Positions 1 to 33,440 of a DNA stretch of 33,440 nt are shown here, piece after piece; positions within the stretch are counted from its first letter, which is position 1; each line of letters begins with the position of its first letter. Source of the stretch: Mesobacillus subterraneus (GTDB lineage Bacteria > Bacillota > Bacilli > Bacillales > Cytobacillaceae). The notes beneath the pieces are model-generated. The model saw only the letters and a list, made by a program, of their open reading frames with translations. It did no database searches and was not told where the DNA came from. The DNA lies in assembly GCF_000934845.1 (NCBI RefSeq), contig NZ_JXIQ01000017.1, positions 1-33,440 of the forward strand, read 5' to 3'. A program made the translations under genes and the position numbers.

Positions 1-28
1 TAAACATAATATACGAGGGGGATTCAGC

Positions 29-424
29 ATGAAAAAGCAAGGAATTCTGAACAGTCATATAGCAGAAGTCCTCGCTAACTTGGGACATACAGATACTATT
101 GTGATCGCGGATTGCGGTTTGCCTGTTCCTGATGGTGTGAAAAAAATTGATATCTCTCTGAAAATTGGGATGCCTGGGTTTATCGAAACGCTTGATGTCA
201 TTCTTGAAGACATGGAGGTTGAACAAGTCACTATTGCTGAAGAAATTCAAGAGAACAATCCTAAAGTGCTGACTTTCATTGAAAAGAAGTTTAGTAAAGG
301 TCAGATTCAGGCGGTAACTCATGAAGAATTCAAGAAGAAAACAGGACAAGCAAAAGCGGTGATCCGAACGGGAGAAGCAACGCCATATGCAAACATCATT
401 TTGCATGCAGGGGTGATTTTTTAA
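29..424 (+). CDS. rbsD: D-ribose pyranase RbsD
   Basis: Interconverts the pyranose and furanose forms of D-ribose in the cytoplasm, so that imported ribose can be used by ribokinase. The 131-residue length is the usual size for RbsD. The N-terminal NLGHTD segment carries the family's catalytic histidine (His20), followed by the typical ADCGLPVP stretch and, at the C-terminus, a [12 protein letters not shown] motif. The ATG at 29 follows a GAGGGGG ribosome binding site. The stop overlaps the rbsA ATG by one base (TAATG), so the two are probably translationally coupled. The TAA at bases 1-3 may be the stop of an upstream gene; rbsK would be expected from the Bacillus rbsRKDACB order, but it lies outside the window. 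Confidence 0.95.
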
Positions 425-1926
425 TGGAGTTCATTAAAATGAAAGGGATTACAAAATCGTTTGGCCCGGTTCAGGTTTTGAATAAGGTCGATTTTGCACT
501 TGAAAAAGGTGAGATTCATGCACTGATGGGTGAGAATGGGGCTGGGAAATCCACGCTCATGAAAATTTTGACTGGCATTTACCAAAAAGATGAAGGTGCC
601 ATTGAAGTAAAAGGAAACCTGGTCAATTTTAAGTCTGCCAAGGAAGCGGAGCTATCTGGAATTACCGTGATCCACCAGGAGCTTAACATTATTCCTTATC
701 TGACAGTAGCCGAGAATATGTTTCTCGGAAAGGAATTGACACATGGAAAGACTGGGTTGATAAAAACGAGAGAAATGAAACGTAAAACGAGGGATTATCT
801 TGAAAGGCTGGGAGTGGGACTCGACCCAGATCAAGAAGCAGGGAGTCTGTCTGTAGGCCAGCAGCAAATGATTGAAATCGCGAGGGCTGTGGCCACAAAT
901 TCTGAAGTTCTAATAATGGATGAGCCTACGGCGGCACTAACTGACCGTGAGATTGAAGTTCTTTTCGAGGTAATGAACAAGCTTAGGGAGCAGGGAGTAG
1001 GCATTGTCTATATCTCTCATAGAATGGAAGAAATATTCACGATGTGTGACCGGATCACGGTCTTACGTGACGGCCAATCCGTCGGCACAAAGCAGATTAA
1101 AGAAACGAATTTTGAAGAAATCGTTAAAATGATGGTTGGGAGAGAACTTGGCGAGCGCTTTCCTCCAAGAATCGCCAAGCCTGGCGAAGAACGAATTCGA
1201 GTGGAAAATTTTACGGCAGCGAATGCATTTTATGATATTTCCTTTTCTGTAAAAAGCGGAGAAATTTTGGGGGTCGCTGGACTTATGGGGGCCGGCAGGA
1301 CGGAAATCATGGAAGCGATATTTGGAAAAAGGTCGATTAAATCCGGCAGAATTTTTTTAGATGGCAAGGAAGTCAAAATAAAACGTCCTTATGATGCGAT
1401 AAAAGCTGGCATCGGCTTTATAACAGAAGACCGAAAAGATGAAGGCCTGGTTCTCAGTCTGAGTGTCCGTGAGAATTTGGTTTTGACTAATTTGCAGAGA
1501 TTTTCCAACAGAGGAATTACAGCTGACAAAAAAGAGGCAGATTATGTAAAGGCAATGATTGAGAAGCTTAAAATCAAAACATCTGGTGGAGAGCAGGCCG
1601 TCAAGTCTTTAAGCGGGGGAAATCAGCAGAAAGTAGTCATCGGCAAATGGCTTGGCATCGATCCACAGATTCTGATTTTGGATGAACCGACACGCGGAGT
1701 GGATGTAGGAGCTAAAAAGGAAATTTACACAATCATGAATCAACTTACAGAAAAAGGGGTTGCCATCATCATGGTATCATCTGAACTGCCTGAAATTCTT
1801 GGTATGAGTGACCGAATCATGGTGATCCATGAAGGAAAACTGACTGGAATGCTAAACAGGGAAGAAGCTGATCAGGAAAAAATCATGCAGGCCGCCACAG
1901 GAGGGAAAACTCATGAAAAAATATAA
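424..1926 (+). CDS. rbsA: Ribose ABC transporter ATP-binding protein RbsA
   Basis: Energises ribose import with RbsC and RbsB on the inner face of the membrane. The 500 residues form two ABC domains in tandem, as in the whole RbsA/MglA family. The first has Walker [10 protein letters not shown] (residues 36-44), the signature LSVGQQQ and Walker [12 protein letters not shown]. The second has a degenerate Walker A (GLMGAGRTE), the signature LSGGNQQK and Walker [13 protein letters not shown] degenerate second P-loop is normal in this family. The end of the gene overlaps the rbsC start by 14 bases. Length and motifs are complete. Confidence 0.95.
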
Positions 1927-2845
1927 TGTTTTTCAAAAGCTTGGACCACTAATTGGACTTATTTTAATCTCTATTATTCTATCAGTCATGAGCTCAGACT
2001 TTTTGACTGTGAATAATATATTTAATGTCTTGCGCCAGGTTTCTATTAATGCCTTGATTGCATTTGGAATGACATTTGTTATTTTGACCGGTGGAATTGA
2101 TTTATCGGTGGGCTCGATTCTCGCATTGTCTTCAGCTTTGACAGCAGGCATGCTGGCAGGAGGAATTGATCCAATTCTCGCGTTACTGATTGGCCTTATA
2201 TCTGGTGCAGCTATGGGTGCGGCAAACGGTCTGATCATTACCAAAGGAAAAGTTGCTCCGTTCATTGCAACACTGGCAACGATGACAATCTACCGAGGAT
2301 TCACTCTTGTTTATACAGAGGGTCGTCCAATTACTGGACTTTCTGATGCTGTAACTTTCCAAATGCTTGGAAAAGGTTATTTTTTAGGAATTCCATTTCC
2401 GGTCATCACGATGCTGATCGCGTATGCAATTTTATATTTTATCCTTAAAAAGACGACATTTGGCCGTGGGGTATACGCAATTGGCGGAAACGAAGAAGCT
2501 TCTCTATTATCTGGGTTAAGGGTCGACCGCATTAAAATCGGAGTCTATTCCCTTACTGGATTGCTTGCGGCTCTTGCAGGTACAACCTTAACCTCAAGAT
2601 TGAATTCAGCACAGCCAACTGCTGGTGTATCCTATGAACTCGATGCAATCGCTGCAGTTGTTTTAGGTGGTACCAGCCTTTCAGGAGGCAGAGGCTGGAT
2701 TTTTGGAACCCTAGCCGGCGCTTTGATTATTGGAGTATTGAATAACGGCTTAAACTTGCTGAATGTATCTTCTTTTTACCAGCAAGTTGTAAAGGGTGGA
2801 GTTATTTTGCTAGCAGTATTGTTAGACCGCAAAAAAGCGGCTTAA
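1913..2845 (+). CDS. rbsC: Ribose ABC transporter permease RbsC
   Basis: Membrane channel of the ribose importer. The 310 residues are largely hydrophobic, with about eight to ten apparent membrane segments. The family's [10 protein letters not shown] motif occurs near residues 60-70, and a [12 protein letters not shown] motif lies towards the C-terminus where the ATPase docks. The ATG at 1913 lies inside the rbsA 3' end and is preceded by GGAGGG, indicating coupled translation. The rbsB gene follows after 28 bases. Confidence 0.94.
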
Positions 2846-2873
2846 TAATAAAAAAATTTAGGAGGAATAAGAA

Positions 2874-3815
2874 ATGAAAAGTCTATTTAAAGGTTTATTT
2901 CTTGCATTAATAGCTTCAGTGTTCATGGCTGGCTGCTCACTTGACCAAACAAGCAAAGGCTCTGATGAAAGCAGCAAAAACTCGGGGTCCACAGATGAAA
3001 AGGTAAAAATCGGACTTTCCATCTCCACGCTAAACAACCCGTTCTTTGTTACGTTAAAAGAAGGAGCAGAGAAGAAAGCGAAAGAAGAAGGAATTGACAT
3101 AACGACTGTAGATGCTCAAAACGATCCCGCAAAACAAGTAAGTGATGTGGAAGACTTAATTCAAAAAGGTATTGATGTTCTGTTGATCAATCCAACCGAT
3201 TCAGCGGCAATTACGGCAGCAATTGAGTCAGCAAATAATGCAGGTATCCCGGTTATTACAGTTGACAGAAGTGCAGAAGGCGGCGAAGTAGTTGCTCATA
3301 TTGCATCTGACAACACAGCTGGTGGTAAGATGGCTGGAGAATATCTGGCTGAAGCGCTAGGTGAATCAGGAAAAGTAATTGAATTAGAAGGGATCCCAGG
3401 TTCCTCCGCAGCACGTGAGCGTGGCAAGGGTTTCAATGAAGCAATTGCAACAGCAAGCGGAATTGAAGTAGTAGCAAAACAACCAGCAAATTTTGACCGT
3501 TCACAAGGACTTTCTGTCATGGAAAACCTCCTGCAAAGCAACAAAGATATCCAAGCTGTATTCGCTCATAATGATGAAATGGCACTTGGCGCAGTAGAAG
3601 CATTGAAAGCTGCCGGTCTTGAAAACGTCATCGTTGTTGGATTCGATGCAACAGACGATGCAGTAAAAGCTGTCGAAGAAGGCACAATGGCCGCAACTGT
3701 AGCCCAAAAGCCAGATTTGATCGGACAACAGGCCGTTGACACAGCAATCCAAGTAAAAAAAGGTACCAAAGTAGAAAAATTCATCCCCGTTGAACTTGAA
3801 TTAATCAAGAAGTAA
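2874..3815 (+). CDS. rbsB: D-ribose-binding lipoprotein RbsB
   Basis: Extracellular substrate-binding protein of the ribose importer, anchored as a lipoprotein. It has a short basic N-terminus, a hydrophobic stretch and a lipobox (FMAGC) with lipidated Cys21, then a low-complexity Ser/Lys/Asp linker. The mature part begins KIGLSISTLNNPFF and contains DAQNDPAKQ, NPTDSAA and AHNDEMALGA, typical of periplasmic binding protein fold I (ribose/galactose type). A strong ribosome binding site (AGGAGGAATAAGAA) precedes the ATG. It is the last gene of the operon and is followed by the terminator at 3829. Confidence 0.95.
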   Translation: MKSLFKGLFLALIASVFMAGCSLDQTSKGSDESSKNSGSTDEKVKIGLSISTLNNPFFVTLKEGAEKKAKEEGIDITTVDAQNDPAKQVSDVEDLIQKGIDVLLINPTDSAAITAAIESANNAGIPVITVDRSAEGGEVVAHIASDNTAGGKMAGEYLAEALGESGKVIELEGIPGSSAARERGKGFNEAIATASGIEVVAKQPANFDRSQGLSVMENLLQSNKDIQAVFAHNDEMALGAVEALKAAGLENVIVVGFDATDDAVKAVEEGTMAATVAQKPDLIGQQAVDTAIQVKKGTKVEKFIPVELELIKK

Positions 3816-3828
3816 GGAAATGAGGATA

Positions 3829-3871
3829 GGAAAAAAGAAGTGTAAGGCATTCGCCTTCACTTCTTTTTTCC
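3829..3871 (+). terminator. Rho-independent terminator of the rbs operon
   Basis: A 14-bp perfect stem pairs GGAAAAAAGAAGTG (3829-3842) with CACTTCTTTTTTCC (3858-3871). AGGC/GCCT pairing inside extends it. The T-rich descending arm supplies the U tract. The A-rich ascending arm means it could also stop minus-strand transcripts coming from the Fic region. Confidence 0.88.
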
Positions 3872-3878
3872 CTCCAGG

Positions 3879-3937
3879 GGGGGTCTGACCCCCAGTCAAT
3901 TAACGCAGTAAAGCGCTGGGGGCCAGACCCCGTTCTA
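3879..3937. repeat. 59-bp palindromic REP-like repeat, copy A
   Basis: This unit is almost identical to 10848-10906. It starts with the near-palindrome GGGGTCTGACCCC, has a shared core AATTAACGCAGTAAAGCGCTGGGGG, given here as AATTAACGCAGTAAAG then CGCTGGGGG, and ends CAGACCCCGTTCTA. The left arm (GGGTCTGACCCCCAG) and right arm (CTGGGGGCCAGACCC) are inverted repeats, so the whole unit could fold into a long hairpin. It lies directly after the rbs terminator and 11 bp from the 3' end of the Fic gene. Its origin as a REP/MITE-like mobile repeat is inferred. Confidence 0.85.
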
Positions 3938-3948
3938 TGTGTCTTGGC

Positions 3949-4896
3949 TTATTGGGTCATGATTCGAATGAGGTCGTATTGGTAATAGCGTCTGTTTCTT
4001 TTGCGATTGTCACCGAAGATCATGCCTAGTTCGACTAGTTGGGCTAGGCTCTTTCGGATGGTTGCAGGCGCCAATTCTGTCGTTTGTTCTAATTGATGCA
4101 CGGTTGCAATTGGATGGGTAAACAGGGCCCCCCATACTTTTTTAGTAGATGGTTGCTGAAGTTTTCCCATTCCTTGATGATAGAGTCTTTCTGCTTGATC
4201 CAATTTTTCATAATGGTGTTCGGACATTCTGATGGTTGCGTCGAGGAAGAAGTGAATCCAACTTTTCCAATCAGGTTCCTTTTTGTCAATTCCACGAACA
4301 CCATTTAACATCGCATAATATCGAAACTTCTCGCGTTCAAGTTCTTCACTTAAGAAAAAGAAGGGAGAATCAATTCGTTTCGTTTGAAGCAAGTAAAGAA
4401 CAATCAAAATCCTGCCGAGTCGGCCATTGCCGTCAAGGAAGGGATGGATGGATTCGAACTGGGCATGGATGATGGCCGCTTTGATCAATGGATGAATGGT
4501 ATCAATGTCTTCTTCAAGATAAGGGTGACCATTTATATACCTTTCAAGGTTTGTCATATATTGGCCCATCAACTGCGGCTCTGGTGGAACATAAGATGCG
4601 TCCTTCAATTCATTAGTGGGTCCGATAAAATTTTGAATTTTGCGATACTCACCAGCGGCACTTGTTGCACCCCTAGCATTTTCCATCAAGAGTTGATGTA
4701 AATTACGGATAAGCCGCTCTGTAAGTGGGTAGCCGATTTGGATGGTTTCGACGCCAACTTTTAAGGCCTGCTGATAATTTCGCACTTCAACCTTTTCCCA
4801 ATCCTGCTGCTCATCAATTTTATCTTCCAGCATCTCACTGAAAGTTATTTGTACACCCTCGATTCTGGTAGATTGAACGGACTCGTGGAGAGTCAA
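3949..4896 (-). pseudogene. Fic-domain protein, probably 5'-truncated
   Basis: Fic enzymes transfer AMP or related nucleotide groups to target proteins. The catalytic motif HPFLDGNGRLGR is complete at residues 151-162 of the 315-residue reading frame. The first residues hold STRIEG, matching the inhibitory (S/T)xxxE(G/N) helix of class II Fic proteins, and a winged-helix-like C-terminal segment follows the Fic core. The only in-frame start is a TTG at 4896 with no ribosome binding site. Upstream the frame stays open for about 15 sense codons (reading SPYNIF just before the TTG), then meets a TGA. Related proteins carry roughly 45-60 extra residues before the inhibitory motif. The gene therefore appears to have lost its start. 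A shrunken second copy lies at 20560-20690. If translated from TTG, the catalytic core would still be whole. Confidence 0.65.
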
Positions 4897-5269
4897 AAAA
4901 ATATTGTAAGGAGAAATGACCGTAAAAGGAAAATGTGAATGAGATCATCACGACTACTCAAGATCCATTCCAAAAAGAAAAATCGGGAGCAACTTTTAGG
5001 CAAGCTGGTACTTTTGTGCCCCTTTTGGAAAAGTGGATGAAAAACAATAAGGAATTATATTGCAAACCAATTTACTGATGAAAAGAGTGATATATTCTCG
5101 ATTGAAGAATGAGTCTATTCAAAATTTAGTTTGCATAAGCAAAAGGTCTTACAAAGACTTCAGTCTTAGCGAACAACTTTAGTCATAGCAATTATAACCA
5201 CTTGCTTTAACAGGTGGTCGTTTAAGGATGGGGAAACGTTCCATCGGTTTCTGTCCCAATGTCCCGTTC
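4897..5269. other. Decayed intergenic region upstream of the Fic gene
   Basis: There is no convincing gene in these 373 bp. A short plus-strand frame of about 47 codons (about 4936-5079) has no clear start or known family. The stretch 4977-5085 aligns loosely, with gaps, to 20735-20815, so the duplicated Fic module extends here. An 8-bp hairpin (ACCACTTG/CAGGTGGT, 5197-5218) may end transcription of the minus-strand regulator, though it lacks a good U tract. Bases 5225-5272, containing GGTTTCTGTCCCAATGTCCC, resemble fragments of intergenic repeats seen in Bacillus genomes, a weak impression from memory. Confidence 0.4.
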
Positions 5270-6946
5270 TCATCCCCATTTTTTCAGTTTTTTAACAATT
5301 GTTGAATGGTCGACTCCGAGATTTTCTGCGGCTTTTCGAATGGAGCTGTGTTTTTGCAAGGCATCGAGGATAAGTCTCTTTTCATATTGTTCGACTCTCT
5401 GCTTTAGATTTAGGGATGTATCGGGTGATGCAAACTTATGAAAATGCGGTGGAAGGTCTTCGGGATCTATTTTAAAGGATGGAACAGACACCACCATGCT
5501 TTCAGCAAGATTTTTTAGTTCTCTTACATTCCCCGGCCAATGGTAGCTTTGCAGTATGGCCTTCGTCTCATCGGATAATAACTTCTCAATATTATAGAGT
5601 CGGCAAAAATGGGTAAAGAAGTGTTCCACCAGGACTTCTATATCTTCTGGCCGTTCTCTTAAAGGTGGTATGTTTAATTCAACTACCTGGAGACGATAGT
5701 ATAAGTCTTCTCTGAATCTACCTTGCTCCACCAATTCTTTTAAATCTCTGTTGGTTGCAGAAATTATCCTGATATTTAATTGTTTTATCTTACTGCTTCC
5801 CACTCGCTGAATTTGTTTTTCCTGCAGTACCCTTAAGAGTTTTACCTGCAATGATAATGGCAATTCACCTACCTCGTCTAAAAGGACAGTACCATGGTCA
5901 GCGAGCTCTAGTAAACCAATTTTCCCCTCAAGTCTTGCACCAGTAAAAGCACCTTTTTCATAACCAAAAAGCTCTGATTCTAAAAGATGTTCTGGTATGG
6001 CACCACAGTTTATCTTTATGAACGGCTTGTCCTTCCGGTTGCTTTCATGATGGATTAAATTTGCAATTACCTCTTTACCAGTACCAGAAGGGCCAGCAAG
6101 AAGAATACTAGTCGGAAAAGCTGCCACCTGTCTGACTTTGGAAATAATTCCTTTCATTTCCCTGCTAGTAAATACAATTCTCTCATCTATTCCTTGCATC
6201 GAATACGAATAGCGGTTCTGGCTGATTTCAGAAAAGCTTTTTGCTTTTTTTAATTCTTTCTTTAGTTCATTCAGTTGGGTTATGTCACGGACACTCGTTA
6301 CGACCATTTGAATATCCCCCGATGCATCAAACACCGGGCTCCCTGTTACAATGACTTCCTTTCTTCCGCCAATATTCTGGAGGATTGAAATTTGCTTTTT
6401 CTTCTCTAAGACGAGCAAAGAAACGGATTTGTCAAAATAACCTTTTTCCATCAAATTTGCCATATGATTTCCTATTAGTTCTTCTCTCTGGAACCCGGTG
6501 ATGTTTTCGTAAGCTGAGTTCACCAATAATGTTTCTCCATCTTTATTGACAACATAGATTCCATCTGTAGAAAACTCGATTATACTCTCCATATTCTTTA
6601 ATATAGACAGGTAATGCTCCATCTGGGAAATATCCTGAATGACACTCACAACACCAATCAATTGACCATCCTGGTACATGGGTGTTCTGTTTACCATGCA
6701 AGGAACACCATTTATATTCATTTTAACACCAATCGTACTTTCACCACTCTCAAGTACTTTTTGCACCTCTGTATTGGGCACAAACTTGTGAATTTTTTCC
6801 CCGGCATATTCATTCTCCTGAATCTTAAGTAGCTTCTGGGCAGAAGCATTCATAAGCATAACGTTGGTATCCTGGTCGACTACAATGATTCCATTCCGCA
6901 TAGATGAAAAAATAACTTCTGGTTCAATCATCACTGACATACCCAT
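5270..6946 (-). CDS. Sigma-54-dependent transcriptional activator (PAS-PAS-AAA+-HTH)
   Basis: Predicted enhancer-binding protein that activates RNA polymerase carrying sigma-54 (SigL) at the divergent promoter upstream of the aldehyde dehydrogenase gene. Two PAS-like sensor domains occupy about residues 8-110 and 118-225. The AAA+ domain spans about 260-490, with Walker A GPSGTGKE (285-292), the sigma-54 contact loop GAFTGA (332-337) and Walker B VLLDEVGEL (354-362). A Fis-type helix-turn-helix fills the last 35 residues. The architecture resembles Bacillus RocR/BkdR/AcoR-like regulators. The ATG at 6946 follows AGGAG at eight bases' spacing. No response-regulator receiver domain is present, so the signal is probably a small molecule sensed by PAS. 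The inducer is unknown; a lactone, hydroxyacid or semialdehyde is a reasonable guess from the neighbours. Confidence 0.92.
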   Translation of the reverse strand: MGMSVMIEPEVIFSSMRNGIIVVDQDTNVMLMNASAQKLLKIQENEYAGEKIHKFVPNTEVQKVLESGESTIGVKMNINGVPCMVNRTPMYQDGQLIGVVSVIQDISQMEHYLSILKNMESIIEFSTDGIYVVNKDGETLLVNSAYENITGFQREELIGNHMANLMEKGYFDKSVSLLVLEKKKQISILQNIGGRKEVIVTGSPVFDASGDIQMVVTSVRDITQLNELKKELKKAKSFSEISQNRYSYSMQGIDERIVFTSREMKGIISKVRQVAAFPTSILLAGPSGTGKEVIANLIHHESNRKDKPFIKINCGAIPEHLLESELFGYEKGAFTGARLEGKIGLLELADHGTVLLDEVGELPLSLQVKLLRVLQEKQIQRVGSSKIKQLNIRIISATNRDLKELVEQGRFREDLYYRLQVVELNIPPLRERPEDIEVLVEHFFTHFCRLYNIEKLLSDETKAILQSYHWPGNVRELKNLAESMVVSVPSFKIDPEDLPPHFHKFASPDTSLNLKQRVEQYEKRLILDALQKHSSIRKAAENLGVDHSTIVKKLKKWG

Positions 6947-6987
6947 TTACTCATCTCCTAGATTAATAGTGAGAATCATCACCAGCT

Positions 6988-7003
6988 GGTGAATTTTATC
7001 ACC
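6988..7003. promoter_or_regulatory. Predicted activator binding site UAS1
   Basis: The 16-bp inverted repeat GGTGAATTTTATCACC has the same layout as UAS2 at 7034. An extra ATCACC half-site at 6978-6983 makes a second overlapping palindrome, TCACCAGCTGGTGA (6979-6992). Its centre is about 133 bp upstream of the predicted start of transcription, a normal distance for a sigma-54 enhancer. It also lies 42-57 bp upstream of the activator's own ATG, so it could affect the activator's expression. Confidence 0.65.
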
Positions 7004-7033
7004 ATATATATTAAGCAATTTTAGGCTAATTAC

Positions 7034-7049
7034 GGTGATGTATATCACC
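7034..7049. promoter_or_regulatory. Predicted activator binding site UAS2
   Basis: The 16-bp inverted repeat GGTGATGTATATCACC matches UAS1 in both arms (GGTGAW and ATCACC with a four-base spacer). It begins 46 bp downstream of UAS1, and its centre is about 87 bp upstream of the predicted transcription start. The pair of matched sites next to a sigma-54 promoter is typical of enhancer-binding protein targets. Confidence 0.68.
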
Positions 7050-7101
7050 ATTATTATATTTCATTTAATTGAATTTTACGAATAAATAAGCGTTTATTTG
7101 T

Positions 7102-7117
7102 TTGGCATAAATCTTGC
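7102..7117 (+). promoter_or_regulatory. Sigma-54 (-24/-12) promoter
   Basis: TTGGCATAAATCTTGC matches the sigma-54 consensus TTGGCAC-N5-TTGC with a single mismatch. GG (7104-7105) and GC (7116-7117) have the required 12-base spacing. Transcription should start near 7129, just before the ribosome binding site AGGAGG at 7131. This also rules out the longer aldehyde dehydrogenase frame that begins at 7098, because its start would lie within the promoter. Confidence 0.88.
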
Positions 7118-7142
7118 AATAAATATAAGCAGGAGGTGTAGT

Positions 7143-8570
7143 ATGGAAAAAAAAGGATTGTTTATTAATGGGAAGTATGAAATTAAAGAGAGTACTTATG
7201 TACTGCTGTCACCTTACAGCGGAGAAACTCTAGCACAAATTAGTAAGGCTAACAAGGACGATGTAAAGCGAGCGATTGATGGAGCGGAATCTACCTATCA
7301 TGTATTTAAGAGTATGCCAGCACATAAACGCTCCGAAATTCTTTTTAATGTGGTAAAAATTCTAAATGAACGCAAGGAGGAGATGGCAAAAGTTATTGCA
7401 AAGGAGGCTGGGAAACCTATCCGTACAGCACGAGGTGAAATAGAGAGAACCGTTGTTACGTATCAATTTGCTGCAGAAGAAGCCAAGCGGATATATGGCG
7501 AAACAATACCTATGGATGCAGCCCCTGGCGGAGAGAATCGGGTAGGTTTTACATGGAGAGAGCCATTAGGTGTCGTCGTAGCAATAAGTCCATTTAACTT
7601 TCCGTTTAATCTTGTTGCCCACAAGCTTGGACCAGCATTTGCTGCAGGAAATACTGTAGTGCTAAAGCCGGCTGAGCAGACACCACTAAGTGCCCTGTTG
7701 ATCGCTGAAATTTTTCAAAAGGCTGGTCTTCCTGATGGAGCACTTCAAGTCGTTACAGGAAGTGGCAGTGAATTAAGTGACTCTTTGATTCAAGACAGCA
7801 GAATCAAAAAAGTAACCTTTACTGGCAGTGCAAAGGTAGGAAAGTTGATCAAAGAAAAAGCCGGTTTGCGTAAAGTGACACTTGAACTCGGATCAAACTC
7901 TGGGTTAATAATTGAACCGGACATTCCTTTGGAAAAAATCATAAAGAGATGTGTAGAAGGTGCTTTTGCGTTTTCCGGGCAGGTTTGCATATCTTTACAA
8001 CGCATATATGTACATGAAGATATTTATGATGATTTTTGTAAGCGTTTTATCGAAGAAGCAAAGAATCTGAAAGTTGGAGATCCGCTTGAAGACACGACTG
8101 ATATCAGTGCCATGATCAGCGGGCGTGAAGTCGACCGAATCGAATCCTGGATAACTGAAGCCAAAAAACAAGGTGCCGAGGTAGGATTGGGGGGAGTAAG
8201 AGAAGGAACTATTTTCCCGCCAACTGTCCTTACAAAGGTAACAAATGATATGGCCGTATCTTGCCAAGAAACATTTGCACCTGTGGTTTCGATTGTTCCA
8301 TACAGTAAGCTTGATGAAGCAATTGAAATTGTCAACGATTCTGTATACGGCCTGAATGTCGGTATTTACACGCAAAATATATCCAATGCCTTTCATGCTG
8401 CGAGACAACTTCATTCAGGAGGAGTGATTATCAATGATATTCCGACCTTCAGGCTGGACCACATGCCATATGGTGGAGTTAAAGAGAGTGGATATGGTCG
8501 TGAAGGAATAAAGTATGCTGTTGAAGAAATGACTGAACTAAAATTCGTTACGATTAAAACCGTACTGTAG
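7143..8570 (+). CDS. NAD(P)-dependent aldehyde dehydrogenase, possibly succinate-semialdehyde dehydrogenase
   Basis: Oxidises an aldehyde to the acid. The 475 residues fit the ALDH superfamily. Visible motifs are SPFNFPFN (Asn152, stabilises the intermediate), FTGSAKVG (cofactor loop), TLELGSNS (Glu248, general base) and FSGQVCISLQ (Cys282, nucleophile). The ATG at 7143 has an AGGAGGTG ribosome binding site; an upstream ATG at 7098 would precede transcription start. It is the first gene of an operon with a lactonase and an iron-type alcohol dehydrogenase, and sits behind the sigma-54 promoter. From that context the likely substrate is succinate semialdehyde, by analogy with BlcA/AttK of Agrobacterium. 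The sequence alone does not fix the substrate. Confidence 0.9.
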   Translation: MEKKGLFINGKYEIKESTYVLLSPYSGETLAQISKANKDDVKRAIDGAESTYHVFKSMPAHKRSEILFNVVKILNERKEEMAKVIAKEAGKPIRTARGEIERTVVTYQFAAEEAKRIYGETIPMDAAPGGENRVGFTWREPLGVVVAISPFNFPFNLVAHKLGPAFAAGNTVVLKPAEQTPLSALLIAEIFQKAGLPDGALQVVTGSGSELSDSLIQDSRIKKVTFTGSAKVGKLIKEKAGLRKVTLELGSNSGLIIEPDIPLEKIIKRCVEGAFAFSGQVCISLQRIYVHEDIYDDFCKRFIEEAKNLKVGDPLEDTTDISAMISGREVDRIESWITEAKKQGAEVGLGGVREGTIFPPTVLTKVTNDMAVSCQETFAPVVSIVPYSKLDEAIEIVNDSVYGLNVGIYTQNISNAFHAARQLHSGGVIINDIPTFRLDHMPYGGVKESGYGREGIKYAVEEMTELKFVTIKTVL

Positions 8571-8585
8571 GAGGATTGATTCAAA

Positions 8586-9434
8586 ATGACAAATATTATT
8601 AAACCAAATCCAAAACTGTATGTTATGGATAATGGGCGAATGAGAATGGATAAGAATTGGATGATTGCAATGCATAATCCAGCAACAGTAGACAACCCCA
8701 ATGCATCGGCTGAATTTGTTGAATTCCCGGTATATACAGTACTGATAGACCACCCAGATGGAAAAATCCTCTTTGATACAGCTTGCAATCCAAACTCAAT
8801 GGGACAAAATGGTCGCTGGGGCGAAGCTACCCAGAAAATGTTCCCTATTGCCATGAGTGAAGAATGCTACCTTCACCACCGCCTTGAACAATTAAATGTC
8901 CGTCCTGAAGAAATTAAATACGTGGTGGCTTCACACCTTCATCTAGACCATGCTGGATGCCTGGAAATGTTTACAAATGCGACAATTATCGTTCATGAAG
9001 ACGAATTGAATGGAACGCTACAGACTTACGCCCGTAATCAAAAAGAAGGGGCCTATGTCTGGGCTGATATTGACGCTTGGATTAAAAACAATCTTCAGTG
9101 GCGCACAATCAAGCGTCAAGAGGATAACCTGAAGCTTGCACCTGGCATCAGTATTCTGAACTTCGGCAGTGGACATGCATGGGGAATGCTTGGGCTTCAT
9201 GTGGAAATGCCTGAAACTGGCGGAATTATTTTGGCTTCAGATGCCATCTATACCGCTGATAGCTTCGGACCACCTGTAAAGCCGCCAGGAATTATCTATG
9301 ACTCACTTGGTTACAACAATGCAGTTGAAAAAATACGGAGAATCGCAAATGAAACTAATTCTCAGGTCTGGTTTGGGCATGATTCGAACCAATTTAAAAC
9401 ATTCCGGAAATCCACTGAGGGCTACTATGAGTAA
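8586..9434 (+). CDS. Metallo-beta-lactamase-fold lactonase (AHL lactonase / BlcC-AttM-like)
   Basis: Predicted to open a lactone ring by hydrolysis. The 282-residue protein has the dinuclear metal site of the N-acyl-homoserine-lactone lactonase family: HLHLDH (His117, His119, Asp121, His122), GSGHAWG (His197), LASDAIY (Asp219) and FGHDSNQF (His265). The end, FRKSTEGYYE, resembles the C-terminus of AttM/BlcC. It begins 15 bases after the ALDH stop with ribosome binding site GGAGG. No signal peptide is seen, so it acts in the cytoplasm. Linkage to ALDH and ADH genes suggests gamma-butyrolactone or a related lactone as the physiological substrate. Quorum-signal lactones are an alternative. Confidence 0.85.
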   Translation: MTNIIKPNPKLYVMDNGRMRMDKNWMIAMHNPATVDNPNASAEFVEFPVYTVLIDHPDGKILFDTACNPNSMGQNGRWGEATQKMFPIAMSEECYLHHRLEQLNVRPEEIKYVVASHLHLDHAGCLEMFTNATIIVHEDELNGTLQTYARNQKEGAYVWADIDAWIKNNLQWRTIKRQEDNLKLAPGISILNFGSGHAWGMLGLHVEMPETGGIILASDAIYTADSFGPPVKPPGIIYDSLGYNNAVEKIRRIANETNSQVWFGHDSNQFKTFRKSTEGYYE

Positions 9435-9516
9435 GGAAGCGTGTCGAAATTTTTTGATATACCACCAATGGGTCAAACTGGTGATAAATCAACATTTATC
9501 CGAGGGAGGGTAATAT

Positions 9517-10722
9517 ATGAGTATTTCAAAATTAGTTTTTCCACCATTAAGTTATACTGGCTGGGGTTCACTTCAAAACCTTGTACCTGAAATAGAAAAA
9601 TACCAGGTTAAAAAAATTCTTGTCGTGACTGATCCAGTGCTTGCACAGATTGGGCTAGTCGATAGAGTAACAGAACCCTTGAAAGAAAACGGCTATGAAG
9701 TGACTCTCTATACTGAAGTCATCCCAGAGCCTCCACTTGAGGTGGGAGAGAAGCTGGTCTCTTTTACAAGAGAAGGCGAGTTTGATATGATCGTGGGTGT
9801 TGGCGGCGGAAGTGCACTTGACCTAGCAAAGCTAGCCGCAGTGATGGCCGATCATGAAGGACCTGCTGCGGACTATTTGAATCTAAGCGGCACTAAAAAA
9901 ATAGAGAAAAAAGGCTTGCCCAAAATCCTCATTCCTACTACTTCAGGAACAGGTTCAGAAGTAACTAATATATCCGTTCTTTCACTTGAAACAACCAAGG
10001 ATGTTGTCACCCATGATCACTTGCTCGCAGATGTGGCGATTGTCGATCCTGAACTAACCCTGTCCGTCCCTGCGCGGGTTACAGCAGCCACTGGCATTGA
10101 TGCTCTAACACATGCAGTCGAAGCATATGTATCAGTGAATGCGAGCTTAACAACAGATGGACTGGCTCTTCAAGCGATTCGATTGATTTCTCGTTCTTTA
10201 CGCAAAGCAGTTGAAGACGGAAGCGACAAACAGGCTCGAATAGACATGAGCAATGGAAGCTATATTGCCGGTCTTGCCTTCTTTAACGCAGGAGTTGCCG
10301 GGGTACATGCACTTGCATATCCTCTTGGCGGCCAATTCCATTTAGCCCATGGCGAATCAAACGCGGTCCTGTTGCCATACGTAATGGGTTATATTCGGAA
10401 AAGCTGTCAAACTAGAATGGCCAACATCCTGAATGCATTAGGAGGCAACTCGGATTTCCTATCAGATGAAGAAGCTTCTTACAGATGTGTGGAAGAACTG
10501 GAACGTCTGGTAAAAGATGTAGGCATCCCCGCAACTTTATCAGAATTCAACATCCCTGATTCAGCTCTCGAAAGCCTTACCCAGGATGGAGCGAAACAAA
10601 AGAGATTGCTCTCCAGAAGCCCTCTTCCATTAGAAGAAAAAGACATCAGGGAGATTTATAAAGCCGCTTTTAAAGGTAAAATTACTGAACCTGAAACAGA
10701 GCGAGTGTATAGAAAAAGCTAA
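9517..10722 (+). CDS. Iron-containing (group III) alcohol dehydrogenase, possibly 4-hydroxybutyrate dehydrogenase
   Basis: Interconverts an alcohol and an aldehyde using NAD(P). The 401 residues show the group III ADH pattern: GVGGGSALDLAK (nucleotide binding, about 94-105), PTTSGTGSEVT (140-150), and metal ligands Asp195 and His199 (GIDALTHAVEAY), His264 (GVHALAYPLGG) and His278 (HLAHGES). It lies 82 bp after the lactonase with its own GGGAGGG ribosome binding site. In the proposed pathway it oxidises gamma-hydroxybutyrate to succinate semialdehyde, the role of BlcB/AttL in Agrobacterium. The exact substrate is inferred from context only. Confidence 0.9.
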   Translation: MSISKLVFPPLSYTGWGSLQNLVPEIEKYQVKKILVVTDPVLAQIGLVDRVTEPLKENGYEVTLYTEVIPEPPLEVGEKLVSFTREGEFDMIVGVGGGSALDLAKLAAVMADHEGPAADYLNLSGTKKIEKKGLPKILIPTTSGTGSEVTNISVLSLETTKDVVTHDHLLADVAIVDPELTLSVPARVTAATGIDALTHAVEAYVSVNASLTTDGLALQAIRLISRSLRKAVEDGSDKQARIDMSNGSYIAGLAFFNAGVAGVHALAYPLGGQFHLAHGESNAVLLPYVMGYIRKSCQTRMANILNALGGNSDFLSDEEASYRCVEELERLVKDVGIPATLSEFNIPDSALESLTQDGAKQKRLLSRSPLPLEEKDIREIYKAAFKGKITEPETERVYRKS

Positions 10723-10772
10723 AAATTTAATAGGAACTTTATTAAGCGAACAAACGGAAGTTTTACGAAAAG

Positions 10773-10815
10773 AAGGCACAAGGAGCGGTTTTAACTGCGC
10801 CTCGTGCCTTTTGAT
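10773..10815 (+). terminator. Terminator of the lactone operon
   Basis: The imperfect stem AAGGCACAAGGAGC (10773-10786) pairs with GCGCCTCGTGCCTT (10797-10810), 12 of 14 positions, and is followed by TTGATTT. It lies 50 bp after the alcohol dehydrogenase stop. Confidence 0.75.
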
Positions 10816-10847
10816 TTAAGATTCTTATTCCGCACCCAGGGGGCCAA

Positions 10848-10906
10848 GGGGGTCTGACCCCCTGGGAATTAACGCAGTAAAGCGCTGGGGGTCAGACCCC
10901 GTTCTA
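10848..10906. repeat. 59-bp palindromic REP-like repeat, copy B
   Basis: Nearly identical to 3879-3937, in the same orientation. The shared parts are GGGGGTCTGACCCCC, AATTAACGCAGTAAAGCGCT and CAGACCCCGTTCTA; the two copies differ at about four positions next to the first palindrome and one in the second arm. It directly abuts the broken 5' end of the PTS gene: coding-like sequence resumes within a few bases of its right edge. Confidence 0.85.
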
Positions 10907-10908
10907 GC

Positions 10909-12929
10909 CCCCATTCTATCCTTGATCCAGACCAGTTCACAGGCTTGCAGAATCCAGTCATAGCCAGATTAAGTGAAGGGATGCTTCAGGTCGGGCTGAG
11001 TTTATTTACCAATCTGCCGATTATTTTTGCATTGGGCATTGCCATTGGCTTATCGGGAGGATCAGGTATTGCAGCCCTTGCGGCGTTGCTTGGCTATATC
11101 ATCATGAACCAAACGATTTCTTTTGCCTTGAACATCACCCCCGAAATGGCAGCAAAGAGCGGGGAATATGGGATGGCATTGGGAATACCGACCCTTGGAC
11201 GGGGGTTCTTGGCGGTATAGTTGTTGGTCTGCTTGCGGTGTATATCTATCGCAAGTTCCATAAGTTTCAGCCGCTAGAAATGCTGGGCTTTTTCGCTGGT
11301 GATCGTTCAGTTGGGATTGCCATGGTTTTCGCTTCCATCGGTTTGGCATTTGCCATGATGCTGATCTGGCCGCCAATCCAAGGTGTCATCAACAAAACGG
11401 CTGAAATCATCGCATCTGATGCGACAAATCCTATTTATATCGGACTGTACGGCGCACTTGAGAGGTTGCTGATTCCGACGGGCTTGCATCACATCTGGTA
11501 TGCACCATTCCTGTGGACGGGGCTCGGCGGAACTGCGGAAGTTGCCGGGAAAATTGTTTCCGGTGACCAGTATTTATTCCTTGCACAAATTGCTGCCGGA
11601 GTAGAAGTAACAGCTGGACGTTTCATGGCAGGAAAGTTCCTAATCATCATGTTTGGCTTGCTGGGTGCGGCGCTTGCCATGTACAAACGAGCAGATGCCG
11701 ACAAGAAGCCAATCGTAAAAGGGATGTTGATTGCTGCGGCAGGGACGGCTTTCCTGACGGGAATTACGGAACCGATTGAGTTCACATTCCTGTTTGTCGC
11801 ACCCTTGTTATATGTATTGCATGCAATTTTAACAGGAATTTCATTTGCTGCAGCCTACATCCTCGATGTCCATCTTGGCTGGGCAGGCGGCTCCGGATTG
11901 ATTGATTTCATCCTTGTGAATGTTTTACCTGGAACACCGAGATGGTGGATGAATTTCGTGCTTGGTGCCGCGTTCTTTGCGATTTACTATTTTACCTTCA
12001 GCTTCGCGATCAATAAATGGAATATTGCCACTCCAGGACGCGGAGGGCAAGAGGCAAAGCTGTTCACCAGAAATGATTACAACGCGAAGAAAAAAGGCAA
12101 GTCAGGATCTAAGGCAGAGAGGAATAAAGAGTTGGCGCTGCACATCATCACCGCATTAGGCGGGCCACAGAATATAGTGCAAGCCGATGCCTGCTTCACG
12201 CGCTTACGTGTAGAAGTCAAGGAAATCAAGCAAGTGAAAGAAGATGATTTAAAGGCTTTAGGAGCAGCAGGGGTAGTGAAAATCAAGAACAATATCCAGG
12301 CGATTTTCGGTGGGAATTCGGACCTGTATAAAAATGAAATCAATGAACTGCTCCAATCTGATTCGCTAGAGGAAGAACTGTGGGAAGTAGCGGCAGGTCA
12401 AAGCGATCAGCAAGAAAAAGCGGTTAAAGTAACACCTGTGTTAAGCGTGGACTTTAGTGAAATTGGTTCACCGATGGCAGGAAGGGTGATTCCCCTTTCA
12501 GAGGTTCCGGATCCTGTTTTTGCAGGCAAGATGATGGGCGATGGTTTCGCAATCGAGCCTTCAAAAGGAAAGGTTGTCTCACCAGTAAATGGAGAAATCA
12601 CTTCGATTTTCCCGACAAAGCATGCGATTGGGATCACATCTGAAGAAGGACTTGAAGTACTGGTTCACGTTGGCATCAACACGGTGAACCTCGATGGAAA
12701 AGGCTTCGATCTGTTCGTAAAAGAAGGCCAACAGGTAACCAGGGGACAAGAACTGTTACAGGCAGACATCGACTACATCAATGAACATGCAACATCCAGC
12801 ACCACCATTATCGCTTTCACCAATCTGAAAAGTGATGAAGAAATCAAATTAACCAAAGCAAATCAAGTAAAACATGGCGAAACCCATTTGATTTCCCTTC
12901 AGCACAAGCAGCAAAAAGGACATAGGTAA
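10909..12929 (+). pseudogene. Glucose/maltose-family PTS transporter EIICBA, 5'-truncated and frameshifted
   Basis: Remains of a sugar-phosphorylating permease. Domain order is EIIC, EIIB, EIIA. EIIC shows LERLLIPTGLHH and GITEPIEFTFLF. EIIB has the phospho-acceptor Cys in VQADACFTRLRV (Cys319 of the second frame). EIIA has FPTKHAIG and VLVHVGINTV (His462, His477). The NIATPGR linker followed by KLFTRNDY resembles the MalP/alpha-glucoside type, and the EIIA resembles that of PtsG, so the substrate is glucose or an alpha-glucoside. Two lesions are visible. The first EIIC segment (roughly 60 residues) and the start codon are missing, with homologous sequence beginning right beside repeat copy B. 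The frame then breaks at a GGGGG run (11201-11205): 10945-11220 and 11238-12929 are in different frames, and one extra G would join them. It is probably non-functional, although the downstream EIIBA part could be translated if it has a start. Confidence 0.82.
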
Positions 12930-12933
12930 ATGT

Positions 12934-12967
12934 GAAAAGCACCGGCCAATTTTGGGTGGTGCTTTTC
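12934..12967 (+). terminator. Terminator after the PTS pseudogene
   Basis: A 10-bp perfect stem pairs GAAAAGCACC (12934-12943) with GGTGCTTTTC (12958-12967). The TTTT lies inside the descending arm. It isolates the following LacI gene from upstream transcription. Confidence 0.75.
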
Positions 12968-13196
12968 CGCTACCACAACGGCAGTATCAAAAAGGCAGCC
13001 TTTCATGATTAAGGTTCGTTTAATGCAAAACCCTTTGTATGAAAATAGAAATTCATTTTCATTGTAGATGGTGGCTACGGATTCGTAGCCATGGTGGTTT
13101 CTAATGCTTTTTAAATATGTCATTAATGGATTTAGAACGGATATTAAGCGGATTTTCACATAAAAAGTTGCAAGACCCGTTTTCCATGGCATGTGA
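12968..13196. other. Intergenic region upstream of the first LacI gene
   Basis: No gene is seen. Two small palindromes occur: TGAAAAT/ATTTTCA around 13039-13060 and TGGCTACG-GATT-CGTAGCCA near 13073-13092. Neither matches an operator type that I recognise. Confidence 0.4.
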
Positions 13197-13225
13197 TTGA
13201 CAATCGTTTAAATAAATTATATGTT
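13197..13225 (+). promoter_or_regulatory. Sigma-A promoter of the first LacI gene
   Basis: A perfect -35 TTGACA (13197-13202), a 17-base spacer and -10 TATGTT (13220-13225). Transcription would start near 13232, within the operator-like palindrome at 13232-13243. Confidence 0.75.
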
Positions 13226-13231
13226 TAATGT

Positions 13232-13243
13232 GAAAACGTTTTC
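13232..13243. promoter_or_regulatory. LacI-type operator / cre-like site
   Basis: GAAAACGTTTTC is a perfect 12-bp palindrome with the central CG typical of LacI/GalR-family operators. It sits at the predicted transcription start, so autoregulation by the adjacent LacI protein is likely. The flanked form TGAAAACGTTTTCC also fits a CcpA cre site with one mismatch, so the two possibilities cannot be separated by eye. Confidence 0.65.
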
Positions 13244-13264
13244 CTAAAAGGGGATTAGCAGATT

Positions 13265-14287
13265 ATGAATTTAACCATAAAGGATATTGCCAGGATGGCA
13301 GGCGTCTCTGTTTCATCGGTTTCCCGTGTCATAAATAATAGTAAACCGGTAAATGATCATATAAAAGAAAAGGTTGAGAAGGTAATCCGAGAAACAAACT
13401 TCCGGCCGAATGCCGTAGCCAGGGGCTTGATAAGTAAGTCAACAAATTTAATCGGTGTGATTCTTCCACAGATTAATTATATTTCCGCTGAATTAATCAA
13501 CGGTATTGAGGGGGTTGCAAACAAGAATGGGTACAATATCATCTTGAGTAATACAAGATTAAATCCTGATTTGGAATTGAATGCCCTTCAGCTTTTTAAG
13601 GATAAACAGGTAGATGGCATTATCTTATCCTCCATCGATATGTCTGAACGTCATATTCAATTAATTCAAGATAATAAAATCCCGGTTGTGGTGGTAGGCC
13701 AAAAAACGACAGACTATGCTATACCATGGGTGGATGTGGACAATTACAGGCCAATTACGGAAATTGTCAGGTATTTAATGCGCTGTGGCCATGAGAAAAT
13801 TGGAATGATTCATGGGCCGCTGATTGACAAGTCAGCAGGTGATTCGCGGTATAGGGGGTTCATAGAGGAAATGGAACGGAAAAATCTATCCGTGAATCCT
13901 AAATTCGTGGGTGAAAGCAATTTTTCGTCCAAGGATGGTTATCTTGCAATGGAAAAAATATTGAAGTGTGAAGACATACCTACAGCCGTGGTTTGCGCTT
14001 CAGATACCATTGCGATAGGAGCGAAAAATTGTGCGGAAGATCTTGGGTATCGTATACCGGAGGATATCTCTATTGTAGGTTTTGATGATATTGAACTCGC
14101 TACGTTGGTGAGGCCCAAATTAACAACTGTTCAGGTTTGTTTTGAGACGATGGGTTCGAAAGCAATGGAAACTTTATTGCAATCAATTGAATTTAAACCG
14201 GTCAATATAGAAAATTACTTGGATTATAGATTGATCATACGTGATAGTGTCAAGGTAGTTGCTGATGATTTGGGAACAAAGATATAA
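13265..14287 (+). CDS. LacI-family transcriptional regulator (first sugar locus)
   Basis: Repressor expected to control the following ABC transporter, kinase and phosphorylase genes in response to a sugar or sugar phosphate. The 340 residues have an N-terminal LacI helix-turn-helix (TIKDIARMAGVSVSSVSRVI), the hinge segment FRPNAVARGL and a periplasmic-binding-like effector domain containing GFDDIELA. The ATG at 13265 has AGGGG upstream. It has its own promoter and operator. A similar half-palindrome precedes the promoter of the transporter operon, supporting local control. The inducer is not evident; a sucrose-like disaccharide or its phosphate is inferred from the enzymes. Confidence 0.92.
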   Translation: MNLTIKDIARMAGVSVSSVSRVINNSKPVNDHIKEKVEKVIRETNFRPNAVARGLISKSTNLIGVILPQINYISAELINGIEGVANKNGYNIILSNTRLNPDLELNALQLFKDKQVDGIILSSIDMSERHIQLIQDNKIPVVVVGQKTTDYAIPWVDVDNYRPITEIVRYLMRCGHEKIGMIHGPLIDKSAGDSRYRGFIEEMERKNLSVNPKFVGESNFSSKDGYLAMEKILKCEDIPTAVVCASDTIAIGAKNCAEDLGYRIPEDISIVGFDDIELATLVRPKLTTVQVCFETMGSKAMETLLQSIEFKPVNIENYLDYRLIIRDSVKVVADDLGTKI

Positions 14288-14312
14288 CTGTTTAATTATT
14301 ATCGATTTAGAG

Positions 14313-14324
14313 GAAATCGTTTTC
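14313..14324. promoter_or_regulatory. Operator-like site upstream of the first transporter operon
   Basis: GAAATCGTTTTC differs by one base from the GAAAACGTTTTC site in front of the LacI gene. It ends 9 bp before the -35 box at 14334. Confidence 0.55.
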
Positions 14325-14333
14325 ACAAAAAGG

Positions 14334-14362
14334 TTGTAAAAGGGTATTCTCTGTAATATAAT
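14334..14362 (+). promoter_or_regulatory. Sigma-A promoter of the first sugar ABC operon
   Basis: -35 TTGTAA (14334-14339), 17-base spacer, perfect -10 TATAAT (14357-14362). It gives a leader of about 145 nt before the binding-protein gene. The leader includes the inverted repeat GAAAAGG/CCTTTTC (14372-14392) and a cre-like site. Confidence 0.78.
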
Positions 14363-14445
14363 TATAGATAAGAAAAGGAGGAAAACCTTTTCATAAACTT
14401 AAAGGGGATGAAAATACAACCTACTTATCTAGAAATCTTTTTAAA

Positions 14446-14460
14446 TTGGAAGCGCTTTAA
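14446..14460. promoter_or_regulatory. Candidate CcpA cre site
   Basis: TTGGAAGCGCTTTAA matches the Bacillus cre consensus WTGNAANCGNWNNCA at all but one position. It lies in the transcribed leader, where a bound CcpA would act as a roadblock. Catabolite repression of this operon is therefore plausible. Confidence 0.5.
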
Positions 14461-14514
14461 ATTTTTATATGTGGGTTTCAGCAGAAAACTATAATCAAGG
14501 AGGACGATTTACAG

Positions 14515-15834
14515 ATGTTCCATTTCAAGAGCAATACAGGCTTCTTCAAAAAGACGGCTATAGTTGGAATTGTAACCGCTTTATCCCTATCGCTGGCGGC
14601 TTGTTCTGGCGATTCAGATCAAAGTGCAAGCGGATCGAAGGATAGCAAGATCAGTATTATTGTGACGAATGGTAAAGGTGAAATCGACGCTCAATTCAAA
14701 CAAACTGCAAAGGATTTTATGGCGGAAAACAAAGACATCAATGTCCAGGTTGAGTCGGTCGCTGTTGGAGATCCGATGAATGTTTTTGACAAACTTACCG
14801 CATCAGGAAAGACGGTAACAATGGCCATGTTTTCTCCATTTGATGCAACACATAAATATAAAGAGGTAGGTATGGACCTATCAGGGGAAAAATGGAACGA
14901 AGAAACAAATGATGCAATTAAAAGCGAGGACGGCACGATAATTGGCTTTCCGTTTGCTATCGAGGGAATGGGGCTTGTTTATAACAAGCAAGTTGTAGAA
15001 AAAGCTGTCGGAGGAGAGTTTGATCCTTACTCCATTAATACTCAAGATAAATTTAAAGAGCTGCTGGATAAAATCAAGTCATCAGGTGTCGAATATCCTG
15101 TTGCCTACCAGACTGAAGCATGGTCTGTTTCAAACCACTACAGCTCATTATTCTTGAATCAATCAGAAGACCCTAACACTGTCCTTAAAGAAGTAACAGA
15201 CGGAAAATTTGATTACATGAAGAATGACGTATGGAACGGCTACTATAACACAATGGATATTTTAGCTTCCGAAGAGTATAACAAGTTCGGTAAACGTCCA
15301 ACAGGCCAGTACTATGATGCTGCCCACGTTGCTGTCGGCAATGGGGATTCTGCGATTCTCTTCAACGGCAACTGGGCTTTTGATTCACTGAAGGCTCTAG
15401 AAGGATCGGATTTCGGTTTCATGCCAGTCCCTGTAGACAACGACCCTGAAAATCCTTTGAACAATAAAATTATTGCTGGCCCAACACAGGCTCTAGTCAT
15501 CAATAAGAAGGCGACTGAAGAACAACAAGATGCTGCCAAGAAGTTCTTGGATTGGCTAGTATATGGTGAAGCAGGACAGGATTTCATCGTGAATAAATCA
15601 CAAATCATTTCTGCATTCAAAAATAACCCTAATAAAGTAACGAACCCGCTAGGTATTGCCATTAGTGATGCTCTTGTTGAAAACAAAACGCTTCCATTTA
15701 GCACGAACTATATCAATACAGGTGATTGGACTACAATCCTTGGACCTGAAGTCCAAAAGTATATTGCGAAGCAAAGCTCAAGAGCTGACCTTGCAAAAGC
15801 ATTTGAAAACTACTACAAAAGCAACAAGGAATAA
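14515..15834 (+). CDS. Sugar ABC transporter substrate-binding lipoprotein (first locus)
   Basis: Extracellular family 1 solute-binding protein that delivers a sugar to the two permeases downstream. The 439 residues start with a lipoprotein signal ending LSLAAC (lipidated Cys30) and a Ser/Gly/Asp linker. FPFAIEGMGLVYNK and ILFNGNWAFDSL are typical of the maltose/multiple-sugar binding cluster. The ATG at 14515 follows AAGGAGG. A hairpin follows the gene, as often seen when the binding protein must be made in excess. The ligand is inferred from the phosphorylase and kinase: probably sucrose or a related disaccharide. Confidence 0.9.
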   Translation: MFHFKSNTGFFKKTAIVGIVTALSLSLAACSGDSDQSASGSKDSKISIIVTNGKGEIDAQFKQTAKDFMAENKDINVQVESVAVGDPMNVFDKLTASGKTVTMAMFSPFDATHKYKEVGMDLSGEKWNEETNDAIKSEDGTIIGFPFAIEGMGLVYNKQVVEKAVGGEFDPYSINTQDKFKELLDKIKSSGVEYPVAYQTEAWSVSNHYSSLFLNQSEDPNTVLKEVTDGKFDYMKNDVWNGYYNTMDILASEEYNKFGKRPTGQYYDAAHVAVGNGDSAILFNGNWAFDSLKALEGSDFGFMPVPVDNDPENPLNNKIIAGPTQALVINKKATEEQQDAAKKFLDWLVYGEAGQDFIVNKSQIISAFKNNPNKVTNPLGIAISDALVENKTLPFSTNYINTGDWTTILGPEVQKYIAKQSSRADLAKAFENYYKSNKE

Positions 15835-15843
15835 ACAGATAAC

Positions 15844-15883
15844 AAAAAAAGCGGCGGATTGTATTATCCCCTGCTTTTTTTGC
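15844..15883 (+). terminator. Attenuating terminator between binding protein and permeases (first locus)
   Basis: AAAAAAAGC (15844-15852) pairs with GCTTTTTTT (15873-15881), with additional GG/CC pairing inside. It ends in a U tract within the operon. It probably reduces transcription of the membrane components relative to the binding protein. Confidence 0.7.
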
Positions 15884-15902
15884 TAAATAACAGGATGTGA
15901 TC

Positions 15903-16787
15903 ATGATGAAGAAAAGGAAAAATCTTGGTGATATTGGCAATTCAGCTTTGTTTCTAGGTCCGACTTTACTATTTTTCAGTATGACTGTTTTGCTTCCATT
16001 TGCATATGGACTGTTTCTTACCTTCAATAAAATGGATACACCTGCAGATCCGGTTCAGTTCGCAGGTCTGTTGAATTATATTAGCGCTATAAACGACCAG
16101 GAATTCTGGAAATCAATGTGGCTGACTGTGAGGTTTGTCGTGGCGACCGTGTTTTTTGTGAATCTTGTGGGATTTGGATTGGCTTACCTTGTTACGTCTG
16201 GGCTACGGATTCAGAATACGTTAAGAACTGCCTATTTTACGCCAAATCTCATCGGCGGATTGGTGCTGGGATATATTTGGCAGTTCATTTTTGTCCAATC
16301 GTTGCCGGCACTGGGAACGAAATTGGGAATCAGCTGGCTTGAACTTGGATGGCTTGGCGATCCGACAATGGCCTTTTGGTCTCTTGTCATCGTTACTATA
16401 TGGCAAACATCTGGCTACATGATGATTATTTTTATTGCTGGTTTGATCAGTGTGCCAAAGGAGCTGATTGAAGCAGCCAAAATTGACGGTGCTGGCCCGC
16501 TCAAAAGACTTCTAAATGTCACCTTGCCATTGATGGTTCCTTCCTTTGTTGTCACTGTGTTCCTGTCGCTGAAGAATGCCTTCATGGTTTATGACCTTAA
16601 CTTTGCCTTAACGGCTGGAGGTCCATATGGAACTACCAAAATGGTTTCGATGCATGTTGTAAATAAAGCATTTATTGAATCAAACTATGGAACAGGGCAA
16701 GCAGAAGCGATCATTCTCTTCATCATTGTCGCGATTGTCACAGGTGTCCAGGTCTATACGAGTAAAAAAATGGAGGTGCAGGCATAG
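15903..16787 (+). CDS. Sugar ABC transporter permease, MalF type (first locus)
   Basis: Membrane subunit of the importer. About 294 residues with six apparent transmembrane segments. The cytoplasmic EAA loop ELIEAAKIDGAGPLKRLLNV docks the ATPase. The start at 15903 is preferred because AGGA (15892-15895) lies seven bases upstream; a GTG at 15897 and an ATG at 15906 are alternatives. The stop TAG overlaps the next gene's GTG by one base. Confidence 0.9.
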   Translation: MMKKRKNLGDIGNSALFLGPTLLFFSMTVLLPFAYGLFLTFNKMDTPADPVQFAGLLNYISAINDQEFWKSMWLTVRFVVATVFFVNLVGFGLAYLVTSGLRIQNTLRTAYFTPNLIGGLVLGYIWQFIFVQSLPALGTKLGISWLELGWLGDPTMAFWSLVIVTIWQTSGYMMIIFIAGLISVPKELIEAAKIDGAGPLKRLLNVTLPLMVPSFVVTVFLSLKNAFMVYDLNFALTAGGPYGTTKMVSMHVVNKAFIESNYGTGQAEAIILFIIVAIVTGVQVYTSKKMEVQA

Positions 16788-17623
16788 TGCGTAACCAAAG
16801 AATAATTTCTTCAACCTTCCTTTACTTGCTGTCCATTATTGCGTTAGTTGCTTTTATCTTTCCTTTTGTGTTACTCATCATTAATTCATTTAAGTCCAAT
16901 GGAGAGATATTGACAAGTCCATTCGCACTGCCGGAAAAATTGGACTTCTCACAATTCATTGAGGTTTATAATTTAATGAACTTTGGAGTCACTTTTACAA
17001 ACTCTTTCATCGTTACTACTTTGAGCACATTTTTCATCGTCTTTTTCTCAGCGATGGCTGCTTACCATTTGGTTAGAAGGCCGTCCAAGTTCAATAAATT
17101 CTTTTTCACGGTGCTGGTGGCATCAATGGTCATTCCGTTCCAATCGTTGATGATACCACTTATTTATATTTACGGAGCAAAACTCCAATTAATAGATGCA
17201 ATTCCTATTCCGCTATTGATTATCTTTTACCTTGGATTTGGAAGTGCTCTTTCAGTCTTCATGTTCCATGGGTTCATCAAAGCGATACCTATCGAAGTAG
17301 AAGAGGCGGCAAAAATTGATGGATGCAGTACACTGCAAACATTTTTCCTCATCGTTTTTCCGATGTTAAAACCGATTGCTGTCACCATTTCCATCCTGAA
17401 TGTTTTATGGATTTGGAACGATTACCTGCTGCCATCACTCGTTTTGAACCATCCTGATGTGTATACAATGCCTGTCCAAATGAAGGTCTTTAATGGTACG
17501 TACATGAACAACTGGGAATTGCTGATTCCTGCCATTCTTCTGACAGTCATTCCGATCCTGGTGATGTATATTATTGGCCAACGCTCGATCATTAATGGAG
17601 TCATGCAAGGATCTATCAAGTAA
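16787..17623 (+). CDS. Sugar ABC transporter permease, MalG type (first locus)
   Basis: Second membrane subunit of the importer, 278 residues and six apparent membrane segments. The EAA loop is EVEEAAKIDGCSTLQTFFLI. It starts with GTG behind GGAGGTG and ends in the family-typical GVMQGSIK. No ATP-binding subunit follows, so the importer probably uses a shared MsmX-type ATPase from elsewhere in the genome. Confidence 0.9.
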   Translation: MRNQRIISSTFLYLLSIIALVAFIFPFVLLIINSFKSNGEILTSPFALPEKLDFSQFIEVYNLMNFGVTFTNSFIVTTLSTFFIVFFSAMAAYHLVRRPSKFNKFFFTVLVASMVIPFQSLMIPLIYIYGAKLQLIDAIPIPLLIIFYLGFGSALSVFMFHGFIKAIPIEVEEAAKIDGCSTLQTFFLIVFPMLKPIAVTISILNVLWIWNDYLLPSLVLNHPDVYTMPVQMKVFNGTYMNNWELLIPAILLTVIPILVMYIIGQRSIINGVMQGSIK

Positions 17624-17655
17624 AAAAAGCAACTTAGAGATGAGAGGATAATAAA

Positions 17656-17946
17656 ATGAACCATTCGCAACCGTGATGTGATGACTGTCGGCGAAGCGAG
17701 TGGAGTAGGTGTTCCTGATGCGGACCGGTGGGTAGGGGAAGAAAATGGCTGTTTCAACATGATCTTTCCATTTGAATTCCTCAAGCTCTGGGACAAGGAT
17801 GTAAATGATTCAGTGGATGTCCGAGCACTGAAAAAAGTGTTGATACAAGTGAATTGGTATTGAATAACTACCAAATTCCAACAAAGAAACTAAAGAAACA
17901 GTTTACACTTAAACCATTTGAAACGAGGGTTTATTTATTGAAGTAA
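17656..17946 (+). pseudogene. Remnant of a GH13 alpha-glucosidase
   Basis: About 290 bp left of a gene that was once near 1.7 kb. An AGAGGA ribosome binding site and ATG (17656) survive, followed at once by a frame break. From 17661 the sequence reads RNRDVMTVGEASGVGVPD and then WVGEENGCFNMIFPFEFL, the block of GH13_31 glucosidases around the acid/base Glu (VGEA). Beyond the ALKKVL segment there is a second deletion and frame change. From 17851 the typical C-terminal end appears: ELVLNNYQ, then FTLKPFETRVYLLK and a stop. The nucleophile region and roughly 250 N-terminal residues are gone. It is clearly inactive. Its position, after the permeases and before the kinase, shows that this operon once encoded a hydrolase. 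Confidence 0.85.
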
Positions 17947-18027
17947 GAATAAGGGGTTTTGTGCCACCCTGGACTTTTTCAGTCGTTTAATTTAAAGCCA
18001 CTCAAGGTAAAGCCTGGAGGACAAATA

Positions 18028-18987
18028 ATGCATACACCATTGGAAAGAAACATCGAATTCGAACAAAAAGGTAATGATATCTTAACAATCGGCGAAGTCC
18101 TTATAGATATGATATCGGATGAGTATGTGAAAGGAGATGGATCCACTACCTATAGGAACTATTTTGGCGGATCTCCTGCTAACATTGCCATGAACGCGAA
18201 AAAACTTGGGATCCACTCGATAGTAGCATCTGCCGTCGGAAATGATGGCATGGGGAGGTTCCTTATCAATCATCTTAATGAAGCGGGCATTGAATCGGGG
18301 TTGGTCCAGAAAGTGGACACATCTACAAGTATGGTCGTTGTCACAAAGAGCAAAGGAACCCCAATTCCAATCTTTTATCGCGGAGCAGATTATCAGATAG
18401 AATATACGCAAAAACTAGAAAAAGCCCTGCTTGATTCTAAAATCGTTCATTTTTCCTGCTGGCCAATTTCGATGGAACCAGCTCGGCAAACTATTAATAA
18501 AGTACTGGAAGTAGCAAGTGAAAACGGAATTTTGATCTCTTTTGATCCTAACTATCACCCTTTGATTTGGCAAAAAGGAGAAAACGGTATCGAATATGTG
18601 AAATCAATCATTAGGAAGGTGGATATTATTAAGCCATCTGAAGATGATGCGGAGCGTCTGTTTGGGAAAGATATCCCTGAAAACCAGCTCCAGAAATTCT
18701 TTGGTCTTGGAGCAAAGCTTGTCATTATGACTTTAGGAAAAGATGGAGCAATCGTTTCAAATGGAAAGGAAATCATTCGTTTAGATTCATTGGCGACTGA
18801 GGTAGTCGACACAACCGGGGCCGGGGATGCATTCTGGTCGGGCTTTTATACAGCTTTAATTAAAGGCTACACTATCAGGGAAGCATTGCAGCTTGGTTCT
18901 GCTTCCAGTGCCTTCAAATTAAAATATACTGGTGCAGTGGCAAATCTGCCAAAGTTGGAAAACTTAAAAGAACTATACGGATTATAG
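18028..18987 (+). CDS. PfkB-family carbohydrate kinase (fructokinase-like)
   Basis: Phosphorylates a sugar with ATP. The 319 residues show the ribokinase-like fold motifs: YFGGSPANIAMNAKKLG near the N-terminus and the C-terminal signature DTTGAGDAFWSGF with catalytic Asp267. The ATG at 18028 follows TGGAGG; a longer frame from 17959 has no ribosome binding site and reads an atypical N-terminus. The phosphorylase gene begins 11 bases after the stop. Fructose is the most likely substrate because a neighbouring sucrose-type phosphorylase would release it. Another monosaccharide, or the disaccharide itself, cannot be excluded. Confidence 0.85.
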   Translation: MHTPLERNIEFEQKGNDILTIGEVLIDMISDEYVKGDGSTTYRNYFGGSPANIAMNAKKLGIHSIVASAVGNDGMGRFLINHLNEAGIESGLVQKVDTSTSMVVVTKSKGTPIPIFYRGADYQIEYTQKLEKALLDSKIVHFSCWPISMEPARQTINKVLEVASENGILISFDPNYHPLIWQKGENGIEYVKSIIRKVDIIKPSEDDAERLFGKDIPENQLQKFFGLGAKLVIMTLGKDGAIVSNGKEIIRLDSLATEVVDTTGAGDAFWSGFYTALIKGYTIREALQLGSASSAFKLKYTGAVANLPKLENLKELYGL

Positions 18988-18998
18988 GAGGAAAGGAA

Positions 18999-20468
18999 AT
19001 GGCAGTTAAAAACCAAGTGCAGCTTATTACCTACCCGGATTCACTGGGTGGTGATCTTAAGGCCCTGAACCATGCCCTGGAAAAGTATTTCAAGGATATT
19101 TTTAAGGGTGGTATCCATATTCTCCCTCCGTTCCCATCCTCGGGGGATAGAGGATTTGCACCGCTCACCTATCTGGAAATAGAACCGAAGTTTGGAACAT
19201 GGGAAGATCTCAAAAAGATTGGCGAGAATTTTGATCTACTTGTTGATCTTATGGTTAACCATATTTCCCAGAAATCTGAGTATTTTCAGGACTTCATGAA
19301 AAAAGGGCGTCATTCCAAGTATACTGATCTGTTCATTACGCTTGATAAAATCTGGAAAGATGGTAAGCCAGTCCAGGAAGACATCGACAAAATGTTTCTT
19401 CGCCGCCAGCTCCCTTATTCCACTTTTGTAATAGAGGAGACCGGCGAGGAAGAATCAGTGTGGACAACATTTGGGAAAACAGATCCTTCAGAACAAGTCG
19501 ACCTGGATATCAAATCAGAACATGTTAGGAAACTGCTTAAAGTATTCTTTGAGAATTTCAAAGAAAATAATGTGAAAATAGTCCGTCTAGATGCAGTTGG
19601 CTATGTCGTGAAAAAGTTAGGAACAAGCTGTTTCTTTGTAGAGCCGGATATTTATGAATTCCTTGATTGGATTATGGAACTCGCGCAATCATTAGACATT
19701 GAATTGCTTCCGGAGGTCCATGCCCATTATTCAATTCAAAACAAGCTAGCAGACCATGAATTTTGGATTTATGATTTCATTTTGCCATACAGGGTTCTTG
19801 ATACATTGGTGAATAAATCAAGCACAGACTTGAAGGCTTACTTGAAGGACCGTCCTCATAAACAGTTCACGATGCTAGATTGCCATGACGGTATTCCTGT
19901 CAAGCCGGATTTAGATGATTTGATTGATACGAAAGCAGCAAGAAAACTGGTTGACGTTGCCTTAGATCGGGGCTCGAACCTGAGTTTGATCATGAGTGAT
20001 GAGCATAAGGCAGAAGACGGGTTTGATGTGCATCAAATAAGATGTTCCTACTATTCCGTCCTTGATGCCGATGACGATGCGTACTTGGCAGCGAGAGCGA
20101 TCCAGTTCTTTACCCCAGGCATCCCGCAAGTTTATTACGTAGGAATGCTCGCAGGTGAAAATGATGTCGAGAATGTGGAGAGAACAGGAGAAGGGCGCGA
20201 AATCAACCGTCACAACTTTACCCTTGAAGAGATTGAACAGTCACTTAAAAAAGAGGTAGTCCAGCGATTAATGAAGCTGATACGCTTCCGAAACGAGTAT
20301 GGTGCATTCAATGGAGAATTCGAAGTCCTCGAATCCAAGGACGATACTATTCGACTTAAGTGGAGCAAGGGAGCGGAACAGTGTTGGCTGTTTATTGATC
20401 TAAATTCAAATCGCGCAGAGATAGAATACACTGATCGTAATGGAGAACTGGTTCAATACATAGTCTGA
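18999..20468 (+). CDS. GH13_18 glycoside phosphorylase, sucrose 6F-phosphate phosphorylase-like
   Basis: Cleaves a glucosyl disaccharide with phosphate, giving alpha-glucose 1-phosphate. The 489 residues have the family layout: VQLITYPDSLGG start, nucleophile Asp198 (VRLDAVGY), acid/base Glu239 (PEVHAHY), Asp297 (DCHDGIP) and the GIPQVYYVG block. From memory, the sequence is much closer to Thermoanaerobacterium sucrose 6F-phosphate phosphorylase than to Bifidobacterium sucrose phosphorylase, in segments such as ILPPFPSSGDRGFAP and VWTTFGKTDPSEQ. It keeps Arg135 and His345, the positions I recall as phosphate-binding in that enzyme. The start has AGGAGGAAAGGAA ahead of the ATG. Family confidence is high; the choice between sucrose and its phosphate is open. 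It is the last gene of the operon and is followed by a terminator. Confidence 0.88.
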   Translation: MAVKNQVQLITYPDSLGGDLKALNHALEKYFKDIFKGGIHILPPFPSSGDRGFAPLTYLEIEPKFGTWEDLKKIGENFDLLVDLMVNHISQKSEYFQDFMKKGRHSKYTDLFITLDKIWKDGKPVQEDIDKMFLRRQLPYSTFVIEETGEEESVWTTFGKTDPSEQVDLDIKSEHVRKLLKVFFENFKENNVKIVRLDAVGYVVKKLGTSCFFVEPDIYEFLDWIMELAQSLDIELLPEVHAHYSIQNKLADHEFWIYDFILPYRVLDTLVNKSSTDLKAYLKDRPHKQFTMLDCHDGIPVKPDLDDLIDTKAARKLVDVALDRGSNLSLIMSDEHKAEDGFDVHQIRCSYYSVLDADDDAYLAARAIQFFTPGIPQVYYVGMLAGENDVENVERTGEGREINRHNFTLEEIEQSLKKEVVQRLMKLIRFRNEYGAFNGEFEVLESKDDTIRLKWSKGAEQCWLFIDLNSNRAEIEYTDRNGELVQYIV

Positions 20469-20503
20469 TTTTGGTTCGCCAAAAATAATTATATGTCATC
20501 AAT

Positions 20504-20540
20504 AAGGCATGAGTGGGTTGAATTCACTCATGCCTTTCCA
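20504..20540 (+). terminator. Terminator of the first sugar operon
   Basis: A 12-bp perfect stem pairs AAGGCATGAGTG (20504-20515) with CACTCATGCCTT (20525-20536), then TTCC. The U tract is short, but the stem is strong. Confidence 0.75.
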
Positions 20541-20559
20541 AATTAATTATGCCCCATGT

Positions 20560-20690
20560 CCCCGCTTATTGGGGGTCATGACTAAAATAAGTATAACGTC
20601 TCAGTTTAATCTTCCAGCATCTCACTGAAAGTTATTCGTGTACCCTCGATTCTGGTAGATTGAACGGACTCGTGGAAAGTAGGTAATTGT
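20560..20690 (-). pseudogene. Collapsed second copy of the Fic gene
   Basis: Both ends of the Fic gene at 3949-4896 recur here with the middle deleted. Bases 20563-20587 (GCTTATTGGGGGTCATGAC and following) match the Fic 3' end at 3947-3972, including the codons for LIRIMT. Bases 20608-20681 match the 5' part (4826-4896) almost base for base, reading FHESVQSTRIEG and TRITFSEMLED on the minus strand. About 800 bp of the catalytic region is missing. It is the remnant of a duplicated Fic locus. Loosely similar flanking sequence continues to about 20815. Confidence 0.8.
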
Positions 20691-20853
20691 TGGAACGATT
20701 CCTTGACTAAGAAGTAATGGAGTTTTTGTTTCAATCTTTAGAGGCATCGACTGTTGGGAAAGCAGATGAAGAAACAATATAGCAAACAATTTAATGATAA
20801 GAAGGGTAACTGCAAAGTAAAAAAATACCATAAAGAAAAATTTTAAAAAACTA
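20691..20853. other. Degenerate intergenic DNA downstream of the Fic remnant
   Basis: No gene is supported. Parts (20735-20815) align with gaps to 4977-5085 beside the larger Fic gene, for example AGCAAACAATTTAATGATAAG against a similar stretch at 5061-5082. This suggests that both copies came from one larger module. Confidence 0.4.
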
Positions 20854-20882
20854 TTGAAAGGGTTTGCATAAAGTGCTATTAT
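20854..20882 (+). promoter_or_regulatory. Sigma-A promoter of the second LacI gene
   Basis: -35 TTGAAA (20854-20859), 17-base spacer, -10 TATTAT (20877-20882). The operator-like AAACGTTT palindrome follows within 10 bp. Confidence 0.75.
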
Positions 20883-20888
20883 GACAAC

Positions 20889-20900
20889 GTAAACGTTTTC
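20889..20900. promoter_or_regulatory. LacI-type operator at the second LacI promoter
   Basis: GTAAACGTTTTC has an 8-bp perfect palindromic core (AAACGTTT) with central CG, overlapping the predicted transcription start. It differs by one base from the site at 21973, consistent with autoregulation by the adjacent LacI protein. CcpA binding is also possible. Confidence 0.6.
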
Positions 20901-20937
20901 GTTATTTATCCGATTTTTATCATAAAGTAGGTGGGAT

Positions 20938-21945
20938 ATGTCCTATACCATTAAAGATGTTGCCAAGGAAGCAAATGTTTCGATTGCAACAGTTTCGAGG
21001 ATTTTGAATGGTCAGGCAGGATATTCGGAAAAGACTAAAATAAAAGTCATGAAGGTCATCGAGGAGCTTGGCTACTCGCCAAATGCCGTAGCAAGAGGGT
21101 TAATCAATAAAAGAACCCATACGATCGGCGTCCTTTTTCCTAAGCTCTCCAGCTCGCTGGTCACAGACCTGCTGGATGGGATTGAGAAGGCTGCAAATGA
21201 TAACGGTTCTAGTGTCATTGTCTGTCACACCGAATCGAATGGTAAAAAAACGATGAACTATCTTCAGCTGTTGATCGAAAAGCGAGTGGATGGGATTGTT
21301 TTTGCGAGTGAAGTCCTTAAGGAAGAATACTATCAATATGTCAAGAAAGCCAAAGTTCCCATCGTTCTTCTATCAACAGAATCGTATGCATTTCCCGTTC
21401 CTTATGTAAAGGTGAATGATTTTCATGCGGCTTATACAGCTGCGAAGTACTTAATCGATAAGGGTCATACAGAAATCGGCATGATCAGTGGGAATAAGGA
21501 AGATATCGTTGCCGGGAAACCGAGGATCGATGGATTCCGGAAGGCGATGGCAGACAGTAGGATTGTCTGTGAGGAGAGAAATATCGTTAACAGTAGCGGA
21601 TTTGGTTTTCGGGATGGAATCGTTGGATTGCCCAAATTGATAGAACAATTCCCAAGTGTAACAGCTATATTTGCCGCAAGTGATGAAATAGCGATGGGTG
21701 TATTATCATCCGCTTACCAGCAGGGAATAAAGGTCCCGGAAGAGTTGTCCGTTATTGGTTTTGATAATTTGGACCTTGCTGAAATGACGATACCGCCGCT
21801 TACAACGATTGGCCAGCCGCTTGTTAAAATGGGAGAAGTTGCAGCACAAATCTTGTTTAAAATATTTGAGACAGGTGAAATCCCTGAAAGCCGGATTATG
21901 CCTCATAAAGTAGTTGAAAGATTAAGTGTAAAAGAGAGAGCTTAA
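20938..21945 (+). CDS. LacI-family transcriptional regulator (second sugar locus)
   Basis: Predicted repressor of the downstream transporter and alpha-glucosidase genes. The 335 residues open with the LacI helix-turn-helix (YTIKDVAKEANVSIATVSRI) and YSPNAVARGLINK hinge, then an effector domain with VIGFDNLDLAEM. AGGTGGG precedes the ATG at short spacing. Operators with the AAACGTTT core flank the gene on both sides. The likely inducer is a maltose- or isomaltose-type sugar, inferred from the glucosidases. Confidence 0.92.
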   Translation: MSYTIKDVAKEANVSIATVSRILNGQAGYSEKTKIKVMKVIEELGYSPNAVARGLINKRTHTIGVLFPKLSSSLVTDLLDGIEKAANDNGSSVIVCHTESNGKKTMNYLQLLIEKRVDGIVFASEVLKEEYYQYVKKAKVPIVLLSTESYAFPVPYVKVNDFHAAYTAAKYLIDKGHTEIGMISGNKEDIVAGKPRIDGFRKAMADSRIVCEERNIVNSSGFGFRDGIVGLPKLIEQFPSVTAIFAASDEIAMGVLSSAYQQGIKVPEELSVIGFDNLDLAEMTIPPLTTIGQPLVKMGEVAAQILFKIFETGEIPESRIMPHKVVERLSVKERA

Positions 21946-21960
21946 TGACTCTCTTTTTCT
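21932..21960 (+). terminator. Terminator/attenuator overlapping the LacI stop codon
   Basis: AAGAGAG (21932-21938) pairs with CTCTCTT (21949-21955) followed by TTTCT, and the stop TAA (21943-21945) lies in the loop. It separates the regulator from the transporter genes, which begin 71 bp after the regulator's stop. Confidence 0.65.
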
Positions 21961-21972
21961 CAGTATATTGAA

Positions 21973-21984
21973 GTAAACGTTTAC
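21973..21984. promoter_or_regulatory. LacI-type operator upstream of the second binding-protein gene
   Basis: GTAAACGTTTAC is a perfect 12-bp palindrome, 32 bp before the binding-protein ATG. It resembles the operator at 20889 and also a CcpA cre core. A further AACGTGAAAAC half-site follows. No convincing promoter fits between the hairpin and this operator, so a roadblock role or a weak promoter is possible. Confidence 0.65.
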
Positions 21985-22015
21985 GTAAAAACGTGAAAAC
22001 TTAGGAGGAAAATAC

Positions 22016-23248
22016 ATGTTCAAGAAAATGACAGCAGGTGTAATGGCATTAGCAATGGGAGCTACTTTATTAGCGGGCTGTTCTTCAAACAATGCAGAAG
22101 ATGGAAAAGTAACGTTAGAGCTTTTTTCTAATAAAGCGGAAAGCATTCAGACCTACAAAGGGTTAATAGCAGAGTTTGAAAAGCAAAATCCTGATATCAA
22201 GATCAAGCTAGATGCACCGCCTGAAGCAGAAACCGTTTTAAAAACGCGTCTAACCAAAAACGATATGCCGGATATTATGTCGATCGCCGGCAATGCTACC
22301 TATGGTGAATTAGGACGTGCAGGTGTATTGGAAGACTTCTCAGGTTCAGAACTGGAAAAGACAGTGCAGCCATCGTATATTGATATGATCAACCGTCTCG
22401 TTGGTCCGGAAAAAGAGGGCATTTTTGGTCTGCCATATGCAACAAATGCAAATGCGGTTATCTATAATAAAGCAAAGTTTGAAGAACATGGACTTACGGT
22501 TCCAACTACCTGGGATGAGTTTATCGCAAGTCTAGAAAAAGTGAAGGCGGCTGGTGACACTCCGATTTATTTTACATTAAAGGATGCATGGACTGGCATG
22601 ATTGCCTGGAACTCACTTGGTGCTAATGTCGCAGGGGAAGATTTCGCTGAAAAGAAAAATGCCGGAGAAACTTCATTTGTCGAAAGTTACGATGAAGTAG
22701 CTGATAAGATGGCAACATTGGTAAAATACGGGCACAAGGATAATATGGGTGTTGCCTACGGTGATGGAAATAACGCTTTTGCCAACGGAAAGTCTGTTTT
22801 CTATCTTCAGGGAAACTGGGCTATTCCAGAAATCCTGAAAGCAAATCCTGATATGGAATTGGGTGTGTTCCCAATGCCGGTTACAAATGACCCAGCAAAA
22901 AATAAATTAGTATCAGGTGTAGACGTTCTCCTTACTATTAACAAAGATACGGAGCATAAAGAAGAAGCAATGAAATTTGTTGAATTCATGATGGATCAAG
23001 AAACGGCCAAAAAATATATTGATGAACAAAAGGCCTTCTCCGCAGTTGAAGGTGTTTACCAAGAAAACCCTGTTTTTGAAGGGATCAAAGGAAACTTTGA
23101 AACTGGTGCCATCACTAGCTTCCCAGATCACTATTATCCAGCAGGAATGGGAGCTGAAAACCTGGTACAGGAATTCTTGATCAAGCAAGACAAAGAGAAA
23201 TTCTTGAAAAAAATGGACAGCGAGTGGGACAAAGTACAAAATCGCTAA
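22016..23248 (+). CDS. Sugar ABC transporter substrate-binding lipoprotein (second locus)
   Basis: Extracellular binding protein for the second importer. The 410 residues have a lipoprotein signal ending LLAGC (lipidated Cys22). The mature part has VTLELFSNKAES, FGLPYATNANAVIYNK and FYLQGNWAIPEI, typical of family 1 sugar-binding proteins. The ATG follows AGGAGG at eight bases. It is separated from the permeases by a hairpin and a 120-bp palindromic element. The ligand is probably an isomalto- or malto-oligosaccharide, judged from the GH13 genes. Confidence 0.9.
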   Translation: MFKKMTAGVMALAMGATLLAGCSSNNAEDGKVTLELFSNKAESIQTYKGLIAEFEKQNPDIKIKLDAPPEAETVLKTRLTKNDMPDIMSIAGNATYGELGRAGVLEDFSGSELEKTVQPSYIDMINRLVGPEKEGIFGLPYATNANAVIYNKAKFEEHGLTVPTTWDEFIASLEKVKAAGDTPIYFTLKDAWTGMIAWNSLGANVAGEDFAEKKNAGETSFVESYDEVADKMATLVKYGHKDNMGVAYGDGNNAFANGKSVFYLQGNWAIPEILKANPDMELGVFPMPVTNDPAKNKLVSGVDVLLTINKDTEHKEEAMKFVEFMMDQETAKKYIDEQKAFSAVEGVYQENPVFEGIKGNFETGAITSFPDHYYPAGMGAENLVQEFLIKQDKEKFLKKMDSEWDKVQNR

Positions 23249-23257
23249 TCCGCAAAG

Positions 23258-23290
23258 AAGCCAGGGCGTCCTATGATCCCTGGCTTTCTA
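23258..23290 (+). terminator. Hairpin after the second binding-protein gene
   Basis: A 9-bp perfect stem pairs AAGCCAGGG (23258-23266) with CCCTGGCTT (23278-23286), then TCT and a run of A. The U tract is weak, so it may also act as a 3' stabiliser. The position matches the hairpin at 15844 in the first operon. Confidence 0.6.
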
Positions 23291-23320
23291 AAAAAACAGG
23301 AAAGAAATTAACTTTGAGAA

Positions 23321-23440
23321 TTGTCCAGCTCCAGCGCCTAGCCCCTCGAGTCGCTTCGGTCCGCCCAATGAAGTCAAAGAACGACTTCACCGGTCGGCCC
23401 TCCAGCGCTTGTCGGGGCTGACCAAGGCGCTTGCGCTTTT
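23321..23440. repeat. 120-bp GC-rich palindromic intergenic repeat (MITE/REP-like)
   Basis: The outer arms CAGCGCCTAGCCCC (23332-23345) and GGGGCTGACCAAGGCGCTTG (23414-23433) are complementary with a short bulge. An inner hairpin pairs GAAGTC with GACTTC (around 23370-23387). From memory, very similar elements are scattered between genes in Bacillus-group genomes. It is noticeably more GC-rich than the flanks and contains no gene. A frame read through it (from 23409) is not the permease start. Confidence 0.7.
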
Positions 23441-23459
23441 CTCACGAGGAGTTGTCATA

Positions 23460-24326
23460 ATGAAAAAGAAAAATAATGTATTCCTGGTCATTGCCATACC
23501 TGCTTTCATCCTTTTTTTCATTTTTCATAGCTATCCTGCTTTGCAAGGGATTTTTTACAGCTTCACGGACTGGAAAGGCTATGGGGACTGGAACTTTGTG
23601 GGATTGAAAAACTATTTAAATGTATTTAAGGATGGCCGTGCAGGAGATGCGTACGTGTTCACGTTTAAATTCGCGATGGTTTCTACGATTCTCGTAAATA
23701 TCATAAGCCTTGCAGTGGCAATTGGACTTAATTCAAAAATCAAATTCCATAAAACGCTTAGGGCGATTTACTTCCTGCCTTATATCCTTAGTATTTTGAT
23801 TGTTGGTTTTATTTTTAACTTTATTTTTGCCCATTTTCTTCCGCAAATTGGTGATGCTTTAGGCTGGGAGTTCCTAAGCAGAAATATTCTCGGAAATCCT
23901 GATCTTGCATGGATAGGAATTGTCGTAGTCGCAGTATGGCAGGCCGTTTCCTTTAATACCATTTTGTACCTGGCAGGTCTTGTCACTATTTCAGAAGATT
24001 TATATGAAGCAGCAAGTATTGATGGCGCCGGTGTCTGGACGAAGTTCTGGAGGATCACGTTTCCATTAATAGCACCGTTCTTTACGATTAACATGGTATT
24101 ATCGCTTAAAAACTTCTTGATGGTATTCGACCAAATCGTCGCATTAACAGGCGGCGGACCCGGAAAATCAACGGAATCGATTTCGCTGCTTATCTACCGG
24201 GGCGGCTTCGAAGGCGGAGAGTTTGCCTATCAATCTGCCAATGCCGTAATTTATTTTATCGTGATTATCATTTTCTCTGTCATTCAATTGAAATTCTTAA
24301 ATAAAAGAGAGGTGGAAAACGGATGA
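23460..24326 (+). CDS. Sugar ABC transporter permease, MalF type (second locus)
   Basis: Membrane subunit of the second importer, 288 residues with six apparent membrane segments. The EAA loop is DLYEAASIDGAGVWTKFWRI. The ATG at 23460 follows ACGAGGAG; the frame extends upstream to 23409, but that part lies in the palindromic repeat. It overlaps the next gene by four bases (ATGA). Confidence 0.9.
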   Translation: MKKKNNVFLVIAIPAFILFFIFHSYPALQGIFYSFTDWKGYGDWNFVGLKNYLNVFKDGRAGDAYVFTFKFAMVSTILVNIISLAVAIGLNSKIKFHKTLRAIYFLPYILSILIVGFIFNFIFAHFLPQIGDALGWEFLSRNILGNPDLAWIGIVVVAVWQAVSFNTILYLAGLVTISEDLYEAASIDGAGVWTKFWRITFPLIAPFFTINMVLSLKNFLMVFDQIVALTGGGPGKSTESISLLIYRGGFEGGEFAYQSANAVIYFIVIIIFSVIQLKFLNKREVENG

Positions 24327-25144
24327 ATCGCAAAAAAAACAGCTGGCTGATAACCACTCTCTTGATTTTAGGTTCATTGGTAATACTGTTTCCACTTTAT
24401 TTAACGGTTACAATCGCTTTTAAAACACCGCTTGAAATGGCTGGCAATTTATTAGCGCTTCCTAAGACATGGTCATTTGACAACTTTGCCCAAGCAATTG
24501 AAATGACTAATTTCTTCAACGCTTTCAAAAACAGTGCTTTCGTTACGTTTTTTGTGGTCATTTTTACCGTAATGACGAATTCACTTGTTTCTTATGCGAT
24601 CGCAAGGAACATGCATAAGAAGTTTTATAAGTTTTTATACTTCTACTTTTTAAGTGCGATGTTCATTCCTTTTCCGATTATCATGCTTCCACTCGTAAAA
24701 CAGACAAGCGCATGGGGTATGGATAATCTGGTAGGGCTGATCATTCTGTATATCGTGTTCAATTTATCTTTTAATGTATTTATTTACATCGGATATATCA
24801 AGTCTATTCCTATAGAACTGGAAGAGGCGGCGATCATGGATGGTGCAAGTACCTGGGGTGTGTTTTGGAAGGTCATCTTCCCGCTGCTTGCACCAATGAA
24901 TGCGACAGTCGCGATCATTACGAGTCTTGGAGCATGGAATGACTTCATGCTGCCACTCGTGTTGTTGAGTGACCGGGAAATGGCGACATTGCCTCTCGTG
25001 CAGTATATTTTCCAATCGCAATTCAGCACGGACTATAACCTTGCATTTGCCTCTTATTTGATGGCTCTAGCGCCAATGATCATCGTGTACATTTTTGCCC
25101 AGAAATGGATCATTAGTGGTGTGATGAAAGGTTCGATAAAATAA
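24323..25144 (+). CDS. Sugar ABC transporter permease, MalG type (second locus)
   Basis: Second membrane subunit, 273 residues and six apparent membrane segments. The EAA loop is ELEEAAIMDGASTWGVFWKV, and it ends SGVMKGSIK. The start overlaps the previous stop, with GAGAGGTGG upstream. As in the first locus, no ATPase gene is present. Confidence 0.9.
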   Translation: MNRKKNSWLITTLLILGSLVILFPLYLTVTIAFKTPLEMAGNLLALPKTWSFDNFAQAIEMTNFFNAFKNSAFVTFFVVIFTVMTNSLVSYAIARNMHKKFYKFLYFYFLSAMFIPFPIIMLPLVKQTSAWGMDNLVGLIILYIVFNLSFNVFIYIGYIKSIPIELEEAAIMDGASTWGVFWKVIFPLLAPMNATVAIITSLGAWNDFMLPLVLLSDREMATLPLVQYIFQSQFSTDYNLAFASYLMALAPMIIVYIFAQKWIISGVMKGSIK

Positions 25145-25174
25145 CTTTAGGAAAATGGATCGGAGTGTAGTGAC

Positions 25175-26860
25175 GTGAATAAGACTTGGTGGAAAGAAAG
25201 CGTAATATATCAGATTTATCCGAGAAGCTTTAATGATTCCAATGGTGATGGTGTGGGCGACATCAACGGAATAACGGAAAAAATCCCTTATTTGAGCGAG
25301 CTCGGAATTGATGTCATCTGGCTGTCTCCCGTCTATAAATCACCAAATGATGATAATGGCTATGATATTTCTGATTATCGAAATATCATGGACGAGTTTG
25401 GTACGATGGAGGATTTTGATAAGATGCTGGCTGAGGCTCATCATTATGGAATCAAAATTATGATGGACCTGGTTGTCAACCATTCAAGCGATGAGCATGC
25501 CTGGTTCCAGGAATCTCGTAAGTCAAAAGAAAACCAATACAGAGACTATTATATCTGGAAAAAGCCGGTGAATGGGGAGCCACCGACGAATTGGGGAGCT
25601 GCTTTTGGCGGGAGTGTCTGGGAATACGATGAAGAGACAGGCGAGTATTATCTCCACCTTTTCAGCAAAAAGCAGCCGGATCTTAACTGGGAAAATCCTA
25701 TATTAAGAAATGAAATCTATGAAATGATGCGTTTTTGGCTGAATAAGGGCATTGACGGATTCAGGATGGATGTCATCAATTTCATTTCAAAAGATACAAG
25801 CTATCCTCAGGGTGAAATCCGAGAAGGGCATAAATATGGGAATGGAAGCAAGTACTATATGAATGGTCCGAAAATCCATGAATTTCTCCAGGAAATGAAC
25901 AAAGAAGCGCTAAGTGGTTTTGACACGATCACTGTCGGAGAAATGCCCGGCGTTTCAGTTGAAGAGGGCAAGCTCTATACAGGGACAAGCCGGAATGAAT
26001 TAAATATGGTTTTCCATTTCGAACACGTGGGCCTTGGGGATGGACGATTTGGCAAATGGGATCCGCGTGAATGGAAACTTACTGAGCTGAAAGAAATAAT
26101 GACTAAGTGGCAAAAGGGTTTAGAAATGGATGGTTGGAACAGTCTGTACTGGAGCAACCATGACCAGCCGCGGGCTATTTCACGCTGGGGCAATGATTCC
26201 GATGAGTACAGGATGGTATCGGGCAAAATGATTGCTACCTGTCTTCATATGATGCAAGGTACTCCATATATCTATCAAGGTGAAGAAATCGGCATGACGA
26301 ACGTCAAGTTTAATGATATCAACGATTACCGGGATATCGAAACATTGAATGCTTATCGCGATTTAACCCCTGTTTCATTGACACATGAAGAAATTTTCAA
26401 GGGTATTCACGAGCGTAGCCGTGACAACGCTCGAACTCCTGTGCAATGGGACAGCAGCCCGAATGCAGGCTTCACAACAGGAACACCTTGGATCAATGTA
26501 AATCCTAACTATGAAAAAATCAATGCCGAAGCTGCTTTAAAAGATGAAAACTCTATTTTCTATTACTATAAGAAGCTCATCAAACTAAGAAAGCAGAACG
26601 AAATAATCGTGTACGGCACATTTGATTTATTAATGGAAAAGGATGAGCAGATTTTTGCATATACTCGGACACTTGGAGAGGATCAATTATTGGTGATCTG
26701 TAACTTCAGCGCCCAAAATACTGTCTTCACCCTTCCTGAAGATGTCCGCTATTCTTCGAAGGAATTACTAATTTCTAACCTTAACGTCGATGAAAATCAA
26801 TCTATCGAAGAAGTGACGCTTCAGCCTTATGAAGCAAGGGTTTATCGCTTGAAAAAATAA
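25175..26860 (+). CDS. GH13_31 alpha-glucosidase, oligo-1,6-glucosidase type (copy 1)
   Basis: Cytoplasmic exo-glucosidase releasing glucose from imported oligosaccharides. The 561 residues are the usual length. Catalytic residues are Asp199 (GFRMDVIN), Glu256 (TVGEMPG) and Asp330 (SNHDQPR), and the subfamily block QPDLNWENP is present. Val200 follows the nucleophile. In this subfamily valine there marks alpha-1,6 (isomaltose, panose) cleavage, while maltases usually have alanine or threonine. The start is GTG, with a weak GGAG upstream. It follows the permease after 30 bp. Substrate preference is inferred from Val200. Confidence 0.93.
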   Translation: MNKTWWKESVIYQIYPRSFNDSNGDGVGDINGITEKIPYLSELGIDVIWLSPVYKSPNDDNGYDISDYRNIMDEFGTMEDFDKMLAEAHHYGIKIMMDLVVNHSSDEHAWFQESRKSKENQYRDYYIWKKPVNGEPPTNWGAAFGGSVWEYDEETGEYYLHLFSKKQPDLNWENPILRNEIYEMMRFWLNKGIDGFRMDVINFISKDTSYPQGEIREGHKYGNGSKYYMNGPKIHEFLQEMNKEALSGFDTITVGEMPGVSVEEGKLYTGTSRNELNMVFHFEHVGLGDGRFGKWDPREWKLTELKEIMTKWQKGLEMDGWNSLYWSNHDQPRAISRWGNDSDEYRMVSGKMIATCLHMMQGTPYIYQGEEIGMTNVKFNDINDYRDIETLNAYRDLTPVSLTHEEIFKGIHERSRDNARTPVQWDSSPNAGFTTGTPWINVNPNYEKINAEAALKDENSIFYYYKKLIKLRKQNEIIVYGTFDLLMEKDEQIFAYTRTLGEDQLLVICNFSAQNTVFTLPEDVRYSSKELLISNLNVDENQSIEEVTLQPYEARVYRLKK

Positions 26861-26865
26861 GGAAC

Positions 26866-26888
26866 GGGCCTTTTATGGGCCCTTTTTC
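26866..26888 (+). terminator. Hairpin between the two alpha-glucosidase genes
   Basis: GGGCC (26866-26870) pairs with GGCCC (26878-26882), loop TTTTAT, followed by TTTTTC. It is a compact terminator-like hairpin. It may set a lower level for the second glucosidase. Confidence 0.65.
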
Positions 26889-26917
26889 ATGGGAATAAAA
26901 AGGATTGAGGTGCTACT

Positions 26918-28555
26918 GTGAAGAAAAAATGGTGGAAAGAAGCTGTAGTTTATCAAATTTACTGGCGAAGCTTTTATGACTCCGATGGGGATGGCTACGG
27001 TGATTTAAAGGGAGTAATCGAAAAGCTCGATTACATTAAAAGTCTTGGAATCGACGTGATCTGGCTGAATCCTTTCTATGAATCGCCTGACCGGGATAAT
27101 GGCTACGATATTTCAGATTATTATAGTGTGATGGAGAAGGCCGGAGATATGGCGATTTTTCAGGAATTTGTCCAGGAAATTCATAACCGGGAAATGAAAG
27201 TCATCATGGATCTTGTCGTCAATCATACATCTGATCAGCATCCATGGTTTCAGGAATCCCGTTCTTCAAAGGATAATCCAAAGAGAGATTGGTATATTTG
27301 GGAAGATCCAAAAGAAGGGAAGGAGCCGAATAACTGGCGCTGTTATTTTGCCCCATCATGCTGGGAATTGGACCCGCGAACTGAGCAATATTATTACCAT
27401 TCCTTTGCCGTGGAACAGCCTGATTTAAACTGGAAAAACCCTGAGTTGCGAAACGAGATTTATAAGATGATGCGATTCTGGCTTGATAAAGGAATCGATG
27501 GGTTCCGGATGGATGTGATCAATCTTCTGGCGAAAAGAGAGGATTTTTCAGACGCGGAAAATCCATCTGATATTAGTTACCTGGCAAACAATCCAGGGAT
27601 TCATGATTATCTCCAGGAAATGAATCGTGAGGTACTTCAGCATTATGATGCAATGACAGTAGGGGAGATCCCTTTTGTTACACCTCAGGAAGGGCTGCTC
27701 TACGTGGATGAGGAGCGGAATGAGCTTAATACATTATTCCATTTCCAGGTGGCTGACGAAATGCCAACTTGGGACATGATCCGTTTTAAAAGAATTCAAG
27801 CAAGCTGGTACGATGGTTTAAAGGGGAAAGGCTGGAACTCTCAATTCCTGAACAATCATGACCATACAAGGCAAGTGACACGCTATGGAAATGATGGGAA
27901 ATATCGTGTGCAGTCTGCCAAGCTGTTGGCGACAATGATTCATACGCTGCCGGGAACTCCTTATGTTTATCAGGGCGAAGAAATCGGGATGACTGGAGTC
28001 AGGTTCGACTCAATTGAGGATTATAACGATATTGCAATGAGAAATAAATACCATGAAGAAGTAGCCAAAGGACGTGACCCACAAGAAGTCTTTGAAAGCC
28101 TGCTGCTGTTGAGCCGTGATAATTCAAGGACACCGATGCAATGGAACGATGCCCCACAGGCAGGTTTTACAGGCGGCGAACCATGGATTAAAGTCAATCC
28201 AAACTTCAAGGAAATCAATGTCGAAGCGGCTTTGAAAGACCAGGACTCCATCTTTTACTACTATAAAAAACTAATCAGTCTGCGGAAAGAAAATGAAGGA
28301 ATGGTATACGGGGAGTATCATGATTTATTACCAGATGATAAAAATCTGTATGTTTACACCCGCTCATACAACGAAGTAACGTGGCTCGTTGTCCTGAACC
28401 ATTCAGATGAGCAGCGAGAGTATACTCTCCCGGAAGAATTTCAACACGCTGAAAAACAGCTGATTATCGGTAATTATGAGCTAAAAACGAACAGTGAAGA
28501 ATCCCTTCTCGATCCGCATGAGGCGAGGATTTATAAAATAAGTACCCAATGTTAA
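26918..28555 (+). CDS. GH13_31 alpha-glucosidase, oligo-1,6-glucosidase type (copy 2)
   Basis: Second exo-glucosidase, 545 residues, clearly paralogous to copy 1. Catalytic residues are Asp199 (GFRMDVIN), Glu250 (TVGEIPF) and Asp315 (NNHDHTRQ); Val200 again points to alpha-1,6 bonds. The loop after the nucleophile is shorter than in copy 1, and NNHDH replaces SNHDQ, so substrate preference may differ. The start is GTG behind TTGAGGTG. It is the last gene of the second sugar locus. Confidence 0.93.
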   Translation: MKKKWWKEAVVYQIYWRSFYDSDGDGYGDLKGVIEKLDYIKSLGIDVIWLNPFYESPDRDNGYDISDYYSVMEKAGDMAIFQEFVQEIHNREMKVIMDLVVNHTSDQHPWFQESRSSKDNPKRDWYIWEDPKEGKEPNNWRCYFAPSCWELDPRTEQYYYHSFAVEQPDLNWKNPELRNEIYKMMRFWLDKGIDGFRMDVINLLAKREDFSDAENPSDISYLANNPGIHDYLQEMNREVLQHYDAMTVGEIPFVTPQEGLLYVDEERNELNTLFHFQVADEMPTWDMIRFKRIQASWYDGLKGKGWNSQFLNNHDHTRQVTRYGNDGKYRVQSAKLLATMIHTLPGTPYVYQGEEIGMTGVRFDSIEDYNDIAMRNKYHEEVAKGRDPQEVFESLLLLSRDNSRTPMQWNDAPQAGFTGGEPWIKVNPNFKEINVEAALKDQDSIFYYYKKLISLRKENEGMVYGEYHDLLPDDKNLYVYTRSYNEVTWLVVLNHSDEQREYTLPEEFQHAEKQLIIGNYELKTNSEESLLDPHEARIYKISTQC

Positions 28556-28572
28556 ACTCGATACATTACTAA

Positions 28573-28731
28573 TTATAACCTCTCCGGAGTTAATCGCATG
28601 GCATGCCAGTTGGCAGGCAATCCTGCAAGGAGACAGGATTCGTCAACTCGAACTTTCCCTAATCCAAGATCATTCGCTACAGCGATACCCAATATCTCTT
28701 GATTGACAAGCGAACCTCCCAATGGAGTACT
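28573..28731 (-). pseudogene. Unidentified coding remnant
   Basis: A minus-strand frame of 53 codons with no ATG reads protein-like sequence: VNQEILGIAVANDLGLGKV, then VDESCLLAGLPANWHAMRL, TPERL and a stop at 28573. I do not recognise the family. The composition looks like coding sequence, but the upstream part is closed by a TGA. It may be the 3' end of a deleted gene. Chance coding potential is possible. Confidence 0.3.
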
Positions 28732-28822
28732 TCAGTATATTGGATGTACTAAGATACGTTAGTTGTTTTGCAAAAGGTGATATAGTTAAAAGAGTATAAA
28801 TTTGGATGGGAGGCATGTTCAT

Positions 28823-29806
28823 ATGAATTACCGTGAATTAGGAAATACTGGAATCAAGATCAGTGAAGTTAGTTTTGGGACATGGGCAATTGGCGGTTCA
28901 TGGGGCAAGACGAATGATCAAGAAGCGTTAAGGTCGCTGGAGTACGCGATTGATCAGGGTGTCAATTTTTTTGATACAGCCGATGTATATGGTGACGGCC
29001 ATAGTGAAGAGTTGTTAGCGAAGGCCACCAAAGGCAAGGAAGACCAGATTCATATCGCGACAAAATTTTGCCGCAAGGGTGATATACACGATCCGGAAAA
29101 CTATAGCTATGAAACTGTCAGATCTTATTGCGAAGATAGTCTCCGTCGTTTGAACAGGGAATCCATTGACTTGTATCAGATTCATTGCCCGGCTACTGAG
29201 ATTTTGCGGGATGGTAGTGTGTTTGACGTGCTTGACCGTCTCCAGGAGGAAGGGAAGATCCGCCATTATGGAGTTAGTGTCGAAACGGTGGAAGAGGGGC
29301 TGATCAGCATGGAAAATCCAAATGTGAAAAGCCTGCAGATCATTTTTAATATGTTCCGGCAGAAGCCGCTGGAGACATTGATCCCTGAAGCTTATCGAAA
29401 AGGAGTAGGGCTGCTGGTGAGGCTGCCGCTAGCAAGTGGGCTGTTGACGGGTAAATTTTCAGCAGGGCATGTATTTGAAGAGGATGACCATCGCCGTTTT
29501 AATGAAAATGGAGAGGCGTTTAATGTTGGCGAAACATTTGCGGGTCTTGGGTTCAAAAAAGGTGTGGAGTTGGCCGACCAGCTGAAGTGGATTGCCGAAG
29601 GTCGCCAATCGATGGCGAGCGCCGCACTGCGTTGGATTCTCGACCAAAAGGAGATCACTTGTATCATTCCAGGATTTAAAAACGCGGCTCAAGTAAAGGA
29701 CAATCTCGGCGCTCTCGAAACAACACCATTCACAGAAGAAGAACTGCAGACAATCCAGCGTTTTTATCAGGAGAATGTGAAGGATTTTATCAGGGGAGCT
29801 TATTGA
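28823..29806 (+). CDS. Aldo/keto reductase
   Basis: NADPH-dependent oxidoreductase of the TIM-barrel AKR superfamily. The 327 residues contain the full catalytic tetrad: Asp51, Tyr56 (FFDTADVYGDGHSEE), Lys81 (IATKFC) and His121 (YQIHCP). The C-terminal cofactor block ITCIIPGFKNAAQVKDN is present. It resembles the IolS/YhdN/YrpG group of Bacillus. The ATG at 28823 follows GGGAGG; a TTG at 28802 would give seven extra residues without a better ribosome binding site. It appears to be a single-gene unit with its own terminator. The substrate is unknown. Confidence 0.9.
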   Translation: MNYRELGNTGIKISEVSFGTWAIGGSWGKTNDQEALRSLEYAIDQGVNFFDTADVYGDGHSEELLAKATKGKEDQIHIATKFCRKGDIHDPENYSYETVRSYCEDSLRRLNRESIDLYQIHCPATEILRDGSVFDVLDRLQEEGKIRHYGVSVETVEEGLISMENPNVKSLQIIFNMFRQKPLETLIPEAYRKGVGLLVRLPLASGLLTGKFSAGHVFEEDDHRRFNENGEAFNVGETFAGLGFKKGVELADQLKWIAEGRQSMASAALRWILDQKEITCIIPGFKNAAQVKDNLGALETTPFTEEELQTIQRFYQENVKDFIRGAY

Positions 29807-29839
29807 AACGAACGGACGAAGCTATGGAAAAAAATTCAG

Positions 29840-29880
29840 GGCACAAATGAAAGGTTTGTGCCTTCTTTTTGTTTTTTTTA
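29840..29880 (+). terminator. Terminator of the aldo/keto reductase gene
   Basis: GGCACAAA (29840-29847) pairs with TTTGTGCC (29855-29862), a perfect 8-bp stem, followed by TTCTTTTTGTTTTTTTT. Confidence 0.88.
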
Positions 29881-29982
29881 ACGATTTTGTGTTTAACTGG
29901 TTTATAATAGAATCGCAATAATTGGGATTTTCCTTTTTTGAGAGGTTATCATTACTAGTAGTCAAATAATGGGAGGAAATCA

Positions 29983-32900
29983 ATGTCTAGTGTACTAACA
30001 CAGCGTGAGATAAGGAAGTTATTCACGGATGCGGTTTATCGTCGTGGTCTGGCTTATTATAAACAGGGTTATGTGGGAAACTTGACTTTTGATCCCGCGA
30101 GAGAATTATGGAAGGCGAGCGTCAGAGGATCAATGGTTTACCAAGTTACTATTCATATGGATGAAGATGGAATCGAATGCGACTGTGAGTGTCCAGCGTT
30201 CGGCAATTATTCAAGCCCTTGCAAGCATGTGGCGGCTGTTTTGCTTAAAATTCAGGGACAGGAGTCTGGTTCTGGATTCCGTGTTCCAAGTCCCGAGCCG
30301 TCTTTCGAGCAAAAATTCACTCGGCTAGCAGCACAGAAAAGGATGGAGGAGGAGAAAAGGCGAGCTGAGGAAAGACAAAGAATCTATACGAAACATATTA
30401 CCGACAAGTTTATTGAAGCGTTCGCAAATCAGTCTCTGCCCGAATTGTCTCAGAAAGAAAGCAGAGACAAAGAAGAGCTGATGGTAGAATGGATTTGCAG
30501 AATTCACAAACCATTTTCAGGGAGTCGAGTTTTGCAGATGGAAATGAAAGCAGGACCGAAAAAGACGTATGTTGTCCGGAAAATTACCGGGTTTCTAAAT
30601 GCGGTCCGAACGCAGTGTCAATATGAATTTACCAAAAATTTTACATATGATCCTAGCGAGCATCGTTTTTCAGAGCGAGATAAAGAAATCATTGAGCTGC
30701 TGCTGCAATCGGTCAAATACGAGGAAATTTATCAGCAAATGCAGAGGGAGCACTACGGAAATGGCTTTGTTTCTGAGGAGCGAAGCATTACGATTTCGCC
30801 GATGCTGGCAGATTCCTTCTTAGCGAAAATGGCGGAAGGGAACGTTCGGCTTGAATATGGCGGCGATACGTATGAGGGAGTGGAAGTTCACGAGGATGAA
30901 TTGCCAATTACTCTAAGTTTGAATCAGGGATCGAACGATCAATCCTATCAATTGGACTTGTCGGAACTGCTTTTTAGCGAGTACCTTGCGCTTTATGGTT
31001 ACCTGGTAGAGGGCAATCGTTTTTATAAACTTTCAGATGATCAGCAACGGTATATGAGCGATTTGAAGAATTTAGCCAGTCTAAACCGCAACCCGATAGT
31101 AATGATTGACAACGAACAAATGGAACCCTTCCTTTCCCATGTCGTTCCAAAGATGAACAGGATTGGCAAATTGAAAATTGCTGATGAGGTCACAAACCGA
31201 ATTTCGAACGAACCTTTAAAGGCGAAGGTTTTTGTCGACTGGGATGATGAAACTCTGCAAATTCAATTGGAATACCATTATGGTGATAAAATCCTGAATC
31301 CATTTCAACCCGATCAAAATGCAGATCCAAATCAAGTGATTTTGATACGAGAGGCTGGAAAGGAACAGGCAATCATGAATATCCTTGAAAGCTGCAGCCT
31401 GCGGATTTTTGGGAACGATTTGTATTTGAAGGGCGAAGAAAATGTATATGACTTCTTATATGACACGCTGCCTAAACTAGAGGATTATGCAGATATCTTT
31501 TTAACAAATGCTGTAAAATCGCTGATTTTGCCGAGCAGACAAGTACCGGTGACGAACATTGAGGTGAATTCCTCTGGAAATTGGCTGGATGTCAGCTTTA
31601 CTATCGAAGGAATTGCCCAGAAGGATGTACAGAATATATTGCTCTCGGCGGTTGAAAAAAAGAAATACTACCGGCTGCCAGATGGCGCTTTTGTTTCGCT
31701 TGAATCAGAGGAATATGAAAGCATCCAAACCATGGTGCAGGAATTCCATATGAAGCCATCTCATTTGAAAAATGAATCGCTGCAGCTGCCGTTATACCGA
31801 GGAATGCAGCTGGAAGAGGTGATGAAAAAGGAGAATGGCGGCAACGCAAAGTATGGGAAGCATTTCCGCCGGCTGCTTAGTTCGCTGAAAAATCCGGAGC
31901 AACTAGAATTTGATGTACCAAAACTGCTCGAGGCAACGTTGAGGGACTATCAAAACTATGGATTCCAATGGTTAAGTACGTTGAATCATTATCGCCTTGG
32001 CGGAATTCTGGCAGATGATATGGGGCTCGGAAAAACATTGCAAAGCATCGCCTTTATTTTATCCGAAAAAGACAGGACGGAAGACAATAAGCCTGTCCTG
32101 ATCGTTGCTCCAGCTTCCTTAGTGTACAACTGGAAAAATGAATTCCACAAATTTGCCCCTTCCTTAAAGGTGGCGGTGATGATTGGTTCGCCGCAGGAAA
32201 GAACGGATATGATCAAAGAGGCGGATTCTCTCGATGTCTGGATTACATCTTATCCAACGTTAAGACAGGATATCGAACAATATGCACAGTATGAGTTCCG
32301 GACGCTGATTTTGGATGAGGCACAGATGATCAAAAATCATGCCACGAAAGCGGCCAAGGCAGTAAGGGAAGTCCGTGCTGGAACCCGTTTCGCATTGAGC
32401 GGGACGCCAATCGAGAACTCCATCGACGAGCTGTGGTCCATTTTCCAAACAATCATGCCTGATTTTTTCCCGAACCAAAAGGCATTCCGTCAGCTTCCGC
32501 CTGAAAAAGTAGCCAAAATGGTGAGTCCGTTTATTTTGCGGAGGGTTAAAAAGGATGTCCTCAAGGAATTGCCGGACAAGATTGAAAGTGTGAACTATTC
32601 AGAGCTGACCAAACAGCAAAAAGAACTATACCTTGCTTACTTAAGCAGAATCCAAGCGGAAGCAAAGGAATCGCTTGATGGAGAAGGATTCCAGAAAAGC
32701 CGCATCAAGATTCTCGCCGGTTTGACAAGGCTGCGGCAATTATGCTGCCATCCGTCTTTATTTTTGGACAATTATCAAGGGGAATCAGGAAAGCTGCAGC
32801 AACTGATGGAGATTGTCGCCAATGCCGTTGAGAATGGGCGGCGCCTGCTAATTTTCTCCCAATTCACTAGCATGCTATCGATGATCAGCGACCACTTGAA

Positions 32901-33297
32901 CAAGGAAGGCTTCCGCTTTTTCTATCTCGATGGCAAGACAGCCTCGAAGGAACGGGTCCAGTTGGTAGATCGATTCAACGAGGGAGAGGCGGACATTTTC
33001 CTGATTTCGTTGAAGGCAGGAAACACCGGATTGAATTTGACCGGGGCAGACACGGTTATTCTGTATGATCTTTGGTGGAACCCGGCCGTGGAAGAACAAG
33101 CAGCAGGACGGGCACACCGCATGGGCCAAAAGAAAGTCGTCCAAGTCATCCGGCTAATCTCCCAAGGCACGATTGAAGAGAAAATATATGAACTGCAGCA
33201 AAGCAAACGCGAACTGATCGAAACAGTCATCGAACATGGAGATCAAGCCCTAGCAAAAATTAGCGAGGAAGAAATCCGGGAAATCTTGAATATATAG
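29983..33297 (+). CDS. SWIM zinc-finger SNF2-family helicase
   Basis: Predicted DNA-dependent ATPase of the Swi2/Snf2 group. An N-terminal SWIM zinc finger (CxCxnCxH) uses Cys68, Cys70, Cys80 and His82 (CDCECPAF, SPCKH). A long middle region to about residue 640 follows, then the two RecA-like lobes. Motif I is DDMGLGKTLQS (about 677), motif II LDEAQMIKN (about 777), motif III LSGTPIENS, and motif VI QAAGRAHRMGQ (about 1040). The 1104-residue length fits bacterial SWIM-SNF2 proteins such as Bacillus YwqA. ATG at 29983 has GGGAGGAAATCA upstream. The bacterial role is poorly known and is thought to involve DNA or transcription complexes. No restriction or defence partner is visible nearby. Confidence 0.92.
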   Translation: MSSVLTQREIRKLFTDAVYRRGLAYYKQGYVGNLTFDPARELWKASVRGSMVYQVTIHMDEDGIECDCECPAFGNYSSPCKHVAAVLLKIQGQESGSGFRVPSPEPSFEQKFTRLAAQKRMEEEKRRAEERQRIYTKHITDKFIEAFANQSLPELSQKESRDKEELMVEWICRIHKPFSGSRVLQMEMKAGPKKTYVVRKITGFLNAVRTQCQYEFTKNFTYDPSEHRFSERDKEIIELLLQSVKYEEIYQQMQREHYGNGFVSEERSITISPMLADSFLAKMAEGNVRLEYGGDTYEGVEVHEDELPITLSLNQGSNDQSYQLDLSELLFSEYLALYGYLVEGNRFYKLSDDQQRYMSDLKNLASLNRNPIVMIDNEQMEPFLSHVVPKMNRIGKLKIADEVTNRISNEPLKAKVFVDWDDETLQIQLEYHYGDKILNPFQPDQNADPNQVILIREAGKEQAIMNILESCSLRIFGNDLYLKGEENVYDFLYDTLPKLEDYADIFLTNAVKSLILPSRQVPVTNIEVNSSGNWLDVSFTIEGIAQKDVQNILLSAVEKKKYYRLPDGAFVSLESEEYESIQTMVQEFHMKPSHLKNESLQLPLYRGMQLEEVMKKENGGNAKYGKHFRRLLSSLKNPEQLEFDVPKLLEATLRDYQNYGFQWLSTLNHYRLGGILADDMGLGKTLQSIAFILSEKDRTEDNKPVLIVAPASLVYNWKNEFHKFAPSLKVAVMIGSPQERTDMIKEADSLDVWITSYPTLRQDIEQYAQYEFRTLILDEAQMIKNHATKAAKAVREVRAGTRFALSGTPIENSIDELWSIFQTIMPDFFPNQKAFRQLPPEKVAKMVSPFILRRVKKDVLKELPDKIESVNYSELTKQQKELYLAYLSRIQAEAKESLDGEGFQKSRIKILAGLTRLRQLCCHPSLFLDNYQGESGKLQQLMEIVANAVENGRRLLIFSQFTSMLSMISDHLNKEGFRFFYLDGKTASKERVQLVDRFNEGEADIFLISLKAGNTGLNLTGADTVILYDLWWNPAVEEQAAGRAHRMGQKKVVQVIRLISQGTIEEKIYELQQSKRELIETVIEHGDQALAKISEEEIREILNI

Positions 33298-33346
33298 TGG
33301 GGAATAGAGCATCTAGGGGTGGACAGGAAAACATTTCGGCGGATTC

Positions 33347-33435
33347 TTGACAACTTTAGGCCAATCTCCTGCAAACCTGTCAAAAAAAAGGTGTTTTCTT
33401 GACAACTTTGAGCTTTGGACCCTCAAAGCTGTCAA
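33347..33435. repeat. Two tandem 37-bp inverted repeats
   Basis: Units 33347-33383 and 33399-33435 each begin TTGACAACTTT and end TGTCAA, so the ends are inverted repeats of TTGACA. In the second unit the arms extend to TTGACAaCTTTGAG and CTCAAAGcTGTCAA, a 13-of-14 match. The first unit's centre has diverged. The units start 52 bp apart, 49 bp downstream of the helicase gene, and end five bases before the window edge. Confidence 0.7.
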
Positions 33436-33440
33436 AATAA

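Follow-up and report, generated by a model that had tools for sequence, protein, structure and literature searches.

A predicted sigma-54-dependent operon for lactone catabolism in Mesobacillus subterraneus and other Bacilli

Lactonases such as GcL, AaL, AidP and AhlS are treated as quorum-quenching enzymes in the reports cited below, and the native role of GcL, AaL and AidP in Bacilli is left open in the literature consulted. In Mesobacillus subterraneus (GCF_000934845.1, contig NZ_JXIQ01000017.1) a lactonase of the AhlS family is borne on an apparent operon with two dehydrogenases beside an enhancer-binding activator (positions 5270–10722 of the window, i.e., of the whole 33,440-nt stretch analysed), which raises the question of what such an operon is for. 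The initial annotation likened the locus to the blcABC/attKLM operon of Agrobacterium placed under sigma-54 control. We consider it rather probable that the locus is a catabolic operon under local control and dependent on sigma-54, with a predicted route from a lactone through 4-hydroxybutyrate and succinate semialdehyde to succinate.

Genes and operon structure

The four genes lie where the initial annotation had placed them. The activator, of PAS-PAS-AAA+-HTH architecture by Pfam and translation (558 aa; 5270..6946, minus strand), is divergent from an aldehyde dehydrogenase (ALDH; 475 aa; 7143..8570; PF00171, 547 bits), an AhlS/GcL-family metallo-hydrolase lactonase (282 aa; 8586..9434; NF047976) and an iron-type (group III) alcohol dehydrogenase (ADH; 401 aa; 9517..10722; PF00465/PF25137), which follow in that order on the plus strand. 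The likeliest start codon of the ALDH gene is the ATG at 7143, which has AGGAGG just 5' of it, rather than the TTG at 7098 of the mechanically called reading frame, which would overlap the sigma-54 promoter.

The ALDH and lactonase genes are separated by 15 nt, and the lactonase and ADH genes by 82 nt. Measured from tblastn ends, with the window not counted, the first gap is 15–32 nt in 25 loci that have the activator, one of which retains a remnant of the ALDH, and the second is 16–38 nt in 29 relatives. The tight spacing common to the relatives bears out the idea of a conserved operon; since the second gap of the window is longer than theirs, co-transcription of the ADH gene is less plain here than elsewhere, and we regard it as likely in M. 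subterraneus. The window has no Rfam match. Scans of positions 6900–10940 gave five sigma-70 promoters (8.6 expected) and six terminators against 3.3 expected (sd 1.9); half of the six are the activator palindromes, and none lies behind the ADH gene.

The operon is present in only one of 21 genomes of the host genus, yet it occurs in many genera of Bacilli. Together with a Fic gene it is bracketed by a 59-nt direct repeat (left copy 3879..3937, right copy 10848..10906, 93% identical), whose 25-base core, with as many as two mismatches allowed, has three occurrences in the genome, two of them being the copies seen here. A PTS gene taken as a synteny anchor has matches in 20 of 21 genomes; because the congeners' proteins are only 46–47% identical, no empty insertion site could be read.

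Sigma-54 promoter and activator sites

The domains of the divergent protein support the proposed PAS-PAS sigma-54 activator: it contains PF00158 (234 bits), two PAS stretches, AAA_lid_14 and HTH_50, and a GAFTGA motif is visible in its translation. Among NCBIfam models no equivalog cut-off was reached, the best being PrdR (483 of 795 bits). The host genome encodes one RpoN (PF04552, 212 bits). In four other loci (L024, L026, L027, L031) a gene of an rpoN cluster, with the family model checked for L026, adjoins the activator.

Upstream of the ALDH gene, an exact match to the sigma-54 -24/-12 consensus, TGGCATAAATCTTGCA, is located at 7103..7118 on the plus strand. Three candidate activator sites precede it: the proximal GGTGATGTATATCACC (7034..7049), whose centre is some 61 bp upstream of the -24 element, and GGTGAATTTTATCACC (6988..7003), about 107 bp upstream, are exact GGTGA-N6-TCACC palindromes, and the distal AGTGAGAATCATCACC (6968..6983), about 127 bp upstream, has one mismatch. 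Taken alone, the promoter is weak evidence, as the window contains four matches to the sigma-54 pattern at up to one mismatch against 3.1 expected. Exact activator sites number four in the 3.9 Mb of the host genome (three in the reversed control); two of the four are in the operon promoter, and the other two, as candidates for further regulon members, are not accompanied by an exact sigma-54 promoter in their 3-kb loci.

The comparison of loci is far more informative. We surveyed the best 80 of 126 lactonase relatives together with the window, 81 loci in all, of which 36 have the activator and 45 do not; gene positions were taken from tblastn, and promoters were scored out of 11, and a full match had to lie no more than 260 bp from the first gene. 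Activator, lactonase and dehydrogenases recur over many genera of Bacilli, and the locus of the species of GcL itself (L025) has the form activator-lactonase-ADH. A full 11/11 promoter was found in 34 of the 36 activator-bearing loci (35 after one was re-centred), whereas none of the 45 others scores even 10/11 (Fisher p 8e-21, uncorrected for kinship). Of the two activator loci without it, L029 scores 10/11, and in L019 inspection of the true intergenic region after the count revealed an 11/11 site. A test by independent pairs had only two well-supported pairs, too few to reach significance. The activator sites behave alike, at least two being present in 30 of 32 loci with a divergent activator (0.002 per locus in shuffles) and in three of four with a same-strand activator, and any site at all in one of the 45 loci without an activator. 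With an RpoN in the host, these comparisons uphold the suggested sigma-54 control and, in our judgement, settle that the predicted promoter ahead of the ALDH gene is real. Genes, promoter, activator sites, their co-occurrence and a sigma-54 in the genome are all directly observed at the level of sequence.

The combined pattern of activator site and promoter has eight matches in seven of 193 family genomes and none in the reversed control. Four matches are at the lactonase operon; among the seven family genomes that encode the lactonase, three (G044, G045, G075) do not have the exact pattern. Another three are at a paralogous activator, which the site would also serve; this was counted against the operon reading.

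Enzymes and predicted pathway

The lactonase scores 566 bits against the AhlS family model NF047976 (cut-off 475) and 138 bits against the AttM/BlcC model NF045700 (cut-off 390), where BlcC itself reaches 486. Its HxHxDH metal motif is present as HLHLDH at residue 117, and its closest solved structures are GcL (6n9q) and AaL (6cgy). AaL is reported to hydrolyse gamma-butyrolactone with a kcat/KM of 1.4e5, to prefer C4-AHL (1.3e6) about ten times, and to accept gamma-heptanolide, delta-valerolactone and delta-decalactone (PMC6062542); various gamma- and delta-lactones are likewise hydrolysed by GcL (PMC7193897). AidP of Planococcus, grouped next to GcL by its authors, is described as active on AHLs and inactive on gamma-butyrolactone and homoserine lactone (PMC6240239). 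For gamma-butyrolactone as the substrate, the activity of AaL counts in favour, and the inactivity of AidP and the preference of AaL for C4-AHL count against. AHL cleavage is an expected activity of the lactonase, and probably not the purpose of the operon.

The ALDH is proposed to be a dehydrogenase of succinate semialdehyde or a related omega-semialdehyde. Its best model is lactaldehyde dehydrogenase and it reaches no substrate-specific cut-off (398 of 646 bits for the SSADH model TIGR01780); its best PDB relatives are the lactaldehyde dehydrogenase 3pqa and, second, ALDH21 (5mz5). Residues R102 and R437 align with arginines in the 5mz5 chain (offset set by hand), as they do with arginines in 3pqa; in ALDH21, R121 and R457 are presumably the arginines binding the carboxylate. 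The window enzyme does not have the arginine of the YRNAG stretch of BlcA; this and the missed SSADH cut-off count against the proposed activity. ALDH21 is an NADP-dependent SSADH (PMC7823795).

No protein of the host genome exceeds the SSADH cut-off, and the operon ALDH is the best of four matches. A host paralogue, 57% identical and on a branch separate from the operon ALDH, belongs to a lysine/beta-lysine cluster, where its gene comes immediately after that of GabT; whether the two genes overlap depends on the start codon. Of the 30 best family loci of this paralogue, 23 have GabT ahead of it, and 20 of these 23 are from the host genus. Further support comes from loci in which the dehydrogenases have been replaced. 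Under a LacI-type regulator (L048, L049, L060) a GabD-type ALDH stands in place, scoring 680 bits in L048 (SSADH cut-off 646), and four loci with the same activator type, promoter and sites (L066, L068, L075, L077) have a Zn-type ADH and a GabD-type ALDH, which in L066 scores 636 bits, just below the cut-off. The replacements are 54–55% identical to BlcA in the four measured (L048, L060, L066, L075); by model score, a GabD-type SSADH of the BlcA kind is found in L048 and nearly in L066. The swaps in two lineages, taken with the GabT linkage of the host paralogue, indicate a C4 semialdehyde; in particular, the exchange of the operon ALDH for a canonical-type SSADH, once under the same activator type, speaks for succinate semialdehyde as the substrate. 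Co-occurrence of SSADH was uninformative for the substrate: in 35 genomes (best value per genome, mark of 600 bits, 17 over the curated cut-off), a match above 600 bits is present in five of seven genomes without the operon ALDH versus 16 of 24 with it, and in all four genomes of operon type E. The seven correspond to the seven of 36 activator loci without an intact ALDH in the operon, and two of these genomes have neither, a point against the proposed route.

The ADH, proposed to be a 4-hydroxybutyrate dehydrogenase, has the motifs DALTH (195), GVHALA (262) and HLAHG (275), which we take to hold its metal ligands. No NCBIfam cut-off is reached, lactaldehyde reductase being the best model, and its 249 of 500 bits against the 4-hydroxybutyrate dehydrogenase model NF058672 do not decide its identity, because BlcB itself scores 228.

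Most likely, then, the operon serves to convert a small lactone (gamma-butyrolactone, for instance) to succinate; the substrate, the inducer and the direction of each reaction are inferred as follows. The activator would occupy the three predicted palindromes and, once its PAS domains detect an intermediate of the pathway, drive sigma-54 RNA polymerase at the operon promoter; with GabR and BlcR taken as analogues, the likeliest ligand is succinate semialdehyde or 4-hydroxybutyrate. The lactonase would open the ring of gamma-butyrolactone, or of a similar small gamma-lactone. The product, 4-hydroxybutyrate, would be oxidised to succinate semialdehyde by the iron-type ADH, and this to succinate by the ALDH.

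Alternatively, with regulation and reaction order unchanged, the operon might degrade some other small lactone or hydroxyacid, such as a lactaldehyde-type compound or a substituted gamma- or delta-lactone that yields another omega-semialdehyde. Lactaldehyde enzymes as the nearest models of both dehydrogenases (below the cut-off for the ADH) and nearest structure of the ALDH, as well as the range of lactones reported for AaL and GcL, are consistent with this, but the GabD-type swaps and GabT linkage point to a C4 semialdehyde, and we consider it rather unlikely. Still less probable is an operon for quenching or using AHLs, with onward oxidation of the N-acylhomoserine side chain by the dehydrogenases and an activator that responds to AHLs or to what is made from them. 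AHL hydrolysis is what the family is known for, and the reported preferences of AaL and AidP agree with such a role; against it stand the GabD-type replacements, the reported unresponsiveness of the analogous Agrobacterium operon to AHLs (PMC5924552), and the neighbours of the activator loci, which, when clustered (not all being named), yielded shared families only in a few related loci and none recurring across genera, as would be expected of an acylase or acyl-CoA ligase acting on the acyl chain. That dehydrogenases and lactonase are co-regulated yet serve unrelated aldehyde detoxification is highly improbable: in 13 loci, mostly of Paenibacillus, the lactonase gene does face away from a gene of an HxlR cluster (checked against the HxlR model in L046), with neither dehydrogenase type alongside, but the spacing is tight and conserved and the replacements keep the lactonase-ADH-ALDH trio.

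Relation to known systems and implications

The lactone-degrading operon predicted here shares with blcABC/attKLM of Agrobacterium fabrum pAtC58 an ALDH, an iron-type ADH, a metallo-beta-lactamase-type lactonase and a divergent regulator, the blcABC route being gamma-butyrolactone to 4-hydroxybutyrate to succinate semialdehyde (PMC5924552). The likeness drawn by the initial annotation is supported for the logic of lactone, hydroxyacid, semialdehyde and diacid, and fails for membership, which we rejected: the lactonase is not of the AttM family, the ALDH is not a GabD-type SSADH, and the regulator is a sigma-54 activator rather than the IclR-family BlcR. The gene order also differs (ALDH-ADH-lactonase in blcABC), and a rearranged blcABC is ruled out by the AhlS-family lactonase (29% identical to BlcC), the ALDH (32% to BlcA) and the ADH (38% to BlcB). 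The operon would function like blcABC while being built from other subfamilies.

Two other systems invite comparison. GabR of Bacillus thuringiensis, a PAS-AAA+-HTH activator with a sigma-54 promoter, is reported to respond to GABA and succinic semialdehyde (PMC4279683); it has one PAS domain versus two here, and its cluster, as described, consists of gab genes, with neither lactonase nor ADH. In the qsd operon of Rhodococcus erythropolis, too, a lactonase belongs to a regulated catabolic operon answering to the lactone ring; unlike the operon of the window, it is AHL-directed, and its QsdA is accompanied by QsdC, an acyl-CoA ligase, and by a regulator of the TetR type (PMC6262395). The earlier remark that no sigma-54 version has been described agrees with the open-access literature, where none appeared among the matches listed; in the main text of the GcL, AaL, AidP and AhlS papers, as available, the word "operon" is confined to one reference title.

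Finally, the ligand of the activator might be an AHL, or a gamma-lactone in its closed or opened form; by way of sigma-54, a Gram-positive bacterium would then switch on a pathway that feeds on foreign lactone signals and at the same time quenches quorum sensing. We regard this as unlikely; if true, the GcL/AhlS lactonases of Bacilli would be native parts of signal-inducible catabolic operons. The operon promoter is a candidate inducible promoter. If the predicted pathway is correct, a gamma-butyrolactone route would have been assembled from different subfamilies with opposite regulatory logic, a BlcR repressor in Agrobacterium versus a sigma-54 activator in Bacilli. Many relatives of GcL, AaL and AidP belong to the sigma-54-controlled trio, which suggests that this "signal-destroying" lactonase family, in part of its range, serves to feed the cell.

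Gene content and sigma-54 control of the operon

The initial annotation had placed four genes at 5270–10722, and open reading frames together with Pfam matches bear them out. The activator (5270–6946, minus strand) combines two PAS stretches with a sigma-54 interaction domain (234 bits) and a helix-turn-helix of the Fis type. On the plus strand follow an aldehyde dehydrogenase (ALDH; Aldedh, 547 bits), a Lactamase_B-type lactonase, and an iron-type alcohol dehydrogenase (Fe-ADH). The ALDH most likely starts at ATG 7143, which is preceded by AGGAGG; a longer TTG frame from 7098 would overlap the promoter. The lactonase belongs to the NCBIfam AhlS family (566, cut-off 475) but scores far below the AttM-family cut-off (138 vs. 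390); its nearest solved structures are GcL and AaL (6cgy). For the Fe-ADH, the NCBIfam models yielded no specific family assignment.

A sigma-54 promoter, TGGCATAAATCTTGCA, is located at 7103–7118 and is preceded by three palindromes GGTGA-N6-TCACC (activator sites), one with a mismatch. The host encodes one RpoN. To the window we added the best 80 of 126 lactonase relatives from named genomes, scoring an activator relative as present by tblastn (>300 aa) and seeking the best promoter 16-mer up to 260 bp from the first gene. The promoter is matched at 11/11 positions in 34 of the 36 activator loci (35 and the window), and at 10/11 and 9/11 in L029 and L019, respectively; none of the 45 loci without the activator reaches 10/11 within the same distance. 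Of the 32 loci whose activator is divergent, 30 have at least two activator sites (at most one mismatch), L019 and L029 again being the exceptions; shuffled sequences give 0.002 per locus. At least two sites are also present in three of four loci with the activator on the same strand, and just 1 of the 45 loci without it has any activator site. In L019, examined after the count, the ALDH is decayed, and the true intergenic region contains an 11/11 promoter and three activator sites. The center of the proximal site lies 59–62 bp from the -24 element in 25 of 30 loci, and 49–52 or 96 bp from it in the remaining five.

A scan of 193 genomes from the host's family gave eight matches to the combination of activator site and promoter, in seven genomes (four at the lactonase operon, three beside an activator paralog, one elsewhere), and none to its reversed control. 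The three paralog loci (L095, L096, L097) share the sites and the promoter, and their activator (45–46% identity) is followed by a gene that by eye resembles enoyl-CoA hydratase. A gene of the rpoN cluster adjoins the activator in four Paenibacillus loci (L024, L026, L027, L031; family model checked for L026). In Halalkalibacter nanhaiisediminis (L010, 1583–6347), two tandem activators and a second Fe-ADH (46%) are situated next to the operon.

No published description of the operon or its control was found among the matches listed, which is weak evidence, as subscription journals are mostly outside such a search; the word lactonase is absent from the main text of a B. thuringiensis sigma-54 study and of a wide sigma-54 survey.

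Operon types and possible acquisition by transfer

Five arrangements were distinguished. Type A, with activator, ALDH, lactonase, and Fe-ADH, comprises 25 loci including the window (the contigs of L024 and L033 end before the ADH), and type B, which lacks an intact ALDH, seven, including that of the species of GcL (L025). A LacI-type regulator replaces the activator in type C (seven loci; Lysinibacillus, Sporosarcina), with an ALDH of 49–54% identity, lactonase, and Fe-ADH, and in type D (three; Chryseomicrobium, Tetzosporium), with lactonase, Fe-ADH, and a GabD-type ALDH. Type E (four; Neobacillus, Aneurinibacillus) combines the activator with lactonase, a zinc-type ADH, and a GabD-type ALDH. 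The LacI and Zn-ADH identities come from models run on one member each (L045 and L066), the rest by clustering. As type E retains the activator type, promoter, and sites, the regulator stayed constant while ADH and ALDH were exchanged for analogs. In the lactonase tree (quick, SH-aLRT only), types C, D, and E each form one side of a branch with support 99–100.

The remaining 35 loci have neither the activator nor a LacI-cluster gene, and the Fe-ADH adjoins the lactonase in 10 of them. In 13, mostly from Paenibacillus (e.g., L046, L058, L072, L074), the lactonase is divergent from an HxlR-cluster gene, possibly a third kind of control over the same lactonase; in nine (Planococcus, Planomicrobium) it follows an aspartokinase-like gene. 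In L043 (3154–10046) and similar loci of these two genera, Pfam also identifies a homoserine dehydrogenase, a PLP enzyme, and a GHMP kinase near the lactonase; the pairing of homoserine genes with an AHL lactonase could be either meaningful or coincidental. Two Fictibacillus loci (L014, L016) lack the activator; their lactonase and ADH are divergent from two genes, one for a permease of the GntP type (Pfam) and one for a short-chain dehydrogenase that by eye resembles 3-hydroxybutyrate dehydrogenase. The contig fragment L020, counted as other, has lactonase, Fe-ADH, and a GabD-type ALDH (51% to BlcA over 314 residues).

Of the 193 family genomes, seven have the lactonase; among the 21 of the genus, it occurs in the host only. 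Direct repeats of 59 nt (3879–3937 and 10848–10906; 93% identical, 6969 nt apart) bracket a 6.97-kb block with a Fic gene and the operon; their 25-base core has three genome copies at up to two mismatches, two of them here. Just behind the right repeat begins a glucose/GlcNAc-type PTS gene (10918–12929) without its N-terminal part and with a frame shift near 11.2 kb; it resembles a decayed gene bordering the inserted block. A copy of activator, ALDH, lactonase, and ADH is carried by plasmid pB of Peribacillus sp. R9-11 (L083). These observations fit acquisition by transfer; no empty insertion site could be read. An 80-nt segment of the Fic gene (4814–4893) recurs 15.8 kb away at 20601–20680 (93% identical), where it may be what is left of a second Fic gene.

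Proposed substrate and inducer, and relation to blcABC

Three lines of evidence converge on a C4 semialdehyde, none of them being proof. The first is replacement of the ALDH: four enzymes from types D and E (L048, L060, L066, L075) were compared with BlcA and share 54–55% identity with it; against the succinate-semialdehyde dehydrogenase (SSADH) model (cut-off 646), L048 passes with 680 and L066 narrowly misses with 636. The model has no match above cut-off in the host genome, and the co-occurrence of SSADH-model matches with operon type is uninformative.

The second is a paralog in the host, where GabT (561 bits, cut-off 507) is directly followed by an ALDH 57% identical to that of the operon. 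Their cluster also encodes lysine 2,3-aminomutase and AblB, the beta-lysine acetyltransferase, each scoring above its cut-off. Clusters of this kind provide a route from beta-lysine towards GABA and succinate. GabT lies directly upstream of the paralogous ALDH in 23 of the 30 best family loci. These are all 22 loci with at least 71% identity, of which 20 belong to the host's genus, and one of the eight at 67–69%, where GabT is a fragment. An AblB-like neighbor is seen by eye in all six listed of the seven loci without GabT. In the ALDH tree, the GabT-linked and operon enzymes belong to one subfamily, apart from the GabD type, but form separate branches, so function is transferred by kinship only. 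The host's GabT cluster, on contig C41 (L120, 1762–12616), consists of kamA, ablB, and genes for an activator and the ALDH, then gabT and genes for a deacylase, a CoA-transferase, and an aminotransferase; a sigma-54 consensus on the complement strand from 3252 falls inside the longest kamA frame, upstream of the start of the kamA family match. The cluster is perhaps a sigma-54-controlled route from lysine through GABA to succinate.

The third is the biochemistry of related enzymes. AaL is reported to act on gamma-butyrolactone (kcat/KM 1.4e5, KM 171 uM; 1.3e6 for C4-AHL; PMC6062542) and GcL on gamma- and delta-lactones (PMC7193897); the window ALDH scores 380 bits against ALDH21, described as an NADP-SSADH (PMC7823795). 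Several findings count against a C4 substrate. AidP, which its authors' phylogeny places close to GcL, is reported as inactive on gamma-butyrolactone (PMC6240239). The two ALDH21-type arginines of the window ALDH are also common to lactaldehyde dehydrogenase, its BlcA-type arginine is absent, and the Fe-ADH lacks a family assignment.

The PAS-type activator GabR of B. thuringiensis is reported to respond to GABA and succinic semialdehyde (PMC4279683). The blcABC operon is described as responding to gamma-butyrolactone, 4-hydroxybutyrate, and succinate semialdehyde, of which the last alone may be the true inducer, and not to AHLs (PMC5924552). By analogy with both, the PAS tandem of the activator should sense a pathway intermediate.

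The resemblance to blcABC proposed in the initial annotation holds in outline but not in kinship. The operon probably works in a similar way but is no member of blcABC; it is a sigma-54-controlled variant built from other subfamilies.
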